DNA of 64,000 nt, taken from positions 62,001-126,000 of the forward strand of contig MWST01000026.1 of assembly GCA_002050235.1 (NCBI GenBank). The letters run 5' to 3'. This document shows, piece by piece, positions 1 through 64,000 of this stretch. The stretch's first letter is position 1, and every line of letters begins with the position of its first letter. Made by a program: the position numbers and the translations under genes. Below the pieces are notes generated by a model that ran no database searches, was not told the DNA's origin, and saw nothing but the letters and a program-made list of their open reading frames with translations. Source of the stretch: Polyangiaceae bacterium UTPRO1. GTDB taxonomy: Bacteria; Desulfobacterota; Binatia; UTPRO1.

Positions 1-1683
1 CTCCGTGCCGTTCTCGCCGCTGACGCCGTTCAGAGCGAGCCGCGCCGGCCCCGGGAGGCCGGACACGGTGTTGATCGCCGACGAGCCCGTCGGCGCCACG
101 CAGAACACCCCCCCGAAAGTCGCCGTACCGGTGTGGTTGTGCGGGGCGCCGTGCGTGCCCGTCGCCTTGATGCTGTCGCCGAGGTTGCCATCGTAGCCAG
201 GGAAGCACGGGCGCTGCTGCGTGACGCACAGATCGCCCGGGACCGGACACTCCGAGTCATTCGAGCAGCCGCGGAACATCTCGATCTTGCAGTGCTGATC
301 AACCGGGGAGTCGGGGCATAGACCTTCGCCGCCCGCGGTGGCCAGGCACTTGCTCCCGTCCACCACTGTCGTCGTATCGTCGAGGCACGAGTTCGGTTTG
401 CGGGGCTCTCCGGCACTGTTGGTGCAGGTGCCGGCGGAGACCGCCGCGCAGTCGGCGTCGGACATGCACGCCACGTTCTGGTTGAGCGAACAGGTCGCGC
501 AGAGGCACTTGCTGCCCGGTTTCCCGTTGCAGTTCGGGCTCGCCGCGGTCAAGGTCTTCGTGATCGTGCCGTCGTTGGTGTTGGTGAGGTCGACCGACAA
601 GGCAGCAATCTGGCCGCCCGGCAGCGGCGGGCAATCGAGACTGGTGAAGCCGTACGCCGGGACCGACGCCTCGCCGTTGGAGTCGCAAGCCTGGCCGTTG
701 CGCGTGCCGCCATTGCAGATACCGCCCTTCACGCCGTCGTTCGGAATTTCAGCAGCGCCGACGCAAACCGGGCAGGGCTGCGGAAGCGTGATCCCGTTGT
801 ACACGCGGGCGAGGACCTTGGCCGTGCCGGCGCTGGCGCCGGTCGCCTGGTTGAAGGTACCCGTCAGGGGCCCGTCCCACTGGTTCACGAGACAGGTGGT
901 GACGCCGCCCGCGGAAAGCGGCAGCGGCCCGCCGAAGAAGTACTGGCAGTCGCCGGGGCCGCCGCTGCAGTCGCCGTCACCGGTGCAGACGACCGAGGTG
1001 TCGCTCACGCAGCGCCGCGACTTGAACTTGTCGCCGCCGAGCCACGCGAAGAGGATGTCGTTCACGAAGGCGTCGTCCATGACCTTGAGATCGCCCTGAT
1101 CCCCCGTGGTGAGGCAGTTGCCCTTGTCCTCGAGCTTCTGTACGCAGCTCGCTTTCGGGCTGTTCGTCAGGATGGCGTTGCACTTCGAGAGATCGCCGAT
1201 AGTGCCGCCCGCCTGCAGCGCCTTGGCGACGATGCCGAGCACGCAGGCGTTGTACTTGGTGACGCACTTGTTCTTGCCCGCCAGGCACTTGTTGCCGGGG
1301 GCGGCGTTCGCCGGGTTCAACGTCGCCACCAGCTCCGCGACGTGGGCCTCGACCTTCGAGCGCACCATCGCGGCGTCGCCGAGCGTCCCGCCGCAATTCC
1401 CGCCCCCCTTGACGTCCTTGGCGTCGAGCTTCTCCATGCAGCCCTTGCCGTTCGCCGGGTCGGCGAGGAAGCCGGTGCGGCACTTGGTGAGGCACGCCTG
1501 GTCGCCGCCCTTGGCGTAGCAGCCGAGCATGCACGACTTGAGCTTGACGATGCACTTGGCCTTGCCCGCCAAACACTTGCTTCCTGATCCCACCGATCCG
1601 CCGTAGATCGCGTGGGCCGGGTTCGTGCCCACCAGGGCGAGCATCATTGCCGCCAGCAGGCCGGTTCTGAGAATCAACTTCAT
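1..1683 (-). CDS. Secreted Cys/Lys-rich repeat protein (C-terminally truncated by window edge)
   Basis: The frame is open from an ATG at 1683 to base 1 (561 codons, no stop), so the 3' end lies outside the window. A strong AAAGGAGG ribosome site sits 7 bases before the ATG. Residues 1-25 form a signal peptide ending in AHA. Two related Cys/Lys modules follow: KCLAGKAKCIVKLKSC at about residue 36 and KCLAGKNKCVTKYNAC at about 131, each followed by a CMEKL/CVQKL element. The rest is Cys-rich, with short CxxDxDC-like motifs and no obvious catalytic site. I know no assigned function. Comparable repeats occur in secreted proteins of uncultured deltaproteobacterial genomes. Export and disulfide-stabilised surface localisation are inferences. 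The gene is divergent from the Cys-rich gene at 2058, which carries similar elements. Confidence 0.8.
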   Translation of the reverse strand, partial: MKLILRTGLLAAMMLALVGTNPAHAIYGGSVGSGSKCLAGKAKCIVKLKSCMLGCYAKGGDQACLTKCRTGFLADPANGKGCMEKLDAKDVKGGGNCGGTLGDAAMVRSKVEAHVAELVATLNPANAAPGNKCLAGKNKCVTKYNACVLGIVAKALQAGGTIGDLSKCNAILTNSPKASCVQKLEDKGNCLTTGDQGDLKVMDDAFVNDILFAWLGGDKFKSRRCVSDTSVVCTGDGDCSGGPGDCQYFFGGPLPLSAGGVTTCLVNQWDGPLTGTFNQATGASAGTAKVLARVYNGITLPQPCPVCVGAAEIPNDGVKGGICNGGTRNGQACDSNGEASVPAYGFTSLDCPPLPGGQIAALSVDLTNTNDGTITKTLTAASPNCNGKPGSKCLCATCSLNQNVACMSDADCAAVSAGTCTNSAGEPRKPNSCLDDTTTVVDGSKCLATAGGEGLCPDSPVDQHCKIEMFRGCSNDSECPVPGDLCVTQQRPCFPGYDGNLGDSIKATGTHGAPHNHTGTATFGGVFCVAPTGSSAINTVSGLPGPARLALNGVSGENGTE

Positions 1684-2057
1684 GGCGAATCCTCCTTTGG
1701 TTGTGGTGCTGCCTGGTTGTTCCCTGGGGTGAAGCGACGCCCGGTTACCACACAAAAAATTGATCCTTCCTTGCGGGGGAATCGGCACCGTCACGCGTTT
1801 GCAGGGAGCGTCGGTTTGCGGGGCGCAGATTGCGACAGATGCGGCGCCGGAGTCAATGAAAAACCGCATGACACACCGCTGCAAATCCGCCGCACCCGGC
1901 ACGTCTGGCGTTCCTGCATGATGTCTGCTGCAGCGGATGCTGTGCGGCCCGACGTGCAGATTCGATCTGTCGCGCGCGCCGCCCGCGGTGATATGCGATT
2001 ACCTGCGACACGCTTCCCGCCCGGTCGCACACCACCGCCAGGAGCCGGACCCACCCC
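1684..2057. other. Divergent intergenic region between two secreted Cys-rich genes
   Basis: This 374-base gap separates two oppositely oriented secreted-protein genes. It contains the strong ribosome site of the leftward gene and an AT-richer patch around 1750-1775. A candidate leftward promoter is listed separately. I see no RNA gene, repeat or credible small ORF in it. Confidence 0.5.
1827..1856 (-). promoter_or_regulatory. Candidate sigma-70 promoter for the leftward Cys-rich gene
   Basis: On the minus strand TTGACT (1851-1856) is followed after 18 bases by CAATCT (1827-1832). The -35 matches consensus at 5 of 6 positions and the -10 is weak. It would give a leader of about 135 bases before the ATG at 1683. 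Pattern match only. Confidence 0.3.
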
Positions 2058-4286
2058 ATGCCAACCGCCCCCGTCTGCACCCCCCGCTTCCGACGCGCCG
2101 CCCTGATCGGCTTGGCGCTGCTCACCGCCGCACCCGCCGCCGCTGCCACCACCATCGTCATCCAGCCGTCGAATCAGGACGCCTTCATCCTCAAGAACTT
2201 CCCGAACCGAGTCACCGGCGCCACGAACACGCGGCTGCGGGTGGAGGCATCGCCGGCCAACAAGGCCAGGCGGGCGCTGGTACAGTTCCCGCTCGGCAGC
2301 ATCCCGCCCGGCTCGACGGTGAGCTCGGCGGTGATCGAGCTCTACGCCGCCGTGAACGCGCAGAGCGCGACGCTGACCCACGCCCTGCACCGCGTCACCG
2401 GGCCCTGGCAGGAGAACACGGTCAAGTGGAACAACCAGCCCGGGTTCGCGGCGACGCCGTCGGCGACCGCGCTCGTCGGCCTGGGGCAGGGCTTCAAGAG
2501 CTTCGACGTCACCGCCGACGTCCAGGCGGCGTTGAACCTCTGCGCCGACGATCACGGCTGGCTCGTGAAGGACGCGGCCGAGACCGCGACCAACCTCCGC
2601 GTCGCCTACATCTCGCAGGAAGAGAAGCACCCTGCCGACCTCGCCCACCGCCCGCGCCTGACGGTCACCTTCACGCCCCCCGCCTGCGTCACCGACGCCG
2701 ACTGCCGCGACACCAATCTCTGCACCACCAACGAGCGCTGCGTCGCCGGACTGTGCGCCGTCGATGCCGTCGTCTGCGACGACGGCGATCCCTGCACTGC
2801 CGACGTCTGCGACTGCGGCACGGGGTGCCGGCAGCAGCCGATCTGCGACGACGGCTTCGCGTGCACCACCGACACCTGCAACCCGCTCACCCTCGAGTGC
2901 AGCAACACGCCCGTCCACGGCGTCTGCGCCACCGATTGCGCCGACGGCACCTGCGTCGGCGATCCCGATCGCGACGATCTCGACCCGGGGAGCGGCTGCT
3001 TCGTCACCAGCGTCGCGCCCGCGGGCGCAGCGTGCAGCGACGGCGAGGCGTGTACGACGCCCGATCGGTGCGACGGCAGCGGCGCCTGCATATCGGGTCC
3101 GAAGGATTGCGGCATCCCCGGATGCGGCGGCAGCCCCGTCTGCGCCGAGGACTGCGACAACTGCATCGACGACGACGGCAACGGCCTCGTCGATCGCAAC
3201 GATCCGCAGTGCGTGCCTGCCGTGGACGGCGGCGGCGCCGGCGCCGGCGACCCCAAGTTCCGCGGCAAACCCGTGCTGCGCTGCCAGAAGGCGATCCGCG
3301 CCGCCGGCTCGCGGTTCGCAACGCAACTCCGCGCCCGGCTCCAGAAGTGCACCGACGGCGTGTTCCTCTGTCTGCAACGGCAGCCCGGCGATCCCGCGTG
3401 TCTCGCCAAGGCGCGGGCGCGCTGTCGGAAGCAGACGGCGGCGCTGCAGGCGGGACCGACCGGCCTCGACCAACGCCTCGGCGCCAAGATCGCCAAGGCC
3501 TGCGGCCCGAAGAAGCCCGGGCTGCTGCCGGTCGTGGCCGGCGCCGACGTCTGCGGCGCCGCCGGTCTCGGATTTGCGAACGACGTCGCCGTCTGCGCGA
3601 CGCCGCAGTCGGCGGGGCTGCTGGCCGCGGTGACGAGCGCGATCGCCGAGGCCCACCGCTGCCGCACCGTGCAGATCTTCACTACCGACGTGCCGCGCGC
3701 CGGCGAGCTCCTGAGCGCCGGCGGCGTCGACCCGAGCTCCCTTCCCTGCCTCGGCGCCGGCGCCCAGGGCGGCAACCTCGGCCTCGGCAAGTCGGCCGGG
3801 GTGCTGAAAGCGGTCGTCGGGTGCCAGCGCGGCATCGGCGCCGCCGGCGCCCGCTTCGTGAAGCAGGTGCTCGAAGCCGAGCAGCGCTGCAGCGAAGCCG
3901 TAGCCGCGTGCATCCAGACCAAGCCCGGCAGCGCCCCCTGCCTCGCCAAGGCCCGCAGCGTCTGCGGCAAGGTCACGAGCCGGCTCTACCGGGGGTCGCA
4001 GAGCCGGGAAGCGAAGCTGCGGACGGCGATCGCGCGCGCCTGCGGCACGGCTGCGGCCGGCAAGCCGCCGCGCGTTGCGCTCGACGATCTGCGAAGCGTC
4101 CTCGGCCTCGGCTACGAGACGCTGCAGCCCGCCTGCGCCGCGCTCGGCGTGTCCGGACTCGCGACCATCGACGACGTCAGCGAGTGCCTGGTCCGCAACC
4201 ACGTCTGTCGCGCCGACCAGTTGCTGACGAGCCAGACGCCGCGCGCCCGCGAGCTCCTCGGAATCGGACAGGCGGTCGGCCGCTAG
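2058..4286 (+). CDS. Secreted DNRLRE-domain protein with Cys-rich and duplicated C-terminal modules
   Basis: 742 residues. Residues 1-30 are a signal peptide rich in Ala. About 31-205 looks like a DNRLRE-type beta-sandwich (NTRLRVEASP, then FDVTADVQAAL and a closing PRLTVTF strand), a fold usually found in extracellular and adhesion-like proteins. Residues 209-390 hold many Cys in short CxxDxxC units and an acidic DDDGNGLVDRNDPQC loop resembling a calcium-binding thrombospondin-3 element. Residues 400-742 are two copies of a module about 180 residues long: CQKAI/CQRGI at 409 and 589, and CLAKAR at 448 and 628, exactly 180 apart. Function unknown; extracellular or outer-surface location is inferred. 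It is divergent from, and shares Cys/Lys character with, the gene at 1-1683. Confidence 0.85.
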   Translation: MPTAPVCTPRFRRAALIGLALLTAAPAAAATTIVIQPSNQDAFILKNFPNRVTGATNTRLRVEASPANKARRALVQFPLGSIPPGSTVSSAVIELYAAVNAQSATLTHALHRVTGPWQENTVKWNNQPGFAATPSATALVGLGQGFKSFDVTADVQAALNLCADDHGWLVKDAAETATNLRVAYISQEEKHPADLAHRPRLTVTFTPPACVTDADCRDTNLCTTNERCVAGLCAVDAVVCDDGDPCTADVCDCGTGCRQQPICDDGFACTTDTCNPLTLECSNTPVHGVCATDCADGTCVGDPDRDDLDPGSGCFVTSVAPAGAACSDGEACTTPDRCDGSGACISGPKDCGIPGCGGSPVCAEDCDNCIDDDGNGLVDRNDPQCVPAVDGGGAGAGDPKFRGKPVLRCQKAIRAAGSRFATQLRARLQKCTDGVFLCLQRQPGDPACLAKARARCRKQTAALQAGPTGLDQRLGAKIAKACGPKKPGLLPVVAGADVCGAAGLGFANDVAVCATPQSAGLLAAVTSAIAEAHRCRTVQIFTTDVPRAGELLSAGGVDPSSLPCLGAGAQGGNLGLGKSAGVLKAVVGCQRGIGAAGARFVKQVLEAEQRCSEAVAACIQTKPGSAPCLAKARSVCGKVTSRLYRGSQSREAKLRTAIARACGTAAAGKPPRVALDDLRSVLGLGYETLQPACAALGVSGLATIDDVSECLVRNHVCRADQLLTSQTPRARELLGIGQAVGR

Positions 4287-4405
4287 CTGGCTGCCGGGAT
4301 CGTGGCGGCGGCAGCGGCGCCGACGCTGCCGATGATCCGCGAGGAGCGGCCCGCAGTCCGTAGCCTCGACGTCGAGCTAGGCCATGGTGGCGTCGGCGCT
4401 GCCGG

Positions 4406-6397
4406 TCATCCGCCGGGAGCAGCGGCGGCGCCGCTCTCGAACTCGGCGCGAACGCAGGTGCCGCCGCCGGGGCGCGCCTCGATACGGAAGCGTCCGCCGA
4501 GCAGCGTCGTCCGCTCGCGCATGCCCGAGAGGCCGCTCGTGCGCGCCGCGGCGAGCTCCGCGTCGGCGTCGAAGCCACGCCCCTGGTCGGCGACGACGAC
4601 GCGCAGGCGGTCGTCGACCACGGTCACGCCGACGGCGACCGTTTGCACCTGCGCGTGCCGGGCAACGTTGGTGAGCGCCTCCTGCACGATCCGGTACACG
4701 GCGGTCTCGACGTCGGGAGAGAAGCGCCGCTCGAGCCCGACCTGAGCGATCTCCACCGCGATGCCGGTCTGCCGGGAGAAGCGGCGGAACAACGACCGCA
4801 GCGCCGGCAGGAGGCCGAGGTCGTCGAGCATCGCCGGCCGCAAATCGAGCGACAGCTCGCGCACCCGATCGATGAGGTCGGTGACCAGGCGGTCGAGCTC
4901 GTCGCGCGAGGTCCGGAAGTCCGCCGACGACCGGTGCTCGAGCTGGTTCAGCAACAGGCTGATGCCGGTCAGGTACTGGCCGATCTCGTCGTGCAGCTCG
5001 CGGGCGAGGTGCCGGCGCTCGGACTCCTGTACGGCCAGCAATCGGCGGGAGAGCGCCGCAAGCTCTTCGCGGCCGGCGCGGACCTGCTCGTAGAGGCGGC
5101 GGCGCTCGAGCGCGATCGCGAGCGCGCCGGTCACCTGCCGGAGTACCTGCGAGTCTACGGCCGCGGGGCCGTCGGCGACATCCCAGAGCAGGGTCAAGAT
5201 GCCGATCACGTCCTCGCCGGTATACAGGGGGAGACTCAACGTCGACCGGAATCCGATCGCGCAGCTGAGGCGCACGAGCGGGAGATCGGCGAGCGCGGCC
5301 AGATCGCGCGCCTCGTGCGATCGCCCGGCCAGCAGCTCGGCGCTGCCCGGATATTCCGCCACGCGCAGATACACATCACCGCCGACACCGGCTGCCCACG
5401 GCGCATCCACCGCGATCAGCCGCATCCGCTCGCGATGCTCGTCGAACAGCGCCAGGCTCGCGCTCGTACACTGCGCGAGCGCGCGCAAGCCCGCACAGAC
5501 CTTGGGGAACGCCGCCCTCACATCGACGTGGGTTTCGAGCGCGCGCAGGATCGAGTTGACGGCGATCATCTCGCGTTCGTGCCGGCGCCGCAGCCGTTCG
5601 GCACGGTGGCGCTCGGTCACGTCCTCGGAGATGCCGAGCACGTAGGCCGGATCGCCCTTCTCGTCGAGGATCGGGATCTTCTTGGTGCGGATGATGCGCA
5701 CCCCCCTCCCGGCCGTGGCGATCGGCTCTTCCGGGATCTCCAACGGGCCGGCGCCGCGGAGCGTGGCGCGGTCGATCGCGGTGAAGAAATCCGCCTGCGG
5801 GCGCGGGAAGAAATCGTGGTCGCCCTTGCCGATCAGGTCGGCGCGCTCGCGGCCGACGAGCTCGGCGCCGGCGCGATTGAAGAGCACGAACTTGAGCTCC
5901 TTCGCGTCCTTGACGAACACCATGTCGGGAATGTTCTCGATTATCGAGTCCAGGAACGACTTCGTGTGCAGGAGCTCCTCTTCCAGGCGTTTGCGCTCGC
6001 TGACGTCGCGATGGATGGCGACCCAGACGGTGCCGAGCTCGGGATGGTCGAAGGCGGAGACGCTGGCGTGACACCAGAAATCGGTGCCGTTCTTGCGACG
6101 GTTGCGGAGCTCGCCCTCCCAGCGGCCATCGCCGCGCAGAGCGGCGGCGATGTCGTCGGCGACGCGCCGCGGGTCCGTCCCGTTCGCCGCATTGAGCAGG
6201 GCGACGGATCGGCCGACCAGCTCTTGCGGCTCGTAGCCGAACATCCGCTCGAAGTGCGGGTTGGCGAAGACGATCGCGCCGTCGCTGGCGCGCACGAGGA
6301 TGATGCCCTCGCGCACGTGGCGGAGGAGCCGGGTATCGAAGGAACCCGCGTCCGCCGATGCCCCGGAAGACGGCGTAGGAGCCGATGCGTCCGCCAT
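4406..6397 (-). CDS. PAS-PAS-GAF sensor histidine kinase, NarL/DesK type
   Basis: 663 residues from the ATG at 6397; a longer TTG-start frame reaches 6442. No transmembrane segment is visible, so it is probably a soluble sensor. Domains: PAS about 25-132, PAS about 145-262, GAF about 280-430, then a HisKA_3 dimerisation helix with phospho-acceptor His469 in LARELHDEIGQYLTGI, and a HATPase_c domain with YRIVQEALTNVARHA (N box, near 568-582) and DQGRGF (near 604-609). This arrangement is characteristic of kinases that pair with NarL-type response regulators. No such regulator lies within the window, so the partner and signal are unknown. Confidence 0.9.
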   Translation of the reverse strand: MADASAPTPSSGASADAGSFDTRLLRHVREGIILVRASDGAIVFANPHFERMFGYEPQELVGRSVALLNAANGTDPRRVADDIAAALRGDGRWEGELRNRRKNGTDFWCHASVSAFDHPELGTVWVAIHRDVSERKRLEEELLHTKSFLDSIIENIPDMVFVKDAKELKFVLFNRAGAELVGRERADLIGKGDHDFFPRPQADFFTAIDRATLRGAGPLEIPEEPIATAGRGVRIIRTKKIPILDEKGDPAYVLGISEDVTERHRAERLRRRHEREMIAVNSILRALETHVDVRAAFPKVCAGLRALAQCTSASLALFDEHRERMRLIAVDAPWAAGVGGDVYLRVAEYPGSAELLAGRSHEARDLAALADLPLVRLSCAIGFRSTLSLPLYTGEDVIGILTLLWDVADGPAAVDSQVLRQVTGALAIALERRRLYEQVRAGREELAALSRRLLAVQESERRHLARELHDEIGQYLTGISLLLNQLEHRSSADFRTSRDELDRLVTDLIDRVRELSLDLRPAMLDDLGLLPALRSLFRRFSRQTGIAVEIAQVGLERRFSPDVETAVYRIVQEALTNVARHAQVQTVAVGVTVVDDRLRVVVADQGRGFDADAELAAARTSGLSGMRERTTLLGGRFRIEARPGGGTCVRAEFESGAAAAPGG

Positions 6398-6538
6398 GCG
6401 TGCCTGCCGAGGTCGCCTAGCAGAGACGGCGCTCGCCACCAAATGGCGCGAGCCGCAGACCTCGCGATCCGGAGCACCGTCGGCGAGCGGCGCCGCCGCC
6501 GATGCTCGCCCCGGCGGCTCGCTCGTGCGGAAAGGAAA

Positions 6539-6611
<73 letters not shown>

Positions 6612-6709
6612 GTGCTGCGGTCGGCGGGAGGCGGAATCTAAACGATTCGTCGGCCGCTGTCACGTCTGGCGCGCCTGCAGCCTCGCGCCGGCGAGGAGCG
6701 AAGAAGAAG

Positions 6710-6783
6710 GGTGACTGAAGGGCTTCGAACCCTCGACCCCCGGAGCCACAATCCGGTGCTCTACCAACTGAGCTACAGTCACC
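6710..6783 (-). tRNA. tRNA-His (GTG anticodon)
   Basis: Cloverleaf with acceptor GTGACTG/CAGTCAC, anticodon stem CCGGA/TCCGG and loop TTGTGGC (anticodon GTG). The identity elements of tRNA-His are present: an extra G at position -1 (base 6783) opposite C73 (base 6710). CCA not encoded. Confidence 0.97.
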
Positions 6784-6821
6784 ACACGTCGCTTGCTCGT
6801 CTTCGCCGCGTCACTGCGGAG

Positions 6822-6895
6822 CGCGCCAGAAGGGATTCGAACCCCTGACCTACGGCTTAGAAGGCCGTTGCTCTATCCAACTGAGCTACTGGCGC
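6822..6895 (-). tRNA. tRNA-Arg (TCT anticodon)
   Basis: Cloverleaf with acceptor GCGCCAG/CTGGCGC, anticodon stem ACGGC/GCCGT and loop CTTCTAA (anticodon TCT, reading AGA), discriminator G. CCA not encoded. Confidence 0.97.
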
Positions 6896-6923
6896 AAGCC
6901 GGGATCGGAAACGTGCCAGCCAA

Positions 6924-6997
<74 letters not shown>

Positions 6998-7146
6998 TCT
7001 AGAGCTCGCACTTCCCGCGCCGTCTCGCATCATCGTTCGGTCGTACAGGCGCGCCCTGCCCTGCTAGCGGAAGTACCATCGCGCACCCGAGCTTTCAAGC
7101 GTGCCGGGCGTGCCGCACCGCGCTCAGAGACCGCCGCGCCGCCGGC

Positions 7147-7803
7147 TCACGAGCGCCCGCCGCCGGCCGCATCCAGGGCACGGACGAGCGCGTCGAGAGC
7201 ACGCCGCCGGTGGCTGAGCGCGTTCTTGGCTGCAGCGGGAAGCTCGGCGAAGGTGCGGCCGCTCGCTGGATCGACGAAGACCGGGTCGTAGCCGAAGCCG
7301 CCCTCGCCGCGCGGCGTCGTCGCGATGAAGCCGTCGCAGCGTCCTTCGGCCTCGACGCTCCTGCCGTCGGGCCAGGCGAGCACGAGAGCGCAGCGGAAAG
7401 CGGCGGCGCGCTCGGCGTCGGGCACGCCGGCGAGCTCGCGGAGCAGGCGCGCGGTATTCTCGGCGTCGGTCGCGTGCGCGCCGGCGTAGCGGGCCGAGCG
7501 CACGCCCGGCCGGCCGCCGAGCGCCGCGACCTCGAGTCCCGAGTCGTCGCCGAGCGCCGGCAGCCCGGTTAGCCGGGCCAGGCTCTCGGCCTTCCGGCGC
7601 GCATTCGCCGCCAGGGTCGCCCCGTCCTCGACGACGGACCATCCGGGAGCGACCGCGGCGCTGCCGACGACGGTCACGCCGGCGGCGCCGAGGATCGCGG
7701 CGACCTCCTGGAGTTTGCCGCGATTGTTGGTCGCGAGGACGAGCCGCGCCGGCCAGCCGGACGCGGTCCGCGCCTCCGGACCTGGGCGCGGCGCCTCAGC
7801 CAT
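7147..7803 (-). CDS. rdgB: XTP/dITP diphosphatase (RdgB/HAM1 family)
   Basis: 218 residues, slightly longer than typical because of an N-terminal extension of about 18. It hydrolyses non-canonical purine nucleoside triphosphates (ITP, XTP, dITP) to the monophosphate and pyrophosphate, cleaning the nucleotide pool. Family motifs are intact: [12 protein letters not shown] substrate loop, GDDSGLEV with the metal-binding acidic residues, GFGYDPVF and SHRRRAL near the C-terminus. The start ATG lies inside the end of rph (8-base overlap, ATGGCTGA), so the two are very likely co-transcribed and translationally coupled, a common rph-rdgB pairing. Confidence 0.95.
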
Positions 7804-8566
7804 TCCCGGCCTCGGCGAGCACCCGCTTCTGCAACGCCACCAGCGTCGCGATGCCCTCGGTCGCGAGCGCCGTCATGGCCTCGAGCTGCGTCGCCGTGAA
7901 CGGCTTCCCTTCCGCCGTGCCCTGCACCTCGACGAACTTGCCCTTGCCGGTCATGACGACGTTCATGTCCACCTCGGCCTGGCGGTCCTCCTCGTACGCG
8001 AGGTCGAGGCAGAGCCGCTTGTCGACGATCCCGACGCTCACCGCGGCGACGTGGTCGACCAGCGGCGAGGCTTCGAGCACCCCTGCCGTCTGCAGCTTCC
8101 GCACCGCGAGCGCCAGGGCGACGTAGGCGCCGGTGATCGCGGCGGTGCGGGTGCCGCCGTCGGCCTCGATCACGTCGCAGTCGATCCAGATCGTCCGTTC
8201 GCCGAGCAGGGTCGTGTCGGTGACGGCGCGCAGGCTGCGGCCGATGAGGCGCTGGATCTCCTGGGTGCGTCCGCCGACCTTGCCGCGCGCCGCTTCGCGG
8301 TCGGAGCGGGTATGCGTCGCCCGCGGCAGCATGCCGTACTCCGCCGTGACCCAGCCGCGTCCGCCGTTGCGCAGCCACTGCGGCACGCCCTCCTGCACCG
8401 AGGCGGCGCAGAGCACCCGCGTCGCCCCGCAGGCGATCAGGGCCGAGCCCTCGGCGTGGCGAAGGTAGTGCGGGGTGATCTCCACCGAGCGCAGCTCGCG
8501 CCCCCGTCGACCGTCGCAACGGAAGCCGCGCTTCTTCTGCTGCGCCTCTTGCGATTTCACCGTCAT
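7796..8566 (-). CDS. rph: Ribonuclease PH
   Basis: 256 residues, near the family's usual length. RNase PH is a phosphate-dependent 3'-5' exoribonuclease that trims tRNA precursors and forms a hexameric ring. Recognisable blocks are the [11 protein letters not shown] start, [33 protein letters not shown] and the [20 protein letters not shown] core containing the phosphate/metal-site acidic residues. The ATG is preceded by GAGAGGAG at a good distance. First gene of the rph-rdgB operon; a TTGACA-containing promoter is listed upstream. Confidence 0.97.
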
Positions 8567-8630
8567 CGGATCTCCTCTCGTTCGCCGTGCGAGGCGCTGC
8601 GGAACACGCCGCTTCCGGCGCGGCGGGCCG

Positions 8631-8658
8631 ATTCATCGCACTCGCGCACTGATGTCAA
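8631..8658 (-). promoter_or_regulatory. Candidate sigma-70 promoter for rph-rdgB
   Basis: Minus strand: perfect TTGACA at 8653-8658, 16-base spacer, ATGAAT at 8631-8636. It predicts a leader near 58 bases to the rph ATG. It lies in the divergent gap shared with the sigma-54 activator gene. Confidence 0.5.
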
Positions 8659-8841
8659 CTTCCCGACACGACGCCAGGCGCGTGCGCCGCATCGCGCACG
8701 ACGACTGCTGTGCGCGCCTGCAGCCGCGTCGCGGGCTTTGCCAGCGTCGGCGCTAAAGGTTTCGTCTTGTCCGCCCGAAACACCACTGTTACGTTTTTCA
8801 CACCGCGACAAATTTTCAGAGCCATCGGAGAACGCGCGCGT

Positions 8842-9840
<999 letters not shown>

Positions 9841-9855
9841 GGAGGAAGGGTCGCG

Positions 9856-10275
9856 ATGGACGCGAAGCAAGAAGGTACCGTGCTGGTGGTGGACGACGAC
9901 CGCAACGCCGTCGACATCCTGCAGCGCCTGCTGACGAAAGAAGGCTTCGTCGTGCACTGCGCCAACGGCGGCCGCGAGGCGCTGGCGGCGGTCAACGCGC
10001 ATCCCATCGACGTCATCCTCCTCGACGTGATGATGCCCGACATCGACGGCTTTCAGGTGTGCGAGTCGCTGCGCAAGCGAGAAGGCACGCGCGAGATCCC
10101 GGTCATCCTGCTCACCGCCAAGGACGACATGGAGACGCGCGTGATCGGCATGCGCCTCGGGGTGAGCGAGTTCCTCACCAAGCCGATCAACAAGATCGAG
10201 CTCTTCCAGCGCCTGCGCGCGCAGCTGCATCAGCGCAGCATCGAGCACCGCATCACCGACATGTTGAGCTCCTGA
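9856..10275 (+). CDS. Stand-alone CheY-like response regulator receiver
   Basis: 139 residues, a single receiver domain without an output domain. The acidic pocket is VVDDD at residues 11-15, the phospho-acceptor is Asp57 in LLDVMMPDIDG, the conserved Thr is in ILLTAKDD and Lys109 is in FLTKP. A GGGAGGAAGG ribosome site precedes the ATG, and the gap to the upstream sigma-54 activator is 15 bases, so the two should be co-transcribed. Possible roles: a detached receiver for that activator, or a motor-binding CheY. The sequence does not decide between them. Confidence 0.9.
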   Translation: MDAKQEGTVLVVDDDRNAVDILQRLLTKEGFVVHCANGGREALAAVNAHPIDVILLDVMMPDIDGFQVCESLRKREGTREIPVILLTAKDDMETRVIGMRLGVSEFLTKPINKIELFQRLRAQLHQRSIEHRITDMLSS

Positions 10276-10335
10276 AGCGCGGCCGCACCGAGGTCCGCGT
10301 CGCCGCCGCGCGCCGGGCGCGCGCGGCGATCGCCG

Positions 10336-11334
10336 CTACGCCGCCGACTCGTACGCGAGCGCACTAGACGCGGCCAGGAGCTCGCGCATGGCCGCAGTCG
10401 TCGGCGCCCGCGTCAACGCCGCGCGCAGCTCGGCGCCGCCGCGGAGGTGCTTCACCATCCGGCACGCGAGTCCGCGCGAGCGGCCGAGCGCGGCCTTCGG
10501 CGGCAGCTCTTCCTCGAGGCGCGCGATCAACGCCGCGACCGCCGCCAGGCGCTCCGCCGGCGTCGGCGGAGCCAGCGATAGCCCACGCTGCAGAGCCTCG
10601 ACCTCGCGAAAGATCCATGGGTGCGCGAGCGCCGCGCGCCCGACCATGATGCCGTCGACGCCGGTCTCGGCGAGACGCGCGAGCGCGCCGGCGGCGGTGG
10701 TGACGTCGCCGCTCCCGATCACCGGCACGGCTACGGCTTGCTTCACTCGCGCCACTAGCTCCCAGTCGGCCGTGCCGCTGTAGAGCTGGGCCCGCGTCCG
10801 CCCGTGGACGGCGATCGCCTGCGCGCCCTCGCCTTCGGCCATGCGCGCCACCTCGACCGCATTCCGCGATCCCGCGTCCCATCCGGCGCGGAGCTTCACC
10901 GTGAAGGGGATCGTGAGCGTCCGGCGCAGCGCCTGCAGGATCTCCCGCAGCACGGCGGGCCGGCGCATGAGGTCGGCGCCGCCGCCCTTCCTGGTGACCT
11001 TGGGCGCCGGGCACCCGCAGTTGACGTCGACGACGTCGGCGCCGAGATCTTCGGCGAGGCGCGCCGACGCGGCCATGCGCTCCGGGTCGGCTCCGAAGAG
11101 CTGGATCGAGATCGGCCGCTCGAGCGGACGGAAACGCATCATGCCGCGGGTGCGGACGTTGCGGCGCGTCAGGGCTTCGACGCTGACGAGCTCGGTCACC
11201 ACGAGCCCGACTGCGCCCGGGTTCAGCTCCTTCACCAGCGTGCGATAGGCGGAGTCGGTGATGCCGGACATGGGCGCCAGCACGAGGTTCGGCGCCACCG
11301 TGACGCCGCCGATCGCGAAGCGCCGCGGCGTCAC
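10336..11334 (-). CDS. dusB: tRNA-dihydrouridine synthase B
   Basis: About 332 residues. FMN-dependent TIM-barrel enzyme that reduces specific uridines of tRNA to dihydrouridine. Signatures: LVLAPMSGITD near the N-terminus (FMN site), the catalytic-Cys loop VNCGCPAPKV, MRRP after it, IAVHGRTRAQLY and IGSGDV followed by GVDGIMVGRAAL. I start it at the GTG at 11334, which aligns best with the family's N-terminus. A GTG at 11367 has a better-spaced GGGAAG upstream and is the main alternative; the open frame reaches 11598. No NifR3-type nitrogen regulator is adjacent. Confidence 0.92.
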   Translation of the reverse strand: MTPRRFAIGGVTVAPNLVLAPMSGITDSAYRTLVKELNPGAVGLVVTELVSVEALTRRNVRTRGMMRFRPLERPISIQLFGADPERMAASARLAEDLGADVVDVNCGCPAPKVTRKGGGADLMRRPAVLREILQALRRTLTIPFTVKLRAGWDAGSRNAVEVARMAEGEGAQAIAVHGRTRAQLYSGTADWELVARVKQAVAVPVIGSGDVTTAAGALARLAETGVDGIMVGRAALAHPWIFREVEALQRGLSLAPPTPAERLAAVAALIARLEEELPPKAALGRSRGLACRMVKHLRGGAELRAALTRAPTTAAMRELLAASSALAYESAA

Positions 11335-11576
11335 GCCGCGAGCCTGGGCCGGCAGGTGTTCGTGCACGGCATCACGCTTCCCGCGAGCGCTTCCTCTCGA
11401 CGCCAACCCGCACGGGCGTTTACAGCCGGATTCAGTGCATCGCTGCGTCCCTGGCGGCTCTGCACGAGCGGCGGCGGCGCGCCGCCGCCGCCCAACGCGA
11501 CCGCCGATCGTGGAGCGGGGAGCCTCATGGTCGATTTTGCTTGCTCGACGGCACGACAGGTGTAGAACCGGGAGCC

Positions 11577-11654
11577 ATGGACGGCCTGTTCGTCGCACTC
11601 GGCATCCTGGGCGGCGTCATGATCGTCGCCGTCGCGTACCTCATCGCCAAGTAG
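11577..11654 (+). CDS. Putative 25-residue single-span membrane micropeptide
   Basis: ATG to TAG encodes MDGLFVALGILGGVMIVAVA followed by YLIAK. One hydrophobic helix of about 20 residues spans nearly the whole product, with an acidic N-terminus and a C-terminal Lys, as in known small inner-membrane subunits (KdpF-like or CydX-like in size only). GGGAG lies 2-3 bases before ATG, closer than ideal. It sits on the plus strand between two minus-strand genes, dusB and gltA, with its stop 7 bases from the end of gltA. Real but undescribed, or a chance hydrophobic ORF; no homology claim is possible here. Confidence 0.4.
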   Translation: MDGLFVALGILGGVMIVAVAYLIAK

Positions 11655-11661
11655 CCTGCGT

Positions 11662-12954
<1,293 letters not shown>

Positions 12955-12987
12955 GGCGTCCGTCCTTTCTCTTCTTTTCGCGGGCGG

Positions 12988-13015
12988 ATTCTAGCTGACC
13001 GAGCGACCGCCGCAA
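12988..13015 (-). promoter_or_regulatory. Candidate sigma-70 promoter of gltA
   Basis: Minus strand: TTGCGG (13010-13015), 16-base spacer, TAGAAT (12988-12993; 5 of 6 matches to the -10 consensus). Start near 12981 would give a leader of about 27 bases that just contains the gltA ribosome site. Confidence 0.5.
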
Positions 13016-13064
13016 CGCGCGCGGCGAGCGTCGCCCACGACGCCGGCGCGCGACGTCGCCGCCG

Positions 13065-14114
13065 TCAGTCCCGCGCCGAGAGCTCGTGCACGGCGTCGAT
13101 GAGGGCGCCGACGTGCGCGAGCGGCGTCTCGGGGAGGACGCCGTGCCCGAGATTGAACACGTGTCCCGGCCGCCCGCCGGCGCGCTCGAGGATGCGGCCG
13201 ACCCGCCGGCGGATCTCCTCTACGGGTGCGAAGAGCGCGACGGGATCGAGATTGCCCTGCACCGCGACGTCGTAGCCGAGCCGGCGCCAGGCGTCGGCGA
13301 GATCGACGTGCCAATCGAGGCCGATGACGTCGCCGCCGGCCTCGCGCACGAGCTCGAGAAGCGCCGCCGTGCCGGTGCCGAAGTGGATCACGGGCACGCC
13401 GCTCGCGGCGAGCGCCGCGAAGGTGGCGCGCATGTGCGGCAGCACGTAGGCGCGGTAGTCGTCGGGCCCGAGGCAGCCGACCCAGCTGTCGAAGACCTGC
13501 AACGCCTGCGCGCCGGCTGCGACCTGGGCCTGCAGGTACTCGACGACGGTCTCCGACAAGCGCTCCATGAGGCCGTGCCACGCCGCCGGATCGGTGTACA
13601 TGAGCGTCTTGGTGTGCCGGTACTGCCGCGAGCCGCCGCCCTCGATGACGTAGGACGCGAGGGTGAAGGGCGCGCCGGCGAAGCCGATCAACGGCACCCT
13701 GTCGGCGAGGCGCTCGCGCGCCAGGCGCACGGTCTCGAGGACGTAGCCGAGCCCCTCGGCCGCCGGCACCCGCGCCAGCGCATCGACGTCGGCCCGCGTC
13801 CGCACCGGGCGACGGATGATCGGCCCGTCTCCGGCAGCGAACTCGAGGCCGACGCCCATCGGCTCGAGCACGAGCAGGATGTCGGCGAAGAGGATTGCAG
13901 CGTCGACCGGGAAGCGCTCGATCGGCATGAGCGTCACCCGCGCCGCGAGCTCGGGGGTCTTGCAGAGCTCGAGGAATCCGTGCCGGGCGCGGAGCGTCCG
14001 ATACTCCGGCAGGTAACGCCCGGCCTGGCGCATGATCCAGACCGGCGTGCGGTCGGTCGGCTGGCGCCGGCAGGCGCGGAGAAATCGCGTGGCGGCGGAC
14101 ACCGGCGCGGACAA
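13065..14114 (-). CDS. hemE: Uroporphyrinogen-III decarboxylase
   Basis: Up to 349 residues. Removes four carboxyl groups from uroporphyrinogen III to give coproporphyrinogen III in haem synthesis; soluble TIM-barrel homodimer. The substrate-pocket signature WIMRQAGRYLPEYR near residue 26 is intact, as are the IEGGGSRQY, FDSWVG and GNLDPVALFAP blocks typical of the family. The first available start is TTG at 14114; a GTG at 14102 is equally plausible and neither has a strong ribosome site. No other haem genes are adjacent. Confidence 0.95.
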   Translation of the reverse strand: MSAPVSAATRFLRACRRQPTDRTPVWIMRQAGRYLPEYRTLRARHGFLELCKTPELAARVTLMPIERFPVDAAILFADILLVLEPMGVGLEFAAGDGPIIRRPVRTRADVDALARVPAAEGLGYVLETVRLARERLADRVPLIGFAGAPFTLASYVIEGGGSRQYRHTKTLMYTDPAAWHGLMERLSETVVEYLQAQVAAGAQALQVFDSWVGCLGPDDYRAYVLPHMRATFAALAASGVPVIHFGTGTAALLELVREAGGDVIGLDWHVDLADAWRRLGYDVAVQGNLDPVALFAPVEEIRRRVGRILERAGGRPGHVFNLGHGVLPETPLAHVGALIDAVHELSARD

Positions 14115-14194
14115 TGCCAGGCCCGGCGTGCGGCGTCGAGAGCAGCGGCACGCGCTCGCCGGCGAGTGCCGCGCCGCAACCGTCGGCGACGCCG

Positions 14195-14659
14195 CTAGCG
14201 GACTTCGAGGAGCTCGACCTCGAAGGTGAGGGTCGCGTTCGGCGGGATGACGCCGCCGGCGCCGCGGGCTCCGTAGGCGAGGTCCGGCGGGATGACGAGC
14301 TTGCGCACGCCGCCCACCTTCATCGTCGCGACCCCCTCGTCCCAGCCTTTGATGACCTGCCCGCGCCCGAGCGCGAAGCTGAACGGCTGGCCGCGGTCCT
14401 TGGAGCTATCGAACTTCTTGCCGTCGACGAGCCACCCCGTGTAGTGCACGACCGCCGTCTGTCCGGTCTGCGGCGACGCCCCGGTGCCGACCTTCAGATC
14501 CACGTATTGCAAGCCGCTCGGCGCCGTCTCCAGGTTCTCGGCCATCGTGTCCGTCTTTCCCGCGGGAGCGCCGGCAGCGCCGCCGACCTCCTGCGAACGT
14601 TCGCAGCCGATCGCGAGCGCGGCGATCAATGCGAGGGAGAATGCGATGCGCATCGTCAT
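14195..14659 (-). CDS. FKBP-type peptidyl-prolyl isomerase, probable lipoprotein
   Basis: 154 residues from the ATG at 14659 (a TTG-start frame reaches 14698). Residues 4-18 are a hydrophobic export signal followed by AIGC with Cys19, a lipobox-like site, so the mature protein is probably anchored in a membrane facing the periplasm. The FKBP fold fills the C-terminal 110 residues: [33 protein letters not shown] and [18 protein letters not shown] match the rotamase active-site strands. Proline isomerisation in envelope protein folding is the family role. Adjacent genes are functionally unrelated. Confidence 0.9.
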
Positions 14660-14694
14660 GGCGCGGCGCACGCTACCGGCGGCGCTGCGATCGG

Positions 14695-16281
14695 TCAACC
14701 GATCCGGGGCGGGCGCGGCGGGTCGGCGCCGGCGTCCGGCGCCGCAGCGAGCACGCGCAGGAGCTCGACGAGCGCCATGGTGTCGCGCGCGCAGTACGCG
14801 AGCAGCTGCGCCCGGACCTCCTCTCGCTGTGCGGCATCGAGCTCCGGGTCGACGAGGGCCGCGTGGGCGCGCGCCGCCGCCAGCCCGTCGCGAATCGCGA
14901 GGTCGTCGTAGCCGAGCCCGGGGACGAACGCCGGCAGCACGCGCTTGATCGAGAAGGAGCCGCGGAGATCGGGATGATAGCAGTGGTCGCGCACGAGCGG
15001 CAGCAGGTCGACGATGCGGTTGCAGCGCGCGAGCAGCGCGGCAGCGAGATCCGGCAGCGCCGCAGCGAGGGCGCGCAGGACCTCGCCCTCGAAGCCCGAG
15101 TAGACGACGATGGCCGCGGCGTCGGCGGTCGCCGCCAGCAGGCTCTCGGCGAACGCCCGACGCGGATCGCCGGCGGCGTCATGGAGGAAGGCGCGGTGCT
15201 CGAGCGCGCCGTCGGCGGCGAGCACATGATCCGACCACTGGAACGGCACCTGTTCGAAAGGTCGCGTGCCGGGATACACCGGCACGGCCGGCGCGATCGT
15301 CTCGAAGTCGATGCAGTGCGCGGGCCGCGGGATGGCCGCGAGCTGCGCCGCCAGCGCCGGTTCGCAGATGGCGCCGCCGCGCCGGGCGGCCCGCCGGGCG
15401 CGCTCCTGGAGCGGCGTCAGGCCGACGAGGTCGAGCGGCACGGCGCGGATGTCGTCGATGCCGCGGCGCCCGAGCTCGGCGAGCTGCGCGCCCGTGAGCC
15501 GCGGCAGGTCGGTCACCGGATACGGCGGACCGCCGGCGTGGCAATGGCCGAAGAAGGGACAGCGAGACGGAACCAGGCATTGCGCGCCGATCGTCACCGC
15601 CGGCGGCTCTGCGGCGGCGAGAACCGCCTGCATCTCGCCGAGGCGGGCCTGGACGCTCGCCAGGAGCGGCTCGACCTCGCCGGTCAGATCGACGTGGGTG
15701 AAGAGGCGTCCGAGATCGAGTGCGCCGCCGGCGTGCACGTAGTCGCCGTCGAGGAGGAGGAGGCCCGCTCTGGCCACCGGGAGCCCGGCAGCGCGCATGA
15801 TGGCTACCTGATAGGCGAGGTCGGTCGCGTGCCGATCGCGGACGCGAAGCGCCGCCTTCACCTCCACGAGCGCCCACCCCGCGGCCGTCCGCACGAGGAC
15901 ATCGGCGCGCGTCCTGGCGCCGCCGTGCTCGAACGCGGCCTCGAACAACGCCTCCGTCGCGTCGTCCGCGAGTGCCGCCCGCGTAGCCGCGAGCGCCGCC
16001 TCCCACTCTTCGTTGGCGATCAGCCGGCCGCGGGGAAACCGCTCTCGCGCCAGTCGACCGACGGCGATTCCCGCCTCGCGAAGCGCGTCGCCTCCGGCCG
16101 GGTCGGGATCGCGAAGCTCGGGGGCGACGCTCTCGAGGCGAAGGCGCTTCGCGCACTGCAGACCGGCCAGGAAGAGTCGCTTCGACAGCGCCACGAGTGT
16201 CGCCGCATGGCGCGCGCGCGCGGCGGCGTCAAGCGCGCCGACAGCGCCGGCACGCGCACTCCTCCTGCCGCAATGCGGCAT
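14695..16281 (-). CDS. DUF2779-type fusion: Fe-S PD-(D/E)XK nuclease plus DEDD exonuclease
   Basis: 528 residues from ATG 16281; GTG 16194 is an alternative just before the family's [16 protein letters not shown] block. The N-terminal half has RecB/Cas4-like nuclease features: Asp127, Glu140-Val-Lys142 in WALVEVKAA, and Gln158. It also has a likely 4Fe-4S cluster made of Cys43 plus Cys235, Cys241 and Cys247 (C-x5-C-x5-C). The C-terminal half begins with [20 protein letters not shown] and carries DEDD exonuclease-like acids: Asp325/Glu327, the VVYSGFE block and Asp500 in YCARDTMAL. Predicted DNA or RNA processing; the biological role is not established for this family. Confidence 0.8.
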
Positions 16282-16386
16282 CAAATTGTCCGAGACATCT
16301 TCCCCGAGCTGTGCTATGCGCCAGCACCGTCGCACTTGGGTTTTTCGGCTGGTGTTGCTCGGGAAGTGCCGTGGAGGGGTGGCAGG

Positions 16387-17208
16387 ATGGCAGAGGCGGC
16401 AAACAGCGGCGTCCGCAGGACGCGGACGACGACCCGAAACGACGTCGACCCTTTCGGCTTCGATCCGCTCACGCGCGAGCGTGCGAAGCCCTTCTTCCGA
16501 TTCCTCTATAAATACTACTGGCGCGTCGAGGTCGAAGGTCTCGAGCACCTGCCCACCGAGGGGCCGGTGCTCCTGGCCGCAAACCACTCCGGCACCCTGC
16601 CGTTCGACGCCGCGATGATCTCGCTCGCGGTCGAAGACGAGCATCCCGCGCATCGCATCGTGCGCATGCTGTACGCCAAGTTCGTCACCGATCTACCCGT
16701 GATCGGCACCTTGTTCAGCCGCCTCGGCGGCGTCGAGGCTTCGACCGTGAACGGCGCCGCGCTCCTCAAGCGCGGTGAAGCGGTCGGCATCTTCCCCGAG
16801 GGTGAAGAGGCGCTCGGGAAGCCGTACCATCAGGCGTACTGCCTGCGCCCGTTCCGCACCGGCGTCGCCCATTTGAGCGCGCGCCACCAGGCGCCGGTCG
16901 TGCCCGTCGCCGTCATCGGCGCCGAGGAGACGACGCGCTCGCTCTTCCGCATCCCGCAACTACCGCGCATGTTTCGCGTGCCGTTCATTCCGGTCCCGAG
17001 CCTCCTCTACCTGCTCGGTCCGCTCGGGTACCTGCCGCTCCCCACGAAGTGGCGCATCCGCTTCGGACCGCCCCTGATGCCGATCCGTCCCTACCCTCGC
17101 ACCCCGCGCGAGCAATTCTTCCACGAGCGCGCCGAGTACGTGCGGACGGAGGTCCAGCGCTTGCTCGACGCCGAGCGCCTGCGCCGCAGCACGGTCATCT
17201 TCGGCTGA
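16387..17208 (+). CDS. MGAT-like lysophospholipid acyltransferase family protein (copy 1)
   Basis: 273 residues from the ATG at 16387, preceded by GGAGGGG. A PlsC-superfamily acyltransferase, which would transfer an acyl chain to a glycerol- or phospholipid-type acceptor at the membrane. Visible blocks: LLAANHSGTLPFD (His then Asp at a spacing longer than the classical HX4D), the FPEGEEALGKPY block in place of FPEGT, VVPVAVIGAEE and LPLPTKWRIRFGPP. These are characteristic of the MGAT/DGAT-like branch. Residues 190-225 contain a hydrophobic stretch that may bind the membrane. A related copy is at 19577-20647. The substrate is unknown. Confidence 0.85.
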   Translation: MAEAANSGVRRTRTTTRNDVDPFGFDPLTRERAKPFFRFLYKYYWRVEVEGLEHLPTEGPVLLAANHSGTLPFDAAMISLAVEDEHPAHRIVRMLYAKFVTDLPVIGTLFSRLGGVEASTVNGAALLKRGEAVGIFPEGEEALGKPYHQAYCLRPFRTGVAHLSARHQAPVVPVAVIGAEETTRSLFRIPQLPRMFRVPFIPVPSLLYLLGPLGYLPLPTKWRIRFGPPLMPIRPYPRTPREQFFHERAEYVRTEVQRLLDAERLRRSTVIFG

Positions 17209-17233
17209 GCGCGAAGAAGCGGCGCGGGCCTTC

Positions 17234-18034
17234 TCAACGGCGCGCCGCGAGGACGACGGCGAGGGCGAGAGCGAGCCGGTACCAACCGAATAGGCGCAGG
17301 TCGTGGTCGCGGACGTAGCGTAGCAACGCCGCGATCACCACCAGAGAGACGGCGAACGAGACGACCAGACCGACCACGAAGATCGGGACGTCGGCAACGG
17401 CCAGGGCGCGGCGCGATTCCCAGAGCGCGAACACCGACGCCGCGCCCAGGGTCGGGAGGGCGAGGAAGAACGAGAACTCGAGCGCGGTCGGGCGGGCGAG
17501 CCCGGCGAGCAGCGCGCCGATGATCGTGGCGCCGGAGCGCGACACCCCGGGCCAGAGCGACGCCGCCTGCGCGCACCCGACGCACAGCGCCTGCCCCCAG
17601 GTGACGTCGTCGAGGCTCCTCGTGCGCCCCGGCGGGCGCTGCGGCCCATCGACCGCGAGCAGCACCACGCCGCCGAGCGCGAGCCCGGCCGCGACCGGCA
17701 GCGGGCCGAAGAGCACCCGCACGATCCAGCGGTGGAACAGGAGCCCGATGACCGCCGCCGGAACGAACGCTACCAGGAGCTTGCCGACGAACGCCCGAGC
17801 GCTCGACTCCCGCCGGACGCCGCGCCCGATAGCACCGATGCGCTCGCGGTAGAACCAGGCGACGGCCAGCACCGCCCCGAGCTGGATGAAGATCTCGAAG
17901 GCGGCCGCTTTCTCCTCCGGGAAGGCCAGCCAGGTCCCGGCGAGGATCAGGTGTCCCGTCGACGAGACCGGTACGAACTCCGTCACTCCCTCGACGATTC
18001 CGAGCACCACCGCGATCCAGAAGAGCGTCTCCAC
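17234..18034 (-). CDS. uppP: Undecaprenyl-diphosphatase (BacA family)
   Basis: 266 residues from a GTG at 18034, which has GGGGAAGG at proper spacing. Dephosphorylates undecaprenyl diphosphate to recycle the lipid carrier for peptidoglycan and other envelope polymers. The family's two signature segments are intact: EGVTEFVPVSSTGHL near residue 15 and PGVSRSGATI in the middle. Multiple hydrophobic helices are evident, consistent with an integral membrane enzyme of 7-8 spans. The stop converges on the end of the acyltransferase gene (25-base gap). Confidence 0.95.
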   Translation of the reverse strand: METLFWIAVVLGIVEGVTEFVPVSSTGHLILAGTWLAFPEEKAAAFEIFIQLGAVLAVAWFYRERIGAIGRGVRRESSARAFVGKLLVAFVPAAVIGLLFHRWIVRVLFGPLPVAAGLALGGVVLLAVDGPQRPPGRTRSLDDVTWGQALCVGCAQAASLWPGVSRSGATIIGALLAGLARPTALEFSFFLALPTLGAASVFALWESRRALAVADVPIFVVGLVVSFAVSLVVIAALLRYVRDHDLRLFGWYRLALALAVVLAARR

Positions 18035-18258
18035 GCTCACCCCCTTCCCCGCACCGGCCGTCGATAGCACACGGCGCGGGCGCCGTAGAGAGGCCGCCTC
18101 ACTGCCTGTCGCCGCGCTGCCCGTTTTCCGATCATCGCCCGCCGATCGAGCATGAGATGCGCGATCCGAACGTCGCATCCCCCTATGTCGGCAGCCTTCC
18201 GCCTCCACCCTCGCGGCATCCGCTTTGCTGAACGGTCGTCGACCCGGGGGGAGCACGC

Positions 18259-19545
18259 ATGATGACCAAGAGCAACTGGTTGTTGGCAGCGGCGTTCGTG
18301 GCCGGAACGACCGACATCGCCGGCGCCGTCCATGCACGGACAGAGAGCGGCTCCACCTTGGAAGAGCGACTCGAGCGCCGCGAACGCCAGGACGAGCCGC
18401 CGGCGGACTGTTGCGACCCGTGGCAGCTGCGGCGGCGCCTCGATCGGATCGAGGCCAGCACCGAGCACCTGCCGTTCGGCCTCGAGCTCGGCAGCGGCAT
18501 CGCGACCTCGTACGAGTACGACCTCAACGACCCGGGCTCGAGACGGATCTCGCTCCGCTCCTTCGACCGCAACCACGACAGCTTCGTGCTCGACCTCTTC
18601 CAGCTGCGCATCTCCCGCGCCCCGGGCGTCGATGGTGTCGGCTTCGTGGCCAAGATCGACTTCGGCAAGCTCGCCGAGCGCCTCGGGACCGATTGGGACG
18701 GCGACGGCACCAGCGGCAACGTCGCCGCGGAGCGGGACCCGGTCGATCTCCAAGAGGCCTACGTCACCTACGACGTCCCGGGGCTCCCCGATCTCCGGCT
18801 GAGGGCCGGGAAGTTCGTGACCCCTCTGGGCGCCGAGGTGATCGAGCCGTGGAGCAACCCGAACATCAGCCGCTCGCTCGCATTCGCGTGGGCCGATCCA
18901 TTCACGCACGTGGGCGCGACGGCGAGCTACGCCTTCGGCTCGCAGGCGAGCCTGATGCTCGGTATCGTCAACGGCTGGGACAACGTCGTCGACGCGAACG
19001 ACGGCAAGACGCTCGTCGGCAGCCTCGGCCTCACGCCGGTCGAACGGCTCTCGTTCACGATCAACGGCATCTACGGTGCCGAGCAGCCCGATCGCGGCGA
19101 CGCCAAGCGCGGCTCGATCGACCTCGTCTCGACCATCAAACCGGGCGCCGGCTTCGCGATCGTCCTGAACTACCTCTACGGCAACGAGACCGATCTCGGA
19201 GTCGGCGGCGATGCGGAGTGGAACGCGTTTTCGGGCATCCTGGCTTACGATCTCGCCGCCGCGCTGCCGCTACCGGTGGGCTTGGCGCTCCGCGGCGAAT
19301 ACTTCGACGACTCGGACGGAACGCGCCTCCCGACGCCCGACGGCAACGGCTTCGGCGCACACCAGAGCGCCTGGGAAGTCACGACCACGCTCCAGGTCGT
19401 CCTCGCCCCGGGCCTGATGCTCCGCACCGAGTACCGCTACGACAAGGGCCGGCACCGGCTCTACGAGAAGTCTCCGGTCGGCGCGGCCGCCGACTTTCGG
19501 AACGATCAGCACACGATCGCCGCCGAGATGTCCTATGTCTTCTGA
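18259..19545 (+). CDS. Outer-membrane beta-barrel porin (OprO/P or porin-2-like)
   Basis: 428 residues. A signal peptide (about 1-25) precedes a short charged helix (LEERLERRERQDE) with two adjacent Cys, then an all-beta region with alternating hydrophobic and polar strands and many aromatic girdle residues. The chain ends in SYVF, with the C-terminal Phe recognised by the BAM machinery. The segment AYVTYDVPGLPDLRLRAGKF followed by EVIEPWSNP resembles phosphate-selective or porin-2-type barrels (16-18 strands). Substrate not predictable. GGGGGGAG precedes the ATG. Its presence supports a Gram-negative envelope. Confidence 0.85.
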   Translation: MMTKSNWLLAAAFVAGTTDIAGAVHARTESGSTLEERLERRERQDEPPADCCDPWQLRRRLDRIEASTEHLPFGLELGSGIATSYEYDLNDPGSRRISLRSFDRNHDSFVLDLFQLRISRAPGVDGVGFVAKIDFGKLAERLGTDWDGDGTSGNVAAERDPVDLQEAYVTYDVPGLPDLRLRAGKFVTPLGAEVIEPWSNPNISRSLAFAWADPFTHVGATASYAFGSQASLMLGIVNGWDNVVDANDGKTLVGSLGLTPVERLSFTINGIYGAEQPDRGDAKRGSIDLVSTIKPGAGFAIVLNYLYGNETDLGVGGDAEWNAFSGILAYDLAAALPLPVGLALRGEYFDDSDGTRLPTPDGNGFGAHQSAWEVTTTLQVVLAPGLMLRTEYRYDKGRHRLYEKSPVGAAADFRNDQHTIAAEMSYVF

Positions 19546-19576
19546 AACCGCGTCGACCGCCGCGTCCGCCGGCGGC

Positions 19577-20647
19577 TCACGCGAAAACGGACCGGCGCTC
19601 CGAGAGCGCGGCGATCAGCATCCGCTGGATGCGCTCGCGGATCTCCTCCTTCAGCCGGTTCACCAGGAGCTCGTCGCGGTGCGCGTCGGCGCCGTGTTGC
19701 CCCGCGAGATCGATCGGCGGTCCGAATACGAGCCGCCACTTGGTAGGCAGGGGCACGAGTCCGAGCACTCCGAGCCAGGGAAACGTGGGGGTCACGGGAA
19801 AGTAGGGTAGATCGAGGCCGCGCGCCGCCCAGCCCCACCGCGCCAGCACCGGGTGGATCTCCTCCGCACCCACCACCGCGACCGGCACCAGCGGCGCACC
19901 GGTCTCGAGCGCCAGCGCCACGAATCCCCCGCGCCCGAAGCGCTGCAGCCGATAACGCTCGCGGTAGTACTTGCCGAGCCCCTTTGCGCCCTCGGGAAAG
20001 GCGATCACCGCCTGCTCTCGCGCCAGCAGACGGCGTGCATTCTGCGACGAGGCGCGTACGACCCCGAGGCGCGCCAGCAGCGGACCGAGGAACGGCATCC
20101 GGTAGATGAAATCCTCGACCAGCGGGCGTGCCTGCCGTCCGCCGCCGGGGCAGTGCGCACGGAGGGCCTCGGCGATCATCACCCCGTCGTAGGGGAACAT
20201 CCCACCCGAGTGGTTGCCGACCAGGAGCAGGCGGCCGGAGAGCGGCACGTGCTCGAGGCCGATCGTCTCGACCCGCCACCAGCGTTCGTAGAGGACGCGG
20301 AGGAAGGGCTCGAGGCGGGCCCGGAATGCCGGGTCGTACCCGAAGTCCCCGACCCGATCGGCGGTCCCCACCATCCGCATTCTCACGAAAGCGGCGCCGA
20401 GCCCGCCTTCCATGAGGGCGCGACCAAGGTCGGCATAGAAGCCGAGCACCTCCTCGCCGACGCCCCGCAACCAGGCGCCGTAGTCCGGACCCTCCTCGAT
20501 GCCGGCGAGCGCCTCTTCCAGCTCACGCTCGAGAGCGCGCAGCCGCTGTCCGAACGCCTGATGACCGGCTTCGCTCCGGCGCCGCCGCCGGCGCGACTGC
20601 GGCGGCCCGCTATCGTCGGGACGCAAGTCGACTACGCGCCGAGCCAT
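19577..20647 (-). CDS. MGAT-like lysophospholipid acyltransferase family protein (copy 2)
   Basis: 356 residues. An Arg-rich and helical N-terminal extension of about 110 residues precedes the acyltransferase domain. The domain shows LLVGNHSGGMFPYDGVMI, FPEGAKGLGKYYRERY, LVPVAVVGAEEIHPV and LPLPTKWRLVFGPP, closely parallel to the protein at 16387-17208, so the two are paralogues. Predicted membrane-associated lipid acylation; the acceptor is unknown. The gene is convergent with the porin and divergent from the ArsA pair (75-base gap). Confidence 0.85.
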   Translation of the reverse strand: MARRVVDLRPDDSGPPQSRRRRRRSEAGHQAFGQRLRALERELEEALAGIEEGPDYGAWLRGVGEEVLGFYADLGRALMEGGLGAAFVRMRMVGTADRVGDFGYDPAFRARLEPFLRVLYERWWRVETIGLEHVPLSGRLLLVGNHSGGMFPYDGVMIAEALRAHCPGGGRQARPLVEDFIYRMPFLGPLLARLGVVRASSQNARRLLAREQAVIAFPEGAKGLGKYYRERYRLQRFGRGGFVALALETGAPLVPVAVVGAEEIHPVLARWGWAARGLDLPYFPVTPTFPWLGVLGLVPLPTKWRLVFGPPIDLAGQHGADAHRDELLVNRLKEEIRERIQRMLIAALSERRSVFA

Positions 20648-20722
20648 GGCGGGACGCTACGGAAGGGTTTCCGCAATGTCAATTTGACCGCGCCCGGACG
20701 CGCGCGTAGTAAGTCGGTCCCG

Positions 20723-21679
20723 ATGCTCGACGCCGCGCTCGAACGCCGCCTCGTCTTCATCACCGGCAAGGGCGGGGTCGGACGGACCGCGGTCGCGACC
20801 GCGCTCGCGCTCGCCGCCGCCCGCGCCGGCAAGCGCACGCTCGTCGTCGAGCTCAATCCGCTCGGCCGCCTCGGCGAGTATCTAGGCGATCTCTCGCTCG
20901 GTTCCGAGCCGACCGAGATCACTCCCGAGCTTGCCGCCGCCGCCATCGCCCCCGCGGTCATCATGGAAGATTTCTTGACGGGCATGCTGCGCATCCGCGC
21001 CCTCGCGCGCCGTCTCCTCGAGAGCCACACCTTCCGCGTCGTCACCGCTGCCGCTCCGGGCCTCGCGGACTTCCTCACTCTCGTCCGCATCGCCGAATGG
21101 GAGGGCGAGCGCACCGGGTTCAAGCGCAAGCGCCACCGCTTCGATCTCGTGATCGTCGACGCTCCGGCCACGGGACATTCGGTGCCGCTGCTCGCGACTC
21201 CGGGAACGCTCCTCAAGATGCTGCCCTTCGGTCCGCTCACCAACACGGCGCGCGATCTGGCGCTCCTCCTCGGCGACCCGAAACGGGCGGCGGTCGCCAT
21301 CGTCACGCGCGCGGAGGAGATGGCGGTCAACGAAACCCTCGAGCTGGCGACGGCGCTCATGCGGATCGGCGTCGCCCTGCTGCCGGTGATCGTGAATGCG
21401 GTCGATCCGTTCCGCTTCACGCGGGTCGAGGCGCACCGCCTGCGCGTCGATCCGCCCGACGTGCCTCCGGCGTGGCAACCCTACCTCGGCGTCGCGCGCT
21501 TCGCCCTGGCGCGCCAGCGCACCGCCGAGCGCCAGATTCGCCGCCTGACGCAGGCGCTCCCCGAGCGCCCCGTGAGCCTGCCGCACGCGCCGGCCGGGCG
21601 CATCACGCTGGCGGCGCTCGAGCCGCTCGCCGACGCGATCGCGCGACCGCACGCCCGCGGCTCCCGGCGGGTCTCGTGA
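20723..21679 (+). CDS. ArsA/Get3-like ATPase, subunit A (P-loop Lys replaced by Arg)
   Basis: 318 residues from the ATG at 20723. Member of the deviant-Walker-A ArsA family of dimeric ATPases. The loop reads GKGGVGRTA (15-23): signature Lys16 is present but the P-loop Lys is Arg21. The usual DPA switch is also altered (VVELNPLGRL). The later DAPATGHSVPLL switch is kept. The stop overlaps the start of the next ArsA-like gene by 4 bases (GTGA), so the two are translationally coupled and probably form a heterodimer. No ArsB, ArsC or ArsR is nearby, so arsenite export is unlikely; role unknown. Confidence 0.85.
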   Translation: MLDAALERRLVFITGKGGVGRTAVATALALAAARAGKRTLVVELNPLGRLGEYLGDLSLGSEPTEITPELAAAAIAPAVIMEDFLTGMLRIRALARRLLESHTFRVVTAAAPGLADFLTLVRIAEWEGERTGFKRKRHRFDLVIVDAPATGHSVPLLATPGTLLKMLPFGPLTNTARDLALLLGDPKRAAVAIVTRAEEMAVNETLELATALMRIGVALLPVIVNAVDPFRFTRVEAHRLRVDPPDVPPAWQPYLGVARFALARQRTAERQIRRLTQALPERPVSLPHAPAGRITLAALEPLADAIARPHARGSRRVS

Positions 21680-22905
21680 CCGGCATCATCTCGAACGACT
21701 ACGAACATCCGGCGGAGCGCGGGCGCGTCGACGCCGGCGGCCGTGCCGGTGACGCCGAACCCGGCGACCATCGGCCGCCGCCGGAGCGCGCGGACGCCGA
21801 CGTCCTCGACGGCCTCTTGCGTCGGCAGCGGCTCCTCGTGTGCGTCGGCAGCGGCGGCGTCGGCAAGACCACCGCCGCAGCCGCACTCAGCGTCGCCGCC
21901 GCGGGCCACGGCCGGCGAACCGCCGTCCTCACGATCGACCCGGCGCGACGCCTGCGCGACGCGCTCGGCATCGCTAGTCTCGACGGCACGCCGCACCGCG
22001 TACCGCTCGGACGCCGGGCGCGGGGCGGCTCCCTCGACGCCATAGTGCTCGACACCAAGCGCACCTTCGACGAGCTGATCGAGCGCTACGCCCCGACGCG
22101 CGCCGCTGCGGAGCGCGTGCTCACGAATCGCATCTACGAGAGTCTCTCGACCGCCCTGGCCGGCTCGCAGGAGTACATGGCCATGGAGCGCCTGCACGCG
22201 CTCGCCGGCAGCGGCGACTACGACCTGCTCGTGGTCGACACGCCGCCGACGCAGCATGCCCTCGACTTCCTCGAAGCGCCGGAGCGCTTGACCGCGCTCC
22301 TCACGTCGCGCGCCGCCGCCATCCTGCAGAATCCGAGCTTGATCCTCGCGCGCGAAGGCTCGCGCATCGCGCAAGCCGTGCTCGGCGCGGTGCTGCGCGG
22401 ACTCGAGCGTCTGACCGGCCTCGAGATGCTGCGCGACGTCGCCGAGTTCGTCGGCGGCCTCGAGGAATTCTCGGCCGGCTTCCAGGAACGCGCCGCCGAG
22501 GTCTCCAGGTTCCTGCGCGCCCCCGAGACCTCGTTCGTGCTGGTGACGACGCCGGAGAGCGCCCGCATCGCCGAGACGCTGGCCTTCCACCGCGAGCTCG
22601 TACGCGCCGGGCTGCCCTTCGCCGGATTCATCGTCAATCGGGTGCTGCCGCCGGGAGTGCTCGGCCATCCGCCTTTCCCCGACGTCGAGGGCGCAGCCGC
22701 GGCGGATCTCGCGTTCGGGCGCAAGCTCGCCGCGCTGCACCGGCGTTTCACGGCCCTGGTACGGGCCGAGCGCGCCGAGATCCGGCGCCTGACAGCGGCA
22801 GCGCCCGACGCGCTCGTCGTCGCGGTGCCGCTAGCAACCGAAGAGCCGAGCTCGCTCTCGCGCCTGGTCGGCTTGAGCGCTACCTTCCGACGCGCCGATT
22901 CGTGA
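21676..22905 (+). CDS. ArsA/Get3-like ATPase, subunit B (signature Lys replaced by Ser)
   Basis: 409 residues from a GTG that overlaps the upstream stop. After a low-complexity, charged N-terminus of about 45 residues the loop reads GSGGVGKTT (58-66): the P-loop Lys64 is present but the signature Lys is Ser59. Switch regions are normal (LTIDPARRLRDALG, then VDTPPTQHALDFLEAP). A helical, Ala/Leu-rich insert (about 200-290) is in the position where Get3-type proteins bind hydrophobic clients. Together with the preceding gene it would make a dimer with one composite, complete ATP site. Function unknown. Confidence 0.88.
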   Translation: MTGIISNDYEHPAERGRVDAGGRAGDAEPGDHRPPPERADADVLDGLLRRQRLLVCVGSGGVGKTTAAAALSVAAAGHGRRTAVLTIDPARRLRDALGIASLDGTPHRVPLGRRARGGSLDAIVLDTKRTFDELIERYAPTRAAAERVLTNRIYESLSTALAGSQEYMAMERLHALAGSGDYDLLVVDTPPTQHALDFLEAPERLTALLTSRAAAILQNPSLILAREGSRIAQAVLGAVLRGLERLTGLEMLRDVAEFVGGLEEFSAGFQERAAEVSRFLRAPETSFVLVTTPESARIAETLAFHRELVRAGLPFAGFIVNRVLPPGVLGHPPFPDVEGAAAADLAFGRKLAALHRRFTALVRAERAEIRRLTAAAPDALVVAVPLATEEPSSLSRLVGLSATFRRADS

Positions 22906-22951
22906 GCGCCGGCCGAGCCGCGCACGGGTCTGGCGGCGGCAGGAGCGCGGC

Positions 22952-23302
22952 TCAGCTCGGCGAGGGCTCGGACTTGGCGGGCGGCCGGCGCCGCGGCTTC
23001 GGCCGCTCGCGCTCGGCGAGCAGGCGGTCGACCTTGATGTTGAGGTTCACCAGGCTGCCTTGCAGCGCCTCGATCTTCGACAGTAGCCGATTGTAGTCGG
23101 CCTTCGACGGCAGGTTCAGCAATCCGAGCACCATCTGCATGTTTCGATCGACCTGTCCCTTGGTTTTGACCGCGCGCTGCAATGCCGAGGAGAAGGCCTC
23201 CGCCATCTTGGGGTTGGCGAGCAATTCCTCGGCGAACTGCAACAATCTCGCCTCTCCCGTCTCGACGATCCAGGAAAGGAGCGTCACCTCACGTCGCGCC
23301 AT
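22952..23302 (-). CDS. Small phasin/PhaE-like helical protein
   Basis: 116 residues from an ATG with AGGAGG 7 bases upstream. All-helical and amphipathic. The segment LGLLNLPSKADYNRLLSKIE followed by ALQGSLVNLNIKVDRLLAE resembles the C-terminal 'LPT/S-(K/R)-x-(D/E)-hydrophobic heptad' coil of polyhydroxyalkanoate granule proteins and PhaE subunits; the tail is basic and Pro-rich. No PHA synthase is visible here, so a granule role is only an inference. Convergent with the ArsA-like pair. Confidence 0.7.
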   Translation of the reverse strand: MARREVTLLSWIVETGEARLLQFAEELLANPKMAEAFSSALQRAVKTKGQVDRNMQMVLGLLNLPSKADYNRLLSKIEALQGSLVNLNIKVDRLLAERERPKPRRRPPAKSEPSPS

Positions 23303-23382
23303 CACTGCCCCTCCTGATTGTCAGCGGAAAGGCCGCCATCTATAGTGACGCGCTTTCGAGGGGTCAAGAAAGCGCGCCGCTC

Positions 23383-23622
23383 GTGATCGAATCTCTGCAC
23401 ACCGCGCTCGGCTGGCTCACCGGCCTTCGCCTATTCGTCTCGACTCCCCTCGATTGGCCGACGCTCCTCGGCACGGCATTCGTCGTCAACACGTGCGACG
23501 CCATCGTCTGCCGCATCGTCGCGCGCAACAACGGCTACCCGACGCGTCCCTGGCTCGGCCTCGGCTTCGTCTTCGGCGCATGGGCAGTCGCCGCAGTGCT
23601 GCTGGCGCCGAAGCGGCGCTGA
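23383..23622 (+). CDS. Small hypothetical membrane protein
   Basis: 79 residues from the GTG at 23383. Two hydrophobic segments (about 15-42 and 58-75) and a basic end suggest a small inner-membrane protein. No family recognised. No strong ribosome site, so the exact start and even the gene itself are uncertain. Confidence 0.45.
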   Translation: MIESLHTALGWLTGLRLFVSTPLDWPTLLGTAFVVNTCDAIVCRIVARNNGYPTRPWLGLGFVFGAWAVAAVLLAPKRR

Positions 23623-23683
23623 CGCGCGCGCGGCGCCGACTTTTCGCTTTTTTTCCGTGAGCGGTCGATGATACGGTCCCCGA

Positions 23684-24703
23684 ATGCCAAAGCTGCGCGT
23701 AGGCGTCCTCTACGACGCGACGGACAGCGGGGCGGAGGAAGCGGCCGAGGTGAAGTCGTCACGCCGCAAGCGGCGTCGCCCCAAGCATGACCACGAAGAG
23801 ATCTACGACGCGTTGAGGAAGCTCGGACACGATCCCTTCTATCACACGCTCGACGGCACCCCGGGCTCGCTGCACACGCTCGCCACCGAGCGCGCCGACC
23901 TCTACTTCAACCTCGCCGAGTCGTACGCCGGCGACGACACCAAAGAAATGCACGTCGCCGCCTATCTCGAGCTCCTCGGGCGGCGCTACACCGGCGCCGG
24001 ACCCCAGGGACTCTTCCTCGCCCAGGACAAGGCGCTCGCCAAGAAGATCTTCGCGTTCCACGGGATCCGCACGCCCGCTTTCATGACCGGGCACCGGGGC
24101 CGCCTCGAGTGGGCGCACGACATCCACTTCCCGGTGATCGTGAAGCCCGGGCTCGAGGACGGCTCGATCGGCATCCGCTTCAGCGCCGTCGTTCACAGCC
24201 TGAAGGAGCTGATGGAGCGCATCGATCAGGTCCACGCCGACTTCGACGGCCCGGTGCTCATCGAAGAGTACATCGAAGGCCGCGAGATCTACGTTGCCGT
24301 GCTCGGCAACCAGAACCCCGAGGCGCTGCCGATCGTCGAGCTCGATCTGTCGCAGCTCCCGGCGGGCACGCCGCGGATCGCCGGCACCGAGGTGAAGTGG
24401 GAAGAAGGGACGGAGGTCTACCGGCGGACGCAGCCCTTCTTCCCCGACGACCTCGACGAGGAGCTCGAGGCCGAGCTCAAGCAGATGGCGATAGCCGCCT
24501 ACCAGGCACTCCGCCTCCGCGACTACGGCCGCATCGACATCCGCCTCGACGGCGACGAGAAGGCGTACGTGATCGAGTGCAACCCGAACCCCTGGCTACT
24601 CTCCACCGCCGAGCTGGCCAAGGCGGCGAAGAAGTCGGGCCGCTCGCACTGCGATCTCATCGCCGAGATCACGCAGCTCGCGATCGGACGTTATGGCGCG
24701 TGA
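23684..24703 (+). CDS. ATP-grasp carboxylate-amine/thiol ligase, D-Ala-D-Ala ligase-like
   Basis: 339 residues. ATP-grasp fold: N-terminal Rossmann-like domain with a basic insert (about residues 25-35), then FPVIVKPGLEDGSIGI (ATP-binding Lys and glycine-rich loop), VLIEEYIEGREIYVAVLG and the metal-binding IECNPNPWL near the C-terminus. The Ddl C-terminal signature (E-x-N-x-x-PG-x-T) found in ddlB at 36039 is replaced by ECNPNPWL, so the substrate is probably not D-alanine. It overlaps the next gene by 11 bases, implying co-expression with an aminoglycoside-phosphotransferase-like kinase. Substrate unknown. Confidence 0.85.
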   Translation: MPKLRVGVLYDATDSGAEEAAEVKSSRRKRRRPKHDHEEIYDALRKLGHDPFYHTLDGTPGSLHTLATERADLYFNLAESYAGDDTKEMHVAAYLELLGRRYTGAGPQGLFLAQDKALAKKIFAFHGIRTPAFMTGHRGRLEWAHDIHFPVIVKPGLEDGSIGIRFSAVVHSLKELMERIDQVHADFDGPVLIEEYIEGREIYVAVLGNQNPEALPIVELDLSQLPAGTPRIAGTEVKWEEGTEVYRRTQPFFPDDLDEELEAELKQMAIAAYQALRLRDYGRIDIRLDGDEKAYVIECNPNPWLLSTAELAKAAKKSGRSHCDLIAEITQLAIGRYGA

Positions 24704-25772
24704 GGATTTCGGAGCCGTGAGCGCCGCGCCGGACGTCGCGCCGGTGCGGCCGGACGAGCAACTCGACGCCGCGGCCGTCGCCGCCTACCTGCGCGGCAAG
24801 CTCCCCGAAGCCGACCGGCCGCTCGAGATCCTCCAGTTTCCCGGCGGCCACGCCAACCTCACCTATCTGCTGCGCTACGGCGATCGCGAGTACGTGCTGC
24901 GTCGTCCGCCCCTCGGGCCCATCGCGCCGCGCGCGCACGACATGGTGCGCGAGTATCGAGCGTTGGCGGCGCTCGGGCCGTACTACGCACCCGCCCCGCG
25001 CGTGTACGTGCTGTGCGAGGATCCGGCGGTCATCGGCGCCCCCTTCTTCGTGATGGAGCGCCGCCATGGGATCGTCGTGCGCCGCACCATGCCGGACGAG
25101 ATCCCCGACGATCCGACCATCCGCCGCCGCATCGGCGAGGCGGTCGTCGACGCACTCGCCGACCTGCATGCCGTTCCGGTCGCCGGAACGGCCGTTGCCG
25201 CGCTCGGCAAGCCCGAGGGCTTCGTCGCACGCCAGATCTCCGGGTGGGCCGAGCGCTGGCAGCGGGCGCAGACCGAGCCGCTCCCGGTGATGGAAGACCT
25301 GGCGGCGTGGCTCGCGGCGCGCATCCCGCCTGCGCTCGACGCCACCGTCGTCCACAACGACTTCAAGCTCGACAACGTGATGCTCGATCGCGACGATCCG
25401 GGCCGGGTCGTCGCAGTGCTCGATTGGGACATGACGACGCTCGGCGATCCGCGGATCGACGTCGGAACCCTGCTCGGCTACTGGCCCGAAGCGACCGATC
25501 CGCCGCAGCGGCTCGCGGTCGCCATGCAGCCGACCTATCTCGAGGGCTTCCCGACCCGGCGCGAGGTGGTGGCGCGCTATGCGACGCGCAGCGGCCGCGA
25601 CCTCGGCGCGATCGCCTTCTTCGAAACCTTCGCGCTCTTCAAGCTCGCCGTCGTCCTCCAGCAGATCTATGTCCGCTTCGTCCGCGGGCAGACCAAGGAC
25701 GAGCGCTTCGCGGCGATGGGCGAGGCTGTCCGTCATCTCGCCGACATCGCCAGCGCGACCCGCACGACCTGA
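24693..25772 (+). CDS. Phosphotransferase family protein (APH/ACAD10-like kinase)
   Basis: 359 residues, kinase-like fold of the aminoglycoside phosphotransferase/choline kinase superfamily. Catalytic loop VVHNDFKLDNVML (H-x-D...N) and the metal-binding VLDWDMTTLGD are intact, as are the nucleotide-loop GGHANLTYLL and the YVLRRPP Lys/Arg strand. The sequence is the type often linked to acyl-CoA dehydrogenases (ACAD10/11 N-terminal domain), which phosphorylate hydroxyacyl substrates; no acyl-CoA dehydrogenase is next to it here. Starts inside the ATP-grasp gene. Confidence 0.9.
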   Translation: MAREDFGAVSAAPDVAPVRPDEQLDAAAVAAYLRGKLPEADRPLEILQFPGGHANLTYLLRYGDREYVLRRPPLGPIAPRAHDMVREYRALAALGPYYAPAPRVYVLCEDPAVIGAPFFVMERRHGIVVRRTMPDEIPDDPTIRRRIGEAVVDALADLHAVPVAGTAVAALGKPEGFVARQISGWAERWQRAQTEPLPVMEDLAAWLAARIPPALDATVVHNDFKLDNVMLDRDDPGRVVAVLDWDMTTLGDPRIDVGTLLGYWPEATDPPQRLAVAMQPTYLEGFPTRREVVARYATRSGRDLGAIAFFETFALFKLAVVLQQIYVRFVRGQTKDERFAAMGEAVRHLADIASATRTT

Positions 25773-25899
25773 AATGCCGGTGCGCGCCGGGGCGGCATGC
25801 GGCCTCGCACAGAGGCCGCCGCAGTCCGCGGTCGCAGAGGCGACCGGGCGGCAAATGCGAGCTAGCCCCCGGTGCGCCTGCTTGCTTAGCTCGGAGTCG

Positions 25900-26271
25900 A
25901 TGGACCTCGACCCGACGATCGGCCGCCCCGGGACCTCCGGCCCGGCTCGCATCGGCACGGCGCTCGCGACCGACGCCCGCCGCGGCGTCACGCCGCCGGA
26001 GATCGAGCGCGAGGCCGTCGGCCGCACCACCGAGCACGCGCGCTACGGCTCTCCGGGCCTGCGCCCCGCGGGCGACGCCGGCCGCGACGTCGTCGTCCAC
26101 CTCTCGCCGAAAGCACTGGCCCTAGCGAAGTCGGCGAGCAACGCCGCGCCGCGGGCGCGCAGCGTCGACGACGACGGCGAGGAGAGCGAGCCGCGAGAGG
26201 CACGCCGGAAGTCGGCTACCGGCGGCGAAGAAGCGCCGCGATCGCGCCGCCGCATCGACGCGCGCGCCTGA
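25900..26271 (+). CDS. Hypothetical polar protein, possibly FlgM-like
   Basis: 123 residues from an ATG preceded by GGAG at 4-5 bases. It is polar and disordered-looking, with an acidic/basic tail. The segment DVVVHLSPKALALAKS resembles the 'v-LS..A' helix start of FlgM anti-sigma-28 proteins, but the resemblance is short and could be chance. No other domain recognised. Convergent with the small gene at 26331. The reality of the gene is moderately supported only. Confidence 0.42.
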   Translation: MDLDPTIGRPGTSGPARIGTALATDARRGVTPPEIEREAVGRTTEHARYGSPGLRPAGDAGRDVVVHLSPKALALAKSASNAAPRARSVDDDGEESEPREARRKSATGGEEAPRSRRRIDARA

Positions 26272-26330
26272 GCGCGCCGCGACGCGCCGAGCGGCACCGC
26301 GCCGGCACGGTCACGCCAGCCGCGCCGCCG

Positions 26331-26573
26331 TCACAGCGCCGCGATCTCGTCCCTCAATAGCGCCTGCAGCCGTACCGCTGCGCGCTCGTCTTCCACGAGA
26401 TCGAGCATGTCGTCCTCGGAGAGCGTCAGGAAGCGGCGGCTCGTGCCGCGCGTCAGCGAGATGCGGAAGGCGTCCGCCGTCGAGCGCACCGGGATCACGA
26501 CGACGACATCGGCGTCGATCTCGCGTACGAGAGCGGCGAAGCGGTCTTTGGCGGCGGCGAGCTCGTCGGCCAC
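26331..26573 (-). CDS. Hypothetical 80-residue protein
   Basis: 80 residues from a GTG at 26573 with GGAG upstream. It starts 2 bases after the stop of the PH/zinc-ribbon gene, so it is the second gene of a two-gene unit. Predicted mixed alpha/beta: a helix, a hydrophobic strand DADVVVVIPVRS, then an acidic helix. No family recognised. Confidence 0.6.
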   Translation of the reverse strand: MADELAAAKDRFAALVREIDADVVVVIPVRSTADAFRISLTRGTSRRFLTLSEDDMLDLVEDERAAVRLQALLRDEIAAL

Positions 26574-26575
26574 GA

Positions 26576-27079
26576 TCAGCTCCAGGTCCAGTCTTCGTCG
26601 TCCCGGGCTGCGGGCGCAGCGGCGGCGAGGGCGCCGGCGCCCGAGGCGGCGTCGGACGCCGCTTCCTCGGTGAGCTCGATCGGGATGTCGGCGCCGCAGT
26701 GCTTGCAGACTCGGGCGGCGACCTTGATCGTCTCGGCGCAGCGCGGACACGGCCGCAGCCCGCTCAGGTCCGCAACCCCGGCGGTCAGGATGTTGCTCTG
26801 CAGCTCCTCGATCAAGTGCTTCAGGCGGCGGGCCTCGGCGTTCGTGAGCCCATGGCTGCGGAGCGGGTCGGTGCCCCCGGACGAATGCACGGTCACGTCG
26901 GCGAAGAGGGCGCCATGGCTCACCGTCACCGACGACACCTGGCGCAGGCTGATGCTCTCCTCGACACGACCGACGAGCGACGGCTTGATGCGGGTCACGA
27001 GGCGATCGGTCACCACCATTTCCGTCGGAAAGACCACGTTGCCGCGCGTCAGGCGACTCGTCCGGAAGCGATGCTCCAT
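26576..27079 (-). CDS. Bacterial PH-like domain protein with C-terminal zinc ribbon
   Basis: 167 residues; GGAGGGG before the ATG. Residues 1-95 look like a bacterial pleckstrin-homology-type domain (VFPTEMVVTDRLVTRIKPSL, then VSSVTVSHGALFADVTVHSS, ending in an amphipathic helix). Residues 111-130 form a zinc ribbon of the short UPF0547 type (CPRC...CKHCG). The C-terminal tail is Ala/Asp-rich. Such proteins are usually accessory membrane or stress-related factors without enzymatic function. Paired with an 80-residue unknown protein. Confidence 0.75.
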   Translation of the reverse strand: MEHRFRTSRLTRGNVVFPTEMVVTDRLVTRIKPSLVGRVEESISLRQVSSVTVSHGALFADVTVHSSGGTDPLRSHGLTNAEARRLKHLIEELQSNILTAGVADLSGLRPCPRCAETIKVAARVCKHCGADIPIELTEEAASDAASGAGALAAAAPAARDDEDWTWS

Positions 27080-27213
27080 CGCGTCCCCTCCCATCGACGG
27101 CGGCATTGTACTCGCGAGACCCGTCGTATCGCCAGCGGCGCCGCTGCCGACGCGCGCCGCCTGGCGGCGGCATCGATGCTCGTGTACGAGATGGCGCGCG
27201 TGCGAGGAACGAC

Positions 27214-28005
27214 ATGAGCGAGTTCGGCGTCGATATCGAGCGCGGCCCCTCCGGGGTCGCCTGGATGGTCCTCCGCAATCCGGCGCGCCTGAACGCGGTG
27301 CGCTTCGAGATGTGGGAGGCGATTCCCGGACTCGTCGCGGAGCTCGCCGCCGACCGCGACGTCCGCGTACTCGTACTGCGCGGCGCCGGCGGCGCCGCGT
27401 TCGCGGCCGGAGCCGACATCTCGGAGTTCGCGACGCAGCGCCGGGATCCCGCGTCCGCTGCCGCGTACGAGGAGACCAACGGTCGCGCTTTCGCCGCCCT
27501 CCTCGCATTCGAAAAACCGGTCGTCGCCATGCTCCAGGGAGTGTGCATCGGTGGCGGACTCGCGATCGCCGCCTGCGCCGACCTCCGCATCGCCGCCGCC
27601 GACGTGCGCATGGCCCTGCCGCCGGCGCGGCTCGGGCTCGGCTACGCGTACGCCGGCGTCGAGCGCCTGGTGCGCCTCGTCGGGCCGTCGGTCGCGAGCG
27701 AGATGTTCTTCACGGCGCGCACCTACGCCGCCGACGAAGCTCTGCGCACCGGACTCGTGAACCAGGTGGTGGCCAAGGCCGACCTCGAGGCGTTCACCAC
27801 GAGCTACGCCGCCGGTATCGCCGCCAACGCGCCGCTCACCATCCGCGCCGCCAAGCGCGCCATCGCCGAGACGCAGCGTGAGCCGGCGGCGCGCGATCTC
27901 GAAGGAGTGCGCCGCCTGATCGCCGAGTGCTTCGCGAGCGCCGACTACGCCGAGGGCGTGCGCGCGTTCCTCGAGAAGCGAACGCCGCTCTTCCGCGGCG
28001 AGTGA
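27214..28005 (+). CDS. Enoyl-CoA hydratase/isomerase (crotonase) family protein
   Basis: 263 residues; GAGGAACGAC then ATG at 27214. The crotonase fold binds an acyl-CoA and stabilises the thioester enolate. Oxyanion-hole segments are present: AAFAAGADISEF (first) and CIGGGLAIAACADLRIA (second). Of the two catalytic glutamates of classical hydratases, the first (in the PE-I motif) is replaced (LPPARLGLGYAY) while the second is kept (ASEMFFTAR), so water addition is uncertain and isomerase or another crotonase reaction is possible. No beta-oxidation partners are adjacent. Confidence 0.92.
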   Translation: MSEFGVDIERGPSGVAWMVLRNPARLNAVRFEMWEAIPGLVAELAADRDVRVLVLRGAGGAAFAAGADISEFATQRRDPASAAAYEETNGRAFAALLAFEKPVVAMLQGVCIGGGLAIAACADLRIAAADVRMALPPARLGLGYAYAGVERLVRLVGPSVASEMFFTARTYAADEALRTGLVNQVVAKADLEAFTTSYAAGIAANAPLTIRAAKRAIAETQREPAARDLEGVRRLIAECFASADYAEGVRAFLEKRTPLFRGE

Positions 28006-28033
28006 CGCCGGCCGCCGGTGCCGACGATCGCCG

Positions 28034-29758
28034 TCAGCAGGCGCCGCAGACGCGACAGGTGGTGACGTCGCAAGGCTTGGTCTGGCGCTCGGCGCGGGCG
28101 CGCGCGCGCTCCGTCCAGAGGAAGCGCTTGTGCAGACTGTGGTCGAGGAAGTCCCAGGGCAGGATCTCGTCGGCCGGGTATTCACGGTGCGAGAAGAGGC
28201 GCGGATCGACTCCGCCGGCAGGGGGATCGCGCTCCCAGGCGCGCAGCACGCGCCACCAATCGCCGCCGGCGGCGTGGATCGCGAGCAGGAGGCGCGACAC
28301 GCGGCGATCGCCGCGCGACAGCACCGTCGCGTAGTACGTCGCGCGCGGGGAGGCGACGTCGACGTCGACGCCGCCCACCCGGCCGATGGCGCGCCGCAGA
28401 TCGCCGATCTTCGCCCGCAGCGAGCGCAGGTCCGCCATCGGCTCCCACTGGAACGGCGTCCACGGCTTCGGGCCGAAGGGATTCACCGAGATCTTGATCT
28501 GCCGGACGCGACCTTCACGGCGGAAGCGCTCGCCGATCTTGCGGGAGAGATCGGCGATGGCCGCGACGTCCTCGGACGTCTCGGTCGGCAGGCCGATCAT
28601 GAAATAGAGCTTCATCGCCCGGACTCCGGCGCCGACGAGCCAATCCGTGGCGCGCAGGATCTCCGGCTCGGTGAGGTTCTTGTTGATCACCCGCCGCAGG
28701 CGCTCCGAGCCGGCCTCGGGCGCGACCGTGACGCTCTGGTTGGCGCTGCGGCCGAGGGCCCCCGCGAGGCGGTGGGTGATGACGTCCGCCTTCAGGGACG
28801 AGGGCGACGCGCGCCCGCCCGCGTCGGCGACGCGCTCGCAGAGGCCTGCGATGCCGGGCACGCTCGCCATCTCGGCGCCGACGAGCCCGATCGTGCGACG
28901 ATGCGCCAGGCCCTCGTCGATCGCCGCCGCCAGCGCCTCCGGGCTGCGATACCGGATCGGTCGATACATGTAGCCGGCGGCGCAGAAGCGGCAGCCCCAC
29001 TCGCAGCCGCGGCTCGCCTCGACGAGGTACATGTCGCCGAAGACGGCCTCGGGAGCCAGCACCTTGCTCGCGGTCGTGAAGCGGTCGAGGTCGGTCACCA
29101 GCCGGCGCCTGACCGCCCCCGACCCGGGGCCGCGATACGCGACCGCGCCGATCGTGCCGTCGCGTCCGTACTCGACCTCGTAGCGGTCCGGACGGTAGGC
29201 GCCGGCGACCTCGGCAACGGCGTCGAGCACTCCGGCGCGTCCGCCGCCCGCATCACGGGCGGCCACGAACTGCGCCAGCAGCTCGGGGATCATCTCCTCG
29301 CCCTCGCCGATGAACACGGCGTCGAAGAAGTCGGCGATCGGCTCGGGGTTCAAGAACGTCGCCGGCCCGCCGCAGATCAGCAGCGGTCCGCCCCGGCGGT
29401 CGTCGCGCAGCGGCGGGATCCCCGCCCCGGCCAGGATGTCGACGACATGGAGATAATCGGTCTCGAACGAAATCGAGAAGGCGACGATCTCGAAGTCCCG
29501 CAGGCGCCGGCCGCTCTCGAAGCTCACGACCTCGCTGCCGTGCTGGTCCGGATCGGGTAGGAACGCCCGCTCGCAGTGGACGCGCGGATGCCGGCTCAGG
29601 ATCTCGAATACCGACTGGAAGCCGAGGTTCGCCATCCCGACCGGGTAGGTATTGGGGTAGACGAGGCACACCGCGACGTCGCCGCCGCCGCTCGGCGTGA
29701 AGAGGAAGCGCTCCTGCGCGCGGCGATCGCGCAGGCGATCACGGGGGGACTCCGGCAT
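28034..29758 (-). CDS. B12-binding-type radical SAM protein (TIGR03960-like)
   Basis: 574 residues. An N-terminal B12-binding-like Rossmann segment (about 25-165, including LVYPNTYPVGMANLGFQ and LLICGGPATFLNPEP) precedes a radical SAM barrel with the cluster motif CEWGCRFC (C-x3-C-x2-C) at about 255. The glycine-rich SAM segments and the partial-barrel strand MKLYFMIGLPTE follow. The C-terminus ends with CDVTTCRVCGAC, a probable extra Fe-S or zinc site. Proteins of this type are widespread in bacteria and uncharacterised as far as I know. Convergent with the crotonase gene. Confidence 0.88.
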   Translation of the reverse strand: MPESPRDRLRDRRAQERFLFTPSGGGDVAVCLVYPNTYPVGMANLGFQSVFEILSRHPRVHCERAFLPDPDQHGSEVVSFESGRRLRDFEIVAFSISFETDYLHVVDILAGAGIPPLRDDRRGGPLLICGGPATFLNPEPIADFFDAVFIGEGEEMIPELLAQFVAARDAGGGRAGVLDAVAEVAGAYRPDRYEVEYGRDGTIGAVAYRGPGSGAVRRRLVTDLDRFTTASKVLAPEAVFGDMYLVEASRGCEWGCRFCAAGYMYRPIRYRSPEALAAAIDEGLAHRRTIGLVGAEMASVPGIAGLCERVADAGGRASPSSLKADVITHRLAGALGRSANQSVTVAPEAGSERLRRVINKNLTEPEILRATDWLVGAGVRAMKLYFMIGLPTETSEDVAAIADLSRKIGERFRREGRVRQIKISVNPFGPKPWTPFQWEPMADLRSLRAKIGDLRRAIGRVGGVDVDVASPRATYYATVLSRGDRRVSRLLLAIHAAGGDWWRVLRAWERDPPAGGVDPRLFSHREYPADEILPWDFLDHSLHKRFLWTERARARAERQTKPCDVTTCRVCGAC

Positions 29759-29904
29759 CGAACCGGGGAGTATAGGCGCCGTCGATCCCGTTGACGAGCG
29801 CCGGAGCGGTACGCACGCCCCGGATCGCCCCGCCCGGCACGCCGCGCCGCGATCGGCCGCGACTGCGTCGCTCGCCGCGCCTCGACGTCGACGTCGCTAC
29901 CGCG

Positions 29905-30792
29905 TCACACCGGCGGCGCGCCGGAGTCGACGACGCGAGGCGCGATCGACCGTCCCCCGAATTCCACCGATGCCGGTCCCGCCTTCTCGGCGTTATCGGC
30001 CTTCTCGCGCCGGGCGAGGATGCTGAGGCGGCGGTTCTCGTCGGCGAGCGGATCGGCCGCGTTCAACGGCTTCTCGGCGCCGTAGGCGCTGATGCGGAGC
30101 ACCTGGTTGGCGCGGATACCCGACTGCTCCAGCACGGCGCGCGCATTGTTGGCGCGCGCGAAGGAAAGATCCCAGTTGCTCATCCCGGCGCCGGCGGCGA
30201 ACGGGCGTGCATCGGTGTGGCCGCCGATTTCGATGTGGTTCGGCAGCATTTTCAAGTGCCCGGCGAGCTCTTTCAGGAGGGCGACGAGACCGGGCTTCAG
30301 GGTCGCGCTGCTGAGGTCGAAGAGCAGTCCTTTCTGGCCGCTCGTGCCGGAGTCGACGATCTGGATCTCGAGCCCCTCGGACGTCACCTCGACGCGCACG
30401 TGGTCCTTGACGGCATCGAACGCCGGATCGCGCTCGAGAGCCTCCTGGATCGCCTTGGCCGACCCGCGGAGCGCTTCCAGCTCTTCACCGGTCCCTTGAA
30501 CGATGGTGAGCGCCGCCTCGAGCGGGCGGCTCTCCTGCGCGCGCGCCTGCTCGAGCTTGTCGCCGAGCATGGAGCCGCCCGATTGCACTCCGGCATTACG
30601 GAAGTAGCGCGCCAATTCCTGGCGCAGCTTCAAGTCCGCTTGGGTGAGGAGCCAGAGCACGAGGAAGAGCGCGAACATGCAGGTGATGAAGTCGGCGTAC
30701 GCGACCTTCCAGGCGCCGCCGTGGTGGGCGCCGCCGTGGCCCTTCTTCTTCCGCCACTTGACGACGACTTGCGGCTGCCCCTTCGCCGCCAT
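29905..30792 (-). CDS. motB: Flagellar motor stator protein MotB
   Basis: 295 residues. A basic N-terminus precedes one transmembrane helix (YADFITCMFALFLVLWLL) with the ion-binding Asp34. A periplasmic linker follows, then an OmpA-like peptidoglycan-binding domain (about 155-275; IEIGGHTDARPF, LSFARANNARAVL). With MotA it forms the ion-conducting stator and anchors it to the cell wall. The ATG shares one base with the motA stop (TGATG). Indicates a motile organism although no other flagellar structural genes are in the window. Confidence 0.96.
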   Translation of the reverse strand: MAAKGQPQVVVKWRKKKGHGGAHHGGAWKVAYADFITCMFALFLVLWLLTQADLKLRQELARYFRNAGVQSGGSMLGDKLEQARAQESRPLEAALTIVQGTGEELEALRGSAKAIQEALERDPAFDAVKDHVRVEVTSEGLEIQIVDSGTSGQKGLLFDLSSATLKPGLVALLKELAGHLKMLPNHIEIGGHTDARPFAAGAGMSNWDLSFARANNARAVLEQSGIRANQVLRISAYGAEKPLNAADPLADENRRLSILARREKADNAEKAGPASVEFGGRSIAPRVVDSGAPPV

Positions 30793-31652
30793 CAGGCGCT
30801 CTTCACGCTGCGCACCGCTTCATCGAGCTCGTCGCTCGACGGACGCGAGCTCTCGAAGATCGCCTTGCGCGCGAACTCGACGGCGACTATCGGCGACGTG
30901 CCGCGCTGCGACGCGACGACCCCGTCCTTGATGCAACGTAGATACTTCGCGGCGGCGGCGCCCTGAACCTCGATGTTGGTAGCGACCGGGTTCAGGATGC
31001 CGTACGAGAGCAGCACGCCGAGAAAGGTGCCGACGAGCGCCGCTGCGATGTGGTGCCCGATCTCTTCCGGCCCGGCATCGAGCGAGCCCATGGTCACGAT
31101 GATGCCGAGAACGGCGGCGACGATCCCGAGACCGGGGAGCGCGTCAGCCGTCTTCTGGATCAGGCCGACCGGGATCATGTGCTCCTCGTGGTGCGTGTCG
31201 AGCTCGGTGTCGAGGAGGGTGTCGAGCTCTTCCGCCGAAGCCGTGCCGTTGACGATCTGCTTCAGGGCGTCGCGCAGAAACTCGACCGCGTGATGGCGCT
31301 TCAAGAAACTCGGATACTTCGAGAAGATTGCGCTCTTGTCGAAGTCCTGCACGTGCTCGTCGAGAGCGACGGCGCCGTTCTTGCGCATGAACTGAAAGAC
31401 CTCGTACTGCATCTTCAAGAGATCGAGGTAGTCCGCCTTGGTGGGCGCGCTCGAGCCGAAGGCCGCTCCCAGGCCCTTGCCGACGAGACCGAGCGCCTTG
31501 CCCGGAGCCGAGATCAGGAGCGAACCGAGCGCCGCGCCGCCGATGATGATCAGCTCCCCCGGCTGGAAGAGGACGTGCATCGGCCCGTTGATGAACGCGA
31601 ATCCGCCGATGACGCAGCCGAGGACGACGACGATGCCGAGGATCGTGAACAT
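30792..31652 (-). CDS. motA: Flagellar motor stator protein MotA
   Basis: 286 residues with four predicted membrane helices (about 1-22, 28-48, 170-190, 200-222). The large cytoplasmic loop contains the charged segment contacting FliG (FMRKNGAVALDEHV). ALPGLGIVAAVLGIIVTMGSL and LVGTFLGVLLSYG hold the conserved prolines and helix-packing residues. First gene of motAB; a sigma-28-like promoter is 40-75 bases upstream. Confidence 0.96.
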   Translation of the reverse strand: MFTILGIVVVLGCVIGGFAFINGPMHVLFQPGELIIIGGAALGSLLISAPGKALGLVGKGLGAAFGSSAPTKADYLDLLKMQYEVFQFMRKNGAVALDEHVQDFDKSAIFSKYPSFLKRHHAVEFLRDALKQIVNGTASAEELDTLLDTELDTHHEEHMIPVGLIQKTADALPGLGIVAAVLGIIVTMGSLDAGPEEIGHHIAAALVGTFLGVLLSYGILNPVATNIEVQGAAAAKYLRCIKDGVVASQRGTSPIVAVEFARKAIFESSRPSSDELDEAVRSVKSA

Positions 31653-31700
31653 GCGATGTGCTGTGCGGCACGGACGGAAAGTCCCGGTCGTGCGTACGAG

Positions 31701-31728
31701 TTCTCGGCCGGAGGAGGCTGCGACTTGA
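31701..31728 (-). promoter_or_regulatory. Candidate sigma-28 (FliA) promoter for motAB
   Basis: Minus strand: TCAAGTCG (31721-31728), 12-base spacer, GCCGAGAA (31701-31708; 7 of 8 matches to the FliA -10 GCCGATAA). The FliA consensus spacer is 11, so it is off by one. The predicted start near 31694 leaves a leader of about 42 bases to motA. Confidence 0.4.
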
Positions 31729-31880
31729 GCTGAAACGGGGAGCGGCCGGCGCCCGGAGCCCGCCGAGCGCCGCGAGCGACGCCGCAGCCGCCGATTTCTG
31801 CCCGCTCAGCACGAGCTTGGCGACGGCGTGCGGTAGTCACGCGTCATCGTCTGCCGACGGCGGCTCCACCCGCCCCGCGC

Positions 31881-32099
31881 TCAACGCAGCGGCGCGATCA
31901 GTTGCGTCCCGCAGTGGATGCAGTATGCCGCGAACGTGCGGCGGACCTGCAGATGCGTGGTGTCGTCACAGCGCGAAGCTCCGCGCAAGCTCTGATTCAC
32001 GACCCCGCCGCACTGCGGACAGTGCGCCACGGGCGCATTGGCGCGCCGGTGGTTGAGATTCTCGCATGACGATGCCTGACGTTTGCTGGGTCCGATCAC
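31881..32099 (-). CDS. Small zinc-finger-like protein
   Basis: 72 residues from a GTG with a strong GAGGAGG site 6 bases upstream. Two Cys pairs, CPQC near residue 27 and CIHC near residue 60, plus a Cys at about 44, suggest a compact zinc ribbon. No function known. The strong ribosome site argues that it is a real gene. Confidence 0.65.
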   Translation of the reverse strand: MIGPSKRQASSCENLNHRRANAPVAHCPQCGGVVNQSLRGASRCDDTTHLQVRRTFAAYCIHCGTQLIAPLR

Positions 32100-32262
32100 G
32101 TACTCCTCCTCGAAAAACCAACGCCGCGCCGCAGTGCGGGGAGCGCGGAACCGGGACGTCGCGCGCGCGTGCGCACGAGGCTCGACGACTGCGACACGCT
32201 ACCATCGGCTTCCTGCGACCTCAACGCGCTAACCGCATCTCGACTTCTCGCCCGCAAACGAC

Positions 32263-32295
32263 ACGAGGCACGCGGGCTCCGCCCGCGTGCCTCGT
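32263..32295 (-). terminator. Hairpin terminator downstream of ftsZ
   Basis: Perfect 15-bp inverted repeat (ACGAGGCACGCGGGC and its complement) with a 3-base loop, starting 22 bases after the ftsZ stop. The downstream T-run is weak (GTCGTTTGC). It is symmetric and could act in both directions. It marks the end of the dcw cluster. Confidence 0.7.
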
Positions 32296-32316
32296 CAACC
32301 ACGATCGTACGATCGC

Positions 32317-33573
32317 TCAGTCGGCTTGTTTGCGCAGAAAAGTCGGGATGTCGAGGCTGTCGTCGTCATCGGGCACGGTGAGCGAGATCGGCTCGCCGCG
32401 ATCGTTTCCGCCGCCCGATCGCGTCCACATCGTGCCGTCGAGGTCGTTGATGCCGCCTACCCGCACGACCTTGCGCACCGCCGCCGCCGCCGACTGTGCC
32501 GCTTCACGAACCGGCTCGCGCGTGAAAGCGACGCGCGGCGCCGGCGCAGGTTGCGGCGGCTGCACCAGCGGCGCCGGCGGCTGGGCCGTTACGCCCGGCG
32601 GGCGACGCACGTCCTCGCGCGCCTCGCCGAAGCCGGTCGCGATGACGGTGATGCGGATCTGATCGGACAGCGTATCGTCGATGACGGCGCCGAAGATGAT
32701 GTTGGCCTCGTCGTCGGCTTCCTCCTGGATCAGGGTCGCGGCCTCGTTGACCTCGTGGATGGTGAGATCCGGACCGCCGGTGATGTTGATGAGGACGCCG
32801 CGCGCGCCTTGGATGGAGACGTCTTCGAGCAGAGGACTCGAGATCGCCTTCTGGGCAGCCTCGACGGCGCGATCCTCACCGCTGGCGACGGCCGCACCCA
32901 TGAGCGCCATGCCCATCTCGGACATGATCGCGCGGACATCGTTGAAATCGAGGTTGATGAGGCCGTGGACGGTGATGAGGTCGGAGATGCCGCGGACGGC
33001 CTGAAGCAACACGTCGTCGGCCTTCTTGAAGGTCTCGAGGATCGACATGTTGCGGCCGGCGACGGCGAGGAGGCGCTGGTTCGGGATGGCGATGAGAGTG
33101 TCGACGTTGGTCTTGAGCTCGCGCATGCCCTCTTCGGCCTGACGCCCGCGCTTCTTGCCCTCGAAGAGGAAGGGCTTGGTCACGACACCGACCGTGAGGG
33201 CGCCGAGCTCGCGGGCGATCCGCGCAACGACCGGAGCGCCGCCGGTGCCGGTGCCGCCGCCCATGCCGGCGGTGACGAATACCATGTCGGCGCCGGTCAG
33301 CACCTCGCGGATGCGCTCCACGTCCTCGGTCGCCGCTTTGCGGCCGACCTCGGGATTGCCGCCCGCGCCCAGGCCCTTGGTGAAGGCAGTGCCGAGCTGG
33401 AGCTTCACGGACGCCAGGTTCGCTTTGAGCGCCTGGGCATCGGTGTTGGCGGTCATGAAGTCGACGCCCTGGAGGCCGGCTGCGATCATCGTGTTGACCG
33501 CGTTGCCGCCCCCGCCGCCGACGCCGATCACTTTGATCCGGGCACCCAGTTGCACACCTTCAAGGTCTTGCAT
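32317..33573 (-). CDS. ftsZ: Cell division protein FtsZ
   Basis: 418 residues from the ATG at 33573, which has a perfect AAGGAGGT site. Tubulin-like GTPase that forms the division ring. Nucleotide loop [12 protein letters not shown] near residue 17, tubulin signature [12 protein letters not shown] at 103-114, and [11 protein letters not shown] (T7 catalytic loop). Residues 318-400 are a Pro/Ala-rich variable linker, and the conserved C-terminal peptide [11 protein letters not shown] (408-418) would bind FtsA and other partners. Last gene of the dcw cluster, separated from ftsA by 174 bases, the largest gap in the cluster. Confidence 0.99.
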
Positions 33574-33678
33574 CACCCCACCTCCTTCAACCTGGACAGG
33601 ACGGCCATCGCTCTTGGGCGATCCGGCGCCGTCTTTCCCACCATGCCCACGTCCATGCCGCCGCCTCATGCGTCACCC

Positions 33679-33707
33679 CCTGTACCGCAATTCAAAATCG
33701 CTGTCAC
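33679..33707 (-). promoter_or_regulatory. Candidate internal promoter for ftsZ
   Basis: In the ftsA-ftsZ gap, minus strand: GTGACA (33702-33707), 17-base spacer, TACAGG (33679-33684). Only moderate matches, but the position fits the extra ftsZ promoters known in many bacteria. Confidence 0.3.
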
Positions 33708-33747
33708 GCAATTTCGCCCCGAACAATCACGCCGAGACGTCGCCCGC

Positions 33748-34977
33748 TCAAAAAAAATCCCGCAGCCATTCGCCCATGCGATGCCGGACGCGCCCGAGTA
33801 GTCCGTCGGTGCGCGTCGCGTGCAAGCGCACCGGCTTGCCGCCGTCGCCGCCCGCGAGGAGGAGCCCGATCGAGGCTGCGTGGATAGGGCTCGCGACGAG
33901 ATCCGCGAGAGCGGTGACGTGGTGCGGGATCCCGATCCGCACCGGCAGACGCAGGATCCGCTCCGCGACGTCGGTGATGCGATCCAGGAGCACCGAGCCG
34001 CCGACCAGGACGACGCCCGAGGCGAGGACCTCCTCGTATCCCGAGCGGATGATCTCGCGCGCCACCAACTGGAAGATCTCCTCGACCCGCGGCTCGATGA
34101 TCTCACAGAGGATATGGCGCGAGAGCACGCGCGGCTCGCGGTCGCCGACGCTCGGCACTTCGATCTCGACGTGGCGCTCGACGAGCGCGGCACGCGCGCA
34201 ACCGAAGCGCCGCTTGATCTTCTCGGCCTCGACGGTCGGCGTACGCAGCCCGGCGGCGATGTCGTTGGTGAGATGCTGGCCCCCGAGCGGCAGGTTCGTG
34301 GTGTGGCGCACGGCGCCGCCGTGGAAGATGACGACGTCGCTGGTGCCGGCGCCGATATCGACGAGCGCGACGCCGAGCTCTTTCTCCTCGGGAGTGAGGA
34401 CGGCGTCGGCCGAGGCGAGCGCACCGAGCACCACATCGTCGACTGCGATCCCGGCCTGCTTGCAGCATTTCACCAGGTTCTGAGCCGCGGCTACCTGGGA
34501 GGTGATGATGTGGACCTTGGCCTCGAGCCGGACGCCGGCGATACCGATCGGCTCCCGGAGCCCCTCCTGGTCGTCGATGATGTATTCCTGCGGCAGGACG
34601 TGCAGCACCTCGCGGTCGGCAGGCAGCGCCACCGCGCGCGCGGCGTCGAGGACCCGGCTCAGATCGCTCACGGACACTTCTCCGTTGCGTACCGCGACCA
34701 CGCCGTGGCTCGACAGCCCGCGCACGTGGGAGCCGCCGATGGACGCGGTCACGTGACGGATCTCGCAGCGCGCCATCTGCTCGGCCTCGGCGACGGCCTT
34801 GCGAATCGCCTGCACCGTCGACTCGACGTGCACGATGGCGCCCTTGCGCAGACCACGCGACGGCGCTTCACCGATCCCGCACACCTCGATGCCGCGCTCG
34901 CCGACCTCGCCGACGACGACGCACGTCTTCGCCGTACCGAGATCGAGGGCCGCCACCATTCCGGTTCGCTTCGCCAT
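33748..34977 (-). CDS. ftsA: Cell division protein FtsA
   Basis: 409 residues. Actin-like ATPase that tethers FtsZ to the membrane. N-terminal AALDLGTAKTCVVVGEV (phosphate 1 loop), an SHS2 (1C) insertion about 85-165, LVDIGAGTSDVVIF (phosphate 2) and VVLVGGSVLLD (adenosine motif). The last residues GRVRHRMGEWLRDFF form the amphipathic membrane-targeting helix. 24 bases downstream of ftsQ. Confidence 0.98.
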   Translation of the reverse strand: MAKRTGMVAALDLGTAKTCVVVGEVGERGIEVCGIGEAPSRGLRKGAIVHVESTVQAIRKAVAEAEQMARCEIRHVTASIGGSHVRGLSSHGVVAVRNGEVSVSDLSRVLDAARAVALPADREVLHVLPQEYIIDDQEGLREPIGIAGVRLEAKVHIITSQVAAAQNLVKCCKQAGIAVDDVVLGALASADAVLTPEEKELGVALVDIGAGTSDVVIFHGGAVRHTTNLPLGGQHLTNDIAAGLRTPTVEAEKIKRRFGCARAALVERHVEIEVPSVGDREPRVLSRHILCEIIEPRVEEIFQLVAREIIRSGYEEVLASGVVLVGGSVLLDRITDVAERILRLPVRIGIPHHVTALADLVASPIHAASIGLLLAGGDGGKPVRLHATRTDGLLGRVRHRMGEWLRDFF

Positions 34978-35001
34978 CCCTCCGCCCTCGCTCCCCCCGG
35001 C

Positions 35002-36042
35002 TCAGGCTCGCGTGCGCGTTCCCTTCGCGCTCGGTTGCCGCAGCCGCACCACCGCTGCCGTCCCCGACGTCAGATCGATCTCGCGAATCTGGCTCTCTCG
35101 CCCCCGAAAATCCCGCAGCACGCGCTCGAGCCGCGCGAGCTTGGTCTTGAATCCGCTCCACCCGAACGTCAACGCGACTCGCGGTGCGACGGGGAAGACG
35201 GTGATCCCCTGCTCCCGCTCGATATGCACCTCCGAGACGTGAAATGGAAGTCCGGCAGCGTGCATCAGATCGAGGACGCGAAGCGCCTGCCGGATGGCAT
35301 GACGAGCGAAGGGGCGGTCGTCGGCGACGATCGCCGCCTCGACGCCGGTAACGAACGGCAGCTCGATCGGATCGCGGTCGCCGACGCGGACGAAGGCGAG
35401 TCCGGTAGTGTCCACGTAGTAGAGGTTGTCGAGGTAGAGGATGGCCACCGGCTTGCGCTCGGCGACGTCGACGATCAGCCGACGCGGGAGCTCACGCCGG
35501 ACGCTCGCACGCCGGATCCACGGGTGGGCCTCGAGCCGCGCCGCCAGCGCCTCGGGATCGAGGCGCCAGAGGCTCATGCCCGGCCGGACGGCGGCGGCTT
35601 CGAGGAGCGCTCCCGAGCGCACGTGGGTGGTCGGCGTCATCACGATCTCGGTGACGGCGAAGTACGGGTGATCGGCGATCGCAGCTACCACCCGGGGACC
35701 GTAGACGGCCAAGATCGCAAGGCCGCCGCCGACGGCGAGCACGCCGGCGGCGAGCGCCAGCCGGCGCACCGCACGCGGGGATCGCAACCAGCCGCTGCGG
35801 GCCCGGAGGGCGCTCGACACGGCGGCCGGGTCCGGACACGGCACTCGAAGCGCGGCCAGGTGCGCCGGGCGCCAGCGCACCCACGCCGACCACCGCGGGC
35901 GGCGGCAGGTCCAGGTCCAGGCCGCGCGGCGCATCCACTGCGGCCGCTCCGGCCGCCAGGCCAAGAGAGCGCTCCAATCCGAGCGCCGGTCGCGCAAGAT
36001 GGACCGGCCCGGGCGGCCGCGCCGCGGATCGCGCTGGGTCAT
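35002..36042 (-). CDS. ftsQ: Cell division protein FtsQ/DivIB
   Basis: 346 residues from ATG 36042 with AGGAGAG upstream; overlaps the ddlB stop by 4 bases (ATGA). Bitopic divisome protein: a long basic cytoplasmic N-terminus of about 100 residues, one membrane helix (about 105-125), a POTRA domain (YFAVTEIVMTPTTHVRSGAL, then HPWIRRASVRRELPRRLIVDV) and a beta domain. The cytoplasmic arm, rich in Arg and Trp, is longer than in E. coli FtsQ. It links FtsL/FtsB to the divisome. Confidence 0.92.
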   Translation of the reverse strand: MTQRDPRRGRPGRSILRDRRSDWSALLAWRPERPQWMRRAAWTWTCRRPRWSAWVRWRPAHLAALRVPCPDPAAVSSALRARSGWLRSPRAVRRLALAAGVLAVGGGLAILAVYGPRVVAAIADHPYFAVTEIVMTPTTHVRSGALLEAAAVRPGMSLWRLDPEALAARLEAHPWIRRASVRRELPRRLIVDVAERKPVAILYLDNLYYVDTTGLAFVRVGDRDPIELPFVTGVEAAIVADDRPFARHAIRQALRVLDLMHAAGLPFHVSEVHIEREQGITVFPVAPRVALTFGWSGFKTKLARLERVLRDFRGRESQIREIDLTSGTAAVVRLRQPSAKGTRTRA

Positions 36043-36971
36043 CGTCGACTCTCCTGGATACCGAGCGCCGCGCGCTCGAGGATCGCCTCGCAGAGATCGC
36101 CGAAGTCCATGCCCGCGTGCTCGGCGATGAGCGGCAGGTACGAGAGGGTCGTGAGCCCGGGGAGCGAATTCAGCTCGATGAGATAGGCGCGGCGACCGTC
36201 GACGCGAAGGTCGACGCGGCTGTAGGCGCCGCCCCCGAGCGCCGCGTGCGCCGCGGCGGCGAGCTCGAGGACCCGCGCCGACACGGCCGCAGGCAAGCGC
36301 GCCGGCATGAAGAACTCCTCGCGTCCGGGCGTGTACTTGACGTCGTAGCTGTGGAATTCGCCCTTGGCGACGACCTCGAGCGCTCCGAGCGCCCGCCCGT
36401 CGAGGATGCCGACGGTCACCTCCTTGCCCGGTACGTACTCCTCGATGATCACGCGCCGATCCGACCGCCCGGCGAGGCGCACCGCAGCCGCGAGCCCCGA
36501 CCGTGCGCGGACGATCGACACGCCGACGCTCGAGCCTTCGCTGTTCGGCTTCACGACCACCGGCAGCGACGCCGGGAGCGGCGGCAGGCGTCGCGCCTTC
36601 GCCGCGACCACGGTCCAGCGCGGCGTCGGCAGCCCCTGCGACCGCCACACCGTCTTCGCCATGGTCTTGTCCATCGCCAGGGCGCTCGTGAGGATGCCCG
36701 GACCCGTGTAGGGAATCGCCAGCAGCTCGAGCACGCCTTGCACGGCACCGTCCTCGCCGTAGCGGCCGTGGAGAGCGTTGAAGGCGACGTCGGGCTTCAG
36801 GCGGGCGAGCCGTGCCGGCAGGTCGCGCCCGACCCGCACCTCCGTCACTCGATAGCCGCGCTGGCGCAGCGCCGCAGCGACGGCCGTGCCGCTGCGAACG
36901 GAGATCTCCCGCTCGGCGGAGAGCCCGCCGAGGAGCACGGCGACGCGCGCGTCGCGGAGGCGGCGGATCAC
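36039..36971 (-). CDS. ddlB: D-alanine--D-alanine ligase
   Basis: 310 residues from the GTG at 36971, which overlaps the murB stop (GTGA). ATP-grasp enzyme forming the D-Ala-D-Ala dipeptide that MurF adds. Motifs: VLLGGLSAEREISVRSG, NALHGRYGEDGAVQG, VVKPNSEGSSVGV, IEEYVPGKEVTVGIL and the Ddl signature ELNSLPGLTTLSYLP. This is the housekeeping Ddl, unlike the ATP-grasp protein at 23684. Confidence 0.96.
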   Translation of the reverse strand: MIRRLRDARVAVLLGGLSAEREISVRSGTAVAAALRQRGYRVTEVRVGRDLPARLARLKPDVAFNALHGRYGEDGAVQGVLELLAIPYTGPGILTSALAMDKTMAKTVWRSQGLPTPRWTVVAAKARRLPPLPASLPVVVKPNSEGSSVGVSIVRARSGLAAAVRLAGRSDRRVIIEEYVPGKEVTVGILDGRALGALEVVAKGEFHSYDVKYTPGREEFFMPARLPAAVSARVLELAAAAHAALGGGAYSRVDLRVDGRRAYLIELNSLPGLTTLSYLPLIAEHAGMDFGDLCEAILERAALGIQESRR

Positions 36972-37990
36972 CACTCCCCCACCAGGCGCACCTCGGGCTC
37001 GAGCTCGACACCGAGGCGCTGGCGGACGACGCGCGTCGCCAGGTCCATGAGCGCCTTCACGTCGCTGGCGCGGGCGCCGCCGAGGTTGACGATGAAATTC
37101 GCGTGGCGCATCGACACCATCGCATTGCCGAGCCGCGCGCCCTTGAGTCCGACGGCCTCGAGGAGCTCGCCGGCGGGCGCACCGGGAGGATTCTTGAATA
37201 TCGACCCGGCATTCGGATGGCCTCTCGGCTGCATCCGGTCGCGGCGCGCTTTGGCAGCGAGAAGCCGCGCCCGTAGCGCCGCGGGCTCGCCGCGCTCGAG
37301 CCGCAGCTGCACGGCCGTGACCACGGCGCGCATCGGCAGCTCCAGCCGCCGGTAGGCAAAGCCGAGCCGCTCGCGCGGCAGCACCACGCGATCGCCGCGC
37401 TCGGTCACCGCCTCGATCGCATCCACGGTCCGGCCGATCTCGCCGCCGAACGCGCCGGCGTTCATGAGCAGGCCGCCGCCGATCGTGCCCGGGATGCCCT
37501 CGCCGAACTCGAGCCCCGCGAGCCCCTGCGCGACCGTCCGCAGGACGAGCCGCTTGAACGGTACGGCGGCGCCGACGCGCAGGCGCGGCGTCTCGCCCGC
37601 GAGCTGCCACTCGATGAAGTCGAACGCGCGCCCGAGCTTTACGACCACCCCGCGCGCGCCGCGGTCGCTGACCAGCAAGTTCGTGCCGCCGCCGAGAAAG
37701 AAGACCGCGGCTCCATGCTCGGCGCACGCGCGCAGCACGCCGGCGAGCTCGGACACGCTCGCGACCTCGACGAAGACGTCGGCGGGCCCACCGATCCGGA
37801 AGCTCGTGTGGCGTCCGAGCGGCTCGCCGAGCCGCAACGACGCTCCGGCGGCTGCAAGCGCGGCGCAGAGAGCCGGCGCCGGCGGCGCGGGCGCGGGCGG
37901 CCGCCACCGCGCCGGCGGCGGCAAGGGCACCGCGACGAGTCCGCGCCGGCGCGTCGTCGACGGCGTTTCGACCCCCACCTCGTCCTCCAC
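36968..37990 (-). CDS. murB: UDP-N-acetylenolpyruvoylglucosamine reductase
   Basis: 340 residues from a GTG with AAGGAGG 7 bases upstream. FAD- and NADPH-dependent reduction that completes UDP-MurNAc. FAD-binding segments FRIGGPADVFVEV and GGGTNLLVSD, then GEGIPGTIGGGLLMNAGAFGGE, and the catalytic HPNAGSIFKNPPG. The N-terminus carries a Pro-rich extension of about 45 residues before the conserved core. It lies between murC (15-base gap) and ddlB (4-base overlap). Confidence 0.97.
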   Translation of the reverse strand: MEDEVGVETPSTTRRRGLVAVPLPPPARWRPPAPAPPAPALCAALAAAGASLRLGEPLGRHTSFRIGGPADVFVEVASVSELAGVLRACAEHGAAVFFLGGGTNLLVSDRGARGVVVKLGRAFDFIEWQLAGETPRLRVGAAVPFKRLVLRTVAQGLAGLEFGEGIPGTIGGGLLMNAGAFGGEIGRTVDAIEAVTERGDRVVLPRERLGFAYRRLELPMRAVVTAVQLRLERGEPAALRARLLAAKARRDRMQPRGHPNAGSIFKNPPGAPAGELLEAVGLKGARLGNAMVSMRHANFIVNLGGARASDVKALMDLATRVVRQRLGVELEPEVRLVGEW

Positions 37991-38005
37991 GGCCCCCTCC
38001 TTCGA

Positions 38006-39424
38006 CTACTGCAGTGACGCCGGCTGCTCCTGCTGCAACGCCCGCAGCAACTCGTCGCCGACCCGGTGCACGTCGCCGGCGCCGAGAGTCACCACCATAT
38101 CGCCGCCCCGCAGGTGCGGCACGAGCTCCGCCGCGATCGCCCGCCGGTCGGCAACGAAGCGCACGTCGGCATGTCCCCGCCGCTTCAAGGCCTCGTAGAG
38201 AGCCTCGCCGCTCACGCCTTCGATGCGATCCTCGCCGGCGGCATAGATCTCGGTAAGCACGAGCAAGTCGGCGTCGTCGAACGCCGAGAGAAAGCTCTCG
38301 AAGAGATCGCGCGTCCGCGTATAGCGATGCGGCTGGAAGACCGCGACCAGGCGCCGGCCGAAGCCCTCACGCGCGGCTCGCAGCGTCGCTTTCACCTCTT
38401 CCGGGTGATGGCCGTAGTCGTCGACGACCGTGACGCCGCCGACCTCGCCCCTCACCTCGAAGCGGCGGTCGATGCCCTCGAAGGACGCGAGCGCCGCGGC
38501 GATCACTGGGAACGGCACGCCGAGCTCGGTCGCCGCCGCGGTCACGGCGAGCGCGTTCAGGGCGTTGTGGCGGCCGAACATCCTGAGACGGAGCTCGCCG
38601 ATCCAGCGCCCGCGCTCCAGCACGTCGCAGCGCGTGCCGTCGGTCGCCACCTGCACGTGCACCGCCTGCAAGTCGGCGTCGCCGGCGAAGCCGTAGGTAC
38701 GGTGGCGCTTGCGGACGCCGGGCAGGAGCCCCCGCACCGCGACGCTGTCGAGACAGAGTACGGCGAGGCCGTAGAACGGCACGCGGTTGATGAACTGCAG
38801 ATACGCTTCGTGCATGCGCTCGACGCTGCCGTAATGGTCGAGGTGCTCGGGGTCGATGTTGGTGACGATCGCGATCGTCGGGGTGAGCACGAGGAAGCTA
38901 CCGTCGCTCTCGTCCGCCTCGGCGACCAGGAGCGTCCCCTGGCCGAGCCGGGCATTCGAGCCGAGACCCTTCACTTTGCCGCCGATCACCATGGTCGGAT
39001 CGAGCCGGGCCTCGGCGAGCACGTGCGCCAGGAGCGAGGTCGTGGTCGTCTTGCCGTGCGTTCCGGCGACCGCGATCCCGGTCTTCATGCGCATGAGCTC
39101 GGCGAGCATCTCGGCGCGCGGAATCACCGGAATGCTTAGCTCGCGGGCGCGCACCACCTCGGGATTCGCGAAGCGCACCGCCGACGAAATGACCACCACC
39201 TCGACGTCCGGCGCGACCCGGTCGCCGTGATGGCCGAGCGTGATCACGGCACCGAGGCGGGCCAGGCGCTCGGTCGTCTCGCTCGCCGCCAGATCGGTGC
39301 CGCTCACGGGGAACCCGAGGTTCAACAGCACCTCGGCGATGCCGCTCATGCCGATGCCGCCGATGCCGACGAAATGAACGCGGTGCTTGCGCTTGGTCAG
39401 CTCCATGAGTGGGCTTTCATTCAT
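38006..39424 (-). CDS. murC: UDP-N-acetylmuramate--L-alanine ligase
   Basis: 472 residues from ATG 39424; an in-frame ATG at 39406 gives the more usual N-terminus. ATP-dependent addition of L-Ala to UDP-MurNAc. N-terminal VHFVGIGGIGMSGIAEVL (UDP-substrate Rossmann), ATP loop AGTHGKTTTTSLLA, EADESDGSFL, NIDPEHLDHYGS and DDYGHHPEEV. The start overlaps the end of murG by 8 bases. Confidence 0.98.
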   Translation of the reverse strand: MNESPLMELTKRKHRVHFVGIGGIGMSGIAEVLLNLGFPVSGTDLAASETTERLARLGAVITLGHHGDRVAPDVEVVVISSAVRFANPEVVRARELSIPVIPRAEMLAELMRMKTGIAVAGTHGKTTTTSLLAHVLAEARLDPTMVIGGKVKGLGSNARLGQGTLLVAEADESDGSFLVLTPTIAIVTNIDPEHLDHYGSVERMHEAYLQFINRVPFYGLAVLCLDSVAVRGLLPGVRKRHRTYGFAGDADLQAVHVQVATDGTRCDVLERGRWIGELRLRMFGRHNALNALAVTAAATELGVPFPVIAAALASFEGIDRRFEVRGEVGGVTVVDDYGHHPEEVKATLRAAREGFGRRLVAVFQPHRYTRTRDLFESFLSAFDDADLLVLTEIYAAGEDRIEGVSGEALYEALKRRGHADVRFVADRRAIAAELVPHLRGGDMVVTLGAGDVHRVGDELLRALQQEQPASLQ

Positions 39425-40520
39425 TATGCCGAGCGCCGGGCGCGGTCGAACCGGCGAGAGACGCGACGACGTCGAGGACCCGATCGGCGGCGTCCGGACG
39501 AGCGAACTGCCGCATGCGGGCGCGCATCTCGGGCAGCGCGCCGGGCGCCGCGATCAGCTCGCGCACCTCGGCGGCGAGCCGCTTCCCGGTCGCCTGGTGA
39601 TCGAGCACCATCCGCGCCGCCCCCGCGCGCACGAGGGCCTCGGCGTTGGCCCGCTGGTGGTCGTCGGCGGCATGGGGATAGGGCACGAAGATGGCCGGCA
39701 GGCCCTGGGCGGCGAGCTCGGCGATGGTGGTTGCACCGGCTCGGCAGACGATGAGGTCGGCGGCGCCATAGACGGCGCCCATGTCGGTGATGAACGCCCG
39801 CACCTCGACGCCCGGAGCCCCGGCATAGCTCGTCCGGACCGTCGCCTCCTCGGCGAAGCCGGTCTGATGGATGAGCGTCAGTCCGGGGACGTCGGCGAGT
39901 GCGGCGCGCAGCGCCGGCCCCGCCTGGTTCAAGCGCTGGGCTCCGGCGCTGCCGCCGACGATGGCGATGGTGAGCCCGGCGCTGCGCCGTGCCGGTCCGG
40001 CCGCGGACGCCGAGAAGCGGCGTACGGGATTGCCGGTGAAGACGGCTCGGTCCGCCGGCAGGCCGGTGTGCGTATCGGGGAAGCTCACGCATACCCGGTC
40101 GGCGAGGCGGGCGAGGAGCCGGGTCGTCAGCCCGGGCCTGGCGTTCTGCTCGAGCAGTACGATCGGCACATGCGCGAGCCGCGCCGCGAGCACCGCCGGC
40201 GCCGACGCATAGCCCCCGAGCCCGACGACCGCGTCCGGCGCGAAGCGACGCACCAGGGTGCGCGCCCGCAGCGTTGCCGCCCCGAGCGCCCCGAGCGCCG
40301 CGACCTTGCCGGCGACGTTCCGGCCGCGCAGCGGCGCTCCGGGCAGGAGCTCGAGGTCGAAGCCGGTCGTCGGCACGACCCGCGCTTCTATGCCGCGCGG
40401 GCTGCCGACGAAGAGGACGGCGGCCGCCGGGTCGCGGCGGCGCGCCGCCTCGGCGACCGCGATCCCCGGAAAAAGGTGTCCGCCCGTACCGCCGCCCGCG
40501 ATCATCATCCTGAGCGTCAC
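39417..40520 (-). CDS. murG: Undecaprenyl-PP-MurNAc-pentapeptide GlcNAc transferase
   Basis: 367 residues from a GTG at 40520 (ATG 40508 is an alternative start). GT-B glycosyltransferase that makes lipid II at the inner face of the membrane. IAGGGTGGHLFPGIAVAE at the N-terminus, GGYASAPAV, EQNARPGL, and the UDP-GlcNAc site IVCRAGATTIAELAAQGLPA followed by IFVPYPHAADDHQ. Four bases downstream of ftsW. Confidence 0.98.
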   Translation of the reverse strand: MTLRMMIAGGGTGGHLFPGIAVAEAARRRDPAAAVLFVGSPRGIEARVVPTTGFDLELLPGAPLRGRNVAGKVAALGALGAATLRARTLVRRFAPDAVVGLGGYASAPAVLAARLAHVPIVLLEQNARPGLTTRLLARLADRVCVSFPDTHTGLPADRAVFTGNPVRRFSASAAGPARRSAGLTIAIVGGSAGAQRLNQAGPALRAALADVPGLTLIHQTGFAEEATVRTSYAGAPGVEVRAFITDMGAVYGAADLIVCRAGATTIAELAAQGLPAIFVPYPHAADDHQRANAEALVRAGAARMVLDHQATGKRLAAEVRELIAAPGALPEMRARMRQFARPDAADRVLDVVASLAGSTAPGARHNE

Positions 40521-40524
40521 CGCC

Positions 40525-41691
40525 TCACCCCGACTCGCGCGAGAGCGCGATCAGGACGCCGAGCGCGGCCATGGCGCCGATCATCGCCGAGCCGCCGTAG
40601 CTCACGAACGGCAGCGCCAGGCCCTTCGTCGGCAAGAGGCCGAGCACGACCGCCATGTTGATGCCGGCCTGGAGCACGAGCACCGTAGTCGTGCCGAAAG
40701 CGACCAGCTGCCCGAAGGTCGTCGGGTGGCGCAGCGCGACGCGCAGGCCGCGGACCGCCAGCACCGCGAAGAGCCCGACGACCACGAGCGCACCCACCAG
40801 CCCGAGCTCCTCGCCGATCACCGAGAAGATGAAGTCGGTGTGCGCCTCGGGAAGATAGAACATCTTCTGCTTGCTCTCCCCGAGCCCGGCTCCGAAGATC
40901 CCCCCCGAGCCGAAGGCCAGGAACGACTGCACGAGCTGGAAGCCGGCGTCGCGCGAGTGCTGCCAGGGGTCGAGGAAGACCAGCACGCGGCGCAGGCGGT
41001 ACGGGCTCGACGCCACCGCCCAGGCGGCGAGCGGCACGATCGGCAGCACCGGCAGCAGCAGGTGCCGCCAGCGGACCCCGCCGGCGAAGAGCATCGCGAA
41101 GAGCGTGATACCGAGGAGTGCTGCAGTGCCGAAGTCGGGCTCCTGAGCGACGAGGCCAGCGAGCGCGCCGGTCACGATGACGTGGGGCAAGACGCCGAGC
41201 GCAAACGTCGCCAGGCGCGGTCCCTTCCGGACCATGGAGTGCGCCAGATAGAGAACGGCGACGATCTTGGCGAGCTCCGAGGGCTGGAGATTGATGAAGC
41301 CGAGGCCGATCCAACGGCGCGCGCCGCCGCGCACGATGCCGACTCCGGGGATCAACACCGCGATGAGCAGCACCGCGACCAGCGCCAGCGCCGGGTAGGC
41401 CAAGCGCTCGTAGGTCGCCGAGCGCAGGCGCGAGGCTACGAAGCATGCGAGCCCGCCGAGTGCGATCGAGGCGAGGTGCTTCTTGAAGACGTGCAGCGGA
41501 TCACCGAAGCGCTCGCCGGCGAAGAAGTAGCTGGTGTTGAAGACCATGACGACGCTGATGGTCACGAGCGCCGCGACCGTGAACACCAGCCAGCGGTCGC
41601 CGCCGCGCACGATCACGGGACGCGCTTTGGCGCGCGGAGCGATGCGGCGCGTGAGAACAGGCGCCGCGAGCGCGGCGGCACGGGCCGTCAT
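40525..41691 (-). CDS. ftsW: Lipid II polymerase FtsW (SEDS family)
   Basis: 388 residues from ATG 41691, overlapping the murD stop by 4 bases. SEDS glycosyltransferase with about 10 membrane helices. Polymerises septal glycan together with the class B PBP FtsI. GIVRGGARRWIGLGFINLQP followed by SELAKI, the PEAHTDFIFSVIGEELG loop, and NMAVVLGLLPTKGLALPFVS are family landmarks, including the catalytic Asp in QEPDFGTAALL. The N-terminal arm is basic and about 30 residues long. Confidence 0.97.
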   Translation of the reverse strand: MTARAAALAAPVLTRRIAPRAKARPVIVRGGDRWLVFTVAALVTISVVMVFNTSYFFAGERFGDPLHVFKKHLASIALGGLACFVASRLRSATYERLAYPALALVAVLLIAVLIPGVGIVRGGARRWIGLGFINLQPSELAKIVAVLYLAHSMVRKGPRLATFALGVLPHVIVTGALAGLVAQEPDFGTAALLGITLFAMLFAGGVRWRHLLLPVLPIVPLAAWAVASSPYRLRRVLVFLDPWQHSRDAGFQLVQSFLAFGSGGIFGAGLGESKQKMFYLPEAHTDFIFSVIGEELGLVGALVVVGLFAVLAVRGLRVALRHPTTFGQLVAFGTTTVLVLQAGINMAVVLGLLPTKGLALPFVSYGGSAMIGAMAALGVLIALSRESG

Positions 41692-43046
41692 GGCAGAGCC
41701 TCCACCAGGGCTTTGAACTGCCGGCCGCGGTCGGCGTAGTCGCGGAACATGTCGAAGCTCGCACACGCCGGCGAGAGCAGCACGACGTCACCGGTCGCGG
41801 CGTGCTCGGCGGCGACGGCGACGGCGGCGGCAAGGCCGCCCACGATCTCGATCGGCGCCGCGCCATCGAGAGCCTGCGCGAGTACGTCGCGGGCCTCGCC
41901 GAAGAGCAGGACGCGCTTGGCCCGCCGAGCTACCGGAGTGCGCAGCACCCCATAGTCGCCGCCCTTGCCGACGCCGCCCGCGAGCAGGATCACGTTGCCG
42001 GGGAAGCTCTCGAGCGATTTGACCACGGCGCCGGCGTTCGTGCCTTTAGAGTCGTTGACCCAGCGCACGCCGCGATGCTCGCGCACGAGCTCGAGCCGAT
42101 GCTCGAGTCCGCGAAACGCCTCCAGCGCCGCCTGCACGCACTCCGGCGGCGCGCCGAAAGCGCGCGCCGCGGCGATGGCCGCCATCATGTTCTCGCGATT
42201 GTGGGCGCCGGCGAGTGCGACGCGCGTCAGCGGATAGACCTCCTCGCCGCCCTCGAGGCGCAGCCGGATAGCGGCCTCGTCGCCGCGGATCGCCGCGCCG
42301 GCGCCGGCTCCGAACCAGAGCACGCGAGCTCGGAGCCCGTCGCTATGGGCGCGGATCCAGGGATCGCCGCCGTTCAGGACCGCCGTATCGCGCGCTCCCT
42401 GGCGCGCGAAGAGGCGGAGCTTGGCCCGCCCGTAGGCGTCCCGATCGGCGTAGCGGTCGAGGTGGTCGTCGGTGAGGTTCAGGAAGACGCCGACCACCGG
42501 CCGAAAGCGGTCGACGTGCTCGAGCTGGAAGCTCGACACCTCGGCGACGGCGACGTCATAGCCGCCGCCGATCGCCGTTACGAGCGGCGTGCCGAGGTTA
42601 CCGCCCACGAACGGACGTCGGCCGGCGCGCTGCAGGATGGCGCCGAGGAGCGTCGTGGTCGTGCTCTTGCCGTTGGTCCCGGTGACCGCGAGCACGGGGA
42701 TGTCGAGATGGCGCGCCGCGAGCTCGATCTCGCTCACGATCGGAATGCCGCGGGCGGCGGCGCCGGCGAGGAGCGGCGCCGTGGGCGGCACTCCGGGACT
42801 GGTCACGACGAGCGCGACGCCGTCGAGCACGGACGGATCGTCGGTGCCGAGCCGAAGCTCGACGAGCGGCGCCAGCTCCGCGACCGCCGGCCCGAGCTCC
42901 GCCGCCGACCGCCGGTCCGCGGCGCGCACGCGGGCGCCGCACGCGGCGAGAAATCGCGCGCTCGCGATGCCGGAGCGGGCGAGCCCGAGCACGAGGACGG
43001 GAAGGCCGCGCTCGAGCGCGGGAGCGCCGGTAGTCATGTGCATCAT
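41688..43046 (-). CDS. murD: UDP-N-acetylmuramoylalanine--D-glutamate ligase
   Basis: 452 residues from ATG 43046, which overlaps the mraY stop (ATGA); further ATGs at 43043 and 43037 are possible. Adds D-Glu to UDP-MurNAc-L-Ala. [22 protein letters not shown] loop [36 protein letters not shown] and [12 protein letters not shown] are the Mur-ligase motifs. Confidence 0.97.
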
Positions 43047-44122
43047 CGGAGCTTCAACGTGCTGAGCGCCAGCAACGCGCAGATGATCGAGATGATCCAG
43101 AAGCGCACGATGATCTGCGGCTCCGGCCAGCCCTTGAGCTCGAAGTGGTGGTGGATGGGCGCCATCAGGAAGATGCGCTTGCCGCCCGTCCAGCGGAAGT
43201 ACGTCACCTGGGCGATGACCGAGAGCGCCTCGACGACGAACACCAGGCCTACGAGCACGAGTACGATCTCGTTCTTGGTTATGAGCGCGACCATGGCGAT
43301 AGCGCCGCCGAGCGGCAGCGAACCGACGTCGCCCATGAACATCTGCGCCGGGTAGGCGTTGAACCAGAGAAAACCGAGCCCCGCCGCCGCCAGCGCCCCG
43401 CAGAAGATGCAGAGCTCGCCGGCCCCCGGCACATAGGAGATCTGCAGGTACTCGGCGAGCTTCACGTTGCCGGCGACGTAGGCGAAGATCATGTAGGTGC
43501 CGGCGGCGATCATGACCGGCCCGATCGCGAGCCCGTCGAGGCCGTCGGTGAGGTTCACCGCATTCGATGCCCCGACCATCACGAGCATGGCGAACGGGAG
43601 ATAGAGCCAGCCGAGGTGTACGTGCACATCCTTGAAGAAGGGCATGACCACGATCGGAGGGAAGCTGGGCACCTGGAGCAGTAGCAGCGCCGCCACACCG
43701 GCGATCACGCTCTGGGCGATGAGCTTGTGCCGCGCCGAGAGGCCGGCGGAGTTGCCGCGCCGGTACTTCCGGTAGTCGTCGGCGAAGCCGACCAGGCCGA
43801 ATCCGAGGGTTACGAGCTGTACCAGCCATACATACGGGTTAGTGAGGTCGCCGAGGAGCAGCGTCGACAGCAGCAGCGAAAAGAGGATGAGCGTGCCGCC
43901 CATGGTCGGAGTCCCGGCCTTCACCCGGTGACGCGCCGGCCCATCGGCGCGAATCGGCTGCCCGACGTGGTTCCGCGTCAGCCGGCGGATCAGGACCGGG
44001 CCGAGCACGAACGAGATCGTGAGCGCCGTCAGCGCCGCGAGCAGGGTCCGAAAGCTGATGTAGCGGAAGACGTTGAAGATCGAATGGGTCGTGTGCAGCG
44101 AATAGAGGGCGGCGTAGAGCAT
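43043..44122 (-). CDS. mraY: Phospho-MurNAc-pentapeptide transferase
   Basis: 359 residues, about 10 membrane helices. Transfers phospho-MurNAc-pentapeptide to undecaprenyl phosphate to make lipid I. Signatures: [51 protein letters not shown] and [15 protein letters not shown]. Three bases downstream of murF. Confidence 0.98.
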
Positions 44123-44125
44123 CGA

Positions 44126-45541
44126 TCAGTTGGCTCCGAGGAGGCGAACCACCTCTTCCATGCGCTGGCCGCGCGATCCCTTGACCAGCACCCAGTCGCC
44201 TCGCCGGGCGTCGGCGGCGAGCGCGTCGGCGATTGCGGCGTGACTGGCCGCGACGTGAATGGCGTCGGCCGCCATGCCGGCGGCGGCTCCGGCGGCCGTT
44301 TCGCGCGCGAATTCTCCGTGGAGGTAGAGTGCCGCGAGCCCCGCCGTCCCCGCCAGCTCGCCGACCGCGCGGTGTTGCTCGGCGCTCGCCGATCCGAGCT
44401 CGAGCATGTCCCCGAGGACCGCGATCCGCCGCGCCGCCGGCGCCTCGGCCAGGGCCCGGAGCGCCGCCGCTACCGACGCCGGATTGGCGTTGTAGCTGTC
44501 GTCGACGACGGTGACGCCGCCCGGCAGCGCCACCACCCGCATGCGTCCGCCGACCGGCGCCGTCGCAGCGAGGCCGGCGGCGATCGCGTCGGGCGCGGCG
44601 CCGACGGTCCAGGCCGCCGCCGCCGCCGCGAGCGCGTTCATGACGTTCTGCCGGCCGGGGATCTGCAGCCGTACGTCGACGACCGCGGCCGCGAGTCGCA
44701 GTCGAAACGCCGCGGCACCGCGTTCGTCGCAGGTCACGGCCTCCGCGGCGACCTCCGTGCCGGCGCCGAAGCCGATCCGCCTCCCCGGAAACGCCGCCGC
44801 CAATGCCGCCACCCGCGGGTCCTCCGTGTTCACCACGATCGTCGCGTCGGGACGCATGGCAGCGAAGAGCTCCCCTTTCGCGCGGGCGACGCCTTCGACC
44901 GAGCCGAGTCCTTCCAGGTGCGCCGGCCCGACGTTGGTGATGAGGCCGACGTCGGGATCGGTGATCTCGGTGAGTCGGCGGATCTCGCCGAACGCATTCA
45001 TCCCCATCTCGACCACGGCGTAGGTCTCGTCGCCGGCGAGTCCGAGGAGCGTGAGCGGCACGCCGACGAGGTTGTTCAGGTTGCCCTCGGTCTTGAGGAC
45101 GCGGCCGGGAGCGACGCGCTCCAGGATCGCCGCCAGCATCTCCTTGGTGGTGGTCTTGCCGTTCGAGCCCGTGAGCGCGAAGACCCGCGGCGCCGTCCGG
45201 CGGCGCAGATCGGCGGCGAGCGCCTGCAGCGCGCGCAGCGTGTCGTCGACCTGGACGACGACGGCGCGCGCCGCCGCCGGCAGGACCACCGGACGGGCGA
45301 CCACCAGGCCTGCGGCGCCGGCCGCGACCGCTGCCGCTGCGAAGTCGTGGGCATCGTGGCGCGCGCCGCAGAGGGCGACGAAGAGATCGCCCGGCGCCAG
45401 CGTCCGAGTATCGGTCGCCACGCGCCGGAAGCGCTCGGCGGCGCCGCTGCGCACGATCCGGCCGCCGCTCGCACGCACCACGTCGTCGAGCCGCCAGGGA
45501 CTCGGTTCCCGCGCCGCCGGCGCGCTCGCCGGGGCGCTCAT
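44126..45541 (-). CDS. murF: UDP-MurNAc-tripeptide--D-Ala-D-Ala ligase
   Basis: 471 residues; the start overlaps the murE stop by 4 bases (ATGA). Adds the D-Ala-D-Ala dipeptide to the tripeptide precursor. RVATDTRTLAPGDLFVALCG at the N-terminus, ATP loop LTGSNGKTTTKEML, GMNAFGEIRRLTEI, NVGPAHLEGLGS and VVDDSYNANPASV are the MurF landmarks. Confidence 0.97.
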   Translation of the reverse strand: MSAPASAPAAREPSPWRLDDVVRASGGRIVRSGAAERFRRVATDTRTLAPGDLFVALCGARHDAHDFAAAAVAAGAAGLVVARPVVLPAAARAVVVQVDDTLRALQALAADLRRRTAPRVFALTGSNGKTTTKEMLAAILERVAPGRVLKTEGNLNNLVGVPLTLLGLAGDETYAVVEMGMNAFGEIRRLTEITDPDVGLITNVGPAHLEGLGSVEGVARAKGELFAAMRPDATIVVNTEDPRVAALAAAFPGRRIGFGAGTEVAAEAVTCDERGAAAFRLRLAAAVVDVRLQIPGRQNVMNALAAAAAAWTVGAAPDAIAAGLAATAPVGGRMRVVALPGGVTVVDDSYNANPASVAAALRALAEAPAARRIAVLGDMLELGSASAEQHRAVGELAGTAGLAALYLHGEFARETAAGAAAGMAADAIHVAASHAAIADALAADARRGDWVLVKGSRGQRMEEVVRLLGAN

Positions 45542-47073
45542 GCCCGCACCCGCGCGCCGCGGGCGCCCGTGCCGCGGCCGGCGAGCACCCGGCGGGCGAC
45601 CGCGCGGTCGTCGAACGGCCGCTTCTCGGCGCCGACGATCTGGTAGTCCTCGTGGCCTTTGCCGGCGATCACCACGCAGTCGCCGGCGCGCGCTATCGTG
45701 AGGGCGCTGGCGATCGCCTGAGCGCGGTCGGGCTGCACGAGATAGCCGCGCCTGCCGCCGCCGAGGTTCGCAAGCAGCGGCAACCCGGAGCGCTCGAGAC
45801 CGGGTGCGGCGTCGGCGAGGATGCGCAGCGGGTCCTCGGTGCGCGGATTGTCGGACGTGAGGACGGCGACATCGGCGTGGCGGCCTACGACCGCGCCCAT
45901 GAGCGGCCGCTTGCCGCGATCACGGTCGCCGCCGCATCCGAAGACGCAGATCAGCCGCTCCGGAACGAGCGCGCGCAGCGAGCCGAGCACGCCGGCGAGC
46001 GCATCCGGGGTGTGGGCGTAGTCGACGAGCACGGTGAAGTCCTGCCCCGCGACCACGGGCTCGAGCCGTCCGGGTACGCCGTCGAAGCGGGCCAGGGCGC
46101 CTGCGATCGTCGCCAGCGGAGTCCCGAGGGCGTGTGCGGCTGCGGTCGCGGCGAGAACGTTCTCGAGATGGCCCGAGCCGACGAGCGGCGTCGCGATCGC
46201 GACCTCGGCGCCGCCGACCACGAGCGTCGCCGTGATGCCGTCGAGGGTCATGCGCACGTCCTCAGCGCGGACGTCGCCGCCGGTGCCGAAGGTCACGATC
46301 GGACTCGCGATCGCGGGCTCGAGCCCGGCGACGCTGGCATCGGCCGCGTTCAGCACCGCGACCTTCCGCGGCTTCGGACTCGCGTCGAGGGCGGTGAAGA
46401 GCCGCGCCTTGGCGCGCAGATACTCGTCGCGATCGCGGTGGAAATCCATGTGGTCGCGGCCGAGATTGGTGAAGATCGCCGCGTCCCACGGCATACCGAA
46501 GGTGCGATCCTGAACGAGCGCGTGCGACGAGACCTCCATCGCTACGTGCGTGGCGCCGCCCGCGCGCATGGCCGCGAGACGCGCGAAGATCTCGCCCGCC
46601 GGCGGCGTCGTGAGCGGCGCCGCTTCGGCGACGTCGCCGAAGCGGTAGTTGATCGTCCCCATTACGCCGGGCCGAGCGCCGGCGGCGCGCCAGATCGCCT
46701 CGAGGAGATACGTTACCGTCGTCTTGCCGTTGGTGCCGGTGACGCCGACCATGGTGAGCGCGGAACCCGGATCACCGTGGAAGCATGCGGCCGCGCGCGC
46801 CAGGAAGCGCGCCGGCTCGGCGACGACCACGAGCGGGATGCCGGCGGGGACGTTCGTCGCGGCGACGGCGGCGACGGCGACGGCGCCGCCACGGCACGCC
46901 TCGTCGACGAAGCGTCCGCCGTCGGTCCGCGTTCCCGGAAGGGCGACGAAGAAGTCGCCCGGACGAACGTCGCGCGAGTCCGCGCTCAGGCGCGCGATCG
47001 GCACGCGCCCGTCGCCGCGGAGCTCGAGCTCGACGCCGTCGACGCCGGCGAGGAGCTCGGCGAGCGTCAGCAT
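45538..47073 (-). CDS. murE: UDP-MurNAc-tripeptide synthetase (meso-diaminopimelate type)
   Basis: 511 residues. Adds the third stem-peptide residue. The motif SDNPRTEDP contains DNPR, characteristic of meso-diaminopimelate-adding MurE rather than the lysine-adding form, so the wall is predicted to be of DAP type. ATP loop VTGTNGKTTVTYLL, MEVSSHALVQDRT, NLGRDHMDFH (the HMD/HLD-type metal loop) and VDYAHTPDALAGV are present. No strong ribosome site before the ATG; 37 bases downstream of ftsI. Confidence 0.97.
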   Translation of the reverse strand: MLTLAELLAGVDGVELELRGDGRVPIARLSADSRDVRPGDFFVALPGTRTDGGRFVDEACRGGAVAVAAVAATNVPAGIPLVVVAEPARFLARAAACFHGDPGSALTMVGVTGTNGKTTVTYLLEAIWRAAGARPGVMGTINYRFGDVAEAAPLTTPPAGEIFARLAAMRAGGATHVAMEVSSHALVQDRTFGMPWDAAIFTNLGRDHMDFHRDRDEYLRAKARLFTALDASPKPRKVAVLNAADASVAGLEPAIASPIVTFGTGGDVRAEDVRMTLDGITATLVVGGAEVAIATPLVGSGHLENVLAATAAAHALGTPLATIAGALARFDGVPGRLEPVVAGQDFTVLVDYAHTPDALAGVLGSLRALVPERLICVFGCGGDRDRGKRPLMGAVVGRHADVAVLTSDNPRTEDPLRILADAAPGLERSGLPLLANLGGGRRGYLVQPDRAQAIASALTIARAGDCVVIAGKGHEDYQIVGAEKRPFDDRAVARRVLAGRGTGARGARVRA

Positions 47074-47110
47074 CGCGCGACCGCGCGGGCCGCCGTCATG
47101 TCGATATCGA

Positions 47111-49036
47111 TCACAAGAGGTCGCTCGCAGGGGCCAGGCTCAGGACCAATTCTTTCCCGGGAGCCGCCGCGGCGCCAGGGGCCGGCGTCTGACTCTGCAC
47201 GTAACCCTCGCCCGTAACCTGGATTATCCAACCGAGGTCACGGGCGCGCTCGACTGCCAGGCGCTTGCTGAGCCCCAGGAACGACGGCACCCCGAGCGGC
47301 ACGGCCGGCAGCGCCGGCTCCTCTTTCTCGAACGCCGCCTGCTGCAGGAGCGCCGGCGGCGCCGCCGGAACGAGACCCTGGCGCTCGAGCGCGGCGGCGC
47401 CGATCGCCCGGAAGATGGGCGCTGCGACCATCCCGCCGTACTTCGAGGTCTGCGGCTCGTCGACCATCACCATGATGACGAACTTCGGGGCCTCGGCGGG
47501 CAAGAAGCCCACGAACGAGGCGACGCGGGCGTCGGCCGAGTAGCGGCCGGTGCCGGGCTCGACCTTCTGCGAGGTGCCGGTCTTGCCCGCGACCCGCACG
47601 CCGGCGATCTGCGCCCTGGTGCCGGTGCCGCCCTCCTCGACCACCTGCTCCAGCATCGCCGTCACGGCCTTGGCGGTCTCGGGCTTCATCACCCGGCGCA
47701 CGACCTGAGGGCGGTGCTCCCAGAGCTCCTCGCCGGAGGCGCCGACGGCGCGCAGGCCGACGTAGGGCTGGACCAGCTGACCGCCGTTGGCGATCGCCGC
47801 GAAAGCACGCGCCATCTGCAGCGGCGTCACGGCGACACCCTGGCCGAAGCTCGTCGTCATGAGGTTGATGCGCGACCAATCGCCGCGCTGGCGCAACATG
47901 CCGCCCACCTCCGCCGGCAGATCGACGCCGGTCGGCTTGCCGAATCCCAGATCGACGAGAAAAGGGTGGAAGCGGTCGCGGCCGAGCCGCTCGCCGATCT
48001 TCGCTGCCGCGATGTTGCTCGAGACCGCTATCGCCTCCGCCACGGAGAGCCAGCCGTGACGATGGTGATCGTGGATCACCCATTTGCCGACGGCCAGGGC
48101 GCCGTTCTCGCAGAAGATCATGTCTTCCGGGCGGACGACACCGTGCTCGAGGGCGGCGGCGGCGAGGAGCGCCTTGAAGGTCGAGCCGGGTTCGTAGAAA
48201 TCGTTGATGGCTCGGTTCCGTCGATTGGCCGGCGGGATCGCGCCGCGATGGTTCGGGTCGAAGGTGGGGGCGTTGGCGAGGGCCAGGATCTCGCCGGTCC
48301 AAGGATCGAGGACGATCGCCGTGCCGGCCGCCGCCCGCGCCTCGCTGACGCCCGCGTCGAGCGCGCTCTCGACGATCGCCTGCAAGCCCACGTCGAGCGT
48401 GAGCTGCACGGTCGCGCCGTCGAGAGCGCGAGGATCGTCCATGACCTCGGTCAGGATCTCGCGCCCGAGCGCGTCGCGCTCGATCTCGAGGACGCGGGTG
48501 CGGGCGCGCAAGTCCTGCTCGTATACGAGCTCGATGCCCTCGATGCCGCTGAGATCGACGCCGGCGACGCCGAGCACCTGCGCCGCCGCCCGGCCGTGCG
48601 GGTAAAAGCGGCGCGCCTCGGTCACCTCCCCGAGGCCGGCGATGCCGAGACTCTGCACCGCAGACTGCTCGCGCGGCGACACCGCACGCTTCAGCCACAC
48701 GAAGTTGGCGTTGCTCGCGAGCTTCGCGGCGAGAGCCCGGGGCGGCAGTCCGAGAGCCTCGCCGAGCACGCCCTGGACGCGGGCGCGGTCGGCGGCGCTA
48801 ACGCGCCGCGGCCGCACGTAGAGCGACGGCCGCTCTATGCTCGATGCGAGCGTCTCGCCGTGGCGGTCGAGGATCGCGCCGCGATGCGCGGCGATGTGGA
48901 TGCGCTCGTGGTGCTGACGACGCGCGAGCTCGGCGAGGTCGGGGCTCTGGGTGAGCGTGAATTGCACGATCCGCAGCGCTACCATTGCCAGCAGCACCGT
49001 GATGCCGCCGCCGACCGCAAGGATCCGGGCGTTCAC
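47111..49036 (-). CDS. ftsI: Septal peptidoglycan transpeptidase FtsI (PBP3) with a PASTA domain
   Basis: 641 residues from a GTG at 49036 overlapping the ftsL stop (GTGA). An N-terminal membrane anchor (about 5-27), a dimerisation domain, then a class B PBP transpeptidase: Ser285-Thr-Phe-Lys288 (SxxK), Ser339-Ser-Asn341 (SxN) and Lys485-Thr-Gly (KTG). Residues about 582-635 form one PASTA domain (VPSFLGLSKRLAVERARDLG and after), absent from E. coli FtsI but common in other phyla's PBP2x/Spo-type proteins. Crosslinks septal peptidoglycan with FtsW. Confidence 0.96.
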   Translation of the reverse strand: MNARILAVGGGITVLLAMVALRIVQFTLTQSPDLAELARRQHHERIHIAAHRGAILDRHGETLASSIERPSLYVRPRRVSAADRARVQGVLGEALGLPPRALAAKLASNANFVWLKRAVSPREQSAVQSLGIAGLGEVTEARRFYPHGRAAAQVLGVAGVDLSGIEGIELVYEQDLRARTRVLEIERDALGREILTEVMDDPRALDGATVQLTLDVGLQAIVESALDAGVSEARAAAGTAIVLDPWTGEILALANAPTFDPNHRGAIPPANRRNRAINDFYEPGSTFKALLAAAALEHGVVRPEDMIFCENGALAVGKWVIHDHHRHGWLSVAEAIAVSSNIAAAKIGERLGRDRFHPFLVDLGFGKPTGVDLPAEVGGMLRQRGDWSRINLMTTSFGQGVAVTPLQMARAFAAIANGGQLVQPYVGLRAVGASGEELWEHRPQVVRRVMKPETAKAVTAMLEQVVEEGGTGTRAQIAGVRVAGKTGTSQKVEPGTGRYSADARVASFVGFLPAEAPKFVIMVMVDEPQTSKYGGMVAAPIFRAIGAAALERQGLVPAAPPALLQQAAFEKEEPALPAVPLGVPSFLGLSKRLAVERARDLGWIIQVTGEGYVQSQTPAPGAAAAPGKELVLSLAPASDLL

Positions 49037-49389
49037 GGCACGCTCACGATCTGGCCCGGCGCCGGCGGCCTCATGCCGAGGCGTTCGCGAGCGAGGGCCT
49101 CGAGGCGGGGCCGCGACGTCAACGTGGTGATCTCGATCTTGAGCGCCCGCTGCTCCTCCTCGAGCTTGTGAACGAGATGGCGCGCGGCGGAGAGCTGGTA
49201 GCCAGTGCGCACCGTCTGCAGGCGTACCCAGACGAGCAAGAGCGCCACCCCGACGACGATCGTGACCCCGAACACGGTCGCGAGCACGGCGCGGCGGTCG
49301 GCGCCGCGCGCCCGCGCGGCCCTGATCGACGCCCCCGCCCCGCGGCTGGTCGCGTGCAACGGTCGTTCCCAAACCGTAGCGACGTTCAT
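49033..49389 (-). CDS. ftsL: Cell division protein FtsL
   Basis: 118 residues; AGGAG before the ATG. A short basic cytoplasmic tail, one membrane helix (AVLATVFGVTIVVGVALLLV, about 35-54), then a periplasmic coiled coil (about 58-95; LVHKLEEEQRALKIEITTLT) and the LARERLGMRPPAPGQIV end typical of FtsL. Divisome partner of FtsB/FtsQ. Identification rests on topology plus position between rsmH and ftsI. Confidence 0.92.
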   Translation of the reverse strand: MNVATVWERPLHATSRGAGASIRAARARGADRRAVLATVFGVTIVVGVALLLVWVRLQTVRTGYQLSAARHLVHKLEEEQRALKIEITTLTSRPRLEALARERLGMRPPAPGQIVSVP

Positions 49390-49414
49390 CGTGCGGCTCC
49401 TCGTTCGATCCCGC

Positions 49415-50401
49415 TCACGCCATCAGCTCCACGGCGCGCAACCGCGCCGAGCGGGCGCGCCGATTCGCGGCGATCTCCTCGGGGCTGGGGATGACCGCCT
49501 TCTTGGTGAGGACTTTCACCCGCGCGCGCGCCCCGCACGCGCAGCGCGGCAGCGCCGGCGGACACGTACAGTGCGACAGCCACGACCGCATCGCCTGCTT
49601 CACCATCCGGTCCTCGAGCGAATGGTAGGCGATGATGACCAGGCGGCCGGCCGGCAAGAGCCAGTCGAGTACGCGGTCGAGGAACATCTCGAGGTGCTCG
49701 AGCTCGCGGTTCACGGCGATCCGCAGCGCCTGGAACACGCGCGTCGCCGGATGCGCGCCGCCGTGACGACGGACGATGCGGGCGACCAGATCGGCGAGCG
49801 CTCCCGTCGTCGTGAGCGGCGCCTCCGTCCGGTCGCGGACGATGGCCCGCGCGATCCGGCGCGACGCCTTCTCTTCGCCGTAGCGCCAGAAGATATCGGC
49901 GAGCTCGCGCTCGCCGAGCGTCGCGACGAGGTCCGCCGCCGACGGCCCGACGCACGGTTGCATGCGCATGTCGAGCGGTCCGGAGACGCGGAAGCCGAAG
50001 CCGCGGACGGGATCATCGAGCTGGCGCGAGGAGACGCCGAGATCGAGGAGGATGCCGTCGGCCCCGCTCCGCGACGCCGCAGCGAGCGCCTGGTCGAGCT
50101 CGCTGAAGTTGCCGTGGAAGGTCCGAAAGCGGTGCCCGAATCCGGCCAGGCGCTGCGCCGTCAACTCGAGGGTAACGGCGTCGCGGTCGACGCCGAGGAC
50201 GGCCACCGAACCTTCGCTCTCGAGCATTCGCCGGGCGTGGCCGCCGTCACCCAGGGTACCGTCGATATAGAACCCGCCCGGTTTCAGGTGGAGGAAGCGC
50301 ACCGCTTCCTCCACCATCACCGGCACATGTCGTCGACCTGTCCCGGCCTCCGCATCCACCCCGCCACCGCCCGGAGAAGGCCGAAGTTGGTGCTCCGACA
50401 T
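49415..50401 (-). CDS. rsmH: 16S rRNA (cytosine1402-N4)-methyltransferase
   Basis: 328 residues; AAGGTGAAAG before the ATG. SAM-dependent methylation of C1402 in the ribosomal P site. HVPVMVEEAVRFL, SAM-binding DGTLGDGGHARRML, LLDLGVSSRQLDDPVRGF and the YHSLEDRMVKQ motif match the family. Classical second gene of the dcw cluster. Confidence 0.98.
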   Translation of the reverse strand: MSEHQLRPSPGGGGVDAEAGTGRRHVPVMVEEAVRFLHLKPGGFYIDGTLGDGGHARRMLESEGSVAVLGVDRDAVTLELTAQRLAGFGHRFRTFHGNFSELDQALAAASRSGADGILLDLGVSSRQLDDPVRGFGFRVSGPLDMRMQPCVGPSAADLVATLGERELADIFWRYGEEKASRRIARAIVRDRTEAPLTTTGALADLVARIVRRHGGAHPATRVFQALRIAVNRELEHLEMFLDRVLDWLLPAGRLVIIAYHSLEDRMVKQAMRSWLSHCTCPPALPRCACGARARVKVLTKKAVIPSPEEIAANRRARSARLRAVELMA

Positions 50402-50512
50402 GAGCTTTCACCTTGCCGAAAATCCGGGCGCGCCCGGCGACCCCCCGGTCCGCTGCTCCGGACGCGCCCGTTGTCCACCACCCCACCGCTCCACCACGTC
50501 GTTCGAGCGAGC

Positions 50513-50962
50513 TCAGAGATTCAGATCTTCGAAGAGGCCCTGGTCGTCGGCCGCCTCGGCATCCAGCTCGCCCATCACCTTGCGATACGTCTCCTCATCC
50601 ATCAGCCGAAACATGTGCGACTGTCCCATCACCACCACGTCCCGCCTCAAGCCCGCGTGCTCCCGGAGCGCCGGGGGCAGCAGGATGCGCCCGGCCGCGT
50701 CGATCTCGGTACGATGCGAACGCCCGATGTACGCCATCTGGAACTTGAGCGACTTGGCGTTGAACTTCGGACGCGCGTCGAATTTCTCGAGCAGCTTCTG
50801 CCACTCGCCGTACGGATAGACGTCCACACAACGCTCGCCGATGACCGTGAACGGAGCCAAGACCAGACGATGATCGTCGAGGAGTTGATCACGGAAGCCG
50901 GCCGGGACGCTGACGCGGCCTTTGCTGTCGATCGTGTGAGTGAAGTTCCCGCAAAGATCCAC
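50513..50962 (-). CDS. mraZ: Transcriptional regulator MraZ
   Basis: 149 residues from a GTG at 50962 with GGTGGAG upstream. Two tandem SpoVT/AbrB-like DNA-binding halves: GNFTHTIDSKGRVSVPAGFR near residue 5 and RTEIDAAGRILLPPALREHA near 84. MraZ binds GTGGG repeats and represses its own operon. Five such repeats lie immediately upstream. First gene of the dcw cluster. Confidence 0.97.
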   Translation of the reverse strand: MDLCGNFTHTIDSKGRVSVPAGFRDQLLDDHRLVLAPFTVIGERCVDVYPYGEWQKLLEKFDARPKFNAKSLKFQMAYIGRSHRTEIDAAGRILLPPALREHAGLRRDVVVMGQSHMFRLMDEETYRKVMGELDAEAADDQGLFEDLNL

Positions 50963-50972
50963 ATCAGCTCCA

Positions 50973-51023
50973 CCAACCTCACGTCATCCCACTCAATCCC
51001 ACTCCACCACCACTCTCTCCCAC
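50973..51023 (-). promoter_or_regulatory. MraZ operator: five 10-base phased GTGGG-like repeats
   Basis: On the minus strand, from distal to proximal: GTGGGAGAGA (51014-51023), GTGGTGGTGG (51004-51013), one extra A, GTGGGATTGA (50993-51002), GTGGGATGAC (50983-50992) and GTGAGGTTGG (50973-50982). Near-perfect 10-base phasing matches the repeat arrays bound by the ring-shaped MraZ oligomer. They start a few bases after the predicted transcription start, ideal for autorepression. Confidence 0.85.
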
Positions 51024-51035
51024 CCGGCGCACGAG

Positions 51036-51064
51036 TCTTTAGGGAACTCGACAGCGGCTGTCAA
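51036..51064 (-). promoter_or_regulatory. dcw (mraZ) promoter
   Basis: Minus strand: perfect TTGACA at 51059-51064, 17-base spacer, TAAAGA at 51036-51041. Start near 51029, directly followed by the MraZ repeat array and a leader of about 65 bases before the mraZ GTG. Confidence 0.7.
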
Positions 51065-51114
51065 GGAAAATCGTCGCGACTTGAATTTTCTTTCGAGGGG
51101 TGTCTTCGAGACGG

Positions 51115-51481
51115 CCGGACCGGGCCTATAAGCCGGATTCTGTGCGCCTCCCCGAGGGGAGACCGACGGTCATTCCTCTAGGCCGGCCATTGCTGGCCGG
51201 CTCGAGCGACCTTACCCGAGGGCCTGCGGCGGGCAGCCGAACCCTCTTATTCGATCTTGCTCCGGGTGGGGTTTGCCGAGCCCCCCGGGTCACCCCGGAG
51301 GCTGGTGAGCTCTTACCTCACCGGTTCGCCCTTGCCGGCGGATCGCTCCACCGGCGGTCTCATTTCTGTGGCACTTTCCCCGCCTCACGACGAGCCGCCG
51401 TTAGCGGCCACCCTGCCCTACGGAGTCCGGACTTTCCTCCCGGCGGAAGATTCCGCCCGGCGACCGTCCGGCCCGGTCCGA
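51115..51481 (-). ncRNA. rnpB: RNase P RNA component, bacterial class A
   Basis: About 365 nt. The universal 5' core GGAGGAAAGTCC (complement of 51429-51440) and the 3' core ACAGAATCCGGCTTAT (complement of 51128-51143) are present. The terminal helix P1 is a perfect 10-bp pairing of GGACCGGGCC (51470-51479) with GGCCCGGTCC (51117-51126), which fixes the ends within a few bases. The catalytic RNA matures tRNA 5' ends. No long U-run follows; the dcw promoter begins about 50 bases beyond. Confidence 0.95.
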
Positions 51482-51567
51482 CGTTCTCGAAGCGTCGAGA
51501 GTGCCCCGCCCGGCCACGGATCGCAAGCGCGATGCCTGCGGCAGCAGGGAACGATCTCGAACCGACG

Positions 51568-52296
51568 TCAGGCGTTGGAAGTGGCCGCCTCCGGCGGCCG
51601 GGCATAGAGGATGCGGTGGCAGCTCGGGCACGTTATCACCCGAGTGTTGCGATGGATCTCGTTCGCCAGCTGCGGCGCGATCCGCATGTGACAGCCGTCG
51701 CACGTCCCACCGCGCACCTCGACGACCGCTTGCCCGCGCTTGCGCGCGAAGATCGTCTCGTACTGACGGCGGAGGCCGGCATCGAGCCCCGCCGCGAGCA
51801 TCTCGCGTCGGCTGCGCGCCTCGTCGAGGCCCGACGAGAGCTCGCCGATCTCGAGCTCGACGCGCTCGCCCTCGCTGGCACGGCGCCCGGCCAAGGCCTC
51901 GTGAGCCGCCGCTAGCTCGGCCTCGCGCGCCTTCGCGCCGTCGAGCTGATCGAAGACCGCCATCAGCTCCTCTTCCATCTGCGCCGTGCCCTCTTTCGCG
52001 ACCTCGATCTCCCGGCGTACGGCCGAGGCTTCCTTCTCGTTGCGGATCCGGTTCAGGCGCATCCGCCGGTCCTTCATCTTCGCTTCTTCGTCGGCGAGCG
52101 TTCCTTCGATGTCGCGGCGGCGCGACTCCAGCTCGGCACGCTCGGTCCGGGCCGCGTCGAGTGCCTGGCGTTGCGCCGCAAGCTCGGCATCGAGCTCGGC
52201 CATCTCACGCCGGAGCGTATCGATGGCGTCGGTCCGCTCGCGAAGCTGAAGATCGATGGTTTGCAGATTGACCAGCAGCTCGATCTGATTTCCCAA
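51568..52296 (-). CDS. Coiled-coil protein with C4-type zinc ribbon
   Basis: 242 residues from a TTG at 52296, chosen because GAGGAG lies at correct spacing and longer starts would run into the upstream tRNA. Residues 10-190 are a long charged coiled coil; residues about 200-235 form a zinc ribbon (CDGC...CPSC). This matches the DUF164/zf-RING_7 family found widely in bacteria near rnpB or dinucleotide/NIF3-type genes; proposed roles involve nucleic-acid or division-linked regulation and are not settled. Confidence 0.88.
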   Translation of the reverse strand: MGNQIELLVNLQTIDLQLRERTDAIDTLRREMAELDAELAAQRQALDAARTERAELESRRRDIEGTLADEEAKMKDRRMRLNRIRNEKEASAVRREIEVAKEGTAQMEEELMAVFDQLDGAKAREAELAAAHEALAGRRASEGERVELEIGELSSGLDEARSRREMLAAGLDAGLRRQYETIFARKRGQAVVEVRGGTCDGCHMRIAPQLANEIHRNTRVITCPSCHRILYARPPEAATSNA

Positions 52297-52322
52297 TCGT
52301 TCTCCTCGCGCGCGGTGAAAAA

Positions 52323-52396
52323 TGGGCCCACCAGGACTCGAACCTGGGACCAACCGGTTATGAGCCGGTCGCTCTAACCAGCTGAGCTATAGGCCC
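52323..52396 (-). tRNA. tRNA with CAT anticodon, probably tRNA-Ile2 (lysidine) rather than Met
   Basis: Cloverleaf with acceptor GGGCCTA/TGGGCCC, anticodon stem ACCGG/CCGGT and loop CTCATAA (CAT), discriminator A. The variable region TTGGTC and T arm resemble E. coli tRNA-Ile2 more than elongator Met. It lacks the initiator-type features (three G:C pairs in the anticodon stem). CCA is not encoded. Confidence 0.95.
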
Positions 52397-52489
52397 GCCG
52401 ACGGTGTCCGGCGACTCCGACTTTTCCGGCACGCAACTGATCCCGAATAGCGCAGGTCGGCGACTCCGTCAAAACGTGCGGCCGCCGCC

Positions 52490-54229
52490 TCACTCGTCGG
52501 AAAAATCCCGCAAGCGCTTGCGCCGTCCGGGGTGCCGGAGCTTGCGGATCGCCTTTGCCTCGATCTGGCGGATCCGCTCGCGCGTGACTGCGAGACTCTG
52601 CCCGATCTCCTCGAGCGTGTGCTCGGCGCGCTCGCCGATCCCGAAGCGCATGCGCAGCACCCGCTCCTCGCGGGGCGAGAGCGCCGCCAGCATCTGCTCC
52701 GTGTGCCGGCGGAGATGCATCGCCTCGACAGCTTCGCTCGGCGACACGGCGCGAGGGTCGGCAACCAGGTCGGCGAGCCGGCCGTCGCCGTCTTCACCGA
52801 TCGGCGTTTCCAGCGAAATCGGCTCCTGGACGATACGCACCACCCGCTGCACGCGCTCCAGCGGCAGCCCTAGATGGGTCGCGATCTCGTCCTCGGTAGG
52901 TTCGCGCCCCGCCTCTTGCAGGAGTCGGCGCCGCGCCCGTACGACCCGGTTCATGGCCTCGACCATGTGCACCGGAACCCGGATGGTGCGAGCCTGATCG
53001 GCGATCGCGCGGTTTATCGCCTGACGAATCCACCACGTCGCGTACGTCGAGAAGCGATAGCCGCGCCGGTAGTCGAACTTCTCGACCGCCCGGATGAGAC
53101 CGATGTTGCCCTCTTGGACAAGGTCGAGGAGCGGGAGGCCGCGCTGCATGTAGCGCTTGGCGAGGCTCACGACGAGACGGAGATTGGCTTCGACGAGCTG
53201 TGTCTTGGCGAGTTCGGCGCGCCGCTCGCCGTCGCGGATGACGGCGACGGTGCGGGTGAGCTCCGGGGCGCGGAGCTGTACGCCGCGTTCGATCCCGCGG
53301 AGCTCGAGCAGCGTCGCGCGCACCTCGCTCCCGAGCGCGATCGCCTCGGCGACGGCGACGCGACGGCGAGCGAAGAAGCGCTCCGCCTCGCGCGCCGACG
53401 GCGCGCGTTCACGGCGCGCCCGCGCCGGATCGACCGCGGCGGCGAGTCTCACGAGCTCGCGGGCCGTCACTCCGAAGCGCTCTTCCCAGCAGCGGAGCGC
53501 GTTCTGGCAGCGCGTCGCCGCCGCGGCCGCCGAGCGGATCGACCCGACGATGGCGGCGAAATGACGCCGCCTGAGCCCGAGCGACTGTATCGCGGCGACG
53601 CGGTCGCTGCGGACACCTCGTCCGCGCACCGGCTCGACCGCGAGGCGCCGGATGCGTGCCACCCCTTTCGCGAAGCGCGCCGCGCGCTCGGTGGCGGCGG
53701 CGTCGTCCTCCGGGTCTTCGTCACCGTCGTCGACTACGTCCGCGAGCGCGAGCTCCCCTGCTCCGAGGCGGTCAGCAAGATCGAGCACATAGGCCAGCGC
53801 GAGCGGCGATGAGTAGGCCTCGTTGCGGACCTGCTCGCTGGCCTCCTCGATGCGACGGGCAAGCTCGACTTCACCCTCTCGCCCGAGCAGAGGAATGCGG
53901 CCCATCTCGTCGAAATAGCGTCGTACCGGATCCGTCGACGGCGTCGCGGAAGCGGCGCCGTCGCTCCGCTCGGGCTCCGCTTCTCCCTCGTCGGCGACGG
54001 CGAGCGGCTCATCGTCGAGATCCTCGTCGCCGGCCTCAGAATGCGGCGCCGCCGCCTCATCGACGACCCGGATGTCGAGGGCGCTGAGCAGCGCCATCAC
54101 GTCGTCGATCTCCTCCGGCGTGATCGTGTCGGCAGGGAGCAGGCGGTTCGCCTCATCGAGGGTGACGAAGCCTCTGACCTTGCCGAGTTGGATGATGTGC
54201 TGGACTTCCTTGATCGTTCGCACTTCCAC
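52490..54229 (-). CDS. rpoD: RNA polymerase primary sigma factor RpoD
   Basis: 579 residues from the GTG at 54229; the frame is open to a GTG at 54259 that would overlap dnaG. Region 1.1 ([20 protein letters not shown]), an acidic linker, region 1.2 ([20 protein letters not shown]), a non-conserved insert, then region 2 ([40 protein letters not shown]), region 3 and region 4 ([20 protein letters not shown]). Recognises -35/-10 promoters. Follows dnaG directly as in the classic rpsU-dnaG-rpoD operon. Confidence 0.98.
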
Positions 54230-54236
54230 TGCGGAC

Positions 54237-56072
54237 CTACGCTCGTTCGCTCGTTTCACTCTGGCGGAGCGCGAGCAATTGACGCTGGCCTTCCGCCACC
54301 GCTTCGAAATCGCCTATTGCCTCGGCTTCGCGAATTCGTCGCAGCACGCGCAAGCGCTCTCGCCCGCGCGCACGATGACGAAGCTTCGCCAAGCAGTCAA
54401 CGACAATCTGCCGGCGCACCGATTCTTCGTCGTGCATCGCCAGCATACGGCCGCTGACGCGCGCCGCCGCAGCAGCATCGAGACGGCCGAGCACGGTCGC
54501 GGAGTCGAGCGGCGCGCCCGCGCGCACCGCCGCGATCAAGTCGATCGCCAGCGTGCGCCACGGCCCTTCGTCGAAATCGTCGAGCGCTCCCTCGCCATCG
54601 ACGATCGCCGCCGTCTCGGCGTCGTACAGCATCAGCGTCACCAGGAGCTCCTCCGCATCCGCGGCGAGCCCGGGCGCACGCTCGGGCGCCGCAGAGCGTC
54701 GCTGCGGCGCCGACGCCGCGGGCGTCGGACGCGCCTTCGCCACCGTCGCCCCGGCAATCGCGCGCAGCTCGTCCTCCGGCATGCGCAGGCGATCGGCGGC
54801 CTGCCGCACCATCATCTCGGCGACGAGCGGGTCCGTGATCTTGCGGAGCCACGTCGCCACCTGCTGGGCGACGGCGCCACGCTCGACCACGGTGCTCTCG
54901 GGGCGCACGGCGCGATGGAGATAGAAATCTAGGAGCAGCGTCGCGTTGGCCAGGAGCGCCGTCACCGCTTCGGCGCCCTCGCGCTGCACGAAGGTATCGG
55001 GATCGTCACCCTCGGGGAGGAAAGCGCCGTAGCCGACCAGCCCCGCCTCGAGAAAGGTCGCAAGGCTCTTCTCGGCCGCACGCACGCCGGCATCGTCGCC
55101 GTCGAAGCAGGCGACGATGTCGCGCGTAAAGCGTCGGAGCACGTGCAGCTGGTCGACGGTGAGCGCCGTCCCGAGCGACGCTACCACGTGGCCGACGCCG
55201 GCCTCGGCGAGCGCGAGCACGTCGAAGTAGCCCTCGACGACGATGGCGCGGCCGGCGCGGCGGATGGCGCTGCGGGCGATTGCAAGGCCGTAGAGATGAT
55301 GTCCTTTTCTATAGAGAGGAGTCTCAGGTGAATTGAGGTATTTCGGCAACTTGGCGTCGGCGCTGGCGGTGCCGGGAACGGCTCGGCTGCCGAACCCCAC
55401 GACCCGGCCGGCGGCGTCGGTGATCGGAAACATGAGCCGACCTCGGAAGCGGTCGAAATGACCGCTGCCGCCGCGGCGCTCGTTGACGAGGCCGAGCTGC
55501 TGCGCCAGCGCCAGCGGGCGTCCGGCGCTTCCGAGCTCCGGATCACTCGACGCGGCGTCGCGGAGCCGGCGGGCGAGCACCTCGCCGCCTGCCGGAGCGT
55601 AGCCGAGCACGTAGCGCTCGGCGGTCTCCCTGCCGATCCGGCGCTCGCCGAGATAGCCCCGCGCCGCTTCCGCTTCGGCCGTGTCCCAGAGGTAGCGCTG
55701 GAAGAAGCGCGCGACCTTCTCGTTCAAGCGATAGCACGCCTCGCGCCGGCGAATCGCCGGGTCGTCACCGCCGTGATCGTCGAGCTCGATACCGTAGCGG
55801 CGTGCCAGACGCTCGACCACCTCCGGGAACGTCGCGTTGTCCAATTTCATCAGGAAGGTGAAGACGTTGCCGCCCGCGCCGCACCCGAAGCAATGGAAGA
55901 TGCCGCGCTCGCCGCTGACGGTGAACGACGGCGTCTTCTCGCTATGGAAGGGACAGAGCCCGACGTGATTGCGGCCGACCCGCTTCAGACCGACCTGGGC
56001 ACCGACGATCTCCACGATATCGGCGCGGTCGCGGATCTCCGTGAGGATCGACTCGGGGACGCGGCCGCGCAC
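54237..56072 (-). CDS. dnaG: DNA primase
   Basis: 611 residues from the GTG at 56072, one base after the cvpA stop. Synthesises RNA primers at the fork. N-terminal CHC2 zinc-binding domain ([20 protein letters not shown] then [15 protein letters not shown]), then the RNA-polymerase core with a TOPRIM segment ([16 protein letters not shown] and [15 protein letters not shown]) and a C-terminal helicase-binding region after a Pro/Ala linker. Confidence 0.97.
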
Positions 56073-56073
56073 C

Positions 56074-56592
56074 CTACACCCCCGTGGTCGCCGGCGACGG
56101 CGACGGCAGCGGCTCCGGCAACCGCCGGAGGGCTGCTGCCGGCGGGCCATCGTCGATGAGAGCGAGGATCGGCTGCATCAGCACCGAATCGGCGCAGGCG
56201 CGCTCGAGCGCATCGGCCGGCGTGATCGCGCGCACGGCGATCACGCCGAGCGTGATCAGCGCCGCGCCCTTCGCCGCGCCGAAGAGGACGCCGCCGAGGC
56301 GATCGAGCGGCGAGAGCAGGATCAACCCGAGCAAGCGCCGCACCAGGAGACCGACGAGCTTCGCGGCGAGCGCCACGGCGGCGAAGATGCCGAGGAACGC
56401 GACCGCGGGGCGTACGATCTCGGGGACTTCGGGCGGGAGCATCGCCGTGCCCCCTGGGTAATACGCGCCGGCAGCGGCGACTCCGCCGACCAAGCCGATC
56501 AGCGCGAAGATCTCGCGCGAGAACCCGCGCCAGAACCCGCGCAGCGCAAAGAGCGCCAGAATCACTGCGAGGACCACATCGATCCGATTCAC
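56074..56592 (-). CDS. cvpA: CvpA family membrane protein
   Basis: 172 residues from a GTG with GAGGG upstream. Four hydrophobic helices and the family's N-terminal pattern (IDVVLAVILALFALRGFWRG) plus the central LDRLGGVLFGAAKGAAL block. CvpA proteins are inner-membrane proteins linked in E. coli to colicin V production; the physiological role is unclear. Inserted between rpsU and dnaG. Confidence 0.9.
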   Translation of the reverse strand: MNRIDVVLAVILALFALRGFWRGFSREIFALIGLVGGVAAAGAYYPGGTAMLPPEVPEIVRPAVAFLGIFAAVALAAKLVGLLVRRLLGLILLSPLDRLGGVLFGAAKGAALITLGVIAVRAITPADALERACADSVLMQPILALIDDGPPAAALRRLPEPLPSPSPATTGV

Positions 56593-56664
56593 CGGAACCC
56601 TCGCCTACTCCGTCACCCGCCTCCTTCTCCGCCCCGCCCCACGTTCGTCGACCAACCCGCGACC

Positions 56665-56683
56665 ACGGCGCCGGCGGCGCCGT
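56665..56683 (-). terminator. GC hairpin in the rpsU-cvpA gap (possible attenuator)
   Basis: Perfect 8-bp stem (ACGGCGCC and complement) with a 3-base loop, 60 bases after the rpsU stop, without a T-run. In E. coli a partial terminator separates rpsU from dnaG; this hairpin could play that part, or be chance in GC-rich DNA. Confidence 0.3.
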
Positions 56684-56743
56684 ACCCTTCGACGGCGGGC
56701 CTGCGTCATGCGCGTCGACCCGCCGTCGCTCCGTCTCGACCCA

Positions 56744-56950
56744 CTACGCGCCGTCGTGCTTGGTGCGACTCGCCCGCCGCAGCTCGCGCTTCTTGGCGGC
56801 CAGCGCTTTCTTCTTCTTCTTCACGCTGGGCTTCTCGTAGTGCTCACGCTTCCGCAGCTCGGCGAGGATTCCGGCCTTCTCGCACTGCTTCTTGAAGCGC
56901 CGAATGGCGCTCTCGATCGGCTCGTTGTCCTTGACCCTTACTCCGGGCAT
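56744..56950 (-). CDS. rpsU: Small ribosomal subunit protein bS21
   Basis: 68 residues from the ATG at 56950. [20 protein letters not shown], followed by [20 protein letters not shown] and a very basic tail, is the S21 pattern. It helps the 30S subunit select mRNA. First gene of the rpsU-cvpA-dnaG-rpoD unit. A frame extension to a GTG at 56962 is possible. Confidence 0.98.
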
Positions 56951-57052
56951 GCAATATTTCACCCCCCTCCGGTGCGACGTGGAGTGGTTCCGTGCACTGA
57001 TCCGTGGATGGAACGCTGGTCCCTCGATGCGTGATGCTGCAGGGAGCCGGCT

Positions 57053-57080
57053 ACCTTAGACGAAAACCAGGGGGAGTCAA
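57053..57080 (-). promoter_or_regulatory. Candidate sigma-70 promoter for rpsU
   Basis: Minus strand: TTGACT (57075-57080), 16-base spacer, TAAGGT (57053-57058). It lies just outside the start of the M16 protease gene and gives a leader near 95 bases before the rpsU ATG. Pattern match only. Confidence 0.4.
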
Positions 57081-57088
57081 GAAAATCC

Positions 57089-59755
57089 GTGCGCACACGC
57101 TCTAGCGCCACCACGCCGCCGCCTCGTCCCGCCGCCGTGAACGGCGACACCGCAGGCTTCACGCTCCCCAACGGCCTGCACGTCATCATTCGCGAGGACC
57201 ACTTCGCGTCGGTTGTCGCGCTGCAGGCATGGGTCAAGGTCGGCGCCGCCGACGAGGAGGACGCCGAAGCCGGCGTCGCCCACGTGCACGAGCACATGCT
57301 CTTCAAAGGCACGCGGCGACGCGGCGTCGGACAGATCGCGGCCGAGGTCGAGTCGTCGGGCGGCAACATCAACGCCTTCACGACCGCCGATCACACCGTC
57401 TATCACCTCGTGCTCGCCGGCCGGCACTTCGCCACCGGCCTGGACATCCTGGCCGACGCGCTCCGCAACTCCACCTTCGACGCGGCCGAGCTCGCGCGCG
57501 AACTCAAGGTCGTCATGGAGGAGTGGAAGCGCTCCGAGGACATGCCGGTCTCGCGCGGCTACACCGAGCTCTTCCGCCGCGCCTTCACCGTGCACCCGTA
57601 CGGTCGTCCGGTGATCGGCTGGCGGAAGACGATCGCGGCGCTCGATCGCCCGCAAGTGCTCTCTTTCTTCCGCCGCTGGTACGTGCCGAACAACGTCGTG
57701 CTGGTCGTCGTCGGCGACGTCAACCCGGCGTTCGCGCGCGAGCAGATAACCAAGGCATTCGGCGACTGGGAAGCCGCGGCGCTGCCGGCGCGGCAGCGGC
57801 CGGCCGAGCCGCCGCAGCGGGCGCTCGTGCGCAGCGCGATCTCCATGCCGGTGCAGGAGCACCAGCTCTTCATCGGCTTTCGCGTGCCGTCCGGGCACGA
57901 CCCCGACACGGTTCCGCTCGATCTCCTCGGATACGTCCTCGCGGGCGGCGAGAGCACGCGCCTCGTGACCCTGCTCGAGGCCCAGAAGGAGCTGGTGAAC
58001 TCGGTGTCGGCGTTTGCGTATACGCCGCCGGATCCCGGGCTCTTCGTGATCCTCGCCTCGCTCGAGCGCGCCAAGATCGCAGCCGCAACCAAGGAGCTGC
58101 TGGCGGCGGTGGCGCGCACGCGCACCGAGCTCGTGAGTCGCGCCGAGCTCGCGCGGGCGCGCGGCAACCTCGAGAGCGAGTTCGTCTACCGCAAGGAAAC
58201 GATGCAGGGACAGGCGCGGCTGCTCGGCTATTCGCAGTGCGTCTTCGAGGATCCGAGCTACGAGACCCGCTACCTAGCCGAGCTCGCGGCAGCGACCCGC
58301 GAAGACGTCCAGCGCGTCGCCGCGACCTACTTCCGCCCCGAGAACATGATCGCCGTGCTCGTCGGTCCCGACGCCGAGCGCCACCTACCGACAGCCGAGC
58401 ACCTGAGCGCGCCCCTCGCCGCGCCGGCGGCGCCGCGCCCGCGTGCCCGCGCAGCGCGCCGGCCGACGGTCCATACGCGCACGCTCGGAAACGGCGTCCG
58501 CCTCGTCGTCAAGGAACACCACGCCGCTCCGCTCGTGGCCCTGCGCGCCGTCACCCTCGGCGGCCTCCTGTTCGAACGACCGGAGAACAACGGCATCAAC
58601 AACTTCCTCGCCGGCCTGCTGACGCGCGGCAGTCGCCATCATTCGCGCGCGAGCCTCGGCCGCGCGATCGAATCGCTGGCCGCGAACATCGACGGCTTCT
58701 CCGGCCGCAACTCCTTCGGACTGCGCGGCCAGCTCATGTCGCGCACCGTCGAAGAAGGCACCGATCTCTTCCTGGAGGTGCTGCGCCACCCGACCTTCCC
58801 GGCCGACGAGGTCGAGAAGCGGCGGCGGGAGCTCCTGATAGCTCTCTCCCACCGCGACGACGACCCGGCGTCGCGCGCCATCGAGCTCTTCTACGCAGCC
58901 CACTTCCCGCGCCACCCCTACGGCATGACCACGCTCGGCGAACGGGCTTCGCTCACATCGTTCACGCGCGGCCGGCTGGCGGCGTACTACAAGCGCCTCC
59001 TCTGCCCGGCGCGACTCGTCGTGGCGGCAGTCGGCGACCTCGATGCGGCGTGGATGCTCGATCGCCTGGAAGCGGCGCTCGCCGATCTCCCGCCCGTGCG
59101 GCCGTTGCCGCGCCCCCTGCCGACGCCCCCCGACCCGCGCATCCGGCGCGTGACCCGCCGCCTCGACCGCCAGCAGGCGCACTTCGTCCTCGGCGTGCGC
59201 GGCGGCCGCATAACCGACTCCGACCGTGCCGTGCTAAAGGCGCTCGAAGCGATCCTCTCGCGCCAAGGCGGCCGTCTCTTCCTCGAGCTCCGCGACCGCC
59301 AGGGGCTCGCCTACACGGTCTCCGCGTTCGCGTCGGAGGGCGTCGACCCCGGCGTCTTCGGCATCTACTTCGCCTGCGCGCCGGACGCCGTCGAGCGCGC
59401 GGTCGCAGGAGTGCTCGCGGAGCTGCGGCGCCTGCGCGACGAGCCGATCTCGGCCGACGAGCTCGGCGAGGCGCGGAAATACCTCCTCGGCAGCTACGAG
59501 ATCTCGCTCCAGACCAACTCGTCGCACGCCGACGAGCTCGCCTTCAACGAAGCCTACGGACTCGGCGTCGAGGGCGGCGAGCGCTATCGCGAAGCGCTGG
59601 CGCGCGTCACGCCGGCCGCGGTGCAGGCGGGAGCGCGCGGCTACTTCACGCTCGACGCCTACACGCTGGCGATCGTCGGACCGAAGACGCCGACGGCCGG
59701 AACTACGGCGCGGAGAACCGGGCCAGGTCGACGAGCCGCTCGGGCCAGTCGCTGA
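57089..59755 (+). CDS. M16 family zinc metalloprotease, two-domain
   Basis: 888 residues from a GTG at 57089. The inverted zinc motif HxxEH is HVHEH at residues 65-69, with the third ligand probably Glu144 or Glu145. The fold is duplicated: an active N-terminal M16 pair (about 20-440) and a second pair (about 465-870) that lacks HxxEH and is probably structural. Single-chain pitrilysin-like or PqqL-like in layout. No signal peptide is clear, so the location is uncertain. Its last 53 bases overlap the end of the convergent phosphodiesterase gene. Confidence 0.93.
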   Translation: MRTRSSATTPPPRPAAVNGDTAGFTLPNGLHVIIREDHFASVVALQAWVKVGAADEEDAEAGVAHVHEHMLFKGTRRRGVGQIAAEVESSGGNINAFTTADHTVYHLVLAGRHFATGLDILADALRNSTFDAAELARELKVVMEEWKRSEDMPVSRGYTELFRRAFTVHPYGRPVIGWRKTIAALDRPQVLSFFRRWYVPNNVVLVVVGDVNPAFAREQITKAFGDWEAAALPARQRPAEPPQRALVRSAISMPVQEHQLFIGFRVPSGHDPDTVPLDLLGYVLAGGESTRLVTLLEAQKELVNSVSAFAYTPPDPGLFVILASLERAKIAAATKELLAAVARTRTELVSRAELARARGNLESEFVYRKETMQGQARLLGYSQCVFEDPSYETRYLAELAAATREDVQRVAATYFRPENMIAVLVGPDAERHLPTAEHLSAPLAAPAAPRPRARAARRPTVHTRTLGNGVRLVVKEHHAAPLVALRAVTLGGLLFERPENNGINNFLAGLLTRGSRHHSRASLGRAIESLAANIDGFSGRNSFGLRGQLMSRTVEEGTDLFLEVLRHPTFPADEVEKRRRELLIALSHRDDDPASRAIELFYAAHFPRHPYGMTTLGERASLTSFTRGRLAAYYKRLLCPARLVVAAVGDLDAAWMLDRLEAALADLPPVRPLPRPLPTPPDPRIRRVTRRLDRQQAHFVLGVRGGRITDSDRAVLKALEAILSRQGGRLFLELRDRQGLAYTVSAFASEGVDPGVFGIYFACAPDAVERAVAGVLAELRRLRDEPISADELGEARKYLLGSYEISLQTNSSHADELAFNEAYGLGVEGGERYREALARVTPAAVQAGARGYFTLDAYTLAIVGPKTPTAGTTARRTGPGRRAARASR

Positions 59756-60434
59756 AGATCGCGTCGACGCCGAGCGCCAGCAGGCGGCGCATCTCACCCG
59801 GCTCGTTCACCGTCCACACCCAGACGCCGAGCCCGCGCGCGTGCGCCTCCGCGACGACGTGCCCGTCGATCCAGCGCCGCCCCGGGATCACCGCCTCGCC
59901 CCGCAACTCGACGGCGAGCCCCAGCCCGCCGCGCCGCGGATCGTCGTCGCAGAGCACGCCGAGCCGAGCCCACGGCGCCGCCGCCCGCAGGCGGCGCAGC
60001 GCCTCCCAGTGGAACGACGAGAAGACGACCTCCCGCGTGGCATCCATGTCGAGGACCAGAGCAATGAGCTTCGCCTCGATCCGCCCGAGATCGCGCGCGC
60101 TCTTGATCTCCACGTTCAGGAGGGCGCGCCGGCGCACCTGCTCGATGACCTCGGCGAGCCGCGGGATGCGCTCGCCCGCGTAGGCGGCAGCGAACCACGA
60201 CCCGGCATCGAGTCGCGCCAGCTCCTGCCAGGTGCGGTCGCCTACCGGACCGCGGCCGTCGGTCGTGCGGTCGAGAGTCTCGTCATGGATGACCACGAGC
60301 TCCCCGTCGGCCGAGAGCTGGCAATCGAGCTCGATGGCGCCGGCGCCGAGTGCCAGCGCGGCGGCGAAGGCGGCATGCGTGTTCTCGGGCGCCCGTCCCG
60401 ACGCGCCCCGATGCGCGATCGCGAGGAAGCTCAT
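59703..60434 (-). CDS. Glycerophosphodiester phosphodiesterase
   Basis: 243 residues, cytosolic GDPD of the UgpQ type. Hydrolyses glycerophosphodiesters to glycerol-3-phosphate and an alcohol. IAHRGASGRAPENTHAAF (catalytic His, Arg and Glu-Asn), IELDCQLSADGELVVIHDET, then LNVEIKS and the C-terminal VWTVNEPGEMRRLLALGVDA are the family motifs. No transporter genes adjacent. The start is ATG 60434, with a longer frame ignored. Confidence 0.93.
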   Translation of the reverse strand: MSFLAIAHRGASGRAPENTHAAFAAALALGAGAIELDCQLSADGELVVIHDETLDRTTDGRGPVGDRTWQELARLDAGSWFAAAYAGERIPRLAEVIEQVRRRALLNVEIKSARDLGRIEAKLIALVLDMDATREVVFSSFHWEALRRLRAAAPWARLGVLCDDDPRRGGLGLAVELRGEAVIPGRRWIDGHVVAEAHARGLGVWVWTVNEPGEMRRLLALGVDAIFSDWPERLVDLARFSAP

Positions 60435-60507
60435 GGCGCCACCGCGTAGCGCGGGCGGCGTCCGGATGCGAGGGGCGCGCGCGTGGCATTGCGGAGCGAC
60501 GCGTGGC

Positions 60508-61575
60508 ATGAGACCGCCGCCCATGCCGCCGCGCCCGAAGACCAACGCCGGGCGGCGATCCGCGCCCGGCTCCGCCTGGCTCGAAGCCGCGATCCGGGTG
60601 CCGATCGCCGCCGCCGATCGCGTCGGCGCGCTGCTGATCGCCGCCGGCTCGCAGGGTGTGATAACCGGCGTCCGCGAGCTCGCGCACGGTGCCCGCCGCC
60701 GCACCCACGAAACCGTTCGCGGCTTCTTCCCGAGCCGCGAGCCGGCGCGCGCCCGGCTCGCAGTGAGCACCGCGCTCGCCCAGGCGCGCGACACCGGCGT
60801 GCGCCGCGCTGCGGTCCGCTGGCGCGAGCTCGACGCCAGCCTCTGGGAGATGGACTGGCGAGAGCACTTCCGGCCGGTGCGCGCCGGCCGCCGGCTCGTC
60901 GTCGTGCCGCCATGGGATCGCGATGACCACGGAGGCCGCACGCGCGTCGTCATTCATCCCGGCATGGCCTTCGGTACCGGTCAGCATGCAACCACGCTCG
61001 CCAGCCTCGAAGCCCTCGAAGCCCTCGCGAGCCCGCCGCCCGCCCGAGCCCTCGACATCGGCACCGGTACCGGCGTCCTCGCGATCGCGCTCGCCAAGCT
61101 CGGCGTGCAGGAAGTCGTCGCCCTCGACCTCGATCCCCAGGCCGTCAGCGCCGCGCGCGGCAACGTGCGGCGGAACGCCGTCGCCGGCCGAGTGCAGCTA
61201 GTCTGCCGCAGCCTTGCGGAAGCCGTCCCGGCGCCGCCCGCAGGTCGCGGCTTCCCGCTCGTGGTCGCGAACCTATACGTCGACGCGCTCGTCGAGCTCG
61301 CGCCGGCCATCGCCAAACGCGTCGTCCCCGGCGGCCGTCTGGTCACCTCGGGCGTGCTGCGGAGTCAGCAGGCGCGCGTCCGCTCCGCATATGCCGCCCC
61401 CGCCTGGCGCCTCCTCTCGGCGCAGCGCCGAGGCGGATGGGTGACGAGCGTCTTTCAGCGCCTGCCGGCGCCGCGCCCCGCCAGACCCGGCACCCGCGGC
61501 GCAACGCCTGCCGCGGCGCCCCGAGCGCCGCGCGGCGCCGCCCCGCGCCGGAGAGCGCGTCCGCGGAACCGCTGA
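60508..61575 (+). CDS. prmA: Ribosomal protein L11 methyltransferase PrmA family
   Basis: 355 residues from ATG 60508 (60523 is another option). SAM-dependent methylation of ribosomal protein L11. N-terminal substrate-recognition domain (about 25-140), then the methyltransferase core: HPGMAFGTGQHATTLASLEA, ALDIGTGTGVLAIALAKLG, and VVANLYVDALVELAP (the N-P/L-Y motif variant of NPPY/NILA). The C-terminal tail is Pro/Arg-rich and unusually long. Its stop overlaps the rsmE start by one base. Confidence 0.92.
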   Translation: MRPPPMPPRPKTNAGRRSAPGSAWLEAAIRVPIAAADRVGALLIAAGSQGVITGVRELAHGARRRTHETVRGFFPSREPARARLAVSTALAQARDTGVRRAAVRWRELDASLWEMDWREHFRPVRAGRRLVVVPPWDRDDHGGRTRVVIHPGMAFGTGQHATTLASLEALEALASPPPARALDIGTGTGVLAIALAKLGVQEVVALDLDPQAVSAARGNVRRNAVAGRVQLVCRSLAEAVPAPPAGRGFPLVVANLYVDALVELAPAIAKRVVPGGRLVTSGVLRSQQARVRSAYAAPAWRLLSAQRRGGWVTSVFQRLPAPRPARPGTRGATPAAAPRAPRGAAPRRRARPRNR

Positions 61576-62324
61576 TGCCGCGCTTCTTCGTCCCGCAACG
61601 CGACATTGCCGACGGCAAAGCCCGCCTCCAGGGCGGGGAGTTCCGCCACTTGCAACGCGTGCTCCGGCTCCGCGAAGGCGACAGCGTCACCGTTTTCGAC
61701 GACGCCGGCGGCGAGCACGAGGGCGTCATCGTGTCGATGTCGCCGCGGGTCGCTACCGTGCGCATCACGGCATCGACCGCCGCCGGGCGCGAGTCGCCGC
61801 TCGCCGTCACGCTCTACCAGGGCGTTCCCAAGGGCCGAAAGATGGACCTCATCGTCGAGAAGGCAACCGAGCTCGGCGTCGTCGCCATCATCCCCTTCGT
61901 CTCCGCCTTCGCCACCGCGAGCATCGCCGCAGCGGAGAGCAAGCGCGAGCGCTGGCAGCGCATCGCGCTCGCCGCCGCCAAGCAGTCGGGACGCACGCGC
62001 ATCCCCGAGATCGGGGCGGCGCTCACCTTTCCCGAGGTCGTGAGCGCCGCTGCCGCCATGGATCGCGGGCTCTTGTTCTTCGAGAACGCGGGCGCCGTGG
62101 CCTTGCCGGTGCCGGGCGGCGGCGACGCCACCGCCGCCACCGCCGCCGTCATCGTCGGCCCGGAGGGCGGCTTCAGCAGCGAGGAGGCGTCGCGCGCGCT
62201 GAACGCCGGCCTCGCGATCTGCAGCCTGGGCCCGCGCATCCTCCGCACCGAGACGGCCGCGATCGTCGCTCTGGCTCTCGTGCAGGCGTGCTTCGGCGAC
62301 CTCGTCGGGACCCGCAGCGCGTAG
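61575..62324 (+). CDS. rsmE: 16S rRNA (uracil1498-N3)-methyltransferase
   Basis: 249 residues. SPOUT-fold enzyme methylating U1498 of 16S rRNA. N-terminal PUA-like domain (GGEFRHLQRVLRLREGDSV), then the knotted SAM site with VIVGPEGGFSSEEA and LGPRILRTETAAIVAL. Coupled to prmA through TGATG, a pairing seen in many bacteria. Confidence 0.96.
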   Translation: MPRFFVPQRDIADGKARLQGGEFRHLQRVLRLREGDSVTVFDDAGGEHEGVIVSMSPRVATVRITASTAAGRESPLAVTLYQGVPKGRKMDLIVEKATELGVVAIIPFVSAFATASIAAAESKRERWQRIALAAAKQSGRTRIPEIGAALTFPEVVSAAAAMDRGLLFFENAGAVALPVPGGGDATAATAAVIVGPEGGFSSEEASRALNAGLAICSLGPRILRTETAAIVALALVQACFGDLVGTRSA

Positions 62325-62433
62325 CGGCTGTACGCGTACGGTCCGTCCATGCGGCCGGTCGTCGGCCGCGACCGGCGCCGAGCTCCGGCGTCGCCTTGTC
62401 TGCCCGGGAACCTCGGCATAGCATCCGCGCCCG

Positions 62434-63279
62434 ATGACCGACCCGCGGCCGTGTCCGGCATGTGCTTTCGCGAACGCCCCCGGCGCCGAACATTGCGCTG
62501 CATGCAACGCGACGCTCACCACGACGTCCGAGCGCAGCAGCCCCGGCAAGACGCGGCGCGACCCCGACGACCCGACGCTGGCGCCTTCGCCGCTCCTGCG
62601 CGCCGTCTTGCGCGGCGAACCCGACGCCTTCACGGAGCCGGCGTCGCCGATGCCGGCCACGCCCCACGCGCAGCCGCCGCCATCGGACGCCGCCGGAATG
62701 TCGACGACCGCTCCCGCGCTCACCCGGGAGCGCGTCGAGCAGCTCAACCAGGGTGTCGACCAGGCCGCTCTGCTCCGCGACCTGGCCGAGCGCCTGCACG
62801 CGCGCCGGCCCGAACCCATCGTCCACTACGCCGGATTCCTGGTCCGCGCCGCAGCGTTCCTCGTCGACGGCGCCATCCTCGGCGCCTGCGGACTGCCGCT
62901 AACCGCGGCCGGATACCTCGGTCTGCTCGCCGGCATGGCGGCGCTCGGCAAGCCGGAGGTGATCGCACCCGACGAAACCCTCACCACGCTGCTCATCGCG
63001 GCATGGTTCGCGATGGCGACGGCGTACTTCACGGTCCTTCACGGCCGCGGCGGCCAGACGATCGGCAAAGCTCTCGTCGGCATCACCGTACGGACGCTCG
63101 AGCTGCGTCCGATCGGTCTCTCGCGCGCGCTCCTGCGCACGCTCGCCTACGCCATCTCGTCGAGCTTCTTCGGCTTCGGCTTCTTCCTGGTGGCGCTCAC
63201 GCCGCGCAAGCGCGGCTGGCACGACTTCCTGGCCGGCACCTGCGTCGTCCGAACCGTGCGCGAGGGCGGCTCGGCATGA
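62434..63279 (+). CDS. RDD family membrane protein with N-terminal zinc ribbon
   Basis: 281 residues. Residues 7-24 hold a zinc-ribbon-like CPAC...CAAC. A polar Pro-rich linker of about 90 residues follows, then an RDD domain with three or four membrane helices (YAGFLVRAAAFLVDGAILGA; GGQTIGKALVGITVRTLELR; FFLVALTPRKRGWHDFLAGT). RDD proteins are membrane proteins of mostly unknown, possibly transport, function. Overlaps the gshB start (ATGA). Confidence 0.85.
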   Translation: MTDPRPCPACAFANAPGAEHCAACNATLTTTSERSSPGKTRRDPDDPTLAPSPLLRAVLRGEPDAFTEPASPMPATPHAQPPPSDAAGMSTTAPALTRERVEQLNQGVDQAALLRDLAERLHARRPEPIVHYAGFLVRAAAFLVDGAILGACGLPLTAAGYLGLLAGMAALGKPEVIAPDETLTTLLIAAWFAMATAYFTVLHGRGGQTIGKALVGITVRTLELRPIGLSRALLRTLAYAISSSFFGFGFFLVALTPRKRGWHDFLAGTCVVRTVREGGSA

Positions 63280-64000
63280 GCGCAGTGCTCCGGATCGGCG
63301 TCGTCATGGACCCGCTGCCTTCGGTGCATCCCGACAAGGACACGACCTTCGCCCTCATGCTGGAAGCGCAAAAGCGCGGCCACGAGCTCTGGGTCGTCCA
63401 CCATCGCGATCTCTTCTGCATCGACGCCGACGTGCGCGCCATGGGCCGTCGCGCCGAAGTCTTCCGGCCGGCGGCCGCCGGCGAACCGCACCATCGCTTC
63501 CACCAGTCGGCGCCGCTGGCACTGGCCGACCTCGACGTCGTCTGGATGCGCACCGATCCGCCCGTCGACGCCGACTACCTCTACGCAACGCACCTCCTCT
63601 CGCTCGTCGAGGCCCGCGGCACGTTCGTCATGAACCGTCCCGCCGCACTCCGCGACGCCAACGAAAAGCTCTACGCCCTCAACTTCCCCGAGCTGATCCC
63701 GCGCACGCTCCTGACCCGCGACGTGGCGCGGCTCAAGGAGTTCCTCGACGAAGTCGGCGGCACCATGATCTTGAAGCCGCCGTACGGCTGGGGCGGTCTC
63801 GGCATCTTCCACGTCCGCGCCGACGACCGGAACCTGAATGCCATCCTCGAGACCGCCACCGAGAACGGCCGCGCTCTCACCTTGGCGCAGCAGTACATAG
63901 AAGAGGTGCGCGAGCTCGGCGACGAGCGCGTCATCATGCTCGACGGCGAGCCGCTCGGCGCCATCGCCCGCATCCCGCGCGCCGACGAGCACCGCTCGAA
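63276..64000 (+). CDS. gshB: Glutathione synthase (truncated by right window edge)
   Basis: The first 241 codons are in the window with no stop. Ligates gamma-glutamylcysteine with glycine using ATP. The GshB N-terminus is clear (VVMDPLPSVHPDKDTTFALM, VVHHRDLF), then VWMRTDPPVDADYLYATHLL, NRPAALRDANEKLYALNFPE, ILKPPYGWGGLGIF (ATP-grasp glycine loop) and QQYIEEVRELGDERVIMLDG. Translationally coupled to the RDD gene. Implies glutathione-based redox chemistry. Confidence 0.92.
   Translation, partial: MSAVLRIGVVMDPLPSVHPDKDTTFALMLEAQKRGHELWVVHHRDLFCIDADVRAMGRRAEVFRPAAAGEPHHRFHQSAPLALADLDVVWMRTDPPVDADYLYATHLLSLVEARGTFVMNRPAALRDANEKLYALNFPELIPRTLLTRDVARLKEFLDEVGGTMILKPPYGWGGLGIFHVRADDRNLNAILETATENGRALTLAQQYIEEVRELGDERVIMLDGEPLGAIARIPRADEHRS

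Follow-up and report, generated by a model that had tools for sequence, protein, structure and literature searches.

Two overlapping genes in the window, by which we mean the whole stretch of 64,000 nucleotides that was analysed, encode ArsA/Get3-like proteins whose P-loops deviate in different ways. The first protein lacks the P-loop lysine and the second lacks the signature lysine. The original prediction took these for complementary losses in an undescribed ATPase with one complete composite site and one dead site. The locus raises the question of what kind of pair this is, whether the two losses belong together and what they leave of the ATP sites. The positions are given in Table 1, where the subunits are named after their homologues.

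Table 1. Positions in the window of the gene pair, its key codons and the neighbouring genes.
Feature	Position	Strand	Details
bagA-like gene	20723..21679	+	318 aa; ATG start at 20723, stop ending 21679
bagB-like gene	21676..22905	+	409 aa; GTG start at 21676, stop ending 22905
GTGA overlap	21676..21679	+	bagB start and bagA stop, from the sequence
BagA K16, signature lysine	20768-20770		AAG
BagA R21, in place of the P-loop lysine	20783-20785		CGG
BagB S59, in place of the signature lysine	21850-21852		AGC
BagB K64, P-loop lysine	21865-21867		AAG
Phasin-like small protein gene	22952..23305	-	117 aa; convergent with bagB
PlsC-type acyltransferase gene	19577..20647	-	PF01553, E=1.2e-11; divergent from bagA, 75-bp gap

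Identity of the gene pair

The open reading frames, the motifs (K16/R21 and S59/K64) and the GTGA overlap of the original prediction were all reproduced exactly. The P-loop reads GKGGVGRTA in the first protein and GSGGVGKTT in the second. A third change, absent from the prediction, was observed in the first protein, which has an asparagine (N45) at the switch-I catalytic position corresponding to D57 of yeast Get3; the second protein has D88 there. The first protein also has T22, the Walker-B/switch-II residue D146 and the adenine-site residue N225, and the second has the Walker-B residue D188 and the adenine-site residue N321. The overlap suggests that the two genes are translationally coupled. 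Judged from substitution rates against the same-genus relative SJ588 (L147), with dN/dS about 0.056/0.48 for bagA and 0.10/0.55 for bagB, both genes are real and under purifying selection, and these values rule out that bagA is a pseudogene or in decay.

Sequence and fold matches bore out that both proteins have Get3/ArsA-type folds, and placed them with BagA and BagB of Mycobacterium tuberculosis (Rv3679/Rv3680). Both of these chains are found within one crystal entry, 6bs3, which bears the title 'Crystal structure of ADP-bound bacterial Get3-like A and B in Mycobacterium tuberculosis'; entries 6bs4 and 6bs5 also belong to this system. The second protein of the window matched 6bs3_B in the sequence search (E=6.5e-64), its predicted model (pLDDT 80) had 6bs3_B as top Foldseek match (TMt 0.84), and its best NCBIfam model was BagB (E=1.1e-89; 301 of 521 bits, under the equivalog cut-off). 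The best NCBIfam model for the first protein was BagA (E=2.7e-27; 96 of 400 bits, again under the equivalog cut-off); both equivalog models are named for M. tuberculosis. The predicted fold of the first protein (pLDDT 90) gave a TM of 0.83 to 6bs3_A versus 0.69 to 6bs3_B. When phmmer was used by itself, chains of ArsA and of archaeal Get3 came slightly above 6bs3 for this protein, and for the intermediate BagA relative L018 the best solved match was 6bs3_A. We therefore assigned the first protein to BagA on its NCBIfam score and its fold, together with the order of the genes and intermediates like L018. Homology and the presence of two subunit types were shown by sequence and fold, and the pair is a homologous variant of BagA/BagB and not an equivalog. 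The closest named genomes were the unclassified deltaproteobacterial MAGs SJ588, NC_groundwater_1023 and DP_19.

The view of the pair as an undescribed ATPase was not borne out, since the homologous BagA/BagB has a solved structure; BagA/BagB is also cited in PMC10597346, in references 54 and 55 (Hu et al. 2019 and Whitaker et al.). The window pair shares with the M. tuberculosis pair the tandem A-then-B order and the folds of both chains. M. tuberculosis BagB (GAGGVGKTT) is likewise without the signature lysine and has the P-loop lysine and the switch-I aspartate, and M. tuberculosis BagA (GKGGTGKST) has the signature lysine and no switch-I aspartate. However, M. tuberculosis BagA keeps the P-loop lysine and has a glutamate at switch I (EVEG), whereas window BagA has arginine and asparagine at these positions.

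Among the better known relatives, Get3/TRC40 of eukaryotes and archaea has in common with the window pair the fold, the intradimeric Walker A ATPase design and the position of the helical client-binding region, but it forms a homodimer whose two sites are equivalent. Its CXXC zinc motif was not found in the window pair, which has 0 cysteines in BagA and 1 in BagB, and we know of no GET receptor for this pair. Get3d (NosGet3d, AtGet3d) provides a precedent for a change of the P-loop lysine to arginine with slow ATPase activity (PMC10248533), but it forms a homodimer, carries an alpha-crystallin domain at the C-terminus and keeps the trans-lysine. The arsenite pump ATPase ArsA belongs to the same superfamily and also has paired ATPase units, but these are two halves of one chain, each with GKGGVGKT. 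The ArsA equivalog model gave 58 and 50 bits for the window pair against a cut-off of 650. As in the original prediction, no arsenic-resistance genes were recognised among the neighbours scanned, at about 14.7 to 28 kb. The scores, the motifs and the neighbours together ruled out an arsenic pump.

Catalytic residues across the family

BagA and BagB domains were gathered across the window's class, in a sample of its phylum and in named genomes (Actinobacteria, Myxococcota, Deltaproteobacteria and others), and the P-loop was not used as a criterion in the scan of the named genomes. The set, in which a few genomes are present twice, holds 190 BagA and 193 BagB domains. They form 176 adjacent pairs with the gene order also found in the window, 173 of them with complete motifs. 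The signature lysine was found in all 187 informative BagA and in 0 of 193 BagB sequences; the assignment behind these counts is not fully independent of the motif pattern, because the profiles were seeded with motif-fitting pairs, later sequences being assigned by whole-domain score. The P-loop lysine was present in 193/193 BagB and in 161/187 BagA (25 with arginine, 1 with threonine), and the switch-I aspartate in 193/193 BagB and in 61/187 BagA. The Walker-B aspartate was found in all informative sequences of both subunits and the adenine-site asparagine in nearly all. The one-sided division of residues was seen in each of the 173 informative pairs. After clustering at 50% identity BagA and BagB still differed at the P-loop (p=0.019) and at switch I (p=3e-12), as they did at 60% identity (p=7e-4 and p=2.5e-19, respectively). 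Because this large family shows the same division in all of its informative pairs, the pattern goes beyond chance, and at the level of sequence it was shown that catalytic asymmetry is a rule across the BagA/BagB family.

These counts also bear on whether the two losses in the window are coupled. The idea of a new, undescribed asymmetric ATPase defined by two substitutions that are coupled and compensate each other agrees with the finding that every genome sampled from the window's genus has the R21/S59 combination, and with the 18 adjacent pairs in which a BagA with a P-loop arginine accompanies a BagB without the signature lysine. However, BagB is without this lysine whatever BagA carries. 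At the BagA P-loop, genera within the window's own family differ: arginine is found in one, lysine in another and threonine in a third, and BagB reads GSGGVGKTT throughout. Together with the solved structure of the homologues, this makes a coupled pair of substitutions very improbable. The complementary losses did not hold up as one event: no BagB in the set has the signature lysine, 161 of the 187 BagA have both lysines, and BagA changed from lysine to arginine or threonine several times while its partner BagB stayed the same. Homologues with both lysines and independent variation, which the original prediction had named as grounds against it, were thus both found; they dispose of the matched pair of losses and leave the single active site standing.

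On the BagA tree, a quick tree with several long branches, 6 changes are needed to explain the P-loop states, and strongly supported branches force at least 4 of them. By trees and counts the P-loop changed at least 4 times in BagA and never in BagB. Read from the tree, and not as a dated reconstruction, the loss of the signature lysine in BagB appears to be old and is universal in the sample, and the changes from lysine to arginine or threonine in BagA would have arisen several times later. The trans-acting lysine would have been lost early in BagB, after which the BagA site could no longer be completed and the catalytic residues of BagA would have drifted, often at switch I and sometimes at the P-loop. 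Such drift would reflect relaxed selection on BagA's own catalytic residues, because BagB cannot supply the trans-lysine, and R21 and N45 of window BagA may be its products. On present sequences the window pair is a further-decayed variant of the known BagA/BagB machine, with an asymmetry that is shared family-wide. What is new, with 6bs3 compared by title, sequence and fold, would be the quantified residue rule, the secondary loss of the BagA P-loop lysine and the phasin-like neighbour.

The ATP sites and the pairing of the subunits

In Get3 the P-loop lysine binds phosphate in cis, the switch-I aspartate positions the attacking water, and the signature lysine crosses the dimer and stabilises charge during hydrolysis (PMC10248533). 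Get3(D57N) has ATP bound and does not hydrolyse it (PMC12506534). We consider it likely that the window pair forms a BagA-BagB heterodimer with one hydrolytic composite site and one impaired site. In this heterodimer K16 of BagA would reach over to complete the site built on K64 and D88 of BagB, and hydrolysis would be confined to that composite site. The site of window BagA is without the P-loop lysine, the switch-I aspartate and the trans-lysine. Since T22, D146 and N225 are kept, the BagA pocket probably still binds nucleotide, and it may be a non-hydrolysing or very slow structural or regulatory site, like engineered Get3(D57N). Thus the heterodimer of the original prediction appears probable, and its combination of one complete composite site with one defective site is supported and strengthened by the family-wide pattern. 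To call the BagA site dead from the P-loop change went too far, and 'impaired' is safer, because NosGet3d, with a P-loop arginine and a switch-I glutamate, still hydrolyses ATP slowly (kcat 0.28/min versus 2.7 for yeast Get3; PMC10248533). The missing trans-lysine and the aspartate-to-asparagine change are better evidence of a defective BagA site than the P-loop change.

The slow ATPase activity of NosGet3d and the retention of T22, D146 and N225 are also what would be expected if both sites hydrolysed, with arginine replacing the BagA P-loop lysine and another BagB residue replacing the trans-lysine. We regard this as unlikely, because the N45 of window BagA is the change that was used to block hydrolysis in Get3 (PMC12506534), because the switch-I aspartate is gone in two thirds of BagA and in no BagB, and because NosGet3d retains an acidic switch-I residue and its own trans-lysine.

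The heterodimer with one hydrolytic site was further considered in the light of how the two genes are distributed. Among 148 genomes of the class, searched for BagA with one query sequence, 101 had both subunits and 45 had neither; G323 had only BagA and G308 only BagB, so that 101 of the 103 genomes with either subunit had both. In 11 genomes no bagA was found beside bagB, with little upstream DNA examined at loci L160, L210 and L223; bagA was found elsewhere in 11/11, and the best match had the signature lysine in each. In some Myxococcota bagA and bagB lie at separate loci, and some f5 genomes have a bagA-like gene without an adjoining bagB (L110, L123, L125, L131 and L137). By eye, from the translation, a methylmalonyl-CoA-mutase-like gene was seen to follow these lone f5 genes. 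Because of the lone genes, not every paralogue obeys the pairing rule strictly. Both they and the separate loci would fit with subunits that form mainly homodimers, BagB hydrolysing without a trans-lysine and the BagA homodimer having other duties. Yet both sites of a BagB homodimer would be without a trans-lysine, the K16 position is kept without exception in BagA though BagA's own site decays, BagA and BagB co-occur nearly perfectly and both chains are together in 6bs3, and we find homodimers improbable as the main form.

The one-composite-site rule, in which the BagB pocket is completed by the BagA lysine, is testable and would extend to the tuberculosis pair. BagA/BagB is a Get3 relative that is widespread in bacteria and for which no client or mechanism was found in the literature searched. 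By analogy with Get3, the paired helical domains may open and close, driven by ATP, and in this way hold and release a hydrophobic client, a mechanism that we put forward tentatively. In this lineage the handling of a client could possibly be tied to the phasin-like protein of the adjoining gene.

The phasin-like neighbour and other loci

Among the 66 loci with BagAB of the window's subtype, some of which represent one genome in two collections, at least 51 have a relative of the phasin-like gene in the same position; for the majority of the remaining 15, the DNA ends too early or the region lies outside the comparison. The gene was absent at L053/L256 and was also absent downstream at L274 and L275. 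At 8 Anaeromyxobacter loci (L163, L169, L172, L175, L184, L186, L189 and L198) a phasin-like relative is divergent and lies directly upstream of bagA; these relatives were recovered with E values of 9e-21 to 4e-7 by a profile built without them. No phasin-like matches were found beside the type II BagAB pairs of the class in the DNA examined. In the genomes checked, the copy number of this family ranges from 0 to 3. At E values up to 0.01, and with a possible coiled-coil bias, TIGR01837 matched 27 of 31 phasin-like relatives (best 4.3e-8) and PF05597 matched 19 of 31 (best 5.2e-7). The window copy itself was below the threshold of the phasin model, with 20.6 of 94.7 bits. A class-III-like PHA synthase (E=6.4e-69, under the curated cut-off) is also encoded in the window's genome. 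The literature search gave no publication tying phasins to Get3/BagAB, bare matches to the word 'phasin' being left aside.

In the phasin-like neighbour BagAB has a concrete candidate for a partner or client. A two-subunit Get3-like targeting ATPase, with one hydrolytic site and a second, regulatory site that does not hydrolyse, might serve this protein, as a bacterial chaperone or targeting factor for polyhydroxyalkanoate or lipid inclusion proteins, which we regard as speculative and rather doubtful. It is similarly doubtful that the window's pair would be a strongly asymmetric form of such a targeting system. On the other side of the pair, synteny places the acyltransferase gene divergent from bagA both within the window's family and among some f4 relatives; a functional link to BagAB is uncertain.

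A second BagAB pair is present in the window's genome (G000:C27:3860-5952; L002 and L003), with GKGGVGKST in BagA and GSGGVGKTT in BagB and with no phasin-like neighbour in the DNA examined. Because of this second pair, cross-pairing between the subunits of the two pairs is possible. At L010 (G092) bagA and bagB lie in a single frame of 688 aa. A natural fusion was rejected, as the stretch before the BagB start resembles an out-of-frame BagA tail, and a frameshift within that tail probably accounts for the single frame. A bagB about 41% identical to that of the window (L168, CAMDBH010000008.1) was seen in a MAG whose title, Klebsiella pneumoniae, looks like a mislabel; elsewhere this MAG has a bagA with a P-loop arginine (L233).
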